A stretch of 64,000 bases of DNA from NCBI RefSeq assembly GCF_000015045.1, contig NC_008609.1, forward strand, positions 3,337,501-3,401,500, given 5' to 3'. The translations under genes and the position numbers were made by a program. This DNA is from Pelobacter propionicus DSM 2379. Lineage in GTDB: Bacteria > Desulfobacterota > Desulfuromonadia > Geobacterales > Pseudopelobacteraceae. The notes beneath the pieces were generated by a model. That model searched no databases and had not been told where the DNA came from. It saw only the letters and a program-made list of their open reading frames with translations. Shown here piece after piece: positions 1-64,000 of the stretch; position 1 is the first letter of the stretch; each line of letters begins with the position of its first letter.

Positions 1-941
1 AGCTTTCGCGCTGTGGAAAGCAATCGGGCATCAACTCTATCCTGTTCTTCTGCGCCCAGTTTGAGCTTACGCAACTCGGCCTGAGCTTTTTCTTCATCCT
101 TATGGTAACTGTCCATGAAAAATCTGAGTTTCTCAGCTGGTATCAGATCCTCCAGATCAGCCAATTCCTTCATGAGCCTGTCGACCTTAAACGACAACTC
201 CTTCAGGCGTTCTGATATTTTATTTATGTGGCGATCCTTCAGGCGCAGCGAGATCAGCAGTTTTGCCTGCGACTCCCTGAGTTCCTGAATTTTTTTCTCA
301 AGTTCCTTCTTTTTGGCGGCGGCAGCACATTTTTCAAGCTCTTCAGAAAGGCCAGTCAATTCCTCATCACCACTTGAAATTGCATCGATAATCTCAAGGA
401 TGCGCAGCTTGGGAAGATCTTCTTCCTCATCATCCAGAGACTCTTCCTCAACCTCTTTGCTGATTTCAGAAGCATTCAGCTGGAATTTGCGAAGCTTATC
501 TCCCAGTTGCAGCACCTCTTTTATGGTAATCGGCGTATTAAGAATAACGCTGGCAACATCACGCTCTCCATCCTCAATACGCTTGGCAATCTCAACTTCG
601 CCTTCGCGGGTCAAAAGGGAAACAGAGCCCATTTCACGCAAATACATGCGCACCGGATCGCTTGTACGCCCGATGGAGCCAGGCTCAAACTCGACCTCTT
701 CGGCCTCACCTTCCGCTTCCTCTTCTTCTTCCATCTCAAGCTTCATTTTCGGAATCTTGACTTTCTGGGCAGAGTCAACGATCTCGATATCCAGATCGCC
801 AAACATGCCCATGACGTCATCTATCTGTTCCGTGGCAATATCTGGCGGCAGGATGTCGTTAACCTCTTCGAAGGTCAGGAAACCCTTTTCCTTGCCGAGA
901 TCAATCAACTGCTTAACGCCGTCCATATTTTTTTTAACCAT
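1..941 (-). CDS. rpoD: RNA polymerase primary sigma factor RpoD (N-terminal part, cut by window edge)
   Basis: The housekeeping sigma factor directs core RNA polymerase to -35/-10 promoters. Only the first ~313 codons lie in the window; the gene continues past base 1. Seen: a region 1.1-like N-terminus (MVKKNMDGVKQLIDLGKEKG), a run of Glu at residues ~70-82, a region 1.2-type segment (DPVRMYLREMGSV, residues ~95-107), then the charged non-conserved domain typical of proteobacterial RpoD. Regions 2-4 are outside. The ATG at 941 is preceded by GAGGTG at good spacing. It follows dnaG by 31 bp on the same strand, the classic dnaG-rpoD macromolecular-synthesis arrangement. Family call is firm. Confidence 0.95.
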   Translation of the reverse strand, partial: MVKKNMDGVKQLIDLGKEKGFLTFEEVNDILPPDIATEQIDDVMGMFGDLDIEIVDSAQKVKIPKMKLEMEEEEEAEGEAEEVEFEPGSIGRTSDPVRMYLREMGSVSLLTREGEVEIAKRIEDGERDVASVILNTPITIKEVLQLGDKLRKFQLNASEISKEVEEESLDDEEEDLPKLRILEIIDAISSGDEELTGLSEELEKCAAAAKKKELEKKIQELRESQAKLLISLRLKDRHINKISERLKELSFKVDRLMKELADLEDLIPAEKLRFFMDSYHKDEEKAQAELRKLKLGAEEQDRVDARLLSTARK

Positions 942-972
942 TCGTTCACCTCAAACGCAGTCAACAATATGA

Positions 973-2727
973 CTACAGTCTTGATTTTCTGGTGCGCAAC
1001 AGTTCCGCCTGCTGCAGCAGTGACATATATTCCTCGCAACCTGGCTCAAGCTGCGCCAGTCGGGCGGCAATATCCTTATAACCATAGTGAAGCGCACTTT
1101 TTTCCCTGATCAGTCGGCAACTTTCAAAGACATCTTTCCAATCGACACCTTCCAGGTGGTTATCTGATACCAGCAGACGAGAAAGAAAGAGCTTCAATTC
1201 TTCCGATTCAATTTTATCAACTACATGGCTCAAGGTTCGTAATTGTCCGTTTGCCGCCACCTCATCCAACACGAACCGCGCCAGAGCCAGATACTGACCA
1301 TCAAACAACTTGTCAACACCACACTTGGCAACCTCGCTGCATGCCTCCGGGTAGGCGCAGATGAGACCCAGAAGTGTTTCCTGACGCGAGTCTCCCGGTG
1401 GCGTGCCGCCCTTCCCGCCTTCCGTAAGATCATGGCTATTGACATCCATCCCCCCCAGACGTTTTCGAAACGCATGCGACGCAATCCCCAGCAGACGGCA
1501 GATTTCCTTTTCATACAGGTCGCGCTCCAGCGGATCGGCTATCTTACGAAAACGGGGTACCAACTCATCGACAATCCTGACCTTGCTGTCAACACTGTCC
1601 GCCGGGATCGAAGCCATTACATAGCGAATGAAATACTCGAACGCCGGCTTCGCGTTTTTCTGACAGGAGCGAAATGCCTCCACAGAATTTGCATCAAGAA
1701 AGCTATCAGGATCATCTCCGGCAGGCAGGTCAATGACATACGCCGGCAGCTTCTGCTCCAGGAAAAGCTCCATTGACCGTATGGTTGCTTTTTGACCGGC
1801 AGAATCACCATCAAAAAGCGTGAACGCCCTGGCGCAATGCCTCTTGATCAAGGCGGCATGACGTGCGGTCAGCGCAGTACCGCATGTAGCTACCACGTTA
1901 CGGACGCCTGCCCGATACAGAGCAAGGTGGTCAAAGTACCCCTCGACGATGATGACACTGTTTTCGGTCCTGATCGCCGGCAGCGCCAAGTCGAGACCAA
2001 AGAGAACCGAGCTTTTATGGTAGAGCGGCGACTCAGGCGAATTAATATATTTGGGCAACGATCCGTCCAGCACGCGCCCCGCAAAGGCAATCACATCACC
2101 CTTGGGTGACCGGACGGGAAAGATTAACCGGTTGCGGAAAAGGTCATGCCAGCCACGATCACCCTTACGGACAATTCCCAGTTTCAGGGCAAGGTCAAGG
2201 CTTGCACCCTGGGATTTGAGGTACTGCACAAGTCCATCACGTCGGTCAGGCGCAAATCCAAGTCCATAGGTTTCAGCTATCTGACCACTGGCATTCCGCT
2301 TTTCCAGATACTCCCTGGCTAGTCCAGCCTCCGAGGCGCGTTGCAACACACCACAATAGTATGCGGCTGCCAACTCCTGTATCCGCCGAAAAATCTTGTG
2401 TTCTTCCTGGGCCTGCTTTTCCGCCGGCGTAAGCAGGCGCTCTTCGATATCCACGCCTGTTTTGCGAGCAAGCAGCTTCACCGATTCGGGAAAGCTTAAG
2501 CCTTCGATCTTCATTACAAACGAAATGACGTTACCGCCAACGCCGCAACCAAAGCAGTGGAAAATCTCACGTGCCGGGTTAACATTAAAAGATGGTGTCT
2601 TTTCGGCGTGAAACGGACAGAGGCCAAGATAATTCGCGCCAGAGCGTCGCAACGGGACATACTCGGAAACGACCTCGACAATCGAAGCGCGCTCCACTAC
2701 CTCGCGAACTTTATGATCTGGAATCAT
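973..2727 (-). CDS. dnaG: DNA primase DnaG
   Basis: Synthesises RNA primers at the replication fork. The 584-residue product has the N-terminal CHC2 zinc finger (Cys37, His40, Cys58, Cys61 in CPFH...CFGC), then a TOPRIM core with VIIVEGYFDHLAL and LFDGDSAGQKA carrying the metal-binding acidic residues, and a C-terminal helicase-interacting region. A longer frame begins at 2754, but I chose the ATG at 2727. It has GGAG seven bases upstream, starts at the conserved MIPDHKVREVVERAS, and overlaps the cvpA stop as ATGA, suggesting translational coupling. rpoD follows directly. Confidence 0.96.
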   Translation of the reverse strand: MIPDHKVREVVERASIVEVVSEYVPLRRSGANYLGLCPFHAEKTPSFNVNPAREIFHCFGCGVGGNVISFVMKIEGLSFPESVKLLARKTGVDIEERLLTPAEKQAQEEHKIFRRIQELAAAYYCGVLQRASEAGLAREYLEKRNASGQIAETYGLGFAPDRRDGLVQYLKSQGASLDLALKLGIVRKGDRGWHDLFRNRLIFPVRSPKGDVIAFAGRVLDGSLPKYINSPESPLYHKSSVLFGLDLALPAIRTENSVIIVEGYFDHLALYRAGVRNVVATCGTALTARHAALIKRHCARAFTLFDGDSAGQKATIRSMELFLEQKLPAYVIDLPAGDDPDSFLDANSVEAFRSCQKNAKPAFEYFIRYVMASIPADSVDSKVRIVDELVPRFRKIADPLERDLYEKEICRLLGIASHAFRKRLGGMDVNSHDLTEGGKGGTPPGDSRQETLLGLICAYPEACSEVAKCGVDKLFDGQYLALARFVLDEVAANGQLRTLSHVVDKIESEELKLFLSRLLVSDNHLEGVDWKDVFESCRLIREKSALHYGYKDIAARLAQLEPGCEEYMSLLQQAELLRTRKSRL

Positions 2728-3215
2728 CGTTGGACTCCAGGCCTCCCGCGCCACGTAAAGAGAAGTTTATCACCAATTTGTGCGAACATATGTGCTGATT
2801 CGGTCATTTGTATTTTCTGTTTCAGTTTCATCGGCATAAAATCCGCCGTACCAATGCAGAACAGCATACTGAGCAGCAAAACTCCTTCAGCCGTTCCTAG
2901 TACCCCGCCCCCCACTCGGTTGAGACCGCCGAGCATGACAACATGGAGTGCCGTTGTAACAATGTTACCGAGAATGTGGGCAATGAATCCAACGAGCATC
3001 AAGAGAAGTACAAATGAAAGAAATGCTGCGATATGTTCCGGGACGTGGAGGACGTTCCTCAGGGGAACAGAGAGGTTTGGATAATATCGGTATGCAAGCC
3101 ATCCACCCAGCAGGAGACCGGCGAGGGAAGACACCTCGTTTACAAGCCCGCGAAGCAGGCCCTTGAGAGCAAAGAAGAGCAGGACCAGCAGGATAATGAT
3201 GTCTAGAAGATTCAT
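2724..3215 (-). CDS. CvpA family membrane protein
   Basis: A 163-residue integral membrane protein resembling CvpA (colicin V production) proteins, whose biochemical role is poorly defined. Hydrophobic segments lie at about residues 3-20, 28-45, 62-85 and 105-125. The N-terminus (MNLLDIIILLVLLFFALKGL, followed by a Gly/Arg-rich turn) is typical of the family. AAGG precedes the ATG by seven bases. The stop overlaps the dnaG start by four bases, so it belongs to the dnaG-rpoD transcript. The family is recognisable; the function stays open. Confidence 0.8.
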   Translation of the reverse strand: MNLLDIIILLVLLFFALKGLLRGLVNEVSSLAGLLLGGWLAYRYYPNLSVPLRNVLHVPEHIAAFLSFVLLLMLVGFIAHILGNIVTTALHVVMLGGLNRVGGGVLGTAEGVLLLSMLFCIGTADFMPMKLKQKIQMTESAHMFAQIGDKLLFTWRGRPGVQR

Positions 3216-3603
3216 CGCAGAACCTTGAAACGACTACGAAAGAAGGGGCAATCAGATTGATGGCCCCTTCACCATTTCAGGTAAGCAGGACAAATGTACC
3301 GAATATCATGGCACACGGCATTGCCAGACCAGATACCGGCTGGCAATGCCGCTGACCAATCTTTCGTCGGTTCTTCCTGCCGCCAGGCGAGCAGACGCTT
3401 GAGCGCCACGCCCTTTCTCTGTACGCGCAAATCGGTTTCCCGAAGAACGCGATACCGACCCCCATTTTTTCCACAAAACAGCCAGAAATTGGAGTCGGAC
3501 ATAACCGACATAAGCTGTAACGCTCTTATCCGCAAATGTTTTTTAGCAGGGAAGGTCAGTCAACGCCTCGTGTCGACAGGTACAGCCTTACGCGTCACAT
3601 CAT
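3216..3603. other. 388-bp spacer between rpsU and cvpA, with a strong hairpin
   Basis: No convincing gene. A minus-strand frame (3269-3535, 88 codons) is rich in Trp, Arg and Cys but has no clear ribosome-binding site or family. Inside it, 3317-3350 is a perfect 11-bp inverted repeat (GGCATTGCCAG / CTGGCAATGCC) around 12 nt, without a T run. In relatives rpsU often sits closer to dnaG or is separated by genes such as a YqeY-like protein, so this could be decayed sequence; that is inference. Confidence 0.45.
3241..3270 (-). terminator. Hairpin with short T tract between rpsU and cvpA
   Basis: Read on the minus strand, GAAGGGGC and GCCCCTTC form an 8-bp stem around a ~13-nt loop, followed by TTTCGT. 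It lies just upstream of cvpA and could end transcription coming from rpsU. The T tract is short, so termination may be partial. Confidence 0.5.
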
Positions 3604-3801
3604 CTAGTCCATCATCTTGCGCTGTTTCTTGAGCGCACGCTTACGGGCTGCGATCGCCTTTTTCTTGCGCTTGATGCTTGGCTTTTCAAAGTGTTCGCGC
3701 TTGCGAACTTCTGAAAGTATTCCAGCTTTTTCACATTGCTTTTTAAACTTCTTCAGGGCGAGTTCAAACGGTTCGCTTTCCTTGACTTTTACTCCCGGCA
3801 T
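3604..3801 (-). CDS. rpsU: 30S ribosomal protein S21
   Basis: A 65-residue, very basic protein that joins the small subunit late and helps mRNA binding at the anti-Shine-Dalgarno region. The sequence begins [20 protein letters not shown] and ends in the Lys/Arg-rich tail typical of S21. Length and composition match the family. It lies upstream of cvpA-dnaG-rpoD, recalling the classic rpsU-dnaG-rpoD operon, but separated by 388 bp with a terminator-like hairpin. It has its own promoter at 3875-3902. Confidence 0.96.
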
Positions 3802-3874
3802 TCAGTATCCCTCCCCCCATTGTGAAGTAGCTGTTGTGCTTCACACACAGCCCATACAAAATAGCAAGTTTTTA

Positions 3875-3902
3875 ACACTAACAGATATTCAATTTTTGTC
3901 AA
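3875..3902 (-). promoter_or_regulatory. Predicted sigma70 promoter of rpsU
   Basis: On the minus strand TTGACA (3902-3897) is followed by a 16-bp AT-rich spacer and TAGTGT (3880-3875). It lies ~75 bp upstream of the rpsU start. The -35 is a perfect match; the -10 is weaker. Confidence 0.55.
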
Positions 3903-3907
3903 CAACA

Positions 3908-3948
3908 AATTCCAGAGCAGCTGCCCCGGGTCACGTTGTTCTGGAATT
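3908..3948 (-). terminator. Possible terminator at the end of hisE
   Basis: AATTCCAGA and TCTGGAATT can pair (9 bp) around a GC-rich loop, followed on the minus strand by TGTTGTTG. One arm lies inside the last codons of hisE. The loop is long and the T tract imperfect, so this is a moderate call. Confidence 0.35.
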
Positions 3949-4257
3949 CTTCTCGTCTATACCGGAGATACCGAAACGGCGACGCAGTTCGGTATACACT
4001 CTTTCCAGCGGAATGTCCTGATAGCTAAGCAGCAGCAGGGTATGAAAAAAAAGGTCGGCGGCCTCGTATACGACCTCGTCCGCCACTCCTCCCTTACCGG
4101 CAATGACCAGTTCAGTAGCTTCTTCACCGACTTTCTTCAGAACAGAGTCAAGCCCCTTCCTCATCAGGCTGGCGGTGTAAGAGTTTTCCGTCTGAGTGGC
4201 CTTTCGCGCCAGAATAACCCCGTATACGGCATCGAGAATGTGATTCTGCTCTGTCAT
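3931..4257 (-). CDS. hisE: Phosphoribosyl-ATP pyrophosphatase
   Basis: Second step of histidine biosynthesis: hydrolyses phosphoribosyl-ATP to phosphoribosyl-AMP and pyrophosphate in the cytoplasm. The 108-residue MazG-like all-alpha protein shows [13 protein letters not shown] and [13 protein letters not shown], which supply the acidic Mg-binding residues. It is the stand-alone form, not fused to HisI. The start overlaps the hisF stop by four bases (ATGA), so it is coupled to hisF. It is the last gene of the hisH-hisA-hisF-hisE string; hisG, hisD, hisC, hisB and hisI are not in this window. Confidence 0.94.
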
Positions 4258-5015
4258 AGGCGGACCGGCACCCCTCTCTCCTTAAGATACTGTTTGGCCT
4301 CTCCGATGGAATATTCGCGGTAATGAAAAATGGAGGCGGCCAGACAGGCACTGGCGCCGCCCTGCGCAAAACCGTCATAGAGGTGTTCCAGATTTCCGAC
4401 TCCGCCCGATGCGATAACCGGAATGGAGACAGCATCTACAACTGCGCGGGTCAGCTCCAGATCATAGCCGTCCTTGGTGCCGTCGCAATCCATGCTGGTA
4501 AGCAGGATCTCGCCCGAGCCGAACTCTTCCATCCTGACGGCCCACTCCACGGCATCGATCCCGGTGGGATTGCGACCTCCATGGGTATACACCTCCCAGC
4601 GCTTCTCTCCTGGCACACGGCGGGCATCGATGGCCACAACCGTACACTGGGAGCCGAAGCGTTCGGCCGCCTCGCGGACGAACTCCGGCCGATGCACCGC
4701 TGCGGTATTGATGGAAGTCTTGTCCGCCCCTGCATTAAGGAGACGACGGATATCCTGCACGGTGCGGATGCCGCCGCCAACGGTCAGCGGCATGAATACC
4801 CGCTCGGCGGTACGGCGCACCACATCGATGATGATGTCCCGCTCATCGCTGGAAGCGGTAATATCAAGAAAGGTCAGCTCATCGGCGCCCTGCCGGTCGT
4901 AGATTTCCGCAATTTCCACCGGATCACCGGCATCACGCAATTCCAGAAACTGCACGCCCTTGACGACCCGGCCACCCTTGACATCCAGACAGGGAATGAT
5001 TCTCTTTGTCAGCAT
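4254..5015 (-). CDS. hisF: Imidazole glycerol phosphate synthase cyclase subunit HisF
   Basis: With HisH it forms imidazole glycerol phosphate and AICAR from PRFAR and ammonia, joining histidine and purine metabolism. A 253-residue (beta/alpha)8 barrel. Asp11 ([12 protein letters not shown]) and Asp130 (VVAIDARR) are the expected catalytic pair, and the phosphate-binding TVGGGIRT and VIASGGVG loops are present. Length is standard. hisA lies three bases upstream and hisE overlaps downstream. Confidence 0.97.
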
Positions 5016-5018
5016 AGC

Positions 5019-5756
5019 CTATTCCTGATTATCCTTCCCGGTGAGCGCGATGGCCTCATGCAGCCTGATAGCCCCGGTGTAGATCGCCTTGCCGGTGATC
5101 ACCCCGGTTACCCCGCTCCGCTCGATGGTCATCAGATTCTCGATATCCTTCAGTGTAGAGACCCCTCCCGAGGCAATCACCGGAATGGCCACCGCCTCGG
5201 CCAGTGAGCGGGTCGCCTCGATATTGGGCCCCTGCAGCATGCCATCGCGACTGATATCGGTATAAATGATGGCAGCGACCCCGCAGTCCTCGAATTTCCG
5301 CGCCAGGTCAACAGCCGTGATCCCGGTGACCTCGGCCCATCCCTGCACGGCAACCATGCCGGCCTTGGCATCGATGCCGACAACGATCCTGCCGGGGAAT
5401 TTTGCGCAGGCCTCTTTCACCAACTGCGGGTTGCGCTGGGCTGCCGTACCGATAATGACCCGCGAGAGCCCCAAGGAGAGATAGGATTCGATGGTGGCAA
5501 GGTCGCGGATACCGCCACCCAACTGGGCGGGTATGCTGATGGCCTTCACGATGGCCTCGATGGCCGCCTTGTTCCGCGGTGTGCCAGCAAAGGCCCCATC
5601 CAGATCGACGATGTGCAGCAGCTCAGCCCCCTGGTTCTGCCACTCCAGGGCCTGACTGGCGGGGTTGTCGTTGAAAACCGTGTCCCTGTCCATCAGCCCC
5701 TGTTCAAGGCGAACACAAACCCCGTCTTTCAGGTCAATCGCAGGAATTACAAGCAT
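5019..5756 (-). CDS. hisA: 1-(5-phosphoribosyl)-5-[(5-phosphoribosylamino)methylideneamino]imidazole-4-carboxamide isomerase HisA
   Basis: Amadori isomerisation of ProFAR to PRFAR, the step before HisHF. A 245-residue (beta/alpha)8 barrel homologous to HisF. Asp8 ([12 protein letters not shown]) and Asp129 (VVGIDAKAG) are the expected catalytic residues, and the phosphate loops AQLGGGIRD and VIASGGVS are visible. AAAGGTG precedes the start. It sits 16 bp after hisH and 3 bp before hisF on the same strand. Confidence 0.97.
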
Positions 5757-5772
5757 GGTGCACCTTTCAGTA

Positions 5773-6396
5773 TCAATTTTGTGCCGCGAAATTTTTCAGT
5801 ATGCTTAAGCCCGCATGCTGGGACTTTTCCGGATGGAACTGGGTGGCAACGATGTTGTCCTTCCAAACGGCTGAACAGAACTCAGAGCCGTAGCCCGTGG
5901 TGGTGGCAACCACGCCGTCATCATCCGGCTTAACGTAGTACGAGTGCACGAAATAGACGTTGGTGCCCTCTTCGATGCCCTCAAAGGCTGGTGGCCGACG
6001 CCTGATATTGAGCTGGTTCCACCCCATGTGCGGGACCTTCAGCAGTTCTCCCCCCTCCCGCATCCCTTCGGGAAAGCGGAGCACATGCCCGGGTATTACA
6101 TTCAGCCCCGCATACAGGCCGAACTCCGAGCTATCGCTGAAGAGCAACTGCATTCCGACGCAGATCCCCAGAAAAGGGCGACCGTCGGAGATCACCTTGA
6201 GGATCGGCTCCACAAAACCGGCCTGCTCCAGGTTGCGCATGCAGTCGCGGAAAGCCCCAACGCCGGGGAGCACGATCTTATCAGCCTCCAGGATCAGCCG
6301 GGGATCATCGGTAACAACCGCCTCGACGCCGACCCTTTCAAAGCCCTTCTGCACGGAGCGGAGGTTGCCCATGCCATAATCGATAATTGCAATCAC
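5773..6396 (-). CDS. hisH: Imidazole glycerol phosphate synthase glutaminase subunit HisH
   Basis: Class I glutamine amidotransferase that feeds ammonia to HisF. The 207-residue protein has nucleophile Cys79 in [12 protein letters not shown] and the His188/Glu190 pair in TQFHPEKSQ, so the triad is complete. The start is GTG, and it overlaps the stop of the upstream chemoreceptor gene as GTGA. Translation is therefore probably coupled to that gene rather than to hisB, the usual upstream neighbour. Confidence 0.96.
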
Positions 6397-7949
6397 GTTA
6401 CACCGTTCTTGGTTAAATGGGGGCCGTATTTCTTATCAACACCTTTGATATGGTTGACCAGCCAGTTCTGCAGAAATGTAATCACGTCCTGGGTAAGAAG
6501 GGCCTGACCATCTCGAAAGCGCCCCTGCAACTCCACGACCTGGTCCACCAGCTTCCTGTGCAGTTCCCGGTGCTGCGCCTCTTCGGGATAGCCGGTACGG
6601 GAGAAGGCCCGCTCCTCTCCGGCGAAATGGTTGACCGTGTAGTCGGCCAGGCCGTCCAGGATCTGGCCGATGGCCTCCTTGCTCCGCTTCTGCTGCATGG
6701 CATCGTGCAGGTCGTTGACCATCCGGAACAGCGTCTTGTGCTCATCGTCGAAGGTTCCGATGCCGGTGGCAAAGGAGGCATCCCACTCCAGCGCATTGGA
6801 GAGCCGGAAATGCCCCACCAGTTCATGCAACCGGTCCACCTGTTCCGACAACCTGGCTGTGGCGACCGTCGTGCCGCGGGCGCTTTCCACATTGCGTTCG
6901 ACCACGCTGGTGATCATCTGGATGTTCTGGGTAATCTCGCTGGTTGTGGCGGTCTGTTCCTCGGCTGCGGTGGCGATCTGGCTGACCTGCATGGCCAGTT
7001 CGTTGATCCTGCCGAGAATATCCTCCAGAGCCTCGCCAGAGCGGGCGGTCTCCTCGGTTCCCTGGCCGACCTGATCGACCCCCTCCACCATGGAGTCAAC
7101 CGCTGCCTGGGTTTCCACCTGGATAGCCGTGATCATGCCGCCGATCTCCCGGGTGGCCTTGGTGGTCCGCTCGGCCAGTGCGCGCACCTCATCGGCAACC
7201 ACGGCGAAACCGCGCCCCTGCTCCCCTGCCCGGGCAGCCTCGATGGCCGCATTCAGCGCCAGCAGGTTGGTCTGATCCGCTATGTCCTGAATGGTATTAA
7301 CGATGGCGCCGATCTGGTCCGAGCGCTGCCCCAGTCCCTCAACGGTATGGGACGACTCGTTCACGCGCTTGGCAATGTTATCCATCAGGCGGGCGCTGTT
7401 CTGGACGATCTGCGAGCCGCTGTGGGTCTGTTCGGTGGCCTTCTGGGCATTTTCCGCTGCATACAGGCAGTTGCGGGCGATGTCACCGGAGGTGGCTGCC
7501 ATCTCTTCGCTGGCGGTGGCGATGGTGCTGGACTGGATAGCCACCTCCTCGGCTGCCGACGCCATGGCCTCGGTCGTGGAGCGGACCATGACCACCGAGT
7601 CACGCACCAGATCGGCAACGGAGAAGAACTGCCGCATGGCCTGGTTCATGTCGGTCATCATGGTGTTGAAGGCGGTGGCCAGGCGGACGGCCTCACTCCC
7701 CCCGCCCAGCTCGGCGCGAACCGACAGGTCTCCGCCAGCAGCCCGCTCGAGCGCGGCGATGATCCCGGCGAGCGGCTTGAAGGCGCTGCGGCTGAAGCGC
7801 ACGATCAGGCCTGAGCTGACCGCCAGGAGCAGCAGACAGATCAGGCCGTTGATCAGGAGGTCACCCCGCGGGTTGAAGATGCTGATTGCTGCAATGCTCA
7901 ACAGTATGACAATGGCATTACAGAGGATGATGCGTGCGGTAGCGGACAT
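6393..7949 (-). CDS. Methyl-accepting chemotaxis protein with C-terminal bacteriohemerythrin domain
   Basis: A 518-residue putative oxygen- or redox-sensing chemoreceptor. Two hydrophobic segments (about residues 8-25 and 32-50) are separated by only a few residues, so there is no periplasmic sensor domain. A HAMP-like region (~50-105) and a long MCP signalling coiled coil follow, with the conserved hairpin tip ([32 protein letters not shown]). The last ~130 residues are hemerythrin: [36 protein letters not shown] and HIKGVDKKY give the His/Glu/Asp di-iron ligands. I infer that the diiron centre reports oxygen to the CheA array from the cytoplasm. AGGGAG precedes the ATG. Its stop overlaps hisH, an unusual neighbour. 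Confidence 0.9.
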
Positions 7950-8037
7950 GTCGGCACTCTCCCTGAAGACGATTTGGAGACAGGGTGCAACTCAAAAAGC
8001 GGCGGCGCAGGATAACGCCCGGATACTGATCCGGTTG

Positions 8038-10101
8038 TTACGCTATGCGTGAAAAATCGGCGATCCGTCCGAACATGCGGTCTATGGCCGTCAGCAGGGC
8101 CAGGCGGTTGCTGCGCACCCGCTGATCCTCGGCCATGACCATGACCTTGTCGAAAAAGCCGTCAACCGGGGCGCGCAGACCGGCGATACGGGTCAGGGCA
8201 TCCTGCCACGCTCCCTGCTCGACCAGTGCGCTGACATGCACCTTGACCTCATGGAAGGCCTGGTACAGGGCACCCTCGGCGGCGTCCTGGAACAGGGACG
8301 GATCGACCAAGGCATCGGTGCCCCCCTTGATGATGTTGCCAATGCGCTTGAAGGCCACCGCCAGCGGCTCGAAGTCGGGGTGGGACTTGAACTGCGCCAG
8401 GGCCGCGACGCGGCTCTTCACATCCACCAGGTCGTCAAACTCGGCCGAAACAGCCGCCTCCACCGCGTCAGCGTCGAATTCGCCTCCCAGGAGGTTGACG
8501 AAGCGGCCGCGGAAAAACTCCAGCACCTCAGTTGCAACCTGCTCCTTCGGCCTGAGGAGCTTGGCCTCCAGCAGATCAAGGGAGCGGTCGATCAGGGAGG
8601 CAAGCCCCAGGCGATAGCCCCTGTCCAGGATGATGGCGATGATGCCGATGGTGGCCCGCCGCAGGGCATAGGGGTCGGCGGCGCCGGTGGGAATCAGCCC
8701 CACGCTGAAACAGCCGCAGATGGTGTCAAGCTTGTCAGCAATGGAGACGAACGCACCGATGTCGCTGGCAGGCAGCTCCCCACCGGCCTGGATCGGCAGG
8801 TAGTGCTCGGCAATGGCACAGGCCACGTCCCCTGATTCACCTTCCAGCAGCGCATATTCACGCCCCATGATCCCCTGCACCTCGGGAAACTCACCGACCA
8901 TGCCGGACACCAGATCCGCCTTGCAGAGCCAGGCGGCACGGGATGTCTCTGATTTCACAGCCGGGTTCAGCCTGTCGGCCAGTTCTTCGGCCAGCGCCCT
9001 GAAGCGTTCCATCTTTTCGAAGGAGGTGCCCAGCTTCTGCTGGTAGACCACCTTTTTCAACTCTTCCACACGCTCATCCAGCTTGACCTTCTGGTCCTCT
9101 TCGAAGAAGAAGCGTGCGTCGGAGAGACGCGCCCGGAGGACACGCTCGTTCCCCTTGACCACCACACCCGGATCATCGGTGAGAGTGTTGTTGATGGTGA
9201 TGAAGCCGGGCATGAGGTTGCCCTGGCCATCCACGATGGAGAAGTAGCGCTGGTGGCTGCGCATGGAGGTGATCAGCACCTCTTTGGGGACCTTGAGGAA
9301 TTCACGCGAGAAGGTTCCGTGCACGGCGCTGGGATACTCCACCAGGTAGGTGATCTGCTCCAGCAGCTCCTCGTCGGGCAGCAGGTGTCCGCCGGCTGCC
9401 GCGGCCACACGGTGGCTCTCGCGACGGATCAGCTCCTTGCGCCGTTCCGGGTCAACAATCACGAAGTGGCGCTCGCATTCGTCCAGGTAGTGGCTGAAAT
9501 TGCGCACCGGGAATGAGGTATTGGCCATGAAGCGGTGCCCGCGGGAGACACTACCGCTCTCGATGTTGCCGAAAACGAAGGGAACCACGATCCCGTCGAA
9601 CAGGGCCACGATCCAGTGGATCGGCCTGGCAAAGCGCACATCCAGATCCCCCCAGCGCATGGACTTCTTGAAGGGGATGCTGGCGATCATCGCCGGCAGG
9701 ATCTCCGACAGCAGCTCAGGGGTGGGCCGTCCGGTTTCCGTCTTGGTCACCGCCAGATACTCTCCCTTGTCGGTGGTGACGATCTGAAGCTGGTCGACCG
9801 TTACCCCCTGCCCCCTGGCGAAACCTTCCGCTGCTTTGGTCGGTTTGCCGTCGGCATCGAAGGCGGCCTTTTTGGAGGGGCCGGTGGCGGTAATCTCGGC
9901 ATCCGGCTGCACCGCCGGGATATCCTTCACCACCAGCGCCAAGCGGCGGGGCGTTGCCATGGTCTGCACCGTGGAATAGCTCAGGCGGGCATTGGTCAGT
10001 TCCCTGGTGATCATGGCCTCCATCTCGGCCATGGCCCGGGGAATAAACCCGGCCGGAATCTCCTCGGTACCGATTTCCAGAAAGAGTTCTTTGACGCCCA
10101 T
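8038..10101 (-). CDS. glyS: Glycyl-tRNA synthetase beta subunit
   Basis: Large subunit of the alpha2beta2 class II glycyl-tRNA synthetase; it provides tRNA recognition and HD/DALR-type C-terminal domains. 687 residues, standard length. The start [20 protein letters not shown] and later MRWGDLDVRFARPIHWI are family hallmarks. AAGGAGGTG inside the glyQ 3' end precedes the ATG, and start and upstream stop share one base (TGATG), so the two subunits should be made in step. Confidence 0.97.
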   Translation of the reverse strand: MGVKELFLEIGTEEIPAGFIPRAMAEMEAMITRELTNARLSYSTVQTMATPRRLALVVKDIPAVQPDAEITATGPSKKAAFDADGKPTKAAEGFARGQGVTVDQLQIVTTDKGEYLAVTKTETGRPTPELLSEILPAMIASIPFKKSMRWGDLDVRFARPIHWIVALFDGIVVPFVFGNIESGSVSRGHRFMANTSFPVRNFSHYLDECERHFVIVDPERRKELIRRESHRVAAAAGGHLLPDEELLEQITYLVEYPSAVHGTFSREFLKVPKEVLITSMRSHQRYFSIVDGQGNLMPGFITINNTLTDDPGVVVKGNERVLRARLSDARFFFEEDQKVKLDERVEELKKVVYQQKLGTSFEKMERFRALAEELADRLNPAVKSETSRAAWLCKADLVSGMVGEFPEVQGIMGREYALLEGESGDVACAIAEHYLPIQAGGELPASDIGAFVSIADKLDTICGCFSVGLIPTGAADPYALRRATIGIIAIILDRGYRLGLASLIDRSLDLLEAKLLRPKEQVATEVLEFFRGRFVNLLGGEFDADAVEAAVSAEFDDLVDVKSRVAALAQFKSHPDFEPLAVAFKRIGNIIKGGTDALVDPSLFQDAAEGALYQAFHEVKVHVSALVEQGAWQDALTRIAGLRAPVDGFFDKVMVMAEDQRVRSNRLALLTAIDRMFGRIADFSRIA

Positions 10102-10979
10102 CAGGCAACACCTCCTTTCAGCAGTGGAAAGCCGAGCCGTTCGCGCATGCGCAGGTATCCCTCGGCGCAGACGCGGGCCACGTTCCTGACCCGTCCGATG
10201 TAGGAGGCGCGCTCGGTGACCGAAATGGCGCCGCGGGCATCCAGCAGGTTAAAGGCATGGGAGCATTTCATCACATAGTCGTAGGCCGGCAGGACCAGGT
10301 CCCGCTCCACAAGACGCAGACACTCCTTTTCGTACATGCCGAAGAGCTTGAGCAGCATGTCCACATCCGCCTCTTCGAAGTTGTATTTGGAGAACTCCAC
10401 TTCACTCTCGTGGTGGATATCGCCGTATTTTATCCCCTTGACCCACTCCAGGTCGTAGACATTGTCCACACCCTGCAGGTACATGGCGATGCGCTCGCAG
10501 CCGTAGGTAATCTCCGAGGATACCGGCTTCAGATCGATGCCCCCGGCCTGCTGGAAATAGGTGAACTGGGTGATCTCCATGCCGTCCAGCCAGACTTCCC
10601 AGCCAAGCCCCCAGGCCCCCAGGGTGGGGGATTCCCAGTCGTCCTCCACGAAACGTATGTCGTGCTTGCATGGATCAAGGCCAAAGGCGCGCAGGGAATC
10701 AAGATAGCGGTCGAGGATGTTCAGGGGGGACGGCTTCATGATCACCTGGAACTGGTAGTAGTGCTGCAGGCGGTTGGGGTTCTCGCCGTAGCGCCCGTCG
10801 GTGGGGCGGCGTGACGGTTCCACATAGGCCACGTTCCACGGCTCAGGACCGAGAACGCGCAGAAAGGTGGCCGGGTTGAAGGTACCGGCCCCTTTTTCGG
10901 TATCGTAGGGTTGCTGGATGATACAGCCCTGCTTGGCCCAGTACCCCTGCAGTGAAAGAATGAGATCCTGAAATGTCAC
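10101..10979 (-). CDS. glyQ: Glycyl-tRNA synthetase alpha subunit
   Basis: Catalytic subunit that activates glycine and charges tRNA-Gly. The 292-residue protein begins [18 protein letters not shown] and contains the class II core, including [19 protein letters not shown] and [19 protein letters not shown]. The start is GTG at 10979 with GGAGGT six bases upstream. It overlaps glyS by one base. A good sigma70 promoter lies ~60-85 bp upstream. Confidence 0.97.
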
Positions 10980-11034
10980 GAGGACACCTCCGATGGGGAG
11001 TTTTTGTGGTCAGTCTGCTTCGAAAGGACTCTCT

Positions 11035-11063
11035 CTAATAGCAGGAATAGGCCACGGGGTCAA
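11035..11063 (-). promoter_or_regulatory. Predicted sigma70 promoter of glyQS
   Basis: On the minus strand TTGACC (11063-11058), a 17-bp spacer and TATTAG (11040-11035) form a good promoter. The start would lie ~50 nt upstream of the glyQ GTG. No T-box-like leader is visible in so short a 5' region. Confidence 0.6.
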
Positions 11064-11262
11064 GGTTGAGAACCGTCGGAACAGCTTACACTGAAGCGCG
11101 AACTGTGCAGGTTCTCGTTCATGGCGACGCAACTCCCGTCAATCAATCCCCGTTCCCCTCTCGCCGACCACCGCCGGGGCCATGGCGGTGGTCGGTGTCG
11201 GTGGATGGCCGAAGCACGCCGTCTCCCCTGCCGACGGGTGGCATCTGCCATCCCCCGCACAC

Positions 11263-11300
11263 ACAAAAAGACCCGCATGCCACCGGGCCGCGGGTCGTCG
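11263..11300 (-). terminator. Intrinsic terminator downstream of the 61-residue gene
   Basis: On the minus strand GACCCGC...GCGGGTC forms a GC-rich stem directly followed by TTTTTGTGTGTG. It fits termination of the small gene at 11335-11520. The remaining sequence between here and the glyQ promoter holds no gene I can support. Confidence 0.65.
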
Positions 11301-11334
11301 CTACTGCATTAATGTCAATGCCGTACAAGGGTCA

Positions 11335-11520
11335 CTACTCTTCCGTTGTGCCCCCCTGCACGAGCTGCCTGCTCTCGTAATACTGTTCCTGCTTGCTCCA
11401 GATCAACTGGGTTGCATAGTCGAGAGCTCTGTCGAGGTCCTGAATAGTTGCACGTGGATGGCGGTTGGCGATCCTGTTCAAGACCTTACGGGTTATGACC
11501 GGATTGTTGTACCACGGCAT
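11335..11520 (-). CDS. Small conserved-looking protein of unknown function (61 aa)
   Basis: I do not recognise a family. The 61-residue product is mostly helical and hydrophilic with an Asn/Arg/Gln-rich middle (VLNRIANRHPRATIQDLDRA, DYATQLIWSKQEQYYESRQL). There is no signal peptide, membrane segment or Cys motif. It is likely real: AAGGAGATGAG sits just before the ATG, codon use looks normal, and a terminator lies ~35 bp after the stop. It stands alone between glyQ and the PAS pseudogene. Confidence 0.6.
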   Translation of the reverse strand: MPWYNNPVITRKVLNRIANRHPRATIQDLDRALDYATQLIWSKQEQYYESRQLVQGGTTEE

Positions 11521-11719
11521 CTGTCCTCATCTCCTTTCCAAGGGCACTCTGCTGCAAAGAACGCGATCCTGGCAGATGACAGGGCCGTCGTAATTCATAT
11601 CGTACGTGAGCAAGATTTTGCATAAGGCATACCAGAACATGATTTTACTGTTATTTCGGAAGCTTACCCAGAATATCACGCACCGAAACAAAGCCCGTAC
11701 GGCGCTTTGTAAGCTTTTT

Positions 11720-12236
11720 TTACAGTTTTCGATAACGAGCGACGTTCACCATCCTCCCGCCGTCCCCGGGATCGAGCACGTACACCGGATCGCGGGTGTA
11801 TTCGATGAGAGTCCTGAAAAAAGAGGCGTCCCTCTCGACGTTCACACGGTCGCTGATGTCACGCATTACGGAACAGACGTATTCCCGGCCATCAGGCTTC
11901 GGGTGGCTGCTGGTTATCTCCACCAAGATCCTGCGTCCCATCCCTGGTCGTGCAATCTCGCGTTGAACGCTTGCAGCCGACTCTCCTCAACGCATCGACA
12001 TCTGCCGGGATGTCGTCCCTGGCATACCCCGGATTCAGGTCAAGGCCCTACAGGGAGAGCAGCTCCTCGCGGCTGTACCCCAGCATGGCGTAGGCAGCTG
12101 CGTTGACGTTCAGGATGCGCCCCTCCAGGGAAATCCACAAGACGGCATCCGCGATCTGATCGATGGAGAATCCGTCGAATCTCAATTCGTCGTCATTGTT
12201 CCTGTTCTCCGCAAGACTCTTCTCTATCTCCGCCAT
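11720..12236 (-). pseudogene. Decayed PAS-domain sensor gene (stop codon plus frameshift, truncated)
   Basis: Two adjacent frames encode consecutive parts of one PAS/PAC sensor. 12236-12046 gives the PAS core (FSIDQIADAVLWISLEGRIL, MLGYSREELLSL) and then an in-frame TAG at ~12048. The same frame continues as GLDLNPGYARDDIPADVDAL, the expected next PAS segment, until a frameshift near 11985. After it, REIARPGMGRRILVEITSSH and YVCSVMRDISDRVNVERD complete the PAC motif. A second PAS begins (FFRTLIEYTRDPVYVLDP) but stops at 11720. No kinase or GGDEF output remains. The match across the stop and the frameshift indicates real decay rather than chance ORFs, unless there is a sequencing error. Confidence 0.7.
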
Positions 12237-12334
12237 GCCCCACCCCGCCGCTCATGCCGATATACATAAGAACGGCAACAACGCGTTCTTCGTATTCCCT
12301 GTGAAACCATTGGCCACGAGATAGTATACCGTAA

Positions 12335-12367
12335 AGCACAAAGGGCGCCTCATGGGCGCCCTTTGTG

Positions 12368-12369
<2 letters not shown>
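12335..12369 (-). terminator. Terminator of the dap operon
   Basis: AGCACAAAGGGCGCC and its complement form a perfect 15-bp stem with a ~4-nt loop, overlapping the dapL stop codon. On the minus strand it is followed only by TTTAC, so the T tract is short, but the stem is very stable. Confidence 0.65.
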
Positions 12370-13654
<1,285 letters not shown>

Positions 13655-14458
13655 CTATTTCAAACCAAGCACATCCTGCATGTCGTAGAGACCGGGCGCC
13701 TGACCCACCACCCACGTGGCGGCGCGGACCGCTCCCCGCGAGAACATGTCCCGGTTCATGGCGCGGTGGGAGAGCTCGATGCGCTCACCCATGCCGATGA
13801 AGTAGACCGTGTGCTCGCCGACGATGTCGCCGCCGCGGATGGTCTGCATGCCGATCTCATCCTTTGTGCGGCTGCCGGTGATTCCCTCCCGGTGGAAGTT
13901 CGCCACCCGGTCGTAGTCACGCCCCAGGGCCTCGGCAACCACCTGCCCCATGCGCACCGCGGTGCCGGAAGGAGCGTCCACCTTCATGCGGTGATGGGAC
14001 TCGACAATCTCCACGTCGAAGTCGTCGCCAAGGGTCGCCGCGATGTCCTTGAGGATCTTGAAGCAGACATTGACCCCCACCGACATATTGGGCGCCAGTA
14101 TGGCCGAGATGTTTCTGGTCAGCTCCATTGCCAGCTGGCGCTCCTCGGGGGTAAAGCCGGTGGAGCCGATGACGATGGACTTCCGCTGCAACCCGCAGGC
14201 CTCCAGGTTCTTGAGGGATACCTTGGGGGCGGTGAAATCGATCAGGACATCGCAACCGGCAATGACGGCGTTGAGATCGTCGGAGATGCTGACACCCAGT
14301 GCCCCGCATCCGGCAACCAGCCCGGCATCCTGTCCCACCAGCGGATGGGCGGGCCGTTCCAGTACGCCGGAGAGACATACACCCTCGGCCTCCTGCACGG
14401 AATTGATGAGGCGTTGTCCCATGCGGCCGGCAGCTCCGCAGACAGCTATCTTGATCAT
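13655..14458 (-). CDS. dapB: 4-hydroxy-tetrahydrodipicolinate reductase
   Basis: NAD(P)H-dependent reduction of hydroxytetrahydrodipicolinate in the lysine/DAP pathway. The 267-residue protein has the Rossmann start MIKIAVCGAAGRMGQRL and the substrate/catalytic motif EIVESHHRMKVDAPSGTA (the HH pair and downstream Lys). It sits between dapA and dapL on the same strand with short gaps, supplying the direct substrate of DapL. Confidence 0.96.
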   Translation of the reverse strand: MIKIAVCGAAGRMGQRLINSVQEAEGVCLSGVLERPAHPLVGQDAGLVAGCGALGVSISDDLNAVIAGCDVLIDFTAPKVSLKNLEACGLQRKSIVIGSTGFTPEERQLAMELTRNISAILAPNMSVGVNVCFKILKDIAATLGDDFDVEIVESHHRMKVDAPSGTAVRMGQVVAEALGRDYDRVANFHREGITGSRTKDEIGMQTIRGGDIVGEHTVYFIGMGERIELSHRAMNRDMFSRGAVRAATWVVGQAPGLYDMQDVLGLK

Positions 14459-14522
14459 GGCATTACCCTCTCTGGAATCATTCGTTCACGTCGCGTCACG
14501 GGAAATTAGTGTCCCTCACATC

Positions 14523-15395
14523 CTAGATCAGGCCGTAGGATTTCATGACAGCGCACAGGGTGGCCCGGCTGGCGTCGCCCAGGGGAGCCAGCGGCAGGCG
14601 CAACTCTTCGGCGCACAGCCCCATCAGGGCAGCGGCTGTCTTGACCGGCACCGGGTTGGTTTCTATGAACATGGCGTTGCTGATGTTGAGCAAACTCAGG
14701 TGCAGACGGCGGGCCTCGTCCATGTCGCCTTCATAAAAGGCATCCACCAGCCGGGCAACCTCCCGCGGCATGATGTTGGCGACAACGGAGATGACCCCTG
14801 TTGCGCCGCAGGCCATCATGGGAAAGGTGATGAAGTCGTCGCCCGAGATGACGTCGATCTTGTCACCGCACATCTCCATCAGTTCGGAGGCCTGCTGCAA
14901 AGAACCTGTCGCCTCCTTGATGGCCACGATGCTGTCGTGTTCCGCCAGGCGCGCCACGGTCTGGGGGAGCATGTTGACCCCGGTGCGCCCCGGCACGTTG
15001 TAGAGCACCTGCGGGATGTCCACGGCATCGGCGATCGCCCTGAAGTGACGGTAGAGCCCTTCCTGGGATGGCTTGTTGTAGTAGGGAGAAACCAGCAGGA
15101 CGCCGTCGGCCCCCAACTTCTTTGCCTTGCGGCTGAGCTCGATGGCTTCGGTCGTCGAGTTGGAGCCGGTGCCGGCGATGACCGGCACCCGCCCGTTTAC
15201 CTGCTGGATGACTATTTCGATCACCCTCATGTGTTCGTCATAGTCCAGGGTCGAGGCCTCACCGGTGGTACCGCATGGCGAAATACCATCGGTCCCGTTC
15301 TCGATCTGGTAGTCCACCATCCGGCGCAGCGTTTCTTCATCAACGGCGCCGTCCCTGAACGGCGTAACCAGGGCAACAATACTTCCTTTGAACAT
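14523..15395 (-). CDS. dapA: 4-hydroxy-tetrahydrodipicolinate synthase
   Basis: Condenses pyruvate with aspartate semialdehyde, the committed step to DAP and lysine. A 290-residue (beta/alpha)8 aldolase with GTTGEASTLDYDEH near the active site, VLYNVPGRTGVNM (catalytic Tyr) and the Schiff-base Lys in IVAIKEATGS. The frame extends to 15422, but the ATG at 15395 has a strong GGAGGAG six bases upstream and begins at MFKGSIVALVTPF. First gene of the operon, with a promoter ~220 bp upstream. Confidence 0.96.
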   Translation of the reverse strand: MFKGSIVALVTPFRDGAVDEETLRRMVDYQIENGTDGISPCGTTGEASTLDYDEHMRVIEIVIQQVNGRVPVIAGTGSNSTTEAIELSRKAKKLGADGVLLVSPYYNKPSQEGLYRHFRAIADAVDIPQVLYNVPGRTGVNMLPQTVARLAEHDSIVAIKEATGSLQQASELMEMCGDKIDVISGDDFITFPMMACGATGVISVVANIMPREVARLVDAFYEGDMDEARRLHLSLLNISNAMFIETNPVPVKTAAALMGLCAEELRLPLAPLGDASRATLCAVMKSYGLI

Positions 15396-15617
15396 GGCAT
15401 GCTCCTCCGCATACACCTGCATAGCCTTACAGAAAAGAGACCGATCGCGCCCATGCGGACGGACAGCCCCCCTCTCCTCCTGCGTCCAGCCCCGACCACG
15501 CCGTCCCTGGCAGCGCCACGGCAGCGGGCCTCAGGCTGCACCATTTGTCCCTGAAAAGCGCGGACAGCGGCGAAACAAGGAGCCGAAACAGGCGAACAAA
15601 AACCCAAAAAGTGGATA

Positions 15618-15646
15618 TTTCTAGCACGGGAGGCGCAAAAAGTCAA
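15618..15646 (-). promoter_or_regulatory. Predicted sigma70 promoter of dapA-dapB-dapL, with long leader
   Basis: On the minus strand TTGACT (15646-15641), a 17-bp spacer and TAGAAA (15623-15618). Transcription would start near 15611, leaving a ~215-nt untranslated leader before the dapA ATG. I looked for a lysine-riboswitch core and did not see one. The rest of the 15396-15708 gap holds no gene I can support. Confidence 0.6.
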
Positions 15647-15708
15647 AACTCAATGCGGCTTGCGCGGCTAGCGGGCGGCCTGGCTGCCTCTTCCAGCCAG
15701 CAGCGCAT

Positions 15709-16737
15709 TTAGAACGTATTGATGCGGTGGATAAAGGCCAGCAGCAACCCGTAGTGGTGGTGGTCGAAGAGCAGGGAGATGCGCGGCAGGTTCGCCAGGT
15801 CCGGCTCATCGTTCTCCTCCGGGAACAGGCCGCAGCAGCGGATACGATCCCCCTCCCTGACCAGTTCGGAAAACTCGTCCTCCAGAATGGCGATCTGTTC
15901 GGGGGCAAGGGGCTTGTTCAGGCGGATGACAAGCCGGTTATCGATGAAGCGCAGGGAATGGAAGGTACGGTAGAAGTTCTCGATCACCGCCACCGCCTCA
16001 TCCACGCTCTTGGTGATGGTAAAGATGGAGAAGTCCTCACCGGAGATGAAGCCCTTCACCAGCAGGCTCTCCTTGACGAAGTCGAAGAACTGCTCCCAGT
16101 AGCCGTCCTGATCGTCAATGAGAATCAGCGGCTTCGGCGACGTCTTTCCGGTCTGGATGAGGGTGAACACCTCCATGGCCTCGTCCAGGGTGCCGAACCC
16201 CCCGGGAAAGACGGCCATGGCGTTGGCCTCCTTGACGAAGGCCACCTTGCGGTTGAAGAAGTACTTGTAGGTTATCAGGCGCTTGTTGCGGTACATGATC
16301 GGGTTGGGCGCCTGTTCAAAGGGGAGCCGGATGTTGACGGCAAAGGAGTTCTCGCTGCCGGCCCCCTCGTTGCCGGCCTGCATGATTCCGGGACCGCCGC
16401 CGGTGATGATCATGTAGCCCCGCTCAGCCAGCTTCCGGCTGAAATCGACGCATTTCCGGTACATCTCGTTATCCGGTTCGGTGCGGGCCGAGCCGAATAT
16501 GGTGACCTTCTTCCGGTCGCGATAGGGGCCAAACACCTTGGTGGTGAAGCGCATCTCGCGCAGGGTGCGGTTGATCAGCTTCAGATCAGCCAGGTAATCA
16601 ACCTCCTGCCCCACCTTGAGCACCGCCAGCAGCATCTCGCGGATCAGCGCCGGCTGGCGAATATCACCCGACACTTCCAACAGATGACTGATGATCTGGT
16701 CGACATCGGCGTTTGCCCGGGAAAAACTGAGTTCCAT
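15709..16737 (-). CDS. LOG family protein (TIGR00730-like Rossmann protein)
   Basis: Related to LOG nucleoside-5'-monophosphate phosphoribohydrolases (cytokinin-activating in plants; nucleotide salvage or unknown in bacteria). In this 342-residue protein the LOG core occupies roughly residues 75-255, with ITGGGPGIMQAGNEGA and the signature PGGFGTLDEAMEV. An N-terminal helical extension (~70 residues) and a C-terminal extension (~85 residues) make it longer than minimal LOG proteins of ~190 residues. AAGGGG precedes the start. A promoter at 16778-16806 serves it alone. The family is firm, the substrate unknown. Confidence 0.85.
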   Translation of the reverse strand: MELSFSRANADVDQIISHLLEVSGDIRQPALIREMLLAVLKVGQEVDYLADLKLINRTLREMRFTTKVFGPYRDRKKVTIFGSARTEPDNEMYRKCVDFSRKLAERGYMIITGGGPGIMQAGNEGAGSENSFAVNIRLPFEQAPNPIMYRNKRLITYKYFFNRKVAFVKEANAMAVFPGGFGTLDEAMEVFTLIQTGKTSPKPLILIDDQDGYWEQFFDFVKESLLVKGFISGEDFSIFTITKSVDEAVAVIENFYRTFHSLRFIDNRLVIRLNKPLAPEQIAILEDEFSELVREGDRIRCCGLFPEENDEPDLANLPRISLLFDHHHYGLLLAFIHRINTF

Positions 16738-16777
16738 TGTTCATGCCCCTTCGTACCCACCCTTGGATTGAGGCCGC

Positions 16778-16806
16778 ACACTAGCACAGCAGGGAGTACA
16801 ATGCAA
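16778..16806 (-). promoter_or_regulatory. Predicted sigma70 promoter of the LOG-family gene
   Basis: On the minus strand TTGCAT (16806-16801), a 17-bp spacer ending in TGC, and TAGTGT (16783-16778), ~40 bp before the start codon. It runs back-to-back with the divergent promoter at 16843-16871. Confidence 0.5.
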
Positions 16807-16842
16807 ACCGGCAGGACGGGGAAACCGCATCCAAACAACAGC

Positions 16843-16871
16843 TTGCAATCGCTAGGGACGTATAGTAGTAT
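16843..16871 (+). promoter_or_regulatory. Predicted sigma70 promoter of the PpiD-like gene and purC
   Basis: TTGCAA (16843-16848), a 17-bp spacer and TAGTAT (16866-16871). Just downstream, a short GC stem (CCGC / GCGG) followed by seven T (16896-16902) could act as a weak attenuator before the start codon at 16940. Confidence 0.5.
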
Positions 16872-16939
16872 TCGTTTTCCCGCCGCGCAGAGCGGTTTTT
16901 TTGTTTCATCCCACCAACCAACGGAGGTGCGCCGGAGCC

Positions 16940-18523
16940 ATGCTGGATCTCATACGTCAGAAAAAGCAATCCATCATCATCAAGGTGGTATTTGTCGTCA
17001 TCGTGCTTTCCTTCATCGGCACCATGTTCCTGGTATGGGGCAAGGGGAGCGACGGGTCCGGGAGTTCCATGGCCTACGCGGCCAAGGTGAACAGGCACAA
17101 AATCTCCCTGGAGGAATTCCAGAACGCCTACCAGCGCATGAGAAACATCTACCAACAGATCTACGGCCAGTCCCTGACGCCGGAAATCGAGAAAACGCTG
17201 GGACTGAAAAAGGCGGCCCTGAACAGCTTGATCGACACGGCCCTGATCCTGAAAGAAGCCAAGAAGATGGGCATCACCGCCAGCAAGGACGAGGTCTCCG
17301 GAGCCATCGCCGCCATGCCCATGTTCCAGAAGGACGGCGTTTTCAGCTTCGACCTCTACCAGCAGTTGCTGAAGAGCAACCGCATAACCGCCAAGGAGTT
17401 CGAGGAAGCGCAACAGCGTGAGCTGATTCTCAAGAAAACCCGCCAAGCCATCATAAACAAGGTCGCGGTCAGCGACCAGGAGGCCCTGGACCTCTTCAGA
17501 AAGGAAAACGACAGGATCGAGCTGGAGTACCTGAGCTACGGCCCGGCGGACGTCATGGGAGAGATTCGGCCGACCGAAGCCGAACTGAAGGAGTTCCTGC
17601 AAAAGAACCAGGACAGGTTCAGGACCGCCGAAAAAGCTGAAATTTCCTACGTGCTCATCGACCCGGCCTCCCAGGCGGCCAGACAGAGCCTGACCGAGGA
17701 TGAGATCCAGACCTTCTACCAGAAGAACATCGACCGCTGGCAGGGCAAGGACGGTATCCTGCCGCTGGCCGATGTCAGGGAACGGGTCAGGGCCGAGGCC
17801 CTGAAACAGAAGGCCGCCCGCCAGGCATTCGAACTGGCCGCCGACACCCTCTTCAAGAACATCAAGTCAGGCGACCTCAACCTGATCGCCGCTAAACTGA
17901 ACCTCAAGCCCCAGCAGACGCCCCTCTTCTCCGCGGACGCTTCGCCGCCAGCGCTGGCGGGCGAGACCGCCCTGATCAGGAAGGCATTCGAACTCAAGCA
18001 GGGTGAACTGGGCGGACCGGTGGAAACCGGCCGGGGAATCTACATCGTCAAAGTCAGACAGCGCATCCCTTCCCAGGTACGGCCGTTGAACGAGATCAAG
18101 GCTCAGGTGGAACAGAGCTTCAAGGCTGCCAAGGCGGTTGATCTGGCCCGCGGCAAGGCCGAGCAGGCTGCCCGTCAGCTTGCGGCAAAGAAACCGCTCT
18201 CCAGCCAGAGCACCTCTAGCTTCGGCTTCTCGGCCAAGGGGGACGTCCCTTCCATCGGAAACGCGCCCGACCTGATGGAGGCAGCCTTCAGGCTGACCAG
18301 CGCCAGTCCGGCCGCCACTGCCCCCTTCAAGGTCGGCGACCGCTGGTATGCCATCCGCCTGAAGAGCCGCAGCGAAGCGCCCCGTGCCGAGTTCGACAGG
18401 ACAAAAACAGCCATCAAGCAGGGGATGCTGCCCGTAAAACAGCAGGAGGCTCTCACAACCTGGGTGAAACAGTTGCGAGGCAAGGCAAAGATCGAAATCA
18501 ATCAGGCACTCGTCGCCGACTAA
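16940..18523 (+). CDS. Membrane-anchored peptidyl-prolyl isomerase-like foldase (SurA/PpiD family)
   Basis: A 527-residue periplasmic folding factor anchored by one N-terminal membrane helix ([20 protein letters not shown]), as in PpiD. A SurA-N-type chaperone region follows ([39 protein letters not shown]). The central parvulin-like segment is degenerate: the PPIase core motifs are hard to see beyond [20 protein letters not shown], so isomerase activity is uncertain. I chose the ATG at 16940 ([10 protein letters not shown]) with GGAGGTG upstream; the frame opens at 16901. purC follows after 13 bp, probably co-transcribed. Confidence 0.8.
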
Positions 18524-18536
18524 ACAGGAGAAACAT

Positions 18537-19427
18537 ATGTCACACCCCGTCATGCACACCGATTTTCCCGGGCTGAAACTTTTGGCCCGCGGCAAGGTGC
18601 GAGACATCTACGACCTGGGAGAAACGCTGCTGCTGGTCACCTCCGACCGGATCTCGGCTTTTGACGTCATCATGAACGAACCGATACCGGACAAGGGCTT
18701 TGTCTTGACCGAGATATCGTCCTTCTGGTTCCGACAGATGGAAGACATCGTCAGCAACCACATCATATCCACCGACGTGGACGAATTCCCGGCCGCCTGC
18801 CGTCCCCATGCCGACCTGCTCAGGGGCCGCTCCATGCTGGTGAAAAAGGCGCGCCCCCTGCCGGTGGAGTGCATCGTGCGCGGCTACGTCTCCGGTTCCG
18901 GCTGGAAAGAGTATCAGAGCAGCGGCAGCATCTGCGGCATTTCGCTTCCCCCTGGCCTGAGGGAGTCGGACCGCCTGCCGGAGCCGATCTTCACCCCCTC
19001 CACCAAGGCCGAACTGGGCACCCATGACGAGAACATCTCCTTCGAGCGGATGACTGAACTGTGCGGCCGCGAACTGGCCGAACAGGCCCGCGACTACACC
19101 CTGAAGATATACGGCCGCGCCCGCGAACTGGCCGACCAGAAGGGGATCATCATCGCCGACACCAAGTTCGAATTCGGCGTCTTCGAGGGGGAGTTGATCA
19201 TCATCGACGAATGCATGACCCCCGATTCCAGCCGTTTCTGGCTGAAGGACGACTACCGGCCGGGCGGGCCGCAGCCCAGCTTTGACAAGCAGTTCCTGCG
19301 CGATTATCTGGAGGGACTGGACTGGAACAAGACAGCCCCGGCGCCGGCGCTCCCGGCGGAGATCATCGCCAAGACCGCCCAGATGTACCGCGAGGCGCTC
19401 TCCCGCATCACCGGCATCTCTCTGTAA
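18537..19427 (+). CDS. purC: Phosphoribosylaminoimidazole-succinocarboxamide synthase (SAICAR synthetase)
   Basis: Joins CAIR and aspartate with ATP hydrolysis in purine synthesis. At 296 residues it is the longer, yeast Ade1-like type. [26 protein letters not shown]-equivalent [19 protein letters not shown] and [20 protein letters not shown] are conserved signatures. AGGAG precedes the ATG. It lies 13 bp after the foldase gene and is followed by a strong terminator. Confidence 0.97.
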
Positions 19428-19444
19428 GAGCGTGTTCATGCAGC

Positions 19445-19482
19445 AAAAAAAGGCGAATCCCCCTGGGGTTTCGCCTTTTTTT
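19445..19482. terminator. Bidirectional intrinsic terminator after purC
   Basis: A run of A, GGCGAA-TCCCC, two bases, then GGGG-TTTCGCC and TTTTTTT. It is a textbook hairpin with T tract 18 bp after the purC stop and works in either direction. Confidence 0.85.
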
Positions 19483-19585
19483 GTGCCTCGTTCCCTTCCT
19501 GGCCACACTGGCGCTTCACCAATCCTGTGCTAGACTTGATCGCGTCGGAAAACAACCGGCAGACACCACTTCCAGGGAGATCGAT

Positions 19586-19765
19586 ATGAAACTCGTCGAA
19601 ATCAGGGAAAGAGCAAAACAGTTCGGCATCACGGCAAGCAAGATGAAAAAGGCGGATCTGGTGCGGGCCATCCAGCAGTCGGAACGGAACACCCCCTGCT
19701 TTGAAACCGGCAGGGCTGAAATCTGCCAGCAGGACAGCTGCCTGTGGCGTGAGGACTGCAGGTAA
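19586..19765 (+). CDS. Small SAP/Rho-N-like protein with C-terminal Cys cluster (59 aa)
   Basis: The first half (MKLVEIRERAKQFGITASKM, KKADLVRAIQ) looks like a SAP or Rho N-terminal helix-extended-loop-helix motif that often binds nucleic acid. The last ~22 residues contain four Cys (CFETG...ICQQDSCLWREDC) that could bind metal; that is inference. I chose the ATG at 19586 over the frame opening at 19481 because it follows CAGGGAG and begins the recognisable domain. It has its own short transcription unit after the purC terminator. Likely a nucleic-acid-binding regulator, function unknown. Confidence 0.6.
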   Translation: MKLVEIRERAKQFGITASKMKKADLVRAIQQSERNTPCFETGRAEICQQDSCLWREDCR

Positions 19766-19773
19766 GGGCTTTG

Positions 19774-19814
19774 AGTCCCCTGTCGGGCGGCGAGTCGTCA
19801 CCCGACAGGGGACT
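19774..19814. terminator. Strong inverted repeat between convergent genes
   Basis: AGTCCCCTGTCGGG and CCCGACAGGGGACT form a perfect 14-bp stem with a 13-nt loop between the SAP-like gene (plus) and the hemerythrin gene (minus, stop at 19816). There is no T tract on either side. It probably acts as a shared transcription end or RNA stabiliser. Confidence 0.5.
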
Positions 19815-19815
19815 G

Positions 19816-20232
19816 TCACGTCGTTGTGTCCCGGTTTGTCGTAAGAAACGACCCCAAGACCCTGTCAGCGCTGGAAATGTGTTTGACGAACCAGGCGTAG
19901 AGGAGCTGATTGGTTTCAACGAGATGAGCTACCTCGACCCCTCTTGCAGCGATCTGCTGCTGAAGGCTTCCTATGCGGGCGATGAAATTCTGATGCTCGT
20001 TTCTGTGACCCTGATAGGCGGGATAGCGATACCGCTGCTGCAGGATCTCCTCGTCGCTGAAGTGCCGTCGCACGTACCGGTCGAGAAAGTCGAGCATGCT
20101 CTTCAGCTCATCCTCCCCCCTCCCCTGCTCGCACGCCGCCAGCAACCGGGCGAACTGCTCCACCAACTCCCGGTGCTGGCTGTCGATCTCCTCAATACCA
20201 ATGGCGAGAGATTCCCTCCACCTGATCCCCAT
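19816..20232 (-). CDS. Bacteriohemerythrin
   Basis: A 138-residue single-domain hemerythrin that binds O2 reversibly at a non-heme di-iron site in the cytoplasm; roles in oxygen scavenging or delivery are known for the family. Ligand motifs are all present: IDSQHRELVEQF, RRHFSDEEIL, HRNEHQNFI and HISSADRVLG. It starts with the usual IRW...G region. It lies 23 bp downstream of the Lon-like protease gene on the same strand, so it may share its transcript. It is distinct in sequence from the hemerythrin domain of the chemoreceptor at 6393-7949. Confidence 0.92.
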   Translation of the reverse strand: MGIRWRESLAIGIEEIDSQHRELVEQFARLLAACEQGRGEDELKSMLDFLDRYVRRHFSDEEILQQRYRYPAYQGHRNEHQNFIARIGSLQQQIAARGVEVAHLVETNQLLYAWFVKHISSADRVLGSFLTTNRDTTT

Positions 20233-20255
20233 GACTCCTCCTGGCCGGCCTGAAG

Positions 20256-26222
<5,967 letters not shown>

Positions 26223-26245
26223 TAAATGTTAAAAGAAAGCGTATC

Positions 26246-26578
26246 ATGGAAGAACTTATTTTTATTGTTCAAGGTTCAGCAAAAGAACCATATAAAATTA
26301 CATTCAGAAAAAGCAATAATAATTTATCTGCTTATTGTACTTGTCCTGCAGCGTATAATGGTCAGTTTTGCAAGCATCGTATGAATATTATTGGTGGATT
26401 GACGGACGGAATAGTAAGTGGTAACACACTTGAAGTTGAGATAATCTCAACGTGGCTTTCTGGTACCGATATTGAAACAGCGGTCAATGAAGTTATAAGT
26501 GCTGAAGAGCAATTAGGGATTGCAAAGCGCAACCTTGCTTCAGCCAAAAAACACCTTGCCAGGGCTCTCAGTGATTGA
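26246..26578 (+). CDS. SWIM zinc-finger protein (110 aa)
   Basis: The motif CTCPAAYNGQFCKHRMNII gives Cys31, Cys33, Cys42 and His44, the CxCx(n)CxH pattern of SWIM zinc fingers, which bind DNA or proteins. The second half is helical with Ala/Lys/Glu-rich coiled-coil character (EEQLGIAKRNLASAKKHLAR). It is 23 bp after the unknown gene and shares its AT-rich composition. A role in DNA transactions alongside LigA is plausible only by context. Confidence 0.75.
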   Translation: MEELIFIVQGSAKEPYKITFRKSNNNLSAYCTCPAAYNGQFCKHRMNIIGGLTDGIVSGNTLEVEIISTWLSGTDIETAVNEVISAEEQLGIAKRNLASAKKHLARALSD

Positions 26579-26635
26579 AGCTTTCGTGTTTGAATGCGAG
26601 CAGACTCGCTTTACTCGAGATGAGACCGCCGAACC

Positions 26636-27172
26636 ATGCCGCGCCTGCTGCTCTCCTACCTGACCTTTCCCGGCATCATCGTCCACGAGTTCGCCCATGC
26701 CTGGGCCTGCCGCAGGCTGGGCATCCCGGTGGAACGGGTCTGCTACCTGCGCCTGGGAAACCCCATGGGGTACGTGCTGCACGCCAGGCCCGCATCCGTG
26801 GTTCGGCATATCCTGATCGTGCTGGCGCCCTTCTTCGTCTCCTCGGCCGTCGCCCTGGCCGCAAGCCTGGGGGCGGCCCTGCTGGCCAGAAGCCGCCTCC
26901 CGCCGGAGAGTCGTGACGCAGCCTCGATCCTGGCGCTGTGGTTCGCCTTTTCCGCCGGCCTGCACGCCTTCCCCAGCAGTGGCGATGCCGACGCCCTGCG
27001 GGATGAGATCAGCAGCCCGGAGAGGGGACTGCTGGCGAAGGCGCTCCTGATTCCGGTGCTGGGCATGCTCCACCTGATTCGGCTCGGCTCCCGTTTCTGG
27101 CTGGATATTCTCTTCGCACTGGCCATGGTGGGGCTGGCGCCCACACTACTGCTGATCCTGACCGCTGACTAG
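26636..27172 (+). CDS. Membrane protein with HExxH zinc-protease motif
   Basis: A 178-residue integral membrane protein. HEFAH at residues 17-21 inside the first hydrophobic segment (FPGIIVHEFAHAWACRRLGI) is the zinc-binding motif of M50/DUF3267-type intramembrane metalloproteases. Further hydrophobic stretches lie at ~60-85 and ~150-175. It lacks an obvious PDZ domain, and the usual C-terminal DG motif is not clear, so activity is uncertain. Composition returns to GC-rich, marking the right side of the imported block. No close operon partner. Confidence 0.65.
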   Translation: MPRLLLSYLTFPGIIVHEFAHAWACRRLGIPVERVCYLRLGNPMGYVLHARPASVVRHILIVLAPFFVSSAVALAASLGAALLARSRLPPESRDAASILALWFAFSAGLHAFPSSGDADALRDEISSPERGLLAKALLIPVLGMLHLIRLGSRFWLDILFALAMVGLAPTLLLILTAD

Positions 27173-27251
27173 CGGGCAGCGAGCTATCCCGCAGACCGCC
27201 AGGGAGCGCTCCTTTCAAGCCCCCCCCTCGCCGCGCAACGCCCGGCTCGGT

Positions 27252-27470
27252 TTACGGCTTGCCGTCACGTCCCGGCTTGCCCTTCCCCCGGGAAAGCCCG
27301 AGCCTGCGCAGCAGAGGCGGGATCACCTGGGCCGCCACGATCAGTGCGCAAAGCCCCAGAAAGATCCAGACGACGACTCCGCTCTTGTCAACCTTCCCGG
27401 CATCTGCTGCACCCGCCGTCACCGGCGCCAGGCCCGCCAGCGTTCCCATGAACGCGACCATGATTTTCAC
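27252..27470 (-). CDS. Small membrane protein with signal-like N-terminus (72 aa)
   Basis: I place the start at the GTG at 27470, which has GGGAGGA five bases upstream; the frame opens earlier at 27527. The N-terminus MKIMVAFMGTLAGLAPVTAG (GTG read as Met) looks like a signal peptide ending near AGAADAG. A single membrane helix (VVVWIFLGLCALIVAAQVIP) and a basic tail follow. Function unknown. Convergent with the HExxH gene and divergent from hsp20. Confidence 0.6.
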   Translation of the reverse strand: MKIMVAFMGTLAGLAPVTAGAADAGKVDKSGVVVWIFLGLCALIVAAQVIPPLLRRLGLSRGKGKPGRDGKP

Positions 27471-27540
27471 GGCATCCTCCCGAATGTTGGTCTCATCTCC
27501 CCCCCTTGACAACCCAAAAACAGTCATTACCTTTTAAAGT

Positions 27541-27553
27541 GGGGTGGCACCCC
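27541..27553 (+). other. Small GC hairpin in the hsp20 5' region
   Basis: GGGGTGGCACCCC can form a short stem about 40 bp before the hsp20 ATG. A TTGACA at 27506-27511 lies upstream, but no well-spaced -10 or clear sigma32 box is evident, so the hsp20 promoter is not resolved. Confidence 0.25.
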
Positions 27554-27588
27554 GCACCAGCACCTAACCCAACAAGGAGGATACCACT

Positions 27589-28035
27589 ATGGCACTCGTG
27601 AAGTACAACCCCTTGAGAGAACTACGCGGCATGCAGGAGCAGATGAATCGTCTCCTCAATCTTTCCTGGAACCACGATCTGGCCGGTGAAGATCTGAAAG
27701 AGGGTCTCTGGCAGCCTGCGGTGGATATCTACGAGACCGAGGACTCCATCGTCATCAAGGCGGAACTGCCGGATGTGGAGCAGAAGGACATCGAGGTGCG
27801 CATCGAAGACAACACCCTGACCCTGAAGGGCGAGAGGAAGCATGGCGGGGAGGTAAAAAAGGAGAACTACCACCGCATCGAGCGCTACTTCGGCTTCTTC
27901 CAGCGCAGCTTCAGCCTTCCGGCCAATATCCAGCAGGACAATGTCAGCGCCACATGCGACAGGGGGGTGCTGACCATAACGCTCCCCAAGAAAGAGGAGA
28001 CCAAACCGAAACAGATCAAGGTCGACGTAAAATAA
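27589..28035 (+). CDS. Hsp20 / alpha-crystallin small heat-shock protein
   Basis: A 148-residue ATP-independent chaperone that holds unfolding proteins. The alpha-crystallin domain spans about residues 40-140, with AVDIYETEDSIVIKAELPDV, the FQRSFSLPANI segment, and the family signature around RGVLTITLPKKEE (A/G-x-L). A C-terminal IKV tail motif supports oligomer formation. AAGGAGG precedes the ATG. Heat-shock regulation is expected for the family but not demonstrated by the upstream sequence. Confidence 0.94.
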   Translation: MALVKYNPLRELRGMQEQMNRLLNLSWNHDLAGEDLKEGLWQPAVDIYETEDSIVIKAELPDVEQKDIEVRIEDNTLTLKGERKHGGEVKKENYHRIERYFGFFQRSFSLPANIQQDNVSATCDRGVLTITLPKKEETKPKQIKVDVK

Positions 28036-28174
28036 GGGACAACGGCTCCAGACCGGAACGGGGAGAGCCGCACAATGCCGGCCCCCCCCGTTCTTCGTGG
28101 AGTACCAGCCTGCCGCCGACAGGTATCTCCCCCCCTCTCCGCAAGCGTATACACTTTCCCGCCGGTTTTTCCCC

Positions 28175-28202
28175 TTGCCATTTAGCACAACCGTGCTATT
28201 AT
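28175..28202 (+). promoter_or_regulatory. Predicted promoter of dusB-ntrB-ntrC with overlapping palindrome
   Basis: TTGCCA (28175-28180), a 16-bp spacer and TATTAT (28197-28202). The palindrome TAGCAC-AACC-GTGCTA (28183-28198) fills the spacer and enters the -10, a typical repressor-operator position. A second imperfect repeat (TGCC...GGCA) follows immediately downstream. Confidence 0.55.
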
Positions 28203-28267
28203 GCCCAAATTTTAGGCACAAATATGAACATCACGGAACGCCTCCTTCCCACCAACATGCGCCTATC

Positions 28268-29257
28268 ATGCTGAAACCATTAAAAATTGGCTCGCTGACC
28301 CTGGCGCACAATGTCGTGCTCGCCCCCCTTGCCGGAATCACCAACCTGCCCTTCCGCGTCATCTGCCGCCGCATGGGAGCGGCACTGGCATTCACCGAGA
28401 TGGTCAGCGTCAATGGACTGGTGCGATCGGGCAGCAATACCCTGGCGCTGCTCAAGAGCACCCCCGAGGACCATCCCCTGGGTATCCAGCTCTTCGGCGA
28501 TAGGCCGGAGGATCTGGCCGAGGCGGCCCGCAGGGTTGAGGGGACAGGAGAGTTACTGGACATCAACATGGGCTGCCCGGTGCGCAAGGTGGTGGGAACC
28601 GGCGCAGGCAGCGCCCTTCTGCGGGAACCGCTCAAAGTGGCCGCCATCATCCGGGCGGTGCGTGCGGCAACCCCCCTGCCGCTGTCGGTCAAGATTCGTT
28701 CCGGCTGGCACTGCGGCGAGGACTCCTATCTCCGGATCGCCCAAATAGCCCAATCCGAGGGATGCGACGCCATCACCCTGCACCCGCGCAGCCGCAGCCA
28801 GATGTTTTCCGGCCACGCCGACTGGGACCAGCTGCGGGAGTTGAAGTCCCAGCTCAGCATACCGGTCATCGGCAGCGGCGACCTGTTCACCCCCCAGGAC
28901 TGCCAGCGGATGTTGGCAGAGACCGGCTGCGACGGCGTCATGGTGGCCCGCGGAGCCCTGGGAACGCCCTGGATATTCAGACAGGTCCTCGAACTGGGAG
29001 AGAGCGGCTCATTCCGCGAGATAACCAACGCCGAACGGGCCGACATGATCCGCCTGCACCTGGAACTGTACCTGCAGACGTGGGGAGAATCCATCGCCAG
29101 CCGGGAGATGAAGAAACATATTGGCTGGTACGCCAAGGGGTTCGCCGGCGCGGCGGACGTACGCCGGGAGGCCAACAACGCACGCTCGACAACCGACATA
29201 CTCGCCCTTGCGGACAGAATCCGGGGAGTGCCCGACACACACCATGAACCTACCTGA
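28268..29257 (+). CDS. dusB: tRNA-dihydrouridine synthase (DusB/NifR3 family)
   Basis: FMN-dependent reduction of uridine to dihydrouridine in tRNA D-loops. A 329-residue TIM barrel: NVVLAPLAGITNLPFRVICR at the start, the catalytic Cys in DINMGCPVRKVVGTGAGSAL, and TLHPRSRSQMFSGHADWD with the FMN/tRNA contact residues. The frame is open from 28097, but MLKPLKIGSL at 28268 is the conserved start. Its end overlaps ntrB by 14 bp. The same gene (nifR3) precedes ntrBC in Rhodobacter, supporting an operon. Confidence 0.94.
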   Translation: MLKPLKIGSLTLAHNVVLAPLAGITNLPFRVICRRMGAALAFTEMVSVNGLVRSGSNTLALLKSTPEDHPLGIQLFGDRPEDLAEAARRVEGTGELLDINMGCPVRKVVGTGAGSALLREPLKVAAIIRAVRAATPLPLSVKIRSGWHCGEDSYLRIAQIAQSEGCDAITLHPRSRSQMFSGHADWDQLRELKSQLSIPVIGSGDLFTPQDCQRMLAETGCDGVMVARGALGTPWIFRQVLELGESGSFREITNAERADMIRLHLELYLQTWGESIASREMKKHIGWYAKGFAGAADVRREANNARSTTDILALADRIRGVPDTHHEPT

Positions 29258-30353
29258 CTCACGAGAAGAAAACCAGATTCCGCTGGATGACTACTACGCC
29301 ACGGTCATCGACAGCGTCGGCGACGGCGTGCTGGTCATCAACCGCGAGGGGCTGATCACGCTCTGCAATCCGGCTGCCGAGGAGATCACCGGCCTCTCCC
29401 GGCGCCACGCCCTGGGCGCCAGCTTCCGGAAGCTCTTCTCCCATGAGGCCACGCTCCTGGAGATGGTCAACAAGACCACCCGCACCGGCGTCACCATATC
29501 CGACCATGAAAACGTCGTCGTGCGCGGCATGGCCAGGGTCACCCCGGTGGCGGTCACCTGCTACCCCCTGATGCGCGCCAACGGCGAGAACATCGGCGCC
29601 ATCCTGACCCTCAAGGACATCACCTATATCCGCGAACTGGAGGCGGCGGTGCGCCAGGCGGACCGCCTCTCCACTTTGGGCACCCTGGCCGCCGGACTGG
29701 CCCATGAGGTAAAGAACCCCCTGGGCGGCATCAAGGGGGCGGCCCAACTGCTGGAGCAGGAACTGGCCGCGGAGAGCGAACTTCTGGAGTACACCCGGGT
29801 GATGATCCGTGAAACGGAGCGCATCGACCGTATCATCAGGGAACTCCTGGAACTTGCCTCGCCACGGGGCCTGAAGCTGGCTCCAGTCAACCTGCACCGC
29901 ATACTGGGGGACATCCTGCTGCTGCAGAAGCAGGCGGTGGCGGATCGCCAGATCTCATTCGTGACCCATTTCGATCCCAGCATCCCCGACATCATGGCCG
30001 ACAGAGAGATGCTGACCAGGCTGTTTCTGAACCTGATCCGCAACGCCATCGACGCCATTGCCGAATCCGGGCAACTGACCGTGACCAGCCGCGTCCTGTC
30101 CGACTACCGTCTGGCCCAGAACCAACGGCGTTCACGCATGGTTGCGGTGGATATCGCCGACGATGGCCCCGGCATTCCCGGCGCTGACCTGGAAAACATC
30201 TGGACCCCCTTTTTCAGCAGCAAATCCACCGGCACCGGACTGGGGCTTACCATCTGCCACAAGATCGTGTCGGAACATCGCGGCATGATCAAGGTGGAGT
30301 CAGATCCGGGCCACGGCACCAAGTTCACGGTTCTGCTGCCGCTGGTGCAGTAG
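29244..30353 (+). CDS. NtrB-like PAS-containing sensor histidine kinase
   Basis: A 369-residue cytoplasmic two-component kinase with no membrane segments. An N-terminal PAS domain (residues ~18-120; VIDSVGDGVLVINREGLITL), then the dimerisation/phospho-His region LAAGLAHEVKNPLGGIKGAA, closely matching NtrB. HATPase motifs: N-box LIRNAIDAI, G1 DIADDGPGIPG, and FFSSKSTGTGLGLTICH. It overlaps dusB by 14 bp and precedes a sigma54 activator, so it probably phosphorylates that protein. Nitrogen control is the likely role by homology and by the nifR3-ntrBC order; another signal is possible. Confidence 0.88.
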   Translation: MNLPDSREENQIPLDDYYATVIDSVGDGVLVINREGLITLCNPAAEEITGLSRRHALGASFRKLFSHEATLLEMVNKTTRTGVTISDHENVVVRGMARVTPVAVTCYPLMRANGENIGAILTLKDITYIRELEAAVRQADRLSTLGTLAAGLAHEVKNPLGGIKGAAQLLEQELAAESELLEYTRVMIRETERIDRIIRELLELASPRGLKLAPVNLHRILGDILLLQKQAVADRQISFVTHFDPSIPDIMADREMLTRLFLNLIRNAIDAIAESGQLTVTSRVLSDYRLAQNQRRSRMVAVDIADDGPGIPGADLENIWTPFFSSKSTGTGLGLTICHKIVSEHRGMIKVESDPGHGTKFTVLLPLVQ

Positions 30354-30425
30354 AGGCTGTTCAATGTTCCCGGTTTCAATTCTGAACCCTGAACCAACAT
30401 ACCGAATTCCCACGAGGTTATACAT

Positions 30426-31868
30426 ATGACACTTACCAGAATCCTGGTGGCCGACGACGAAGAGAGCATGCGCTGGGTTCTTTCCAAGGCCCTGAAGAGG
30501 AAGGGCTTCACCGTCGACCTTGCCGACGACGGCCGACAGGCCCTGGCGCTGATCCAGGAGAACAGCTACGACCTGGCCATCCTGGACATCAAGATGCCCG
30601 GCATGAGCGGCCTCGATCTGCTGGACCGCATCCGCGAGATGAAGAGCGACCTGCTGGTGGTGATCATGACCGCCGAGGCCAGCATGAAGAACGCCGTGGA
30701 GGCCATGAAGCGCGGTGCCTACGACTACATCACCAAGCCCTTCGACCTGGACGTCATCGACGCCATCGTGGAAAAGGTCGGGCGGGCGCGGGAGATAGCC
30801 GGCCAGGTGTCCCTGCTCAAGCAGGAGCTGAAGGAACACTACCAGGTGGAGAAGAACATCATCGGCAACTCGGCCGCCATGCAGAGTATCTACAAGACCA
30901 TTGGCAAAGTGGCTGACAGCGACATTACCATCCTGATCCAGGGAGAGTCGGGCACCGGCAAGGAGATGGTGGCCCGGGCCATACATTTCAACTCAGGCCG
31001 ACTGGGCAAGCCATTCGTGGCCATCAACTGCGCCGCCATTCCCCGCGACCTCCTGGAGAGCGAGCTGTTCGGCTCGGAGAGGGGTGCCTTCACCGGGGCC
31101 AGCGAGCGCAAGCAGGGCAAATTCGAGCAGGCCAACCAGGGGACGATCTTCTTGGACGAGATCGGCGACATGCCGCTGGACCTGCAGGCCAAGATCCTGC
31201 GCGTGCTCCAGGAGCACGAGGTTACCCGGGTGGGCGGAACCCAGAGCATAGCGGTGAACGTGCGCATCGTTGCCGCCACCAATCAGGAGTTGCAGGAGCG
31301 GGTCCGCCAGCGGGAGTTCCGCGAGGACCTGTACTACCGCCTGAACGTGGTCCCCATCACCCTGGCCCCTTTGCGGGAGCGGCGCGACGACATCCCGGAG
31401 CTGGTGCGCTACTTTCTGGACCGGACCTGCACGGAGCTCTCCATACCGCCCAAGCAGCTCACCCCCGAAGCTATGGCCCTGCTGTCCAGGCATTCCTGGC
31501 CAGGCAACGTGCGTGAGCTGGAGAACACCATCAAGCGCGCCGTGATCCTCTCCAACGACCCCATGCTGACCGAGGCCGATTTCGACGGCCTGCAACCGGA
31601 GGGGGAGGAGACGGCAATGACTCCACAGGATGCCTCGCTGGAGGCCATAGTGGAGGCAAAGCTGAGGAGTTGCCTGACTGGCATCGAAAAGCTGGACAAG
31701 AGCGACATCCACGCCAAGGTGCTGCAGCAGGTGGAACGCCCCCTGATCCGCTTTATCCTGGAAAAGACGCGCTGGAACCAGGTCAAGGCGGCCGACATCC
31801 TGGGCATCAACCGCAACACCCTGCGCAAGAAGATCCACGATCTGGAGATAGAACTGAAACGGGGCTGA
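30426..31868 (+). CDS. NtrC-family sigma54-dependent response regulator
   Basis: A 480-residue activator: receiver domain (1-120; phospho-Asp in LAILDIKMPGMSG), AAA+ sigma54-interaction domain (Walker A GESGTGKEMVAR, GAFTGASERK loop for sigma54 contact, Walker B GTIFLDEIGDMPLDLQ) and a Fis-type helix-turn-helix at the end (NQVKAADILGINRNTLRKKI). Complete and of standard length. GAGG precedes the ATG, 72 bp after the kinase gene. Likely partner of the NtrB-like kinase; targets are not shown here. Confidence 0.92.
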   Translation: MTLTRILVADDEESMRWVLSKALKRKGFTVDLADDGRQALALIQENSYDLAILDIKMPGMSGLDLLDRIREMKSDLLVVIMTAEASMKNAVEAMKRGAYDYITKPFDLDVIDAIVEKVGRAREIAGQVSLLKQELKEHYQVEKNIIGNSAAMQSIYKTIGKVADSDITILIQGESGTGKEMVARAIHFNSGRLGKPFVAINCAAIPRDLLESELFGSERGAFTGASERKQGKFEQANQGTIFLDEIGDMPLDLQAKILRVLQEHEVTRVGGTQSIAVNVRIVAATNQELQERVRQREFREDLYYRLNVVPITLAPLRERRDDIPELVRYFLDRTCTELSIPPKQLTPEAMALLSRHSWPGNVRELENTIKRAVILSNDPMLTEADFDGLQPEGEETAMTPQDASLEAIVEAKLRSCLTGIEKLDKSDIHAKVLQQVERPLIRFILEKTRWNQVKAADILGINRNTLRKKIHDLEIELKRG

Positions 31869-31923
31869 CCGTCAAGACGGCCAGCCCCGCGATGTTCACG
31901 ACGCGCGTGGCATCCCCCGGAAA

Positions 31924-32964
31924 TCAGGGGAAGAGCGCCAATCCGCTCAGGCCGGCGGATTCATAGAAGCCGCAGACGATATTCATGTTCTGCACCGCCT
32001 GACCGGAGGCCCCCTTCATCAGATTGTCGATGGCCGATACGACGATGACCCTGCCGGTGCGCTTGTCCACAACCGGCGCTATGTCGCAGAAATTGGACCC
32101 GCGCACGAAGGCGGTGGAGGGGAGGCTGCCCAGGGGCAGCACCCGCACGAACGGCTCCTCGGCGTAGAAGTTGCGGTACAACTCGTTCAGCTCCTCGGTG
32201 GTGACACCCTTCAGGGGGGTGGCATAGATGGTGGAAAGGATGCCCCGGTCCATGGGCACCAGATGGGGAGTGAAGGTGAGGGTCACCTTTTCCCCGGCAA
32301 GCAGGGACAGTTCCTGCTCGATCTCGGGAGTGTGGCGATGCACGCCACCCACGCCGTAGGCCTTGTATCCCTCGTTCACCTCGCAGTACAGCGAATCCAC
32401 CTTGGCTCCCCGTCCCGCGCCGGTCACTCCCGAGGCGGAATCGGCGATGATGCTCTTCAGATCGATCATGCCGTTTTTCAGCAGCGGCGCCAGTCCCAGG
32501 GTGATGCTGGTGGGGTAGCAACCGGGGTTGGCCACCAGCTTCTTCCCGCGAATGCTCTCCCGCCTGATCTCGGGCAGGCCGTACACGGCGCTCTTCAGCA
32601 ATTCGGGATTCAGGTGCGGCTCGTACCAGGCACCGTAGACCTCGGCATCGCTGAGGCGGTAATCGGCCGACAGGTCGATGACCGTCTTGCCCAACTCCAT
32701 GAAGGTAGGCATCACAGCCATGGCCGCCTTGTGGGGCAGTGCCGTGAAGATCAGGTCGGCCTTCTGGGAGACCCGCACCGGCTCCAGATTCTCCAGCACC
32801 AGGCTGCAACGATCCCTCAGGGTGGGAAAGACCTCGTCGATACGCTTCCCGGCGCTCCGCTCCGAAGTTACGCAGGTCACCGCAACCTGCGGATGGGCGT
32901 AGAGGATACGGAGCAGTTCCAGGCCGGTATAACCGCTGGCTCCGACGATTGCTACGTTAAGCAT
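31924..32964 (-). CDS. argC: N-acetyl-gamma-glutamyl-phosphate reductase
   Basis: Third step of arginine biosynthesis, NADPH-dependent reduction of N-acetylglutamyl phosphate. The 346-residue protein starts [20 protein letters not shown] (Rossmann loop) and contains the catalytic Cys in [18 protein letters not shown] and the conserved [10 protein letters not shown] and [10 protein letters not shown]. The frame opens at 33000, but AGGAGGT five bases before the ATG at 32964 fixes the start. It stands alone, with a promoter ~80-110 bp upstream. Confidence 0.96.
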
Positions 32965-33047
32965 GAAAACGACCTCCTGATTCGTGGATATGGGATACAA
33001 CGACCGTCAGCAGCCGACGAACGAGCGGGGGGGACGGTACGGTGGAG

Positions 33048-33076
33048 AGCGTAGACCATGTGGCGTGCGCTGTCAA
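33048..33076 (-). promoter_or_regulatory. Predicted sigma70 promoter of argC
   Basis: On the minus strand a perfect TTGACA (33076-33071), a 17-bp spacer and TACGCT (33053-33048). It lies ~85 bp upstream of the argC start. No obvious ArgR-box pair was recognised. Confidence 0.45.
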
Positions 33077-33204
33077 TCTTCCCCTTTCCATCCCCGACCA
33101 GCGAAGCGTTGGCGGTGTTTATTTTCGAACGCCCGTGCAAACGCAGAATCTCGCGAGGGAGCGGGCTTTACCGCCCATGGGAGAGTAAGAACCCGACACA
33201 GGTT

Positions 33205-33378
33205 TCAGGCAGGGGGCTGCAACCTGCGGTAGACGGTATTTCTGCTGGCACCCAGTTTTCGCTCCATGGCGATGATGTTGCCGCGGCACTCCCGCAGCGC
33301 CTCCTGGGCATGCCTTTGGGCACCCTCTTCCGCCTGCCCCAGGACTACGACAGCCTCAATGTGATCGACTGCGGGAGA
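33205..33378 (-). pseudogene. Remnant of an NtrC/Fis-type regulator C-terminus
   Basis: An open stretch of 57 codons ends in a clear Fis-type helix-turn-helix: ALRECRGNIIAMERKLGASR followed by NTVYRRLQ. In sigma54 activators this is the last ~45 residues of the protein. Upstream, the frame is closed by a stop at 33381-33379 and no AAA+ domain is present, so only the DNA-binding tail survives. Probably a deletion relic. Confidence 0.55.
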
Positions 33379-33545
33379 TCAACCTGGACTTCCAGGGCGC
33401 GAGGCGCATCATTCTGAAACGGTATGAAGCCCAGGACTGTTCCAGGGAAAGCTTTGAACACGAAAGTGAATTCAACACTCCTCAGAAGATCTGTGTGGGG
33501 GTGCGTCAGGATGCAGTCAGCAGCAGGAAGTTCCGCCAGCCCTAG
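33351..33545 (+). pseudogene. Unidentified coding relic
   Basis: A start-less plus-strand frame ending at 33545 reads like protein (RLREINLDFQGARRIILKRY, then DCSRESFEHESEFNTPQKIC). It partly overlaps the regulator relic on the other strand. I do not recognise a family and there is no start codon or ribosome-binding site. It may be a fragment left by the same deletion. Confidence 0.25.
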
Positions 33546-33592
33546 TTCCCCCCCTCATCACGCACACTCTCTTCACGCACCCCAAACACACA

Positions 33593-33627
33593 AGCGCCCC
33601 GCGGGACCTGATGGTCCGCGGGGCGCT
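33593..33627 (-). terminator. Terminator of the transcarboxylase operon
   Basis: AGCGCCCCGCGGGACC-TGAT-GGTCCGCGGGGCGCT forms a ~15-bp stem with one bulged base, 35 bp beyond the biotin-carrier stop. On the minus strand it is followed by the T-rich TTGTGTGTTTGG. Confidence 0.7.
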
Positions 33628-33661
33628 GTGGTTTGTTTCGTTACGGCTTTGGGCCTGTGGA

Positions 33662-34051
33662 CTATTCGAATTCCACCAGGACCTGGCCGTTCTTCACGGC
33701 CTCGCCCGGGCTTACGTGGATGGCCTTGATCTTGCCGGCCACATGCGCCGTGATGTTGGTCTCCATCTTCATGGCCTCAAGCACCAACAGCAGGTCGTCC
33801 TGCTTGATCTCCTGGCCCACTTCGCTGGTGACCTTGAAGACAACGCCGGCGATGGGGCTGCGGCAGACCTTGTCGTCCGGCAGGCCGTCGGCGGCAGGCG
33901 CGGTGGCGACCGGAACAATCGGGGTCACCGGCTGGGAGCTGATGGTGGCGGCGGGAACCGGCGCGGCCGCCGGCATGCGGACTTCTTCGCCTTCGACGAT
34001 TTCAACGTCTACGACGTATTTTTTCGAGTCTATTGTTAAGGTTAGCTGCAC
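33662..34051 (-). CDS. Biotin carboxyl carrier protein of transcarboxylase (1.3S-like)
   Basis: A 129-residue biotin carrier that shuttles the carboxyl group between the 12S and 5S partners. An N-terminal ~28-residue assembly segment (MQLTLTIDSKKYVVDVEIVE) and a Pro/Ala linker (residues ~27-58) precede the biotinyl domain; biotin attaches to Lys95 in LEAMKMETNI. Length and layout are close to the 123-residue 1.3S subunit of Propionibacterium transcarboxylase. Last gene of the cluster, 51 bp after the small subunit gene and followed by a strong terminator. Confidence 0.9.
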   Translation of the reverse strand: MQLTLTIDSKKYVVDVEIVEGEEVRMPAAAPVPAATISSQPVTPIVPVATAPAADGLPDDKVCRSPIAGVVFKVTSEVGQEIKQDDLLLVLEAMKMETNITAHVAGKIKAIHVSPGEAVKNGQVLVEFE

Positions 34052-34102
34052 GTCGAGTCTCCTCTGAAAGATATTCTTACAGTCATGGATGTATGCGCGT
34101 TT

Positions 34103-34279
34103 CTAGATACTGCTGATACGTGCCCCGTGCAGTGCAACACGCCCCTGCATGGCCCAGCTGCTGGGTCCCTGGTCCCTGATCACGCGCGCTTTTCTGATAC
34201 GCACGTTCTTGCCAAGGAAGGCGGCGATGGAGGCTGACATGATCATCAGTATTTCCGGTGCTATTTTCTCTTCCGACAT
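34103..34279 (-). CDS. Small subunit-like protein of the transcarboxylase / methylmalonyl-CoA decarboxylase cluster (58 aa)
   Basis: Short gene with start and stop read directly from the sequence. The product begins MSEEKIAPEILMIMSASIAA, continues FLGKNVRIRKARVIRD and ends SSWAMQGRVALHGARISSI. It has a hydrophobic N-terminal helix and a basic second half with a W-x-x-x-G-R element. This resembles the tiny epsilon/delta-type subunits found in sodium-pumping methylmalonyl-CoA decarboxylases (MmdE-like), by memory rather than alignment. It lies between the 12S and 1.3S genes with short gaps, so it is probably a structural component. No membrane beta subunit is nearby. Confidence 0.6.
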   Translation of the reverse strand: MSEEKIAPEILMIMSASIAAFLGKNVRIRKARVIRDQGPSSWAMQGRVALHGARISSI

Positions 34280-34303
34280 TGCGTCCTCCGGTGTGGTGTG
34301 TGG

Positions 34304-35854
34304 TTACAGCGGAATCAGGCCGTGCTTCTTGGCCGGACGCAGCTCGCGTTTGCGGTAGAGGATGTCGAGGGCCATGGCCAGTTCGCGACGGGTGTACGCC
34401 GGTTCGATGACGTCGTCCACCTGGTTGCAGGCGGCGGCGGCAAACGGGTTGGCAAAGTTCTCGCGGTATTCGTCGATGAGTTCCTGGCGCTTGGCCTTGG
34501 GATCGGCAGCTTCTTTGAGCTCTTTACGGAAGATGACGTCGACGGCGCCTTCGGCACCCATGACGGCGATCTCGGCGGTGGGCCAGGCCAGGACGCGGTC
34601 GGCGCCCAGGTCTTTGGCGCACATGGCCAGATTGGCGCCGCCGTAGGATTTACGCAGCTCGACGGTGAGCTTGGGTACGGTGGCGGCGGAGTAGGCGAAG
34701 AGCATCTTGGCGCCGTGACGGATGATGCCGCCGTATTCCTGCTGGACACCGGGCATGAAGCCGGGGGTGTCGACGAAGGTGATCAGCGGGATGTTGAAGG
34801 CGTTGCAGAAACGGATGAAGCGGGCAGCCTTGTCGGAGCAGTTGATGTCCAGGACGCCGGCCATGGCGTTGGGCTGGTTGGCGATGACGCCGACGGTGCG
34901 ACCCTGCAGGCGGGCAAAGCCGATGACGATGTTGGTGGCGTAGCCGGCCTGGATCTCCATGAAGTCGCCCTTGTCAAAGATGTTGACAATGACGTCACGG
35001 ACGTCGTAACGCAGTTTGGGATCCAGCGGTACGATGTTGTTGAGAGCCTTGTTGGGCAGGATGGTCTCTTCCGCTTCCAGCTGGGGAGGATCTTCCAGGT
35101 TGTTGCTGGGCAGGAAGGAGAGCAGCCTGCGGGTGATGTCCAGGGCGTGCTTGTCGTCTTCGGCGACGAAGTGGATGACGCCGGAGGTGTTCATGTGAAC
35201 CTGCGGCCCACCCAGGTCTTCGGCGCTGACCACTTCACCGGTGACGGCCTTGATGACGGCAGGGCCGGTGATGAACATGCGGGCGCTCTTGGTCTGGATG
35301 ATGAAGTCGGTGAGAGCCGGGCTGTACACGGCGCCACCGGCGCAGGGACCGGCGATGATGGAGATCTGGGGGATGACGCCGGAGGCCTTGACGTTGGCGT
35401 AGAAGATGCGGCCGTAGCCACCCAGGCTGTGGTTACCTTCCTGGATGCGCGCCCCGCCGGAGTCGTTGATGACGACGCAGGGAGAGCCGGTCTTGAGGGC
35501 GTCTTCCATGGCCCGCACGATCTTGTCGGCGTGGACTTCGCCCACGGCGCCGCCGGCGACGGTGAAGTCCTGGCTGGCTACGTGCACGAGGCGGCCGTCG
35601 ATGGTGCCGGCGCCGGTGACGACACCTTCGGCAGGCAGGACTTTGCCTTCCATGCCGAAGTAGGTGCAGCGGTGCTTGGCGTACATGCCGCTCTCCAGGA
35701 AGCTGTCCTGGTCCAGCATGTAGTCGAGACGCTCACGGGCGGTCATGCTGCCGGCGGCGTGCTGTTTCTCAATTCGGGCGCGACCGCCACCAAGGGCGAT
35801 CTCGGCCTTCTTGTCGTTGAGTTCCTGGATTCTATCCTCTATTGTGATTGCCAT
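34304..35854 (-). CDS. Methylmalonyl-CoA carboxyltransferase 12S-type subunit
   Basis: A 516-residue acyl-CoA carboxyltransferase of the crotonase-fold pair (beta+alpha in one chain). Contains VINDSGGARIQEG and IIAGPCAGGAVYSPALTDF in the first half; VDTPGFMPGVQQEYGGIIRH and ELRKSYGGANLAMCAKDLGA in the second, which bind CoA and biotin; and the typical end AKKHGLIPL. It removes or adds the carboxyl of methylmalonyl-CoA on biotin. Context (5S upstream, 1.3S downstream, no OadB/MmdB sodium pump) favours a transcarboxylase role in propionate metabolism over decarboxylation. Confidence 0.9.
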   Translation of the reverse strand: MAITIEDRIQELNDKKAEIALGGGRARIEKQHAAGSMTARERLDYMLDQDSFLESGMYAKHRCTYFGMEGKVLPAEGVVTGAGTIDGRLVHVASQDFTVAGGAVGEVHADKIVRAMEDALKTGSPCVVINDSGGARIQEGNHSLGGYGRIFYANVKASGVIPQISIIAGPCAGGAVYSPALTDFIIQTKSARMFITGPAVIKAVTGEVVSAEDLGGPQVHMNTSGVIHFVAEDDKHALDITRRLLSFLPSNNLEDPPQLEAEETILPNKALNNIVPLDPKLRYDVRDVIVNIFDKGDFMEIQAGYATNIVIGFARLQGRTVGVIANQPNAMAGVLDINCSDKAARFIRFCNAFNIPLITFVDTPGFMPGVQQEYGGIIRHGAKMLFAYSAATVPKLTVELRKSYGGANLAMCAKDLGADRVLAWPTAEIAVMGAEGAVDVIFRKELKEAADPKAKRQELIDEYRENFANPFAAAACNQVDDVIEPAYTRRELAMALDILYRKRELRPAKKHGLIPL

Positions 35855-35909
35855 GGTTCCTCACTTGTATTGAAATTACAATGTAGAAGTAAGCGATTAC
35901 GTGGTCAGG

Positions 35910-37409
35910 TTACTTTTTGTACGGGGCGACGACTACCTTGTGTTTCTGCCCTTCCAGGGTGACGGCATAGGTGATCGGGCCGGTGATCTTGCCCTGGTGC
36001 TCGGCAGCGGTGGCTGCGTCGACGGCGCCTTCTTCCGGGTCCTTGCCCAGGTTCATCGGGCCTTCTGCGCGGGTGGCGAAGAATTTGGCGGCTACCTGGG
36101 GGAACATGGCGTAGGTGAGCACGTCTTCGTCGCTACCGTCGTTGCCTTCCAGTGCTTCTGCTTCAGCTCTCAGTTTTGCCCATTCAGGATCGAGCAGGTC
36201 GGCGGGGCGGCAGGTGATCGGCTCTTTCTTGGCATGATCCTGGGCCTTGGCAACGATTTCCATGTTCTTGTCGCCGGGGCTGGCGCCGTAGTAGCCGAGC
36301 ATGATGTCGGCGAATTCGCCGGTGAGGACCTTGTATTTGCCCATCAGGACGTTGAGGACGGCCTGGGTGCCGACGATCTGGCTGCTGGGGGTGACCAGCG
36401 GTACATAGCCGGTGTCCTTGCGAACGCGCGGTACTTCTTCCAGAACTTCGGTGAGGCGGTCGCCGGCGCCCTGCTGGTTGAGCTGGCTTTCCAGGTTGGA
36501 GAGCATGCCGCCCGGGATCTGGCTCTTGAAGATTTCGGTCTCGACGCCGGTGACGGCGGAGAGGAACTGCTTGTAGCGGCCAAGGGTCTTGGAGAAGTAC
36601 AGTTTGGCCTTGAGGACCCGGTCCAGGTCAACTTTGGTGGTGTAGCCGGTGCCTTCCAGCATTTCGATCAGGCTCTCGGTGGGGTTGTGGCCAGGTCCCA
36701 AGCTCATGGAGCTGACGGCGGTGTCCACGCAGTCCACGCCGGCTTCGATGGCTTTCATCAGGCTGACCAGGGTGACGCCGGTGGTGGAGTGGGCATGCAG
36801 CTGGACGCGCAGGCCGGGGCAGGCTTCCTTGATCCCCTTGACCAGGTCATAGGCCGGCTGCGGCTTGATCAGGGCGGCCATGTCCTTGATGCAGATGGAG
36901 TCAACGCCCATGTCCTGCAGGCGCTTGGCCTGGTCCACGAACAGGGCGGTGGTGTGGATCGGGCTGACCGTGTAGCTGATGGTGCCCTGGGCGTGCTTGC
37001 CGGCTTTCTTGACCGCCTTGATGGAGGTCTCAAGGTTGCGCAGGTCGTTCAGGGCGTCGAAGATGCGGTACACGTCCATGCCGTTCTCGGCCGACTTGTC
37101 CACGAAACGCTCAACCACTTCGTCCTGGTAGTGGCGGTAGCCAAGCAGGTTCTGGCCGCGAAGCAGCATCTGAAGCTTGGTCTTGGGCATCAGCTTCTTG
37201 AAGGTGCGCAGACGCTCCCACGGATCCTCGTTCAGGTAGCGGATGCAGGAGTCGAAGGTGGCTCCACCCCAGCATTCGATTGACCAGTACCCGGCGTTGT
37301 CAAGCTCTTCACAGATGCCGGTCATGTCCTCGATACCAAGACGGGTGGCGATGAGGCTCTGGTGAGCATCCCGCAGGGCAAGTTCGGTTATGTCGATGAT
37401 CTTATCCAT
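35910..37409 (-). CDS. Transcarboxylase 5S-type subunit (pyruvate/oxaloacetate carboxyltransferase)
   Basis: A 499-residue DRE-TIM-type barrel protein of the pyruvate carboxylase CT / oxaloacetate decarboxylase alpha family. It transfers carboxyl from biotin to pyruvate to make oxaloacetate. ITELALRDAHQSLIATR with the metal-binding Asp, CWGGATFDSCIRYL, ICIKDMAAL (carbamylated-Lys region) and LHAHSTTG metal ligands are visible. It ends after the CT and PYC-associated regions without a biotinyl domain, as expected for a separate 1.3S carrier. I start at 37409 (MDKIIDITEL) with AGGAAA upstream; the frame opens at 37547. First gene of the cluster. Confidence 0.9.
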   Translation of the reverse strand: MDKIIDITELALRDAHQSLIATRLGIEDMTGICEELDNAGYWSIECWGGATFDSCIRYLNEDPWERLRTFKKLMPKTKLQMLLRGQNLLGYRHYQDEVVERFVDKSAENGMDVYRIFDALNDLRNLETSIKAVKKAGKHAQGTISYTVSPIHTTALFVDQAKRLQDMGVDSICIKDMAALIKPQPAYDLVKGIKEACPGLRVQLHAHSTTGVTLVSLMKAIEAGVDCVDTAVSSMSLGPGHNPTESLIEMLEGTGYTTKVDLDRVLKAKLYFSKTLGRYKQFLSAVTGVETEIFKSQIPGGMLSNLESQLNQQGAGDRLTEVLEEVPRVRKDTGYVPLVTPSSQIVGTQAVLNVLMGKYKVLTGEFADIMLGYYGASPGDKNMEIVAKAQDHAKKEPITCRPADLLDPEWAKLRAEAEALEGNDGSDEDVLTYAMFPQVAAKFFATRAEGPMNLGKDPEEGAVDAATAAEHQGKITGPITYAVTLEGQKHKVVVAPYKK

Positions 37410-37694
37410 GTAGTTTCCTGTCTCCCCAATGAAAATAGTGGTGCTAAAAAAATTCAGGGCGTGAATGCCCCTGTTACCCATGGTTGTACTTACACGCAGC
37501 AGCCTCGGCCCACTCCCGCCAGGGAAGCGCCTATCCACGCAAATCAAAAGCTGTTCTCTCTGGAGCGCATTATCACTTAGCTTTTTTCAATTTTATTGTC
37601 AATAAAAAAATATCCCGGCAACAGACCGCCCAGGTGAGGCGCCCAAATGCCAAAACAAGGCGTTTCCCCATGCCGGCGCCGACCAACCGGACAG
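37410..37694. other. Upstream region of the transcarboxylase operon, no gene seen
   Basis: A divergence zone between the 5S gene and the rpsI terminator. It contains an AT-rich patch (37569-37615) with a perfect TTGACA on the minus strand (37602-37597) but no -10 at standard spacing; GATAAT lies 22 bp away. A regulated promoter is possible but not resolved. Confidence 0.3.
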
Positions 37695-37732
37695 AAAAAA
37701 GGGGAAACTTCACTGTGGAAGTTTCCCCTTTT
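37695..37732. terminator. Intrinsic terminator of rplM-rpsI
   Basis: AAAAGGGGAAACTTC and GAAGTTTCCCCTTTT form a perfect 15-bp stem with a 6-nt loop, flanked by A and T runs, 35 bp beyond the rpsI stop. It can terminate in either direction. Confidence 0.85.
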
Positions 37733-37766
37733 ACAAACAGATGCCGGTCGTAGGACCAGTCCCCTC

Positions 37767-38159
37767 TTAACGCTTGGAGAACTGGAAGCGGGCGCGCGCT
37801 GCCTTGCGGCCGTATTTCTTACGCTCCTTGACGCGGGAGTCGCGGGTGATGAATCCGGCTTTTTTCAGCGTGCCGCGCAGCTCGGCATCAGCCTCCAGCA
37901 GCGCCTTGGTGATGCCGTGCCTGATGGCACCGGCCTGACCTGAGTCGCCGCCACCCTGAACGGTGACGAATACGTCGAACTTGCCCACATTCTCGGTCAG
38001 TTCCAGGGACTGGCGAACCACCATCTTCGATGTCTCGCGACCGAAGTAATCGTCCAGCGTTTTTTTGTTGACGGTTATCGCGCCGCTGCCCGGCTTGAGC
38101 CATACCCTGGCTACCGAGCTTTTGCGCTTGCCTGTTCCGTAAAAGCTTTCTGCTGCCAT
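37767..38159 (-). CDS. rpsI: 30S ribosomal protein S9
   Basis: A 130-residue ribosomal protein whose basic C-terminal tail reaches the P-site tRNA. It begins [20 protein letters not shown] and contains [20 protein letters not shown], ending in [16 protein letters not shown], the conserved tail. Follows rplM by 21 bp on the same strand, the universal L13-S9 pair. Confidence 0.98.
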
Positions 38160-38180
38160 ATCGTGCCTCTCCTCAGAGTA

Positions 38181-38609
38181 TTAAAGTGCCAGAACCTTGG
38201 GCTGCTGCGCATCATGGGGATGACTGCTACCCGCATAGATCTTCAGCTTCTTGAGCATGTGGCGGGAGAGCTTGTTCTTGGGAAGCATGCCCTTGACAGC
38301 CCTCTTGATCAGCTCCTCAGGTTTCTTCTCCAGGAGCTTGCCCGCGGAGATTTCCTTCAGGCCACCGGGAAAACCGGAGTGGCTGTAGTAGGACTTGTCC
38401 GCCAACTTGCGGCCGGTGAGGGCGATCTTTTCAGCGTTCACCACGATGACAAAGTCACCGGTGTCCACGCTGGGGGTATAGATTGCCTTGTTCTTGCCGC
38501 GCAGGATGTTCGCAATCTGGGAGGCGAGCCTTCCCAGCACCATCTCCTGAGCATCCACCAGATACCAATCACGCTTAACGTTTTCGATTTTTGCAACTTC
38601 GGTTTTCAT
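38181..38609 (-). CDS. rplM: 50S ribosomal protein L13
   Basis: A 142-residue early-assembly 50S protein. [40 protein letters not shown] and [20 protein letters not shown] are diagnostic. I place the start at 38609 ([15 protein letters not shown]), with GAGG upstream; the frame opens six codons earlier. First gene of the rplM-rpsI operon, with a good promoter ~60-90 bp upstream. Confidence 0.98.
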
Positions 38610-38669
38610 AGAATCCTCACTGAACATGTCCAGCCACGGGTGCTGAACATGGATTTTTCGAAGAGACGT

Positions 38670-38698
38670 AACCTACTAAATGGCCGTCTCCATGTCAA
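38670..38698 (-). promoter_or_regulatory. Predicted sigma70 promoter of rplM-rpsI
   Basis: On the minus strand a perfect TTGACA (38698-38693), a 17-bp spacer and TAGGTT (38675-38670). The transcript would begin ~55 nt before the rplM ATG. Confidence 0.55.
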
Positions 38699-38813
38699 GA
38701 AAAAAGATTTTTTATCCCCGAGAGCGGGCCAACCATGTTGTCAAGCCCGCTGTTTTCATGATACAAGAGCCTGCCGAAGCAAGAAGCAACAACATACTTC
38801 CGGAGTTACCCCT

Positions 38814-39101
38814 ATGAAGATTACCATCGCCGATGTGGAACACGTTGCCCGCCTGGCCAGACTGGAACTGAGCGACGAAGAGAAGCAACTCTTTGCCGGT
38901 CAGATGGACACCATCCTCGGCTATGTCGATAAGCTGAAGGAGCTGAATACCGACGGCATTCAGCCCACCTCCCACGCCGTCCCCATGGAGAACGCCTTCC
39001 GGGAGGACCAGACCCGCCCATCCATCGGCACCGCGAAGGCCCTGGCCAATGCGCCGGATCCGGTTCTGGGGTTCTTCCGCGTCCCTAAGGTTATCGAATA
39101 A
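38814..39101 (+). CDS. gatC: Aspartyl/glutamyl-tRNA amidotransferase subunit C
   Basis: A 95-residue small subunit that holds GatA and GatB together in the GatCAB complex, which converts misacylated Glu-tRNA-Gln and Asp-tRNA-Asn to the amide forms. DVEHVARLARLELSDEEKQL and DPVLGFFRVPKVIE are family signatures. The frame is open from far upstream, but the ATG at 38814 begins the conserved protein, with CGGAG before it. First of gatC-gatA-gatB. Confidence 0.96.
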   Translation: MKITIADVEHVARLARLELSDEEKQLFAGQMDTILGYVDKLKELNTDGIQPTSHAVPMENAFREDQTRPSIGTAKALANAPDPVLGFFRVPKVIE

Positions 39102-39129
39102 TAACATACTCGCACACTGGAGCCAGTGA

Positions 39130-40587
39130 ATGGATCTTTTCGACCTCACCCTACATGAACTGCACGCAAAACTGAAGAGCAAAGAGGTTTCCTCCCGCGA
39201 GGCGACTTCGGCCATGCTGGACCGCATCGCGGAACTGGAACCCCGGATCAACGCGTTCATCACCGTCACGCCGGAACGCGCCCTGGCCGAGGCCGAGGCG
39301 GCGGACCGGCGCATCGCGGCGGGTGAGGCGGACGTCCTGACCGGCATACCGCTGGCAGTCAAGGATATCTTCCTCACCGAAGGGACGCTCACCACCTGCG
39401 GTTCCCGTATCCTCAACAATTTTATCCCCCCCTACAGCGCAACCTCCTTCGAGAAGCTGAAGCAGCGGGGGATGGTCCTGCTGGGAAAACTGAACCAGGA
39501 CGAGTTTGCCATGGGATCGTCCAACGAGTCCAGCGCTTCCGGCCCGTGCCGCAACCCCTGGAACACGGACTGCATCCCGGGAGGCTCTTCGGGCGGTTCG
39601 GCCGCGGCAATCGCGGCCCGCCAGGCCACGGTCACCCTGGGCACGGATACCGGCGGTTCCATCCGCCAACCGGCCTCCCACTGCGGCTGCGTGGGGCTCA
39701 AACCGACCTACGGCCGGGTCTCGCGCTACGGCGTGATCGCCTACGCCTCCTCCCTGGACCAGGTAGGGCCGCTAACCCGGGATGTCACCGACTGCGCCAT
39801 CATGCTCGGCGCCTTGGCCGGCCACGACCCCAAGGACTCAACCAGCGTCGACAGGCCGGTTCCCGATTACCAGGCTGCCCTGACCAACGACATCAGGGGG
39901 CTCAGGATCGGCCTGCCCAGGGAATACTTCATCGAGGGGCTCGACCCGGACGTCCAGGCATCCATGGACCAAGCCATCGAGACCTACCGCCGCCTGGGAG
40001 CCGAGTTCACTGAGATATCCCTCCCCCACACCGACTATGCCGTGGCCAGCTACTACCTGATAGCCACCGCCGAGGCAAGCGCCAACCTGGCCCGCTACGA
40101 CGGCGTCCGCTTCGGCCATCGCGCCGAGCAGGCCGAGGGGCTGCTGGAGATGTACTCCCGGAGCCGCAGCCAGGGCTTCGGCAGCGAGGTCAAACGCCGC
40201 ATCATGCTGGGAACCTACGCCCTCTCCTCCGGCTACTACGACGCTTACTACCTCAAGGCCCAAAAGGTGCGGACTCTGATCATGGCCGACTTCATCCAGG
40301 CCTTCGAGGGAGTCGACCTAATCCTGACCCCTGTTGCCCCCACACCGGCCTTCAGGATCGGAGAAAAGGTCAACGATCCCCTGCAGATGTACCTCTCCGA
40401 CATTTTCACCATTCCGGTCAACCTGGCAGGGACCTGCGCCATGTCACTGCCGGCCGGCATCAGCGGGCAGGGTTTGCCCATCGGCGTACAGTTGATCGGC
40501 AAGCCGTTCGGCGAGGAGACCATCCTGCGGGCGGCCCACGCCTTCGAGCAAGCCACCGAATGGCACAGCCTGAGGGCGCCGCTGTAG
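39130..40587 (+). CDS. gatA: Glutamyl-tRNA(Gln) amidotransferase subunit A
   Basis: The amidase subunit releases ammonia from glutamine. 485 residues with the amidase-signature triad: Lys in [14 protein letters not shown], cis-Ser/Ser in [19 protein letters not shown] and [15 protein letters not shown]. Intact and standard length. It follows gatC by 28 bp and precedes gatB by 74 bp. Confidence 0.97.
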
Positions 40588-40661
40588 GGGCGGCCCCTGT
40601 GACTGCCACCAAGGGTAACCACACGGAGTTACCCCAACACTGACTTCGGAGAACCGTTCAC

Positions 40662-42101
40662 ATGAAATACCAAGCCGTTATCGGACTTGAGGTTCACGTC
40701 CAGCTCAAGACCGACTCCAAGATATTCTGCGGATGCTCCACCTCCTTCGGATCCGACCCCAACTCCCAAACCTGCCCGGTCTGTCTGGGGCTGCCCGGGG
40801 CACTGCCGGTGCTGAACAAAAAAGTGGTGGAATTCGCCATCAAGGCCGGTCTGGCCACCAACTGCTCCATCACCCAGCGCAGCATCTTCGCCCGCAAGAA
40901 CTACTTCTATCCGGACCTGCCCAAGGGATACCAGATCAGCCAGTTCGAGGATCCCGTCTGTCAGTGGGGCTGGCTGGATATCGAGCTGAACGGCGAAACC
41001 AAGCGCATCGGCATCACCCGCATCCACATGGAAGAAGACGCCGGCAAGCTGGTGCACGCTGACGTCCCCGAGCTGGAGGACGGGTCGGGCGTGGACCTGA
41101 ACCGGGCCTGCACACCGCTTCTGGAGGTGGTCTCCGAACCGGACCTGCGCTCATCCGACGAGGCGGTCAGCTATCTCAAGCAGCTGCACCAGATCGTGAC
41201 CTGGCTCGGTATCTGCGACGGCAACATGGAGGAGGGGAGCTTCCGCTGCGACGCCAATGTCTCGGTCATGGAGCAGGGGGCCGAGAAATTCGGCACCCGC
41301 GCCGAGATCAAGAACATCAACTCCTTCAGGTTCGTCAAGCAGGCCATCGAATACGAAATCCAGCGCCAGATCGACCTGATCGAGGATGGCGGCACGGTTG
41401 TCCAGGAAACACGCCTGTTCGATCCCGACAACGGCGTGACCCGCTCCATGCGCAGCAAGGAGGAGGCCCACGACTACCGCTACTTCCCCGATCCCGACCT
41501 GGTGCCGCTGGTAATCGACGACGACTGGATCCAGCGGGTGCGCCAGGGCCTGCCCGAACTGCCCGAGCACAAGAAGCAGCGCTTCATGAGCGAGTTCAGC
41601 ATCCCCGCCTATGACGCCGAAGTGCTCACCGCCAGCCGTCCCCTGGCCGAATACTATGAGGAGTGCGTGGCCTGCCACCACGACGGCAAGGCGGTTTCCA
41701 ACTGGGTCATGGGCGAGGTCACCCGCGGACTGAACGACAGCGGACTCTCCATAGAAAACTGCCCGGTCACCCCCCGGCTACTGGGGGGACTGCTCAAGCT
41801 GATGGATAACGGCACCATCTCCGGCAAGATCGCCAAGACGGTCTTCGACGAGATGTGGAAGAGCGGCAAAGAGCCGGCCGTCATCGTGGAGGAGCAGGGA
41901 CTGGTCCAGGTTTCCGACAACGGAGCCATCCTGGCCATCATCGACGAAATCATGGCCAAAAACCAGGGACAGGTGGCTGAGTACCGCAGCGGCAAGGACA
42001 AGTTGTTCGGGTTCTTTGTCGGCCAGGTCATGAAGGCCAGCAAGGGCAAGGCCAACCCCTCCCTGGTTAACGAGTTGCTGCTGGAGAAGCTGAAGGGATA
42101 G
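40662..42101 (+). CDS. gatB: Aspartyl/glutamyl-tRNA amidotransferase subunit B
   Basis: The kinase/transamidase subunit that phosphorylates the misacylated glutamyl or aspartyl group and carries tRNA-binding helical and YqeY domains. 479 residues beginning [20 protein letters not shown], with the zinc site (FCGCS...CPVCLGLPG), [20 protein letters not shown] and a C-terminal GatB/YqeY region ending [13 protein letters not shown]. Complete. A CheY-like gene starts 12 bp later, so read-through into the chemotaxis pair is likely. Confidence 0.97.
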
Positions 42102-42113
42102 GGGGAACGGACG

Positions 42114-42476
42114 ATGAGCCAGACCGTAATGATCGTCGATGACGCGCTGTTCATGCGAAAAATCATACGCGGCATTCTGGAGGAAAACGGATACCAGGTC
42201 GTGGCCGAGGCGGCCAGCGGCATCGAGGCCATGCGGCGCCTGCACGAACACACTCCCGATATCATCATCCTGGACATCATCCTCCCCGACGCCAACGGCC
42301 TCGATCTGCTCTCATCGATCCTCGGCGCAAGCCCCTCCTCCAGTGTTGCGGTCTGTTCGTCCATCGGCCAGGAGCCGGTCATCCAGAAGGCACTGGAGCT
42401 GGGAGCAAAGGCATTCATCCAGAAACCGCTCACCCCGGAAAAGGTGATCTCCGCGCTGTCGCACATGGAGGCATAG
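42114..42476 (+). CDS. CheY-like single-domain response regulator
   Basis: A 120-residue receiver domain only. The acidic pair in MIVDDALFMRK, phospho-Asp in IIILDIILPDANGLDL, the Ser/Thr switch (VAVCSSIGQ) and the conserved Lys in AFIQKPLTPEK are present, so it should be phosphorylated. It starts 12 bp after gatB and ends 4 bp before the CheA-like gene, its probable kinase. Whether it acts on a flagellar motor or elsewhere cannot be told. Confidence 0.9.
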   Translation: MSQTVMIVDDALFMRKIIRGILEENGYQVVAEAASGIEAMRRLHEHTPDIIILDIILPDANGLDLLSSILGASPSSSVAVCSSIGQEPVIQKALELGAKAFIQKPLTPEKVISALSHMEA

Positions 42477-42480
42477 CACC

Positions 42481-44097
42481 ATGGACATTTCCCAGTACCG
42501 GGATCTGTTCGTCTCCGAGGCCCGCCGGCACCTGGAGGCATTCAACAGCCTCATCGTCCAGCTGGAGAGCAGCCCCGACGCGAAAGGCATACACGAACTC
42601 TTCCGCCATGCCCATTCACTCAAGGGCATGGCGGCCACCATGCAGTTCGACCGCATCGCCACCCTGGCCCACCACCTGGAAGACCTGCTGGCCGCGGTCC
42701 GCGACGGCGGTTCCGCTCCCGATGCGAGGCTGTGCGACATCCTGCTGGAGGGAGGCGACCTGCTGACCGCCATGGTAACGGTCATCGAAGCGGGTAATGG
42801 AGCAGACCTGCCCGATACGGAGCACCTGACCCAACGAATCGTCGACTTCGCCCCCGCCCAGGAAAAGCCCAGCCACCCCGAAACAACCGCAACAGACCAG
42901 CCCTCCCCCCCCCTACACCAGTTCAGACAGTCCGACTCGTTCACAACCGTCCGGGTAAAGGCCGAAACCCTCGATCGCATGGTCACGATCACCGGCGAGC
43001 TGATCACCACCCAGCACCGCCTGGCGGAGCGCTGCAGATCCGCGTCAGACCAGGACTTACACGAGCCGTTGAGCCAGCTTGCCCACCACCTGCGCGAGCT
43101 GCGCGACGAAATATTCTTGGCGCGCATGCTCCCCTTTTCCGTAGTGGCGGAACGCTTCCCCCGGCTGGTGCGCGACCTGGCCCGGGAACGGCACAAGGAG
43201 ATCAGGCTCTGCATCGGCGGAGGAGAGATCGAGCTCGACCGGGGAATCCTGGAGGCGATCGTCGAGCCGCTGGTTCACCTGCTGCGCAATGCCGTGGACC
43301 ACGGCCTGGAGCCCGCCACGGAGCGCATGGCGGCAGGAAAGGAGCGCTGCGGCCTGATCACTCTGACCGTCAGCCGGGACAGGGATCAGGTCAGCATCCA
43401 GGTCGCCGATGACGGGCGGGGCCTGGATCCGGGCCGTCTGGTCGCCAGGGCGCTGGAGCGGGGAGAGATCAGTCCGGGCCAGGCAGCCGCCCTGTCAGCC
43501 GACGAGGCGCTGATACTGATCTGCGCCCCCGGCTTCTCCACCGCGGAAACGGTCACCGATACCTCCGGCCGCGGGGTGGGCATGGATGCGGTCAGAAGCA
43601 CCGTCCGCAGCCTGGGCGGAAGCATCTCCATCCAGTCTGCGGTCGGCATGGGGAGCTGCTTCACGCTCACCCTTCCCCTGACCGTCTCCATCATCCAGGC
43701 CCTGCTGGTGGAGTGCGGCCCGCTGACCGTCGCCTTCCCGGTCAGCGCAGTGGAGCGGACCCTCGAGCTCACCGGCACTGATATCGTAGAACAGGACGGC
43801 CACCGCTTCTGCTCATCCGCAGGAGCCAGCATTCCGCTCTTGGGCCTTCACCAGGTACTGGGCTGCCCCCCTCCCGTGCGGACGCCCCGGCACGTTCCGG
43901 TTATCGTCAGCAGGATCAACGGAAAGCTGACAGGCCTTGCGGTCGACGCCATCAGCGGGCAGCGGGAAATCTTCGTCAAGCCGCTGGGCAGGCCCTTGTC
44001 GCAGCTGAAAAACAGCAGCGGCGGCGCAATCCTGGGCAACGGCCGCATCGTCTTTGTCATGGATGTGAACACCTTGGACTTAGGAAGTCCCGCCTGA
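42481..44097 (+). CDS. CheA-like chemotaxis histidine kinase, short form
   Basis: A 538-residue kinase. P1 Hpt domain with phospho-His45 in FRHAHSLKGMAATM; a Pro-rich linker of ~50 residues (about 125-160) instead of an evident P2 domain; P3 dimerisation (LDRMVTITGELITTQHRLAE); P4 ATPase with LLRNAVDHGLEPATERMAAG, VADDGRGLDPGRL and TSGRGVGMDAVRSTVRSLGG; P5 CheW-like C-terminus. It lies 4 bp after the CheY-like gene. No MCP, CheW, CheR or CheB gene is adjacent, so it is a compact partial system. Without P2 it would dock its regulator differently from E. coli CheA. Confidence 0.9.
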   Translation: MDISQYRDLFVSEARRHLEAFNSLIVQLESSPDAKGIHELFRHAHSLKGMAATMQFDRIATLAHHLEDLLAAVRDGGSAPDARLCDILLEGGDLLTAMVTVIEAGNGADLPDTEHLTQRIVDFAPAQEKPSHPETTATDQPSPPLHQFRQSDSFTTVRVKAETLDRMVTITGELITTQHRLAERCRSASDQDLHEPLSQLAHHLRELRDEIFLARMLPFSVVAERFPRLVRDLARERHKEIRLCIGGGEIELDRGILEAIVEPLVHLLRNAVDHGLEPATERMAAGKERCGLITLTVSRDRDQVSIQVADDGRGLDPGRLVARALERGEISPGQAAALSADEALILICAPGFSTAETVTDTSGRGVGMDAVRSTVRSLGGSISIQSAVGMGSCFTLTLPLTVSIIQALLVECGPLTVAFPVSAVERTLELTGTDIVEQDGHRFCSSAGASIPLLGLHQVLGCPPPVRTPRHVPVIVSRINGKLTGLAVDAISGQREIFVKPLGRPLSQLKNSSGGAILGNGRIVFVMDVNTLDLGSPA

Positions 44098-44241
44098 TTG
44101 CCTGACCTACGGCACCCATACACCAGGCGGCGCGGATCCCGATTCGTCAAAGCGGTTGCGATGACGCCCCTGTTATGGCACAGTAACCGATCACTGACCG
44201 GAGCCATCCCCTGGCGCCGTTCCCGGAGGAGATACCAATCC

Positions 44242-44970
44242 ATGAAATGCCGATCACGCATGTTTTCCAGTCTTTTCGCACTGTTCCTGCTGGTCATGAC
44301 CTCATACCCGGCCCTGGCAGCGGAACACCCGGCAACGCTCAGCGATGTGGTCAGCGCCCTGGAGAAGGGTTACGCCACGCTCCAGGACGTTCAGGCCGAC
44401 TTCAGCCAGAGGACCAGCGTGGCCGGCATGAAAAGAGAACAGCGCGGCAACGGAGAAATGCTCCTGAAGCGACCCGGTTCTTCCACGGCCATGTTCCGCT
44501 TCAACTATGCCAGGCCGAAGCAGCAGATCGTCTCCAACGGAAAGCAGGTCTGGTTCTACCTCCCCGACAGCAACCAGGTGATGGTGTCGTCCATGGAAGC
44601 CATGTTCAAGGGGGGCAATTCCATCGCACTCTCCTACCTGACCGGCATGGGGCATGTCTCCCGCGACTTCTCCATAAGCTTCGCCCGGGAACGCCAGGAC
44701 AAAAACGGCAACTACCAGCTGGAGCTGCTGCCCAAAAAGCCCACCGCGGTGCTGGCCCGGCTGTCACTCAGCGTCTCGGGAGAGGCGGTAGCCCGCTACC
44801 TGAGACAGGGGAACGTGAGGGACATCTTCCCCATCGTCTCTTCCGTCGTTGTTGACGCAGGCGGCAACCAGACCCGCATCGACTACGGCCGGGCAAGGGT
44901 CAACAGGGGCATAAGCAGCTCGAAGTTCACCTTCAGGCCCCCCCCGGGGGTGGACGTCATACAACAGTAA
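44242..44970 (+). CDS. lolA: Outer-membrane lipoprotein carrier protein LolA
   Basis: A 242-residue periplasmic chaperone that carries lipoproteins from LolCDE to the outer membrane. A signal peptide (MKCRSRMFSSLFALFLLVMT, cleavage near ALA-AEHP) precedes the half-barrel domain: VQADFSQRTSVAGMKREQRG, MFRFNYARPKQQIVSNGKQV and VWFYLPDSNQVMV are typical. I chose the ATG at 44242, preceded by GGAGGAG, over the open frame from 44098, because it places the signal peptide correctly. Closest to LolA/DUF4292-like proteins. Confidence 0.9.
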   Translation: MKCRSRMFSSLFALFLLVMTSYPALAAEHPATLSDVVSALEKGYATLQDVQADFSQRTSVAGMKREQRGNGEMLLKRPGSSTAMFRFNYARPKQQIVSNGKQVWFYLPDSNQVMVSSMEAMFKGGNSIALSYLTGMGHVSRDFSISFARERQDKNGNYQLELLPKKPTAVLARLSLSVSGEAVARYLRQGNVRDIFPIVSSVVVDAGGNQTRIDYGRARVNRGISSSKFTFRPPPGVDVIQQ

Positions 44971-44997
44971 GGTTTTGACACGAACCAGGAACAGAGG

Positions 44998-45031
44998 GCC
45001 TGGCTGCGGCTTCCGAACTCTGTAGCCAGGC
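44998..45031 (+). terminator. Possible terminator after lolA
   Basis: GCCTGGCT and AGCCAGGC pair (8 bp) around an 18-nt loop, followed by TTCTGCCTTT. It lies 28 bp after the lolA stop. The T tract is poor. Confidence 0.35.
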
Positions 45032-45079
45032 TTCTGCCTTTGCAACGATTTTCACATTTCCCATGGGAGGTTTTCAGCT

Positions 45080-45565
45080 ATGCCGTCATTCGACATCGTT
45101 TCAAAAGTCGACATGCAGGAGGTGGACAACGCCGTCAACCAGGCGGTCAAGGAGATCAGTCAACGCTACGACTTCAAAGGCTCCAAGAGCGAGATCAGCC
45201 AGGAGAAAGATGCGGTCAGGGTGCTGGCCGATGACGACTTCAAGCTCAAGGCGGTCATTGACGTCTTGCAGTCCAAGTTCCTCAAGCGCAACATCTCCAT
45301 CAAGGCCCTGCAGTACGGCAAGGTCGAACCGGCCTCGGGCGGTATGGTGCGCCAACTGATCTCGGTCCAGCAGGGGATCTCCAAGGAGAAGGGCAAGGAG
45401 ATCATCGCCGTCATCAAGGAGTCCAAGCTCAAGGTACAGGCCCAGATTCAGGACGACCAGGTGCGGGTCACCGGCAAGAACCGCGACGATCTGCAGGGCG
45501 CCATCCAACTGCTCAAGGGCAAGGATCTGGATATCGAGATGCAGTTCGTGAACTTCAGGGAGTGA
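45080..45565 (+). CDS. yajQ: YajQ family nucleotide-binding protein
   Basis: A 161-residue protein with two ferredoxin-like folds. Family members bind nucleotides; some are reported c-di-GMP effectors. [32 protein letters not shown] and [20 protein letters not shown] are diagnostic, and the length is standard. Stand-alone gene followed by a strong terminator. Confidence 0.94.
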
Positions 45566-45593
45566 TGTAGTCCCGAGCCGCTATCCGGGGAGA

Positions 45594-45623
45594 GGGCCGC
45601 CCATTGCCTGGGCGGCCCTTTTT
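45594..45623 (+). terminator. Intrinsic terminator of yajQ
   Basis: GGGCCGCCCA-TTGCC-TGGGCGGCCC followed by TTTTT, 29 bp after the yajQ stop. Textbook structure. Confidence 0.9.
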
Positions 45624-45711
45624 CTCGAACCACACACAGGCAGCTTTTCATGGCACAGCCAGTTCAGCTGCCCCCCGTCATCAGCCCCCCCCGCATTCCC
45701 AACAAAAACGA

Positions 45712-45740
45712 TTGCCTTTACAACGCACAATCCGTATAAA
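45712..45740 (+). promoter_or_regulatory. Predicted sigma70 promoter of rimO
   Basis: TTGCCT (45712-45717), a 17-bp spacer and TATAAA (45735-45740), ~35 bp before the GTG start of rimO. Confidence 0.6.
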
Positions 45741-45774
45741 AGCACGTCAACAACCGTAGAGGCACGAGGTACAC

Positions 45775-47127
45775 GTGGAATCAACAGAGAAACAGAAAGT
45801 CAGCATGGTCAGCCTGGGCTGCTCAAAGAACCTGGTGGACGCCGAGGTGATGCTGGGACTGCTCGCCCGACAGGAGTACGAGATCACCACCGACGAGCGC
45901 GAGGCAGACATCATCATCGTCAACACCTGTTCGTTCATCAAGGAAGCCAAGCAGGAGAGCATCGATGCCATCCTGGATCTGGCCGAGCGCAAGAACGACG
46001 GACGCTGCCATACCCTGATCGTCTCCGGCTGCCTGCCCCAGCGCTATCAGGAGGAGCTGGCGCGGGAACTTCCCGAGGTGGATATCTTCATCGGCACCGG
46101 CGACTACCCGCGCATCGCCGAGATCCTGGCGGAAAAGTCCGGCACGGACGAGCAGCTGTGTTATATCGGCGACCCGGACTTCGTCTTTGACGAAACTCTG
46201 CCGCGGCTCAACTCCTCACCTGCCTGGTTCTCCTATCTCAAGATCGGCGAGGGGTGCTCCAACCGTTGCAGCTACTGCATCATCCCCAAGCTGCGGGGGC
46301 CGTACCGTTCACGACCGCTGGAGGCGCTGGTGGCCGAGGCGGAGCAGTTAGCCAGCCGGGGTGTCAAGGAGCTGAATATCATCTCCCAGGACATCACCCG
46401 CTACGGCAGCGATATGGAGGACGGCACCACCCTGGAGACTCTGTTGCGCCGCCTGGTGCAGATCGACGGCATCCAGTGGATACGGCTTTTGTACGCCTAT
46501 CCGGACGGCATCAGCGACGCCCTGATCGCCCTGATCCGCGACGAGCCGAAGATCTGCAAATACCTGGACATCCCGCTGCAACACATCAGCGACCCGGTCC
46601 TGAAGCTCATGCGCCGCCGCAGCAACGAACAGCAGATCAGGGAACTGCTCGCAAAACTGCGCCGGGAGATTCCGACCCTGGCGCTGCGCACCTCCCTGAT
46701 CGTCGGCTTTCCCGGCGAAACGATGGAAGACTTCACCAGCCTGATGCAGTTCGTGGAACAGGCCCGCTTTGACCGCCTGGGGGTATTCTGCTATTCTCGT
46801 GAGGAAGGAACGCCAGCCGCCACCATGCCGGATCAGGTTTCCGAGCGGGTCAAGCGCGAACGCCACCGCAAACTGATGCGCATCCAGGCCCGTCTCTCCT
46901 TCAAGCGCAACCGCGAACTGATCGGAACAACCGAGCAGGTCATCGTCGAGGGGTACAGCGAAGAGACCGAACTGCTGCTCAAGGGACGCTCTTCGCGCCA
47001 GGCGCCCGACATCGACGGCCAGGTGTATATCACCGCCGGTACCGCCGATGTTGGGGATATCGTCGCCCTCAGGATAACCGATTCATCGGACTACGACCTG
47101 ATTGGAGAGATCCAGGAAAGGACCTGA
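45775..47127 (+). CDS. rimO: Ribosomal protein S12 methylthiotransferase RimO
   Basis: A radical-SAM enzyme that methylthiolates Asp in ribosomal protein S12. The 450-residue protein has the UPF0004 cysteines for the auxiliary 4Fe-4S cluster ([30 protein letters not shown]), the radical-SAM CxxxCxxC in [20 protein letters not shown], and a C-terminal TRAM domain. The [20 protein letters not shown] region supports RimO over MiaB. The start is GTG with CGAGG upstream. Confidence 0.95.
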
Positions 47128-47168
47128 AAAGAGCTTCGACCCAATCGCCTTTGGCTGGCCCATTTATC

Positions 47169-47197
47169 TTGACAAGCAGTTTTTTTTTTGCTAGAAG
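47169..47197 (+). promoter_or_regulatory. Predicted sigma70 promoter of the dksA-like gene
   Basis: A perfect TTGACA (47169-47174), a 17-bp spacer containing ten consecutive T, and TAGAAG (47192-47197), ~65 bp before the ATG. The T run could also end transcripts from rimO if preceded by structure, but no hairpin is obvious. Confidence 0.6.
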
Positions 47198-47263
47198 TGC
47201 CGCCTTCAAATGCGGCCCCCGGCCACGTGAATACTGAAGCATACCAACATACCGGAGCACGAC

Positions 47264-47701
47264 ATGGCAACAGATCAGGCCAACAAGTGGAATGAAATCA
47301 GTGTGATCCTCCATAAAATGAAGGATGACACCCTGCGCGAGATACAGAAGACCCTGAAGAGCGGCACCGACATCCTGACCATCAACGAGCCCAGCGGCGA
47401 CATCTACGATCAGGCCTCATCGGAGCGCGACCGCGAACTGGGGCTCTTGCTGGGAGACCGGGAGCGGGAGAAGCTGCACGCCATCGACGAGGCACTGCTG
47501 CGCATCAGGGAAGGGGAGTACGGCATCTGCGAGGAGTGCGAGGAGGAGATTCCTTTGGGCCGCCTGAAGGCGCTGCCCTTTGCCCGACACTGCGTCAGGT
47601 GCAAGTCCGACCTGGAGAAGCTCCAGGCCCAGACCAAACGCTTCGAGGAGGATCGCGCCTACCGGGAGATCCCCCTGGGAGGCGATGAGGAAGAATCCTG
47701 A
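47264..47701 (+). CDS. DksA/TraR-type zinc-finger regulator
   Basis: A 145-residue protein with an N-terminal coiled coil (about residues 5-85) and a four-Cys zinc finger (GICEECEEEIPLGRLKALPF, then ARHCVRC). DksA-type proteins enter the RNA polymerase secondary channel with ppGpp. The coiled-coil tip contains DIYDQASSERDRELGLLL; the Asp residues important in DksA sit in this area. Desulfuromonadales have several paralogues, so it may not be the main DksA. The last 43 bp overlap the convergent DUF362 gene. Confidence 0.88.
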   Translation: MATDQANKWNEISVILHKMKDDTLREIQKTLKSGTDILTINEPSGDIYDQASSERDRELGLLLGDREREKLHAIDEALLRIREGEYGICEECEEEIPLGRLKALPFARHCVRCKSDLEKLQAQTKRFEEDRAYREIPLGGDEEES

Positions 47702-48843
47702 CCCCTGCGCCGGTTTCGTAACGCGGCCACCAGCCTCATCAGCACCCCGCGATGCACCTCCATGGCATCCCGGGGGCAGAGCTCACGACAACACCAGCAT
47801 CGAATACAGCGCCCTTCGTCGATCGACAGGGCGCTGTTCTTTATGCGGATCACCCGGGGAGGACAGGCATCACGGCAGATGCCGCAGAGCACGCAGCGTT
47901 TTTTGTCCACGACCGGCCGCGCCGTAAGGTGCCGCCTAAGCCCCCGTTTCAGGAATTCGGGCAGCCCGAACTGAACGTCCAGCCCCCGGGGCAGACGGAA
48001 GGGGCGGAGCGAAAACTCCTCCAGGGCGCTGCCCACCAGTTCCAACCCATCTCCGCGGGCACCCGCAAGCCCCATGCGCTCGGCCTCGCGCTGGATGTGC
48101 AGCATGTCGGCCGGCAGCCCCGCCAGACGCGCCGCCACGGCATCCACCGCAAGCGGATTGACCCCGGCGATCAGGGCGTTCAGACTGACCGGATCGCCGC
48201 TGCCCGGCCCGTCCCCCTCCATGGCAACCACGGCATCCACCACGTTCAGGGTCGGTTTCTTCAGCAGATAGATCTCCAGCAGCAGGTGGGCAAACTGCTG
48301 GCGGGAGGTGCCAGCCCTGAGATGCCACTCCGCCTTCTCCATCCCCACCACAGCGCCGAAGAGGTTTTTCACGGCGCAGGTCATGGTCATCATCTCGTGT
48401 GTCTTCAGCTTGGGAAGATTGATCACCTTGTCGGCCTCCCAGTAGGCCCTGGCAAGGGTTATGCGCCGGAACGTGCCATTCCCCTGAACCTCGACGGTTT
48501 CATCGAAAGGAACGAGCTCTGCCCCCCCTTCCAGGCTGGCCCTGCCGATGCCGCTCCTCTCGGCCACTTTCTGGTAATTGTCGATGCCCGGGCTGTCGCC
48601 AACCATCACCGATGCGCCGGTGCTCCGCACCAGCTCGGCCATGATCCTGACCAGTGCAGGATGGGTGGTGACAGCCGCCTCCGGCGACCGGGCCGCCAGC
48701 ATGTTCGGCTTGAGCAGCACCCGTTCCCCCGGCCCCGTGAAAGCGCCAATCCCCCCCAGCGGCTCCAGAAGCGCCACAACCGCCTCCCGTAACCGCTCAT
48801 ATCCATAACTGTCAACACGCCTGACACTGACCCTTGCTTTCAC
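47659..48843 (-). CDS. DUF362 protein with C-terminal 2x[4Fe-4S] ferredoxin domain
   Basis: A 394-residue protein. The N-terminal DUF362 region includes VLLKPNMLAARSPEAAVTTH, VMVGDSPGIDNYQKVAERSG and INLPKLKTHEMMTMTCAVKN. The C-terminal ferredoxin domain carries eight Cys (CVLCGICRDACPP and CIRCWCCRELCPR). No signal peptide, so a cytoplasmic iron-sulfur protein of unknown redox role; such proteins are common in anaerobes. The frame opens at 49041, but I prefer the GTG at 48843 (preceded by GAGGG), where conservation begins. Its 3' end overlaps the dksA-like gene tail to tail by 43 bp. Confidence 0.85.
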   Translation of the reverse strand: MKARVSVRRVDSYGYERLREAVVALLEPLGGIGAFTGPGERVLLKPNMLAARSPEAAVTTHPALVRIMAELVRSTGASVMVGDSPGIDNYQKVAERSGIGRASLEGGAELVPFDETVEVQGNGTFRRITLARAYWEADKVINLPKLKTHEMMTMTCAVKNLFGAVVGMEKAEWHLRAGTSRQQFAHLLLEIYLLKKPTLNVVDAVVAMEGDGPGSGDPVSLNALIAGVNPLAVDAVAARLAGLPADMLHIQREAERMGLAGARGDGLELVGSALEEFSLRPFRLPRGLDVQFGLPEFLKRGLRRHLTARPVVDKKRCVLCGICRDACPPRVIRIKNSALSIDEGRCIRCWCCRELCPRDAMEVHRGVLMRLVAALRNRRRGQDSSSSPPRGISR

Positions 48844-49087
48844 TTCGCACCCTCTTTCAATGCAACATCCCCTACTCTCCCGGTGCTGCCCGCCTTCCCA
48901 ATTCCCGCGCCCACACTCTATACCATGGCCAAGATTGAGCCAAATCCTTTTAATCGTGCGAAATCGCTTGACGACCCATAACGAGCAACCATCTGAAATA
49001 AAACGATAAAACACATCACACCCATCCTCTCCTGCATCCACATCACAGACATCTTTTAAAAAAAGCGTTCGATCCCCAAAAAAGTAA

Positions 49088-49116
49088 TTGACTCCACTTG
49101 GATGTTGTAGTAAAAA
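49088..49116 (+). promoter_or_regulatory. Predicted promoter of the tRNA-Lys genes
   Basis: TTGACT (49088-49093), a 17-bp spacer and TAAAAA (49111-49116), ending 14 bp before the first tRNA. The rest of the 48844-49130 gap shows no gene. Confidence 0.5.
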
Positions 49117-49130
49117 CTCAATTCTTAATT

Positions 49131-49206
49131 GAGCCGCTAGCTCAGTCGGTAGAGCACCTGACTTTTAATCAGGTGGTCGTTGGTTCGACCCCAACGCGGC
49201 TCACCA
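49131..49206 (+). tRNA. tRNA-Lys (anticodon UUU), CCA encoded
   Basis: Full cloverleaf by eye: acceptor GAGCCGC/GCGGCTC, D-arm with AGTCGGTA loop, anticodon stem CCTGA/TCAGG with loop CTTTTAA, and T-arm GTTGG-TTCGACC-CCAAC. The 3' CCA is genomically encoded. Confidence 0.97.
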
Positions 49207-49260
49207 AAAAATCAGGGGTTGCGGCATAGGACGTGACCCCTTTTTTTTGAAACACCATGC

Positions 49261-49336
49261 GGGCATATAGCTTAGTTGGTAGAGCAGCCGACTCTTAATC
49301 GGCAGGTCCTTGGTTCGAACCCAAGTATGCCCACCA
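49261..49336 (+). tRNA. tRNA-Lys (anticodon CUU), CCA encoded
   Basis: Cloverleaf: acceptor GGGCATA/TATGCCC, anticodon stem GCCGA/TCGGC with loop CTCTTAA, T-arm CTTGG-TTCGAAC-CCAAG, encoded CCA. With the upstream UUU isoacceptor it covers both lysine codons. Confidence 0.97.
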
Positions 49337-49364
49337 GAAAAAAACCCGAAATACAAAAAAAGTA

Positions 49365-49393
49365 TTGACTGAAAAATAAAGTTACGATATAAG
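49365..49393 (+). promoter_or_regulatory. Strong sigma70 promoter of tRNA-Glu
   Basis: TTGACT (49365-49370), a 17-bp spacer and TATAAG (49388-49393), one of the best promoters in the window. The leader (49403-49447) can fold into an imperfect hairpin (TCTCG...CGAGA). Confidence 0.75.
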
Positions 49394-49458
49394 TCAAGTC
49401 TCTCGCGGCTGATTGGGCCAACACCGCTTCGGCGGGCCAGCAACGAGATTAATCAAAC

Positions 49459-49536
<78 letters not shown>

Positions 49537-49542
49537 AATTTC

Positions 49543-49580
49543 AAAAAGGTCATTTCCGCCACTGGAAGTGACCTTTTTTC
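49543..49580 (+). terminator. Intrinsic terminator of tRNA-Glu
   Basis: AAAAAGGTCA-TTTCC-GCCACT-GGAA-GTGACCTTTTTT forms an interrupted ~12-bp stem with T tract, starting 6 bp after the tRNA. It lies inside the recombinase remnant. Confidence 0.7.
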
Positions 49581-49884
49581 TTTGGTACTCCCGGCTGGAT
49601 TCAGCAAGCAAATCAAAGGGTTGCCTGAAGTTGGGCACAAGCTCCCCGCTACCGAAAGTGGAGTTCGAGTACACCAGATTAAGCAATTTGCGTTTTTCCT
49701 CGGAAACCTGCCGCAAATACAGGCTGGGGGCCTTTTGAGCGAGTTCGAGTAAACGCTCGGCGCTGTCGATGCTCTCCCCCTTTTCCTGCTTCAATTTCTC
49801 CATTTCAAACTTGATGTCGGTCAGCTCGGAGCGGAATTTGTTGCTGAGCCTCCGGTACTCGTCTTCCGAGATTATCCCGTCGAG

Positions 49885-50733
49885 CTTGTGTGAACCGGCG
49901 TGGAATATTGACCCCCAATAGGCGTCCAAGCCTGACCCACCCTCCAGTAAATCAGTCGGAATGGCAGATAGTTGAAGGTACATGCGGGTCACGGTTCGGC
50001 GCCGATGGTGGGTCAATTTTCAAAGCTGATTGACATCTACCAGGGGTATCTGCACACTTATGATGGTTTTTATACGGCGTCTTCCATGCTGCGCCGCTTT
50101 CCGTGGGATGGCTCGCGGAACCGGGCAAACTGGTCTATCTATAATGCTTTTTTCCGGAAAGGGGGCATTGCAACCCGTGACCGTCAGCAACTTATCGCCA
50201 TGCCGACACCCGAACCGGAATTTGCCGCCATCCCCCCCCCTGCTTCCACAAAAAGCGGAATGGCGGGAATTGGTGATGTCGGCAACCGCGACACGATAGA
50301 CAGCCTGTCACACGGCCCGAGAGATTGTTTGTATGGGCCACCCGAGAGGCAGCAGAACAGCAGGGTACATCAACGCTCCTTCCGTGAAGATCGCTGTTCT
50401 CCGGAGAAGCGACCTTTTGGGTATGCGTCCCGCACCGGACCGATATCAACCCACCTCCACCGCAGATCCATCCTCCGCTCATCATCGACACGCCTCTCCG
50501 CTCCCCCTCCGCCCCCATCCCGGCACGCGGTTGCCGCAGAGACTTTTCTTGTATTATCCGGTTTTTTGGGATAAATAAGGAATTTACGTTTGATCCGGGG
50601 CTGAGGCTAGCGTCGAACGTCCTGACGCGAAAAAACGACAAGGAAACAGCGGACCGGGCACATCGGTCACCCCCCAAAAGCCGCCGTATCCGTTGCAGTT
50701 CATTGCACCATTCAAAGAGGAGACTCCCGTTCG
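49885..50733. other. IS-like debris and gene-poor region upstream of the lipid-synthase locus
   Basis: The sequence holds an inverted pair of similar motifs, GAATATTGACCCCC (~49900-49916) and GGTGGGTCAATTTTC (~50004-50020), resembling terminal repeats of IS21-like elements by memory. A plus-strand frame (49972-50574) begins plausibly (FSKLIDIYQGYLHTYDGFYT) but turns into low-quality sequence and has no known family. A weak promoter-like pair (TTGTAT at ~50550, TAAATA at ~50573) lies ~160 bp before the PfaD-like gene. No other gene can be supported. Confidence 0.4.
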
Positions 50734-52398
50734 ATGTCGTATCAGTCACCGGGTACCACCACAATGGAACACCCCCTTCTGGGGTGGTGTCGGCCAGACG
50801 CCGCCCCCTGCTCCGGAACAGACCTGGCCGATGGCCTTCGCCGCCTTCACCGGCCGCTCTTCATCGCCGCCCAGGACGATTCCCTGACCCCCCTCTCCAG
50901 GCCACGGCTGCTGGCGGACAGTGAGCCACCACCGAGCGGCGCCCTGCCGCTGGTCGGCTTCTCCCCCCCATGTCCCCCTGAAAACCTGGGCGATCCCTCC
51001 TTCTGCGGGGAACTGGGAATCCGCTACCCCTACCTAGGCGGTTCCATGGCCAAGGGGATCAGTTCGGTGGCCATGGCGCTGGCCCTGGGCAGGGCAGGCA
51101 TGCTCGGCTTCTTCGGCGCCGCGGGCCTGACCATCTCCCAGGTGGAAGAGGCCGTCAACCAGCTCACGTCCAGCAAGGTTCCCTTCGGCTGCAACCTGAT
51201 CCATTCGCCCCACGACCCGGAACTGGAGCAGACCCTGGTTCAGCTCTACCTGGAGCGGAACGTGCGGCTGATGGAGGCATCGGCCTTCATGAAGCTGACC
51301 CTGCCGCTGGTGCGCTACCGCCTGGCCGGCATCCGCCGTAATGACGACGGCAGCATCCACACCCCCAACCGGATCATCGCCAAGGTCTCCCGAGAGGAGT
51401 TGGCGGCACGGTTCTTCGCCCCGCCACCCGAGGCGTTTCTTCACGAGCTGGTGGCGGACAAAGAGATCACCCACGAACAGGCGGAACTGGCTGCCCATAT
51501 CCCCATGGCCCAGGAGATCACCGCCGAGGCCGATTCCGGCGGGCACACCGACAACCGGCCAGCCAACGCCCTCTTCCCCACCATCGCATCCCTGGCGGCC
51601 CGCATGCAGGCCGAGCACAACTATGACCTGAGGCTGCGCGTCGGCCTGGGGGGAGGCATCTCCACACCTGCCGCGGCTGCGGCGGCCTTTGTCATGGGCG
51701 CGGCCTACGTCATGACCGGCTCGGTCAACCAGGCATGCCGGGAGTCGGGAACCTCGGACGAGGTGCGCGCCATGCTGGCCGAAACCCGCCAGGCAGACGT
51801 GACCATGGCCCCCTCGGCCGACATGTTCGAGATGGGGGTCAACGTGCAGGTACTCAAGCGCGGCACCATGTTCCCCATGCGCGCCCAGAAGCTGTACGAG
51901 ATCTACCGCGCCTGGCCGAGCCTGGAGCAGATCCCGACTCTCGAGCGTGAAAAGCTGGAAAAGACCATCTTCCAGGCGCCGCTGGAGCAGATCTGGAAGA
52001 TCACCCGCGACTACTTTCTTAAGCGCGCGCCGCAGCAGGTCAGCCGCGCCGAGCAGGACCCCAAACACCGCATGGCACTGGTCTTCCGCTGGTACCTGGG
52101 ACAGGCGGCCCACTGGGCCAAGGATGGCGACAGATCGCGCAGGATCGACTACCAGATCTGGTGCGGCCCGGCCATGGGCGCCTTCAACGAATGGGTCGCC
52201 GACTCCTTCCTGGAGCCCCCGGCCAACCGCGACGTGGTAACGGTCGGCCTGAACATCCTCTTCGGCGCAGCGCTCATGACCCGCGCCAGCGTACTGCGCT
52301 GCCAGGGGCTCCCCATCCCCCGGGAAGCCCTGACCACGAAACCGCTCGAACTCGCACATATCAAGGAGTATCTATCAGGTGAAAACGCTCGATCCTAA
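50734..52398 (+). CDS. PfaD-like enoyl reductase of a PUFA/secondary-lipid synthase
   Basis: A 554-residue FMN-dependent, nitronate-monooxygenase-like TIM barrel that acts in trans as the enoyl reductase of PUFA synthases. FCGELGIRYPYLGGSMAKGI, GFFGAAGLTISQVEEAVNQL, EADSGGHTDNRPANALFPTI (flavin-binding region) and RVGLGGGISTPAAAAAAFVM are family signatures. The protein is intact. AGAGGAG precedes the ATG at 50734. Its last 20 bases overlap the start of the PfaA-like gene. Having this gene first, before the two megasynthases, is the order described for myxobacterial pfa1-pfa2-pfa3. Confidence 0.9.
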   Translation: MSYQSPGTTTMEHPLLGWCRPDAAPCSGTDLADGLRRLHRPLFIAAQDDSLTPLSRPRLLADSEPPPSGALPLVGFSPPCPPENLGDPSFCGELGIRYPYLGGSMAKGISSVAMALALGRAGMLGFFGAAGLTISQVEEAVNQLTSSKVPFGCNLIHSPHDPELEQTLVQLYLERNVRLMEASAFMKLTLPLVRYRLAGIRRNDDGSIHTPNRIIAKVSREELAARFFAPPPEAFLHELVADKEITHEQAELAAHIPMAQEITAEADSGGHTDNRPANALFPTIASLAARMQAEHNYDLRLRVGLGGGISTPAAAAAAFVMGAAYVMTGSVNQACRESGTSDEVRAMLAETRQADVTMAPSADMFEMGVNVQVLKRGTMFPMRAQKLYEIYRAWPSLEQIPTLEREKLEKTIFQAPLEQIWKITRDYFLKRAPQQVSRAEQDPKHRMALVFRWYLGQAAHWAKDGDRSRRIDYQIWCGPAMGAFNEWVADSFLEPPANRDVVTVGLNILFGAALMTRASVLRCQGLPIPREALTTKPLELAHIKEYLSGENARS

Positions 52399-55300
52399 AC
52401 CGTCATCCTCCACCAACTCGGTACCACTGGCCATCATCGGCATCGGCTGTCTCTTCCCCCAGGCGGATGACATGCACGCCTACTGGTCCAACATAACGGA
52501 GGGGGTCGACTCCATCACCGATATTCCGCCCAGCCACTGGAAGGTTGCCGATTATTTCCATCAGGATCCCAAAAGCCCGGATCGCACCTACGGCCAGCGG
52601 GGCGGCTTTCTCTCAGCCATCGACTTCAACCCCATGGAGTTCAACATCCCCCCCAACGTGCTGGAGGCCATCGACACCTCCCAGCTGCTGGGGCTGGTGG
52701 CTGCCGGCCAGGCGTTGAAGGACGCCGGCTACGGAGCTGAGCGGGAGTACGACCGGAGCCGGGCCAGCGTGATCCTGGGAGTAACCGGCACCCTGGAGTT
52801 GGTGATCCCGCTGGGCGCCCGTCTGGGCCACCCGGTCTGGAAGCGGGCACTCAGGGAGGCCGGGGTGGAGCAGGACGTTGCCGACGACGTGGTGCAGCGC
52901 ATCTCCGACGCCTACGTCCCCTGGCAGGAGAACTCCTTCCCCGGGCTTCTGGGCAACGTGGTGGCCGGCAGGATCAGCAAGCAGTACGACCTGCACGGCA
53001 CCAACTGCGTGGTGGACGCGGCCTGCGCCAGCTCCTTCGGCGCACTGCACCTGGCGGCCATGGAGCTTGCCACCGGCAAGTCGGACATGGTCGTCACCGG
53101 CGGCATCGACACCTTCAACGACATCTTCATGTACATGTGCTTCAGCAAGACCCCGGCGCTCTCCCCCAGCGGCAACGCCAAACCGTTCGACGCATCGGCG
53201 GACGGCACCATCCTGGGCGAGGGACTGGGGATCGTGGTCATCAAGCGCCTGGCTGACGCGGAACGGGACAACGACCGGATTTACGCGGTGATCCGCGGCA
53301 TCGGTTCCTCCAGCGACGGCAAGGGGGACGCCATCTACGCCCCCAGCGCGGTCGGACAGAAGCGGGCGCTCTTGGACGCCTACCAACGCGCCGACGTCGC
53401 CCCGGAAAGCATCGGCCTGGTGGAGACCCACGGCACCGGCACCAAGGTGGGCGACGTGGTGGAGGTCAACGCCCTGCGCGAGGTGTACGGAGAGGCTGAA
53501 ACCCCCTGGTGTGCCTTAAGCTCGGTCAAAGCCCAGATCGGCCATGCCAAGGCCGCCGCCGGCGCCGCCGGCCTGATCAAGGCCGCCCTGGCACTGCACC
53601 ACAAGGTGCTCCCCCCCACCATCAAGGTCACAAACCCGCTCCGGGAAGTGACCGGCGGGGCAACCCCCTTCTACCTGACAACGGAGAAACGTCCCTGGCT
53701 CCCCCGCGGAGAAGCGCCACGTCGCGCCGGCGTCAGCGCCTTCGGCTTCGGCGGTTCCAATTTCCACCTGGTGCTGGAAGAGTATCGCTCACGCAAGGAG
53801 GCGGTGGAGTGGAACGGGAATGTCCAGATCATCTCCTTCTCCGCTGCCGATACGGCTGAACTTGAACGGGCACTGGACGGCGTTCCGGCGAACGGTCCGT
53901 GGAGCGAGCTGAGACAGGTGGCAGCCGCCAGCCGGGCCTCCTTCGACCCCGCGGCCCCCTGCCGCCTGGCGCTGGTGCTGGAACGGGACCAGACCAAGCC
54001 GGCAACGCTGGTTGCCAACGCCAGGACCATGCTGGCCAGAAAGCCTGACTCGTCTTGGAGCACCCCGGACGGCGCCTTCTTCGCCCGGGGCGAAAAGCCG
54101 GGCAGCCTGGCCATGCTCTTCCCCGGCCAGGGGGCCCAGTATACCGGCATGCTCAGGGACCTGGTCTGCCGCTTTCCCCAGGCCCTGGAGACCCTGGCCC
54201 AGGCCGACGAAGGCTTTGCCTCCCCGGACGGGAGACTGCTCTCCGACCTGATCTACCCCCCCAGCGCTTTTGACAACGACAGCAGGCAGAACCAGAATGA
54301 GCAGCTGCGGGCAACCCAGGCGGCCCAGCCCGCCATCGGTGCGGTCAGCCTGGCTGCCCTGAAGGTTCTGGAATCGTTCAATGTTCTCCCCGAGGCTGTG
54401 GCCGGCCACAGCTACGGCGAACTGACCGCCCTCTGCGCCGCCGGCAGCTACGACGAGACGGTATTCCACGAACTGTCCCGCCTGCGCGGCAGCCTGATGG
54501 CAGCGGGAAGCGGCGACCGGGGGAGCATGCTGGCGGTTCAGGCCCCCCTGGCAACGGTGGAGAGCGTCATCGCCGAGTCGGGCCTGGACCTGGTGATCGC
54601 CAACCGCAACGCCCCGCTGCAGGCGGTCCTGTCCGGCAGCAGCGCGGAAATCCAGCGGGCGCTGGCGATCTTTAGCGAAAAGAGCATCAACGCCACCCAA
54701 CTCCCGGTTGCGGCAGCCTTTCACAGCAGCCTGGTGGCCGACGCCGCCGTCCCCTTCCTGGAAGCCCTTGAGTCCCGGGAATTCAGGGGTCCCCGCATCC
54801 CGGTTTTTGCCAACAGCAGCGCAACCGAGTACCCGTCCGATCCCTCCCAGGCGAAATCCCTGCTGGCGCACCAGCTGGCCAGGCCGGTGGAGTTTGTGGC
54901 CCAGATCGAGGCAATGTACGCCGCCGGTACACGCACCTTCCTGGAGGTGGGCCCCGGCGCCCGCCTGACCGGCCTGGTTTCGGCCATCCTGGGCACAAAC
55001 GAGCATGTGGCCATGGCCATGGACGCATCGGCTGGAGCGCGCTCCGGCATGGCCGACCTGGCCCGTTCCCTGGCCCGCCTGGCGGTGCTGGGGCACGGGG
55101 TAAACCTGTCCGCCTGGGATGGCGACTACCAGCCTCCCCTGGCAACCACCAAGAAGCCGGCCATGACCGTGCCGATCTGCGGCGCCAACTACGTCAAACC
55201 GAAGCCCCAGCGCCCCGCCGCCAACCGGCCGACCCCGGCCCCGACACCAGTTCCGGCTCCGGCGGCAGCGGCGCCTGCTCCGGCCGTGTCACCCCAACCG

Positions 55301-58300
55301 GTTCCCGCGACCTCCGGCTCCCCGGTCACCGTTCCCCAGTCAGCGGCAAGCCATTCCCGCGACGCCCTGCTGGAGTCGCTTCGCATCACCAGGGAGGGGA
55401 TGTCCGTACTGCAGAAGATGCAGGAAGAAACCGCCCAGTTGCACCGCCGTTTCCTGGAGGGACAGGAGACCGCAAGCCGCACCATCCAGACCCTGCTGGA
55501 ACAGCAGCAGCATATCCTGCAGGGGGGAGCGGGGTATCCCGCTCCCCGTTCCCTGCCGGTCACTGCGGCCGCACTCCCGCAACCGGAACCCAGTGCGCCG
55601 CCCAGCGTCACCACCCGCCTTGCCACGCAAACGCCTGCGGCTGCAGTCGTCACACCCGTGGTCACGGCATCATCCCCCTCCGGCGACACCGTCACCCGCA
55701 CCCTGATGGCCGTCATAAGCGAGAAGACCGGCTATCCGGTGGAGATGCTGGAGCCGGACATGGGCATGGATTCAGACCTGGGCATCGACTCCATAAAACG
55801 GGTCGAGATACTCTCCAGCCTTCAGGAACAGCTTCCCGGAGCACCCGCCATCGGGCCGGAGCATCTGGCTACCCTGAGGACCCTGGGCGAGATCGCGGCG
55901 CACCTCTCAAAGGGAGCGGCTCCCACGGCAGTCACCGGCCAAGGCGCAACACCCCAGGCCAAGGTTCCGTCCCTGGAGAACGTCACCCGCACCCTGATGG
56001 CCGTCATCAGTGAGAAAACCGGCTATCCGGTGGAGATGCTGGAGCCGGACATGGGCATGGATTCAGACCTGGGCATCGACTCCATAAAACGGGTGGAGAT
56101 ACTCTCAGCGCTCCAGGAGCAGCTCCCCGGAGCACCCGCCATCGGGCCGGAGCATCTGGCGACCCTGAGGACCCTGGGCGAGATCGCGGCGCACCTCTCA
56201 AAGGGAGCGGCTCCCACGACAGTCACCGGCCAGGGCGCAGCACCCCAGGCCAAGGTTCCGTCGGCAGCCCTCTCCCTGGAGAACGTCACCCGCACCCTGC
56301 TGGCCGTCATCAGCGAGAAGACCGGCTATCCGGTGGAGATGCTTGAGCCGGACATGGGCATGGATTCAGACCTGGGCATCGACTCCATAAAACGGGTGGA
56401 GATACTCTCCAGCCTTCAGGAACAGCTTCCCGGAGCACCCGCCATCGGGCCGGAGCATCTGGCTACCCTGAGGACCCTGGGCGAGATCGCGGCGCACCTC
56501 TCAAAGGGAGCGGCTCCCACTACAGTCACCGGCCAGGGCGCAGCGCCCCAGGCCAACGCTCCGTCGGCAGCCCTCTCCCTGGAGAACGTCACCCACACCC
56601 TGCTGGCCGTCATCAGCGAGAAAACCGGCTATCCGGTGGAGATGCTGGAACCGGACATGGGCATGGATTCAGACCTGGGCATCGACTCCATAAAACGGGT
56701 CGAGATACTCTCAGCGCTCCAGGAGCAGCTCCCCGGAGCACCCGCCATCGGGCCGGAGCATCTGGCTACCCTGAGGACCCTGGGCGAGATCGCGGCGCAC
56801 CTGGCAAAAGCAGCGGCACCGGCAACGGCGGCCGTCCAACCGGAACAATCAGCCGCGCCGGCGATGCAGCGCAAAGCGGAGCCTGTTCGCACCGCCCAGC
56901 CGGTCAACCGCAGCAGCATCGTACCGGTGGCGCTGGGCAACCCGAGCGAACCGCTGGAACTGGCTGACGGCGAGCTGTGGATTAGCGACGACGGCTCCTC
57001 CCTGTCCAGCGGGCTGCGCGACCTGCTGGCAGCAGGCGGCCGCACGGTGCGCCTGTTGTCCCTGGAAGAGGCTCGGGAGGCAGCGCCCACCGCAGACCTG
57101 GCCGGTCTGGTCATCATCGCCCCGGCCAATGGTTCCGATGACGACTTTCTCCAGCAGGCCTTCCTGCTGCTGAAGAGCGCCGCCTCCCCCCTGCGCCGGG
57201 CCGGCGCCACCGGCGGCGCCCTGTTCGCCACCATCTCCCGCCTGGACGGCTGCTTCGGCTGTGGGGCGGGAAGCGAACTTGCGGACCCCCTCTCCGGGGG
57301 GTTGGCCGGACTGGCAAAGACCGCCGGCCACGAGTGGTCCGACGTGACCTGCAGGGCCATCGACCTGGGCAGCTTCCCCGACGGCAACGCCGCCCTGGGC
57401 GCCCTGGCCAGGGAGTTGCTGCACACGGGACCGGTGGAGGTGGGACTCTCACCCTCGGGCCGCATTGCCCTGGAAATGGCCGACCTTCCCGGCCTGGAAA
57501 CGCCTTCCACGCCCCCCCTCGGCGAGGGTGAGGTGGTGGTGATCACCGGAGGGGGACGAGGGGTGACAACCGAGGCGACAGTCGCCCTGGCACGGGCCTA
57601 CCGGCCACTGCTGGTCCTTCTGGGCAGGAGCAGGCTGGTGACCGACGAACCGTCCTGGCTGGCCCCCCTGACCGAGGAGAGCGCCATCAAACGGGCCATC
57701 CTGGAACATGCCACGGAAAAGCTGCACCCCAAGGCCATCGAGGAACAGTACCGGGCCCTGAAGGCGGGGCGCGAGCTGCGGGCAACACTGGCGCGGGTGG
57801 AGGCGGCAGGCGGCAAGGCGATCTACTGCTCCGTGGACATCCGCGACAGCCAGGCGGTGGCCGAACTGCTGCAGCGGATCCGCAATGACCACGGCCCGAT
57901 CCGGGGCATCATCCACGGCGCCGGCGTCCTGGCCGACCGCCTGATCGCGGACAAGACCCTGGAGCAGTTCGCCATGGTCTACGGAACCAAGGTGGGTGGG
58001 CTGCGCTCGCTGCTGGACGCCACCAGCATGGACGACCTGCGTTTCATCGCCCTCTTCTCCTCCACCACCGGACGCTTCGGCCGTTCCGGCCAGGTGGACT
58101 ACGCCGTGGCAAACGAGGTGCTCAACAAGCTGGCCCAGGCCGAGGCGCGCCGCCGCCCGGACTGCCGCTGCGTCAGCATCAACTGGGGTCCCTGGGACGG
58201 CGGCATGGTCACCCCGGCCCTGAAAAAGGTCTTTGCCGGCGAGGGGATCGGCCTGATCGGTCTCGACGAGGGGGGAGAGTTGCTGATCCGCGAGATCGCG

Positions 58301-59272
58301 GCAGCGGACGCCCCGGTGGAGGTGGTCGCCATGGCCATCACCACCAACGAGGCGCTGAAGGCTCCCCGGCCAGCCGCGTCAAAGCAGCTCAGCGAGACCT
58401 TTTCCCTGAACCTCAGCGTGGATGCTTACCCCTTCCTGCGCTCCCACGTCATGGACGGCAGGGCGGTGCTCCCCATGGCGGTGATCGTTGAATGGCTCTC
58501 CCACGGGGCGCTGCACGACAACCCCGGCTTCCGCTTCCACGGCTTCAACGACCTGCGCATCTGCAAGGGGGTCATATTCGAGCACACTACCCCCTACAGC
58601 GTGCGGATCATGGCCGGAAAGGCAGAGAAGCGTGATTCGCTCTACAATGTAACGGTGGAACTGGTCGGCTCGGGATCCGAGGGACGCCCCGTCCTGCATG
58701 CCCGGGGTGAAATCGTGCTGGCCAGGAAGCTCCCCGAGGGAATCCGCTCCATCCCCGATCCCCCCGCCGCCCCCTATGCGCCCCCGGGCGACCGGATCTA
58801 CGACCCGCAGCGGCTGTTCCACGGACCGGACCTGCAGGGCATCGAAGAGGTGGAGAGCTGCTGCGAGCGGGGGATCTCGGCCCTGGTGAAGGCCGCCCCC
58901 CAGCCTGCCAGCTGGATCAGGAGCCCTTTCCGCAGCGACTGGATCAGCGACCCGCTCTCCCTGGACAGCGCCTTCCAGCTGATGATCCTGTGGAGTTTTG
59001 AACGCTTCGGCGCCGGCTCGCTCCCCTGCTTCGCGGGACGCTTCCGCCAGTACCACGACAGCTTCCCCCGCGACGGTGTCCAGGTGGTCATCCGGGTCAC
59101 CGCGGAACGGGAGCATGGCGCAACGGCCGACATGGAGTTTCTGGAGCGCGGCAGCGGAAAGCTGGTGGCACGCCTGGAGGGATACGAGTGCGTCATCGAC
59201 CCCTCCCTTGCCCAGGCATTCCAGCGCAACAAACTGTCCCGGGCGGGCCAGGACGCACTGAGAGCCGCCTGA
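52379..59272 (+). CDS. PfaA-like polyketide/PUFA synthase, KS-AT-ACPx4-KR-DH
   Basis: A 2297-residue iterative megasynthase starting at a GTG (AAGGAG ten bases upstream) inside the PfaD-like gene. Domains: ketosynthase ~15-465 (Cys216 in VVDAACASSFG; HGTGTKVGD; SSVKAQIGHAKAAAGAAG); malonyl-type acyltransferase ~575-890 (Ser678 in AGHSYGELTALCA); Pro/Ala linker ~940-990 and helical segment; four nearly identical ACPs with phosphopantetheine Ser1138, Ser1235, Ser1336 and Ser1437 in LGIDSIKRVEIL; ketoreductase ~1715-1990 (VVVITGGGRGVTTEATVALA); C-terminal dehydratase-like hotdog region ~2005-2270 (YPFLRSHVMDGRAVLPM). The architecture is that of PfaA in EPA/DHA synthases. No methyltransferase or thioesterase is seen. 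Product unknown. Confidence 0.92.
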   Translation: MKTLDPKPSSSTNSVPLAIIGIGCLFPQADDMHAYWSNITEGVDSITDIPPSHWKVADYFHQDPKSPDRTYGQRGGFLSAIDFNPMEFNIPPNVLEAIDTSQLLGLVAAGQALKDAGYGAEREYDRSRASVILGVTGTLELVIPLGARLGHPVWKRALREAGVEQDVADDVVQRISDAYVPWQENSFPGLLGNVVAGRISKQYDLHGTNCVVDAACASSFGALHLAAMELATGKSDMVVTGGIDTFNDIFMYMCFSKTPALSPSGNAKPFDASADGTILGEGLGIVVIKRLADAERDNDRIYAVIRGIGSSSDGKGDAIYAPSAVGQKRALLDAYQRADVAPESIGLVETHGTGTKVGDVVEVNALREVYGEAETPWCALSSVKAQIGHAKAAAGAAGLIKAALALHHKVLPPTIKVTNPLREVTGGATPFYLTTEKRPWLPRGEAPRRAGVSAFGFGGSNFHLVLEEYRSRKEAVEWNGNVQIISFSAADTAELERALDGVPANGPWSELRQVAAASRASFDPAAPCRLALVLERDQTKPATLVANARTMLARKPDSSWSTPDGAFFARGEKPGSLAMLFPGQGAQYTGMLRDLVCRFPQALETLAQADEGFASPDGRLLSDLIYPPSAFDNDSRQNQNEQLRATQAAQPAIGAVSLAALKVLESFNVLPEAVAGHSYGELTALCAAGSYDETVFHELSRLRGSLMAAGSGDRGSMLAVQAPLATVESVIAESGLDLVIANRNAPLQAVLSGSSAEIQRALAIFSEKSINATQLPVAAAFHSSLVADAAVPFLEALESREFRGPRIPVFANSSATEYPSDPSQAKSLLAHQLARPVEFVAQIEAMYAAGTRTFLEVGPGARLTGLVSAILGTNEHVAMAMDASAGARSGMADLARSLARLAVLGHGVNLSAWDGDYQPPLATTKKPAMTVPICGANYVKPKPQRPAANRPTPAPTPVPAPAAAAPAPAVSPQPVPATSGSPVTVPQSAASHSRDALLESLRITREGMSVLQKMQEETAQLHRRFLEGQETASRTIQTLLEQQQHILQGGAGYPAPRSLPVTAAALPQPEPSAPPSVTTRLATQTPAAAVVTPVVTASSPSGDTVTRTLMAVISEKTGYPVEMLEPDMGMDSDLGIDSIKRVEILSSLQEQLPGAPAIGPEHLATLRTLGEIAAHLSKGAAPTAVTGQGATPQAKVPSLENVTRTLMAVISEKTGYPVEMLEPDMGMDSDLGIDSIKRVEILSALQEQLPGAPAIGPEHLATLRTLGEIAAHLSKGAAPTTVTGQGAAPQAKVPSAALSLENVTRTLLAVISEKTGYPVEMLEPDMGMDSDLGIDSIKRVEILSSLQEQLPGAPAIGPEHLATLRTLGEIAAHLSKGAAPTTVTGQGAAPQANAPSAALSLENVTHTLLAVISEKTGYPVEMLEPDMGMDSDLGIDSIKRVEILSALQEQLPGAPAIGPEHLATLRTLGEIAAHLAKAAAPATAAVQPEQSAAPAMQRKAEPVRTAQPVNRSSIVPVALGNPSEPLELADGELWISDDGSSLSSGLRDLLAAGGRTVRLLSLEEAREAAPTADLAGLVIIAPANGSDDDFLQQAFLLLKSAASPLRRAGATGGALFATISRLDGCFGCGAGSELADPLSGGLAGLAKTAGHEWSDVTCRAIDLGSFPDGNAALGALARELLHTGPVEVGLSPSGRIALEMADLPGLETPSTPPLGEGEVVVITGGGRGVTTEATVALARAYRPLLVLLGRSRLVTDEPSWLAPLTEESAIKRAILEHATEKLHPKAIEEQYRALKAGRELRATLARVEAAGGKAIYCSVDIRDSQAVAELLQRIRNDHGPIRGIIHGAGVLADRLIADKTLEQFAMVYGTKVGGLRSLLDATSMDDLRFIALFSSTTGRFGRSGQVDYAVANEVLNKLAQAEARRRPDCRCVSINWGPWDGGMVTPALKKVFAGEGIGLIGLDEGGELLIREIAAADAPVEVVAMAITTNEALKAPRPAASKQLSETFSLNLSVDAYPFLRSHVMDGRAVLPMAVIVEWLSHGALHDNPGFRFHGFNDLRICKGVIFEHTTPYSVRIMAGKAEKRDSLYNVTVELVGSGSEGRPVLHARGEIVLARKLPEGIRSIPDPPAAPYAPPGDRIYDPQRLFHGPDLQGIEEVESCCERGISALVKAAPQPASWIRSPFRSDWISDPLSLDSAFQLMILWSFERFGAGSLPCFAGRFRQYHDSFPRDGVQVVIRVTAEREHGATADMEFLERGSGKLVARLEGYECVIDPSLAQAFQRNKLSRAGQDALRAA
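55691..56808 (+). repeat. Four tandem ACP-coding repeats
   Basis: Four near-identical DNA units starting at 55691, 55982, 56285 and 56588 (spacing 291, 303 and 303 bp, all multiples of three). Each encodes ISEKTGYPVEMLEPDMGMDS and LGIDSIKRVEIL. Linkers (SKGAAPT.VTGQGA.PQA) are also conserved. Units 1 and 3 share SSLQEQ; units 2 and 4 share SALQEQ, hinting at duplication in pairs or gene conversion. Confidence 0.95.
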
Positions 59273-59273
59273 G

Positions 59274-62200
59274 ATGCACCAGTCATCATCTGTCGCGATC
59301 GTAGGGATCGGAGGTATCTTTCCCGATGCACCGGATCTTGCCCGCTTCTGGGACAACATCCGCCTGGCCAGGAGCGCTAGCCGGGTTGTTCCCGAGGGAC
59401 GCTGGCGCCTCGGGGTGGAGACGGCCTATCACCCCGAGGTGGGGAGGGTCGACCATGTCTACTCCCGCCACGGCTGCTTCATCCAGGAGATCCCCTCCCT
59501 TGCCGGCCTGAGCGGCCTTGCGCCCGGCTTCCAGTTGCCGGACGGCCTGGACCCGCTCTTCCACCTGCTGATCCACGCCGGCACGCGGGCCTTTGACGAC
59601 GGCATCACCGAACCGCTGGACCGCTCCCGCATCGGCGTCATCATCGGCAACCTGGCCCTGCCCAGCGAGACCTCGGCGCTTATCTCCCGTCAGTGGCTGG
59701 GGAGGAGTTTCCAGGAGAAGCTGCTGGGACACGCCCCGCAAGCTTCCGCCGTCAACCCGATCAATCGCTACGTCGCCGGTCTGCCGGCAGGGATGCTGGC
59801 CCAGGCCCTCGGCCTGGGCGGCACGAGCTGCGCCCTGGACGCGGCCTGCGCCTCCTCGCTCTACGCCATCAAGCTCGCCTGCGACGAGCTGCTCTCCGGC
59901 CGCACCGACGCCATGCTCTCCGGCGGCCTCTCCCGCCCCGACCCGCTCTACACCCAGATGGGCTTCTCCCAGTTGCGCGCCCTGTCGAGGCGCGGTATCT
60001 GCTCCCCCTTCGACGCCTCGGGCGACGGCCTGGTGGTGGGCGAAGGGGCCGGCATCTTCCTGCTCAAGCGGACCGAGGATGCCCTGGCCCATGGCGACCG
60101 AATCTACGGCATCATCCGGGGCATCGGTCTCTCCAACGACGTGGGAGGCAGCCTTCTGGCCCCCCTCTCCGAGGGACAGGTGCGCGCCATGCGCAACGCC
60201 TACGCCAGGGCGGGCTGGGACCCGTCCGACGTCGACCTGATCGAATGCCACGCCACCGGAACCCAGGTGGGGGACGCCACCGAGGTGGCCAGCCTGCGGG
60301 AGCTGTGGGGCGCCAGCCGTCCCGAGGGGAGAACCTGCGTCATCGGCTCCATCAAATCCAACATCGGCCACCTGCTCACCGCCGCCGGCGCCGCGGCCCT
60401 GACCAAGGTACTCCTGGCCATGACCGAGGAACAGCTCCCCCCCACCGCCAACTTCAGTTCCCCCCAGCCGGGCATGGACCTGGACAACAGCCCCTTCCGG
60501 GTGCTGACCGAGGGTATCCCCTGGGAGCGTCGCGGCAAGGGCATCCCCCGCAGGGCCGCGGTGAGCGCCTTCGGCTTTGGCGGCATCAACGCCCATCTAC
60601 TGGTGGAGGAATGGCTTCCGGAAAGCGGGCGAACCCGGCCGGGCAAACACGACCAGAAACCCAAACCGCACCCCGGCGTGGCGGTGGTCGGCATGGATGC
60701 CCGCTTCGGACCCTGGCAATCGCTGCGTGCGTTCCAGGAGCGGGTGCTGGGAGGCGGGCCCCACACAACCCCCACACCCCCCACCAGATGGTGGGGAGCC
60801 CAGGAGAGCGCCTGGTACCAGGAAGAGGGGCTGCAGCAAACCCCCTTCAACGGCTTCTACCTGGACGAGGTGGCCGTGGCCGCGGAGCAGTTCCGCATTC
60901 CTCCCCGCGAGATCGAGGAGATGCTGCCCCAGCAGATCCTGATGCTCACCTCAGCCGCGGCCGCCATGGCCGACGCCGGCCTGGACCGGGAGGGAAACCT
61001 GAGGGCCGGTGTATTTGTCGGCATCAGCCTTGACCTGAACAGCACCAATTTCAGCTTCCGCTGGTCCCTGGCAGAACGGGCGAAGGAGTGGGCCAGGGAG
61101 TTGGGACGCCAGATGTCGGCCGAGGAGCTGGCCAGCTGGATTAACCAGCTGCGCGATGACGCCTCCCCCCCCCTGACCGCCAACCGTACCATGGGCGCCC
61201 TGGGGAACATCGTGGCCAGCAGGATCGCCCGCGAATTCCGGGTGGGAGGCCCCAGCTTCGCCCTGGCAGGGGAGGAGAATTCCGGCATCCGCTCCCTGGA
61301 AACAGCCGCGCGCATGCTCCAGTCCGGCGAAATCGACCGTGCCCTGGTGGGGGCGGTGGACCTGGCCGGCGACCTGCGCGCCGTGCTGGGACGCCATGAC
61401 CAACGGCCGTTCTCCACATCCGGCCGGGCTCTCCCCTTCGACCAGCGGGCCGACGGTTCCCTGGCGGGAGAGGGGGCGGCCAGCGTGGTGCTCAAGCGCC
61501 TGGACGACGCCGAGCGCGACGGGGACCGGATCTACGCCGTCATCCGCGGCATCGGCAGCTCCAGCGGCGAAACCACCACCTCCAGCCGGGAAGAGGGCTA
61601 CTGCCGGGCCCTGGAACGGGCCTACAGCGACGCAGGCGTCAACCCAGTCACTGTCTCCTACCTGGAGGCCCATGCCAGCGGCCTGCCCGCCGAGGACCGC
61701 ATGGAGGCGGCCGCCCTGGCGAGCTTCTTCGGCACCAGTCCCACGGACGACACCCCTCCCCGACGGGAGCGTTCCTGCGCCGTCTCCAGCGTCGCCGCCG
61801 ACATCGGCCAGAGCGGCGCTGCCTCGGGCCTGGCCTCCCTGGTGCGTGGCTGCCTGGCCCTCTACCAGGAAATCATCCCCCCCTGTCGCGGCGTGGAGAC
61901 GCCCTGCCACGAGCTTTCCTCCCCTGGGCCGCTGTATATCCCCCGCGCCCCGCGCTATTGGCTGCGCAACCGGGGCGAGGGGCCGCGGCGGGCCGGGGTC
62001 AGCGTGTTCAGTACGGATGGCGGATGCAGCCATGTTGTCCTGGAGGGATGGGACAACCAGCCGCAGCGCTTCGAAGCGGAACGCATGGCGCCGCTGGGTC
62101 CGGGATCGGAATTTCTCTTCACCCTCTGCGGCGACAATCCGGCCGACCTGACCCGCGGGCTCGGCCTGCTGCGCCAGCGCGCGGCCCATGCAGCGGATGA

Positions 62201-64000
62201 CGGCCTGGGGACCCTGGCCCGAGAATGGTACGACCGCGCAGTGACGCACGACAGCGAGGCAAAAGCGCGCCCCCGCGCCCTGGCCCTGGTTGCCCGCACC
62301 CGGGACGAGCTCATGGCGCTGATCGACCGGGGGGAGGAGCTGCTGGCCTCGGGATGTTCCACCGCCGAACTGCTGGCCCACCCTGCCCTGCACGACCGGC
62401 TGTTCTACTCCCCCGCCCCCTTGGGACTGGAGGGAAAGCTGGCCTTCGTCTTCCCCGGCTCCGGCAACCACTACCCGGGCATGGGCATGGAACTTTCCTG
62501 CCACTGGCCAGGAATCCTGCGCAGCCAGGACGAGAACAACCTCTACCTGCGCAGCCAGTTCCAGCCGGAACGGTTCTGGAACGGCGCTCCTTCGGCCGAG
62601 ATAGATAACGACCACCGGGCGGTACTCTTCGGCCAGGTGGCCATCGGCTGCATCGCCAGCGACCTGGTGCGCGGCTTCGGCGTGGAACCGCAGGCGGCCA
62701 TCGGCTACAGCCTGGGCGAATCGGCGGCCCTATTTGCCCTGGGCGCCTGGCACGACCGGGACGGCATGCTGACCCGCATGCACAACTCCACCCTCTTCAC
62801 CCGCGATCTGGCCGGGGAATGCCGGGCAGCGCAACGCGCCTGGGGGCTGGCCGAGGGGACCGAAGTGCAGTGGAGCATCGGCATGGTGGCCGCCTCTGCA
62901 ACGGAGGTTACCCGTGCGCTGGAGGGAACGGCGCGGGTCTACCTGCTGATCGTCAACACCCCGGATGAATGCGTGATCGGCGGAGACAGCGACGAGGTCA
63001 GCCAGGTGGTGGAACGGATCAAGCGCCCCTTCTTCCCCCTGCGGGGGGTGACCACGGCTCACTGCGGCGTGGCCAGGGAGGTGGCCGGACCCTACCGGCA
63101 GCTGCACCTCTTCCCCACCACCCCGCCAGCGGGAATCCGTTTCTACAGCGGCGCCAGGAACGCTGCCTACGAGCTCAACCGTGAGAGCGCGGCAGACTCG
63201 ATCCTTGCCCAGGCGGTGGAGGGGATCAACTTCCCGGCCACCATCCAGCAGGCCTATGACGACGGGGTGCGACTATTCCTGGAGATGGGTCCGGGCAGTT
63301 CCTGCAGCCGGATGATCGGCCGCATCCTGGAGGAGCGTCCCCACCTGGCCAGGCCCATCTGCCACCAGGGGCAGGACCAGCTCTCCGGACTTTTGCGCCT
63401 GCTGGCCCAGCTGACGGCGGAGCGGGTTCCCCTGGACCTCTCCCCGCTCTTCCCCGCGCCCGCGGTTACCCTGGCGGAGAAAGCAAAGGGGACCATGGTT
63501 CGCGTCCCCTGCGGCGGGCTGCCGTTCCAGCCCTCCCTCCCGCCGCGCCGCAGCCGGCCGGCACTGAAACAGGACCCGCCACCGTCCGAGGCGTCCGTTC
63601 CCCGTGAAGGGGGAGGAGCTCAACCGGCATCCCTACCCTTCTCCAGAGAAGAGAGGCGCGCCCATAGCTCCCCTCATGACCTGGGCACCTCCCTGCACGG
63701 TCAGGTGATCAACGACTTCGCTGCCTCCCAGCAGGCGCAGATCAGGGCCCACGAGGCATACCTCAAGGTCTCCGAAAACCTGACCGGCGGCATGCTCCAG
63801 GCCCTGCGGCTCCAGGCGGCCCTGACCCAGGCCCTGGGGGATGACCTGCCTCCGGTTCTCCCCCCCCTTGCCGGGGAAGAAGCCGGTGCTGTTACGGCGG
63901 CAAGCACGCCCCCCCGCCCCGCGCCACCCAGAACCTGCGTCTTCGACCGCGACATGTGCCTGGAGTTCGCCACGGGAAGCGTGGGACGTATGCTGGGGCC
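59274..64000 (+). CDS. PfaC-like synthase, KS-CLF-AT-DH... (cut by right edge)
   Basis: 1575 codons are present; the gene continues beyond the window. It starts one base after the PfaA-like stop. Domains: active ketosynthase ~5-450 (Cys192 in ALDAACASSLYAIKLACDEL; ECHATGTQVGD; SIKSNIGHLLTAAGA); a second KS-like domain ~465-930 that lacks the Cys (GPSFALAGEENSG, Glu at that place), i.e. a chain-length-factor domain; an acyltransferase ~1055-1370 (Ser1146 in IGYSLGESAALFALGAW); a Pro-rich linker; and at the edge CVFDRDMCLEFATGSVGRML, the typical entry of a FabA-like dehydratase. The KS-CLF-AT-DH order fits myxobacterial Pfa3 or thraustochytrid subunit B better than marine gammaproteobacterial PfaC. 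Confidence 0.9.
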   Translation, partial: MHQSSSVAIVGIGGIFPDAPDLARFWDNIRLARSASRVVPEGRWRLGVETAYHPEVGRVDHVYSRHGCFIQEIPSLAGLSGLAPGFQLPDGLDPLFHLLIHAGTRAFDDGITEPLDRSRIGVIIGNLALPSETSALISRQWLGRSFQEKLLGHAPQASAVNPINRYVAGLPAGMLAQALGLGGTSCALDAACASSLYAIKLACDELLSGRTDAMLSGGLSRPDPLYTQMGFSQLRALSRRGICSPFDASGDGLVVGEGAGIFLLKRTEDALAHGDRIYGIIRGIGLSNDVGGSLLAPLSEGQVRAMRNAYARAGWDPSDVDLIECHATGTQVGDATEVASLRELWGASRPEGRTCVIGSIKSNIGHLLTAAGAAALTKVLLAMTEEQLPPTANFSSPQPGMDLDNSPFRVLTEGIPWERRGKGIPRRAAVSAFGFGGINAHLLVEEWLPESGRTRPGKHDQKPKPHPGVAVVGMDARFGPWQSLRAFQERVLGGGPHTTPTPPTRWWGAQESAWYQEEGLQQTPFNGFYLDEVAVAAEQFRIPPREIEEMLPQQILMLTSAAAAMADAGLDREGNLRAGVFVGISLDLNSTNFSFRWSLAERAKEWARELGRQMSAEELASWINQLRDDASPPLTANRTMGALGNIVASRIAREFRVGGPSFALAGEENSGIRSLETAARMLQSGEIDRALVGAVDLAGDLRAVLGRHDQRPFSTSGRALPFDQRADGSLAGEGAASVVLKRLDDAERDGDRIYAVIRGIGSSSGETTTSSREEGYCRALERAYSDAGVNPVTVSYLEAHASGLPAEDRMEAAALASFFGTSPTDDTPPRRERSCAVSSVAADIGQSGAASGLASLVRGCLALYQEIIPPCRGVETPCHELSSPGPLYIPRAPRYWLRNRGEGPRRAGVSVFSTDGGCSHVVLEGWDNQPQRFEAERMAPLGPGSEFLFTLCGDNPADLTRGLGLLRQRAAHAADDGLGTLAREWYDRAVTHDSEAKARPRALALVARTRDELMALIDRGEELLASGCSTAELLAHPALHDRLFYSPAPLGLEGKLAFVFPGSGNHYPGMGMELSCHWPGILRSQDENNLYLRSQFQPERFWNGAPSAEIDNDHRAVLFGQVAIGCIASDLVRGFGVEPQAAIGYSLGESAALFALGAWHDRDGMLTRMHNSTLFTRDLAGECRAAQRAWGLAEGTEVQWSIGMVAASATEVTRALEGTARVYLLIVNTPDECVIGGDSDEVSQVVERIKRPFFPLRGVTTAHCGVAREVAGPYRQLHLFPTTPPAGIRFYSGARNAAYELNRESAADSILAQAVEGINFPATIQQAYDDGVRLFLEMGPGSSCSRMIGRILEERPHLARPICHQGQDQLSGLLRLLAQLTAERVPLDLSPLFPAPAVTLAEKAKGTMVRVPCGGLPFQPSLPPRRSRPALKQDPPPSEASVPREGGGAQPASLPFSREERRAHSSPHDLGTSLHGQVINDFAASQQAQIRAHEAYLKVSENLTGGMLQALRLQAALTQALGDDLPPVLPPLAGEEAGAVTAASTPPRPAPPRTCVFDRDMCLEFATGSVGRMLG

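Follow-up and report, generated by a model that had tools for sequence, protein, structure and literature searches.

A Pfa-type synthase locus linked to ole hydrocarbon genes in Pelobacter propionicus

We analysed a window of 64,000 nucleotides from the genome of Pelobacter propionicus DSM 2379, in which base n corresponds to base 3337500+n of the genome's contig C3. Three synthase genes lie at the downstream end of the window, and ole genes and a phosphopantetheinyl transferase gene follow beyond base 64000 (positions carrying the prefix C3 refer to the contig, all others to the window):

50734..52398, + strand: pfaD, 554 aa, PfaD-family enoyl reductase (TIGR02814, PF21607, PF03060)
52379..59272, + strand: pfaA, 2297 aa, KS-AT-ACP×4-KR-DH (TIGR02813, ordered Pfam domains, catalytic motifs)
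55690..56817, + strand: ACP tandem repeats inside pfaA, 303-bp unit, 3.8 copies
59274..64000 in the window, full ORF to C3:3403784, + strand: pfaBC fusion, KS-CLF-AT, then FabA-type dehydratases outside the window
C3:3403784-3404827, + strand: oleA, starting at the last base of pfaBC (1-base overlap)
about C3:3404800-3405711, + strand: oleB, overlapping oleA, alpha/beta hydrolase
C3:3419199-3420908, + strand: oleC, AMP-binding enzyme
C3:3420905-3421900, + strand: oleD, SDR
C3:3421908-3422636, + strand: pfaE, phosphopantetheinyl transferase, 242 aa, with PF01648 at C3:3422274

A preliminary description had recognised three tightly packed genes for an enoyl reductase, a KS-AT-ACPx4-KR-DH protein and a third synthase protein, and by open reading frames and family models these are real and intact. 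All three are + strand genes; pfaA begins within the last 20 bp of pfaD, and a 1-bp gap separates pfaA from pfaBC. The pfaD product scored 615.8 bits against TIGR02814 (cut-off 449) and the pfaA product 1745.7 bits against TIGR02813 (cut-off 1010). The third protein had been given as KS-CLF-AT-DH; KS, CLF and AT do lie within the window (1575 aa), but the dehydratase part begins at about the last window base and was found complete in the organism's own genome, where the ORF runs stop-free to 2336 aa and ends in three FabA-like stretches, so that reading past base 64000 revealed no disruption of the DH region. This AT-containing protein matched the PfaB model below threshold, and its best PDB match, over 861 aa, was 6riw, which we take to be PfaC of Moritella marina (database label 'ORF10'). 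The locus holds the features of a Pfa synthase: a PfaA above its model cut-off with tandem ACPs, a KS-CLF with FabA-type dehydratases, and PfaD with a linked phosphopantetheinyl transferase. A search of positions 50000-51000 for a sigma-70-like promoter or a terminator pattern found neither.

Every catalytic motif that we searched for in the Pfa proteins was present, in agreement with the earlier statement that those catalytic residues which could be located are intact. The KS motifs read DAACASS, ETHGT and KAQIGH in PfaA and DAACASS, ECHATGT and KSNIGH in PfaBC, and the CLF of PfaBC is without the Cys (AGEENSG). The AT motifs are GHSYGE and GYSLGE, the KR motif is YAVAN, the PfaA DH carries HVMDGRAVLP and LDSAFQ, and the FabA-type dehydratases carry HFVDDRVMPG and HFYQDPVTPG. 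PfaA contains four ACPs, each with the motif LGIDSIKR (aa 1134, 1231, 1332 and 1433); the copies examined in Geobacteraceae have between 2 and 5. The four units are 88-97% identical to one another in DNA, a degree of identity that would fit recent duplication or homogenisation.

We placed the ketosynthases in a tree of 62 KS and CLF domains, which included seven sampled PKS domains, no authenticated Hgl sequence, and the 6riw sequence as taken from an alignment. The PfaA KS fell in a single clade (support 99/100), the PfaBC KS grouped with the 6riw KS (100/100) and the PfaBC CLF with the 6riw CLF (100/100), and the seven PKS domains lay outside the Pfa clades. An ordinary polyketide synthase is rejected by this tree and by the PfaA model score. 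The tree was the comparison with Pfa sequences that had been proposed as a check, and it joins the family models, domain order and catalytic motifs in upholding the original assignment to the PUFA-type (Pfa) synthases. In all three clades the sequence from this genome branched with that of G058, the nearest genome (same genus), next with Pelobacter and next with Citrifermentans and Geomonas; since the same order recurs three times, nothing points to a recent acquisition of the genes by transfer. Elsewhere on the contig, at C3:958242-977728 (L012, L013), lies a second group of ketosynthase genes, close to genes for an AMP-binding enzyme and a 4HBT protein; it is perhaps an aryl-polyene-type cluster.

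Beyond the window, the OleA thiolase, OleB, OleC and OleD are all present and intact by family models and motifs. OleA scored 498 bits against PRK09258 (cut-off 285) and carries NACLG, EPAT and CHQVG; OleB carries VHDWGG, OleC TSGSTGPPKG, OleD GGGGFLG and YPRTK, and PfaE GVDIE and WTRKEAYLKG. The functional meaning of these Ole and phosphopantetheinyl transferase motifs is well established. oleC, oleD and pfaE are tightly packed, 14 kb on from oleAB. The genome contains two PF01648 phosphopantetheinyl transferase genes, one of which is pfaE, about 19 kb from pfaBC; the transferase that was to be sought downstream is thus there. Its P1b motif reads FNLAH, with Ala in place of the Ser in the (F/S)NxSH given for Type I clusters by Shulse & Allen (PMC3098273). 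A search near the pfa locus for a pfaT-like thioesterase of the 4HBT type found none.

This arrangement is a published one. Shulse & Allen (2011, PMC3098273) describe a Type I secondary-lipid synthase with a pfaBC fusion from Geobacter, Pelobacter, Desulfuromonas and one planctomycete and propose it as a supplier of olefin precursors, and such clusters are described as usually linked to oleABCD (PMC3098273, PMC4882568). A 2016 review (PMC4882568) describes a tandem array of pfaDABC, oleABCD and pfaE in Geobacter bemidjiensis, which is reported to make hentriacontanonaene, C31:9 (PMC3098273, PMC4882568). The preliminary description held that Geobacter-like bacteria were not known as producers of this kind and that the product was open; in view of these reports, neither point is supported. 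In the present locus, too, pfaB and pfaC are fused (2336 aa) and the host is a deltaproteobacterium of the Geobacter/Pelobacter group; Pelobacter, Citrifermentans and Geomonas are its neighbours in the tree. With the Type I clusters, including that of G. bemidjiensis, the locus has in common the host lineage, the set of genes, the pfaBC fusion, pfaD in first place and the linkage to ole and phosphopantetheinyl transferase genes; unlike in G. bemidjiensis, oleC-oleD-pfaE do not adjoin oleB but stand 13.5 kb away from it. The enzymatic set and the grouping of the PfaBC KS and CLF with 6riw are shared with the marine gammaproteobacterial Pfa synthases accompanied by oleABCD (Shewanella, Moritella, Photobacterium); unlike in those, PfaB and PfaC are fused, PfaD comes first and the lineage is another. 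The locus is this genome's copy of an already described cluster, ordinary for the host family.

We counted the genes across 76 genomes of the host family. pfaD was found in 47, oleA in 43 and oleC in 47 genomes. Genomes with pfaD nearly always carried oleC (46/47; Fisher p 2e-18) and mostly oleA (42/47; Fisher p 1e-14), and neither ole gene occurred in 28 of the 29 genomes lacking pfaD. The pfaD-oleA distance was 13.2-14.0 kb in 30/30 compared genomes with both genes on one contig. When 84,980 species genomes were scanned, PfaD relatives also turned up far outside the family, for example in Planctomycetota, Acidobacteriota and Gammaproteobacteria. On plasmid AZO_p1 of Azospirillum lipoferum 4B (831414-862056; L166) lies a PfaD-like and PfaA-like pair with about 48-49% identity.

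The only local peculiarity of the cluster is the 13.5-kb stretch between oleB and oleC (C3:3405711-3419199; L068:2211-15699), and such gaps recur in the family. It holds mostly opposite-strand genes, among them an MCP chemotaxis receptor, two sigma-54 regulators, an SDR, AIM24 and DUF533. Three + strand ORFs past oleB (L010:5588-6385, 6304-7830 and 7870-8631) were without family match; the latter two, which overlap the opposite-strand MCP gene, were dismissed as shadows. The oleA-oleC gap was at most about 3.1 kb in 27 of the 33 genomes with both genes on one contig, the six exceptions being 4.3, 8.7, 11.6, 11.7, 14.4 (this genome) and 273 kb. Six relatives whose synteny was read directly had oleABCD contiguous or nearly so, followed in four by a PfaE homologue; in G058, oleC is on another contig and there is no AIM24 gene. 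The split between oleAB and oleCD-pfaE appears to be a derived rearrangement that recurs in the family. Given this distance and the opposite-strand genes between, joint expression of oleC, oleD and pfaE with oleAB cannot be taken as given.

We consider it very probable that the locus encodes a Type I Pfa synthase that feeds the Ole pathway, whose end product would most likely be hentriacontanonaene (C31:9). The analysis itself shows the genes with their domain order and catalytic motifs, their linkage and their co-occurrence in the family, whereas we infer from relatives the substrate, the product and the hand-over between OleA and ACP. The 'alkene precursor' named earlier among several options is then the likely one, with the ole genes a short way beyond base 64000. 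PfaE would activate the ACPs on PfaA, which would then carry the growing chain, and the ketosynthases, acyltransferases, ketoreductase and dehydratases of PfaA and PfaBC would, with PfaD, build a polyunsaturated medium-chain acyl-ACP without O2. This product is most likely a polyunsaturated C16 chain; the value of about C16:4 is taken from Shewanella work. OleA would condense a pair of these chains head to head, after which OleB, OleC and OleD would convert the beta-keto product to the internal olefin. In E. coli, pfaA-E with oleA gave a 31:8 ketone, probably from ACP-bound chains (Allemann et al., PMC6463001).

With its full set of Pfa domains, FabA-type dehydratases and PfaD included, the synthase might instead mainly make C20-C22 PUFA (EPA/DHA-like) for phospholipids, with hydrocarbon as a side product as in Shewanella pealeana, and in Shewanella one synthase does yield both (PMC6463001). 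We regard this as unlikely: pfa and ole are almost perfectly co-inherited in the host family, and the passages cited give C31:9 and not PUFA for a Geobacter (PMC4882568, PMC3098273). Free EPA/DHA, known of gammaproteobacterial Pfa, is not reported there for the host family. It is very improbable that the locus encodes a synthase of the heterocyst-glycolipid-like type, or of some other secondary-lipid type, whose product is a very long chain that is saturated or hydroxylated. Such synthases share the KS-AT-ACP-KR architecture, but the PfaA score is far over its cut-off, FabA-type dehydratases and PfaD are present, the gene neighbours are ole and not hgl, and the KS-CLF didomain sits with PfaC 6riw, apart from the sampled PKS in a tree without authenticated Hgl sequences.

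The split ole genes bear on a further reading, in which the 13.5-kb separation uncouples the pathway and leaves a polyunsaturated ketone or other intermediate in place of the olefin. The opposite-strand MCP, sigma-54 regulator, AIM24 and DUF533 genes in the stretch and the 31:8 ketone formed by OleA without the other Ole proteins (PMC6463001) would suit it; OleC, OleD and PfaE are, however, intact with their motifs kept, and five other family genomes with similar gaps retain the genes, so that we give it hardly any credence. That the split lets the lineage express Pfa-OleAB without OleCD, making such a ketone or intermediate a regulated alternative end product, is a highly doubtful variant.

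The locus contributes a further complete genome to those known for this cluster. The co-inheritance of pfa and ole across the family (46/47 with oleC) lends support to the proposal, already in print, that hydrocarbon formation is what the synthase of the Geobacteraceae is for.
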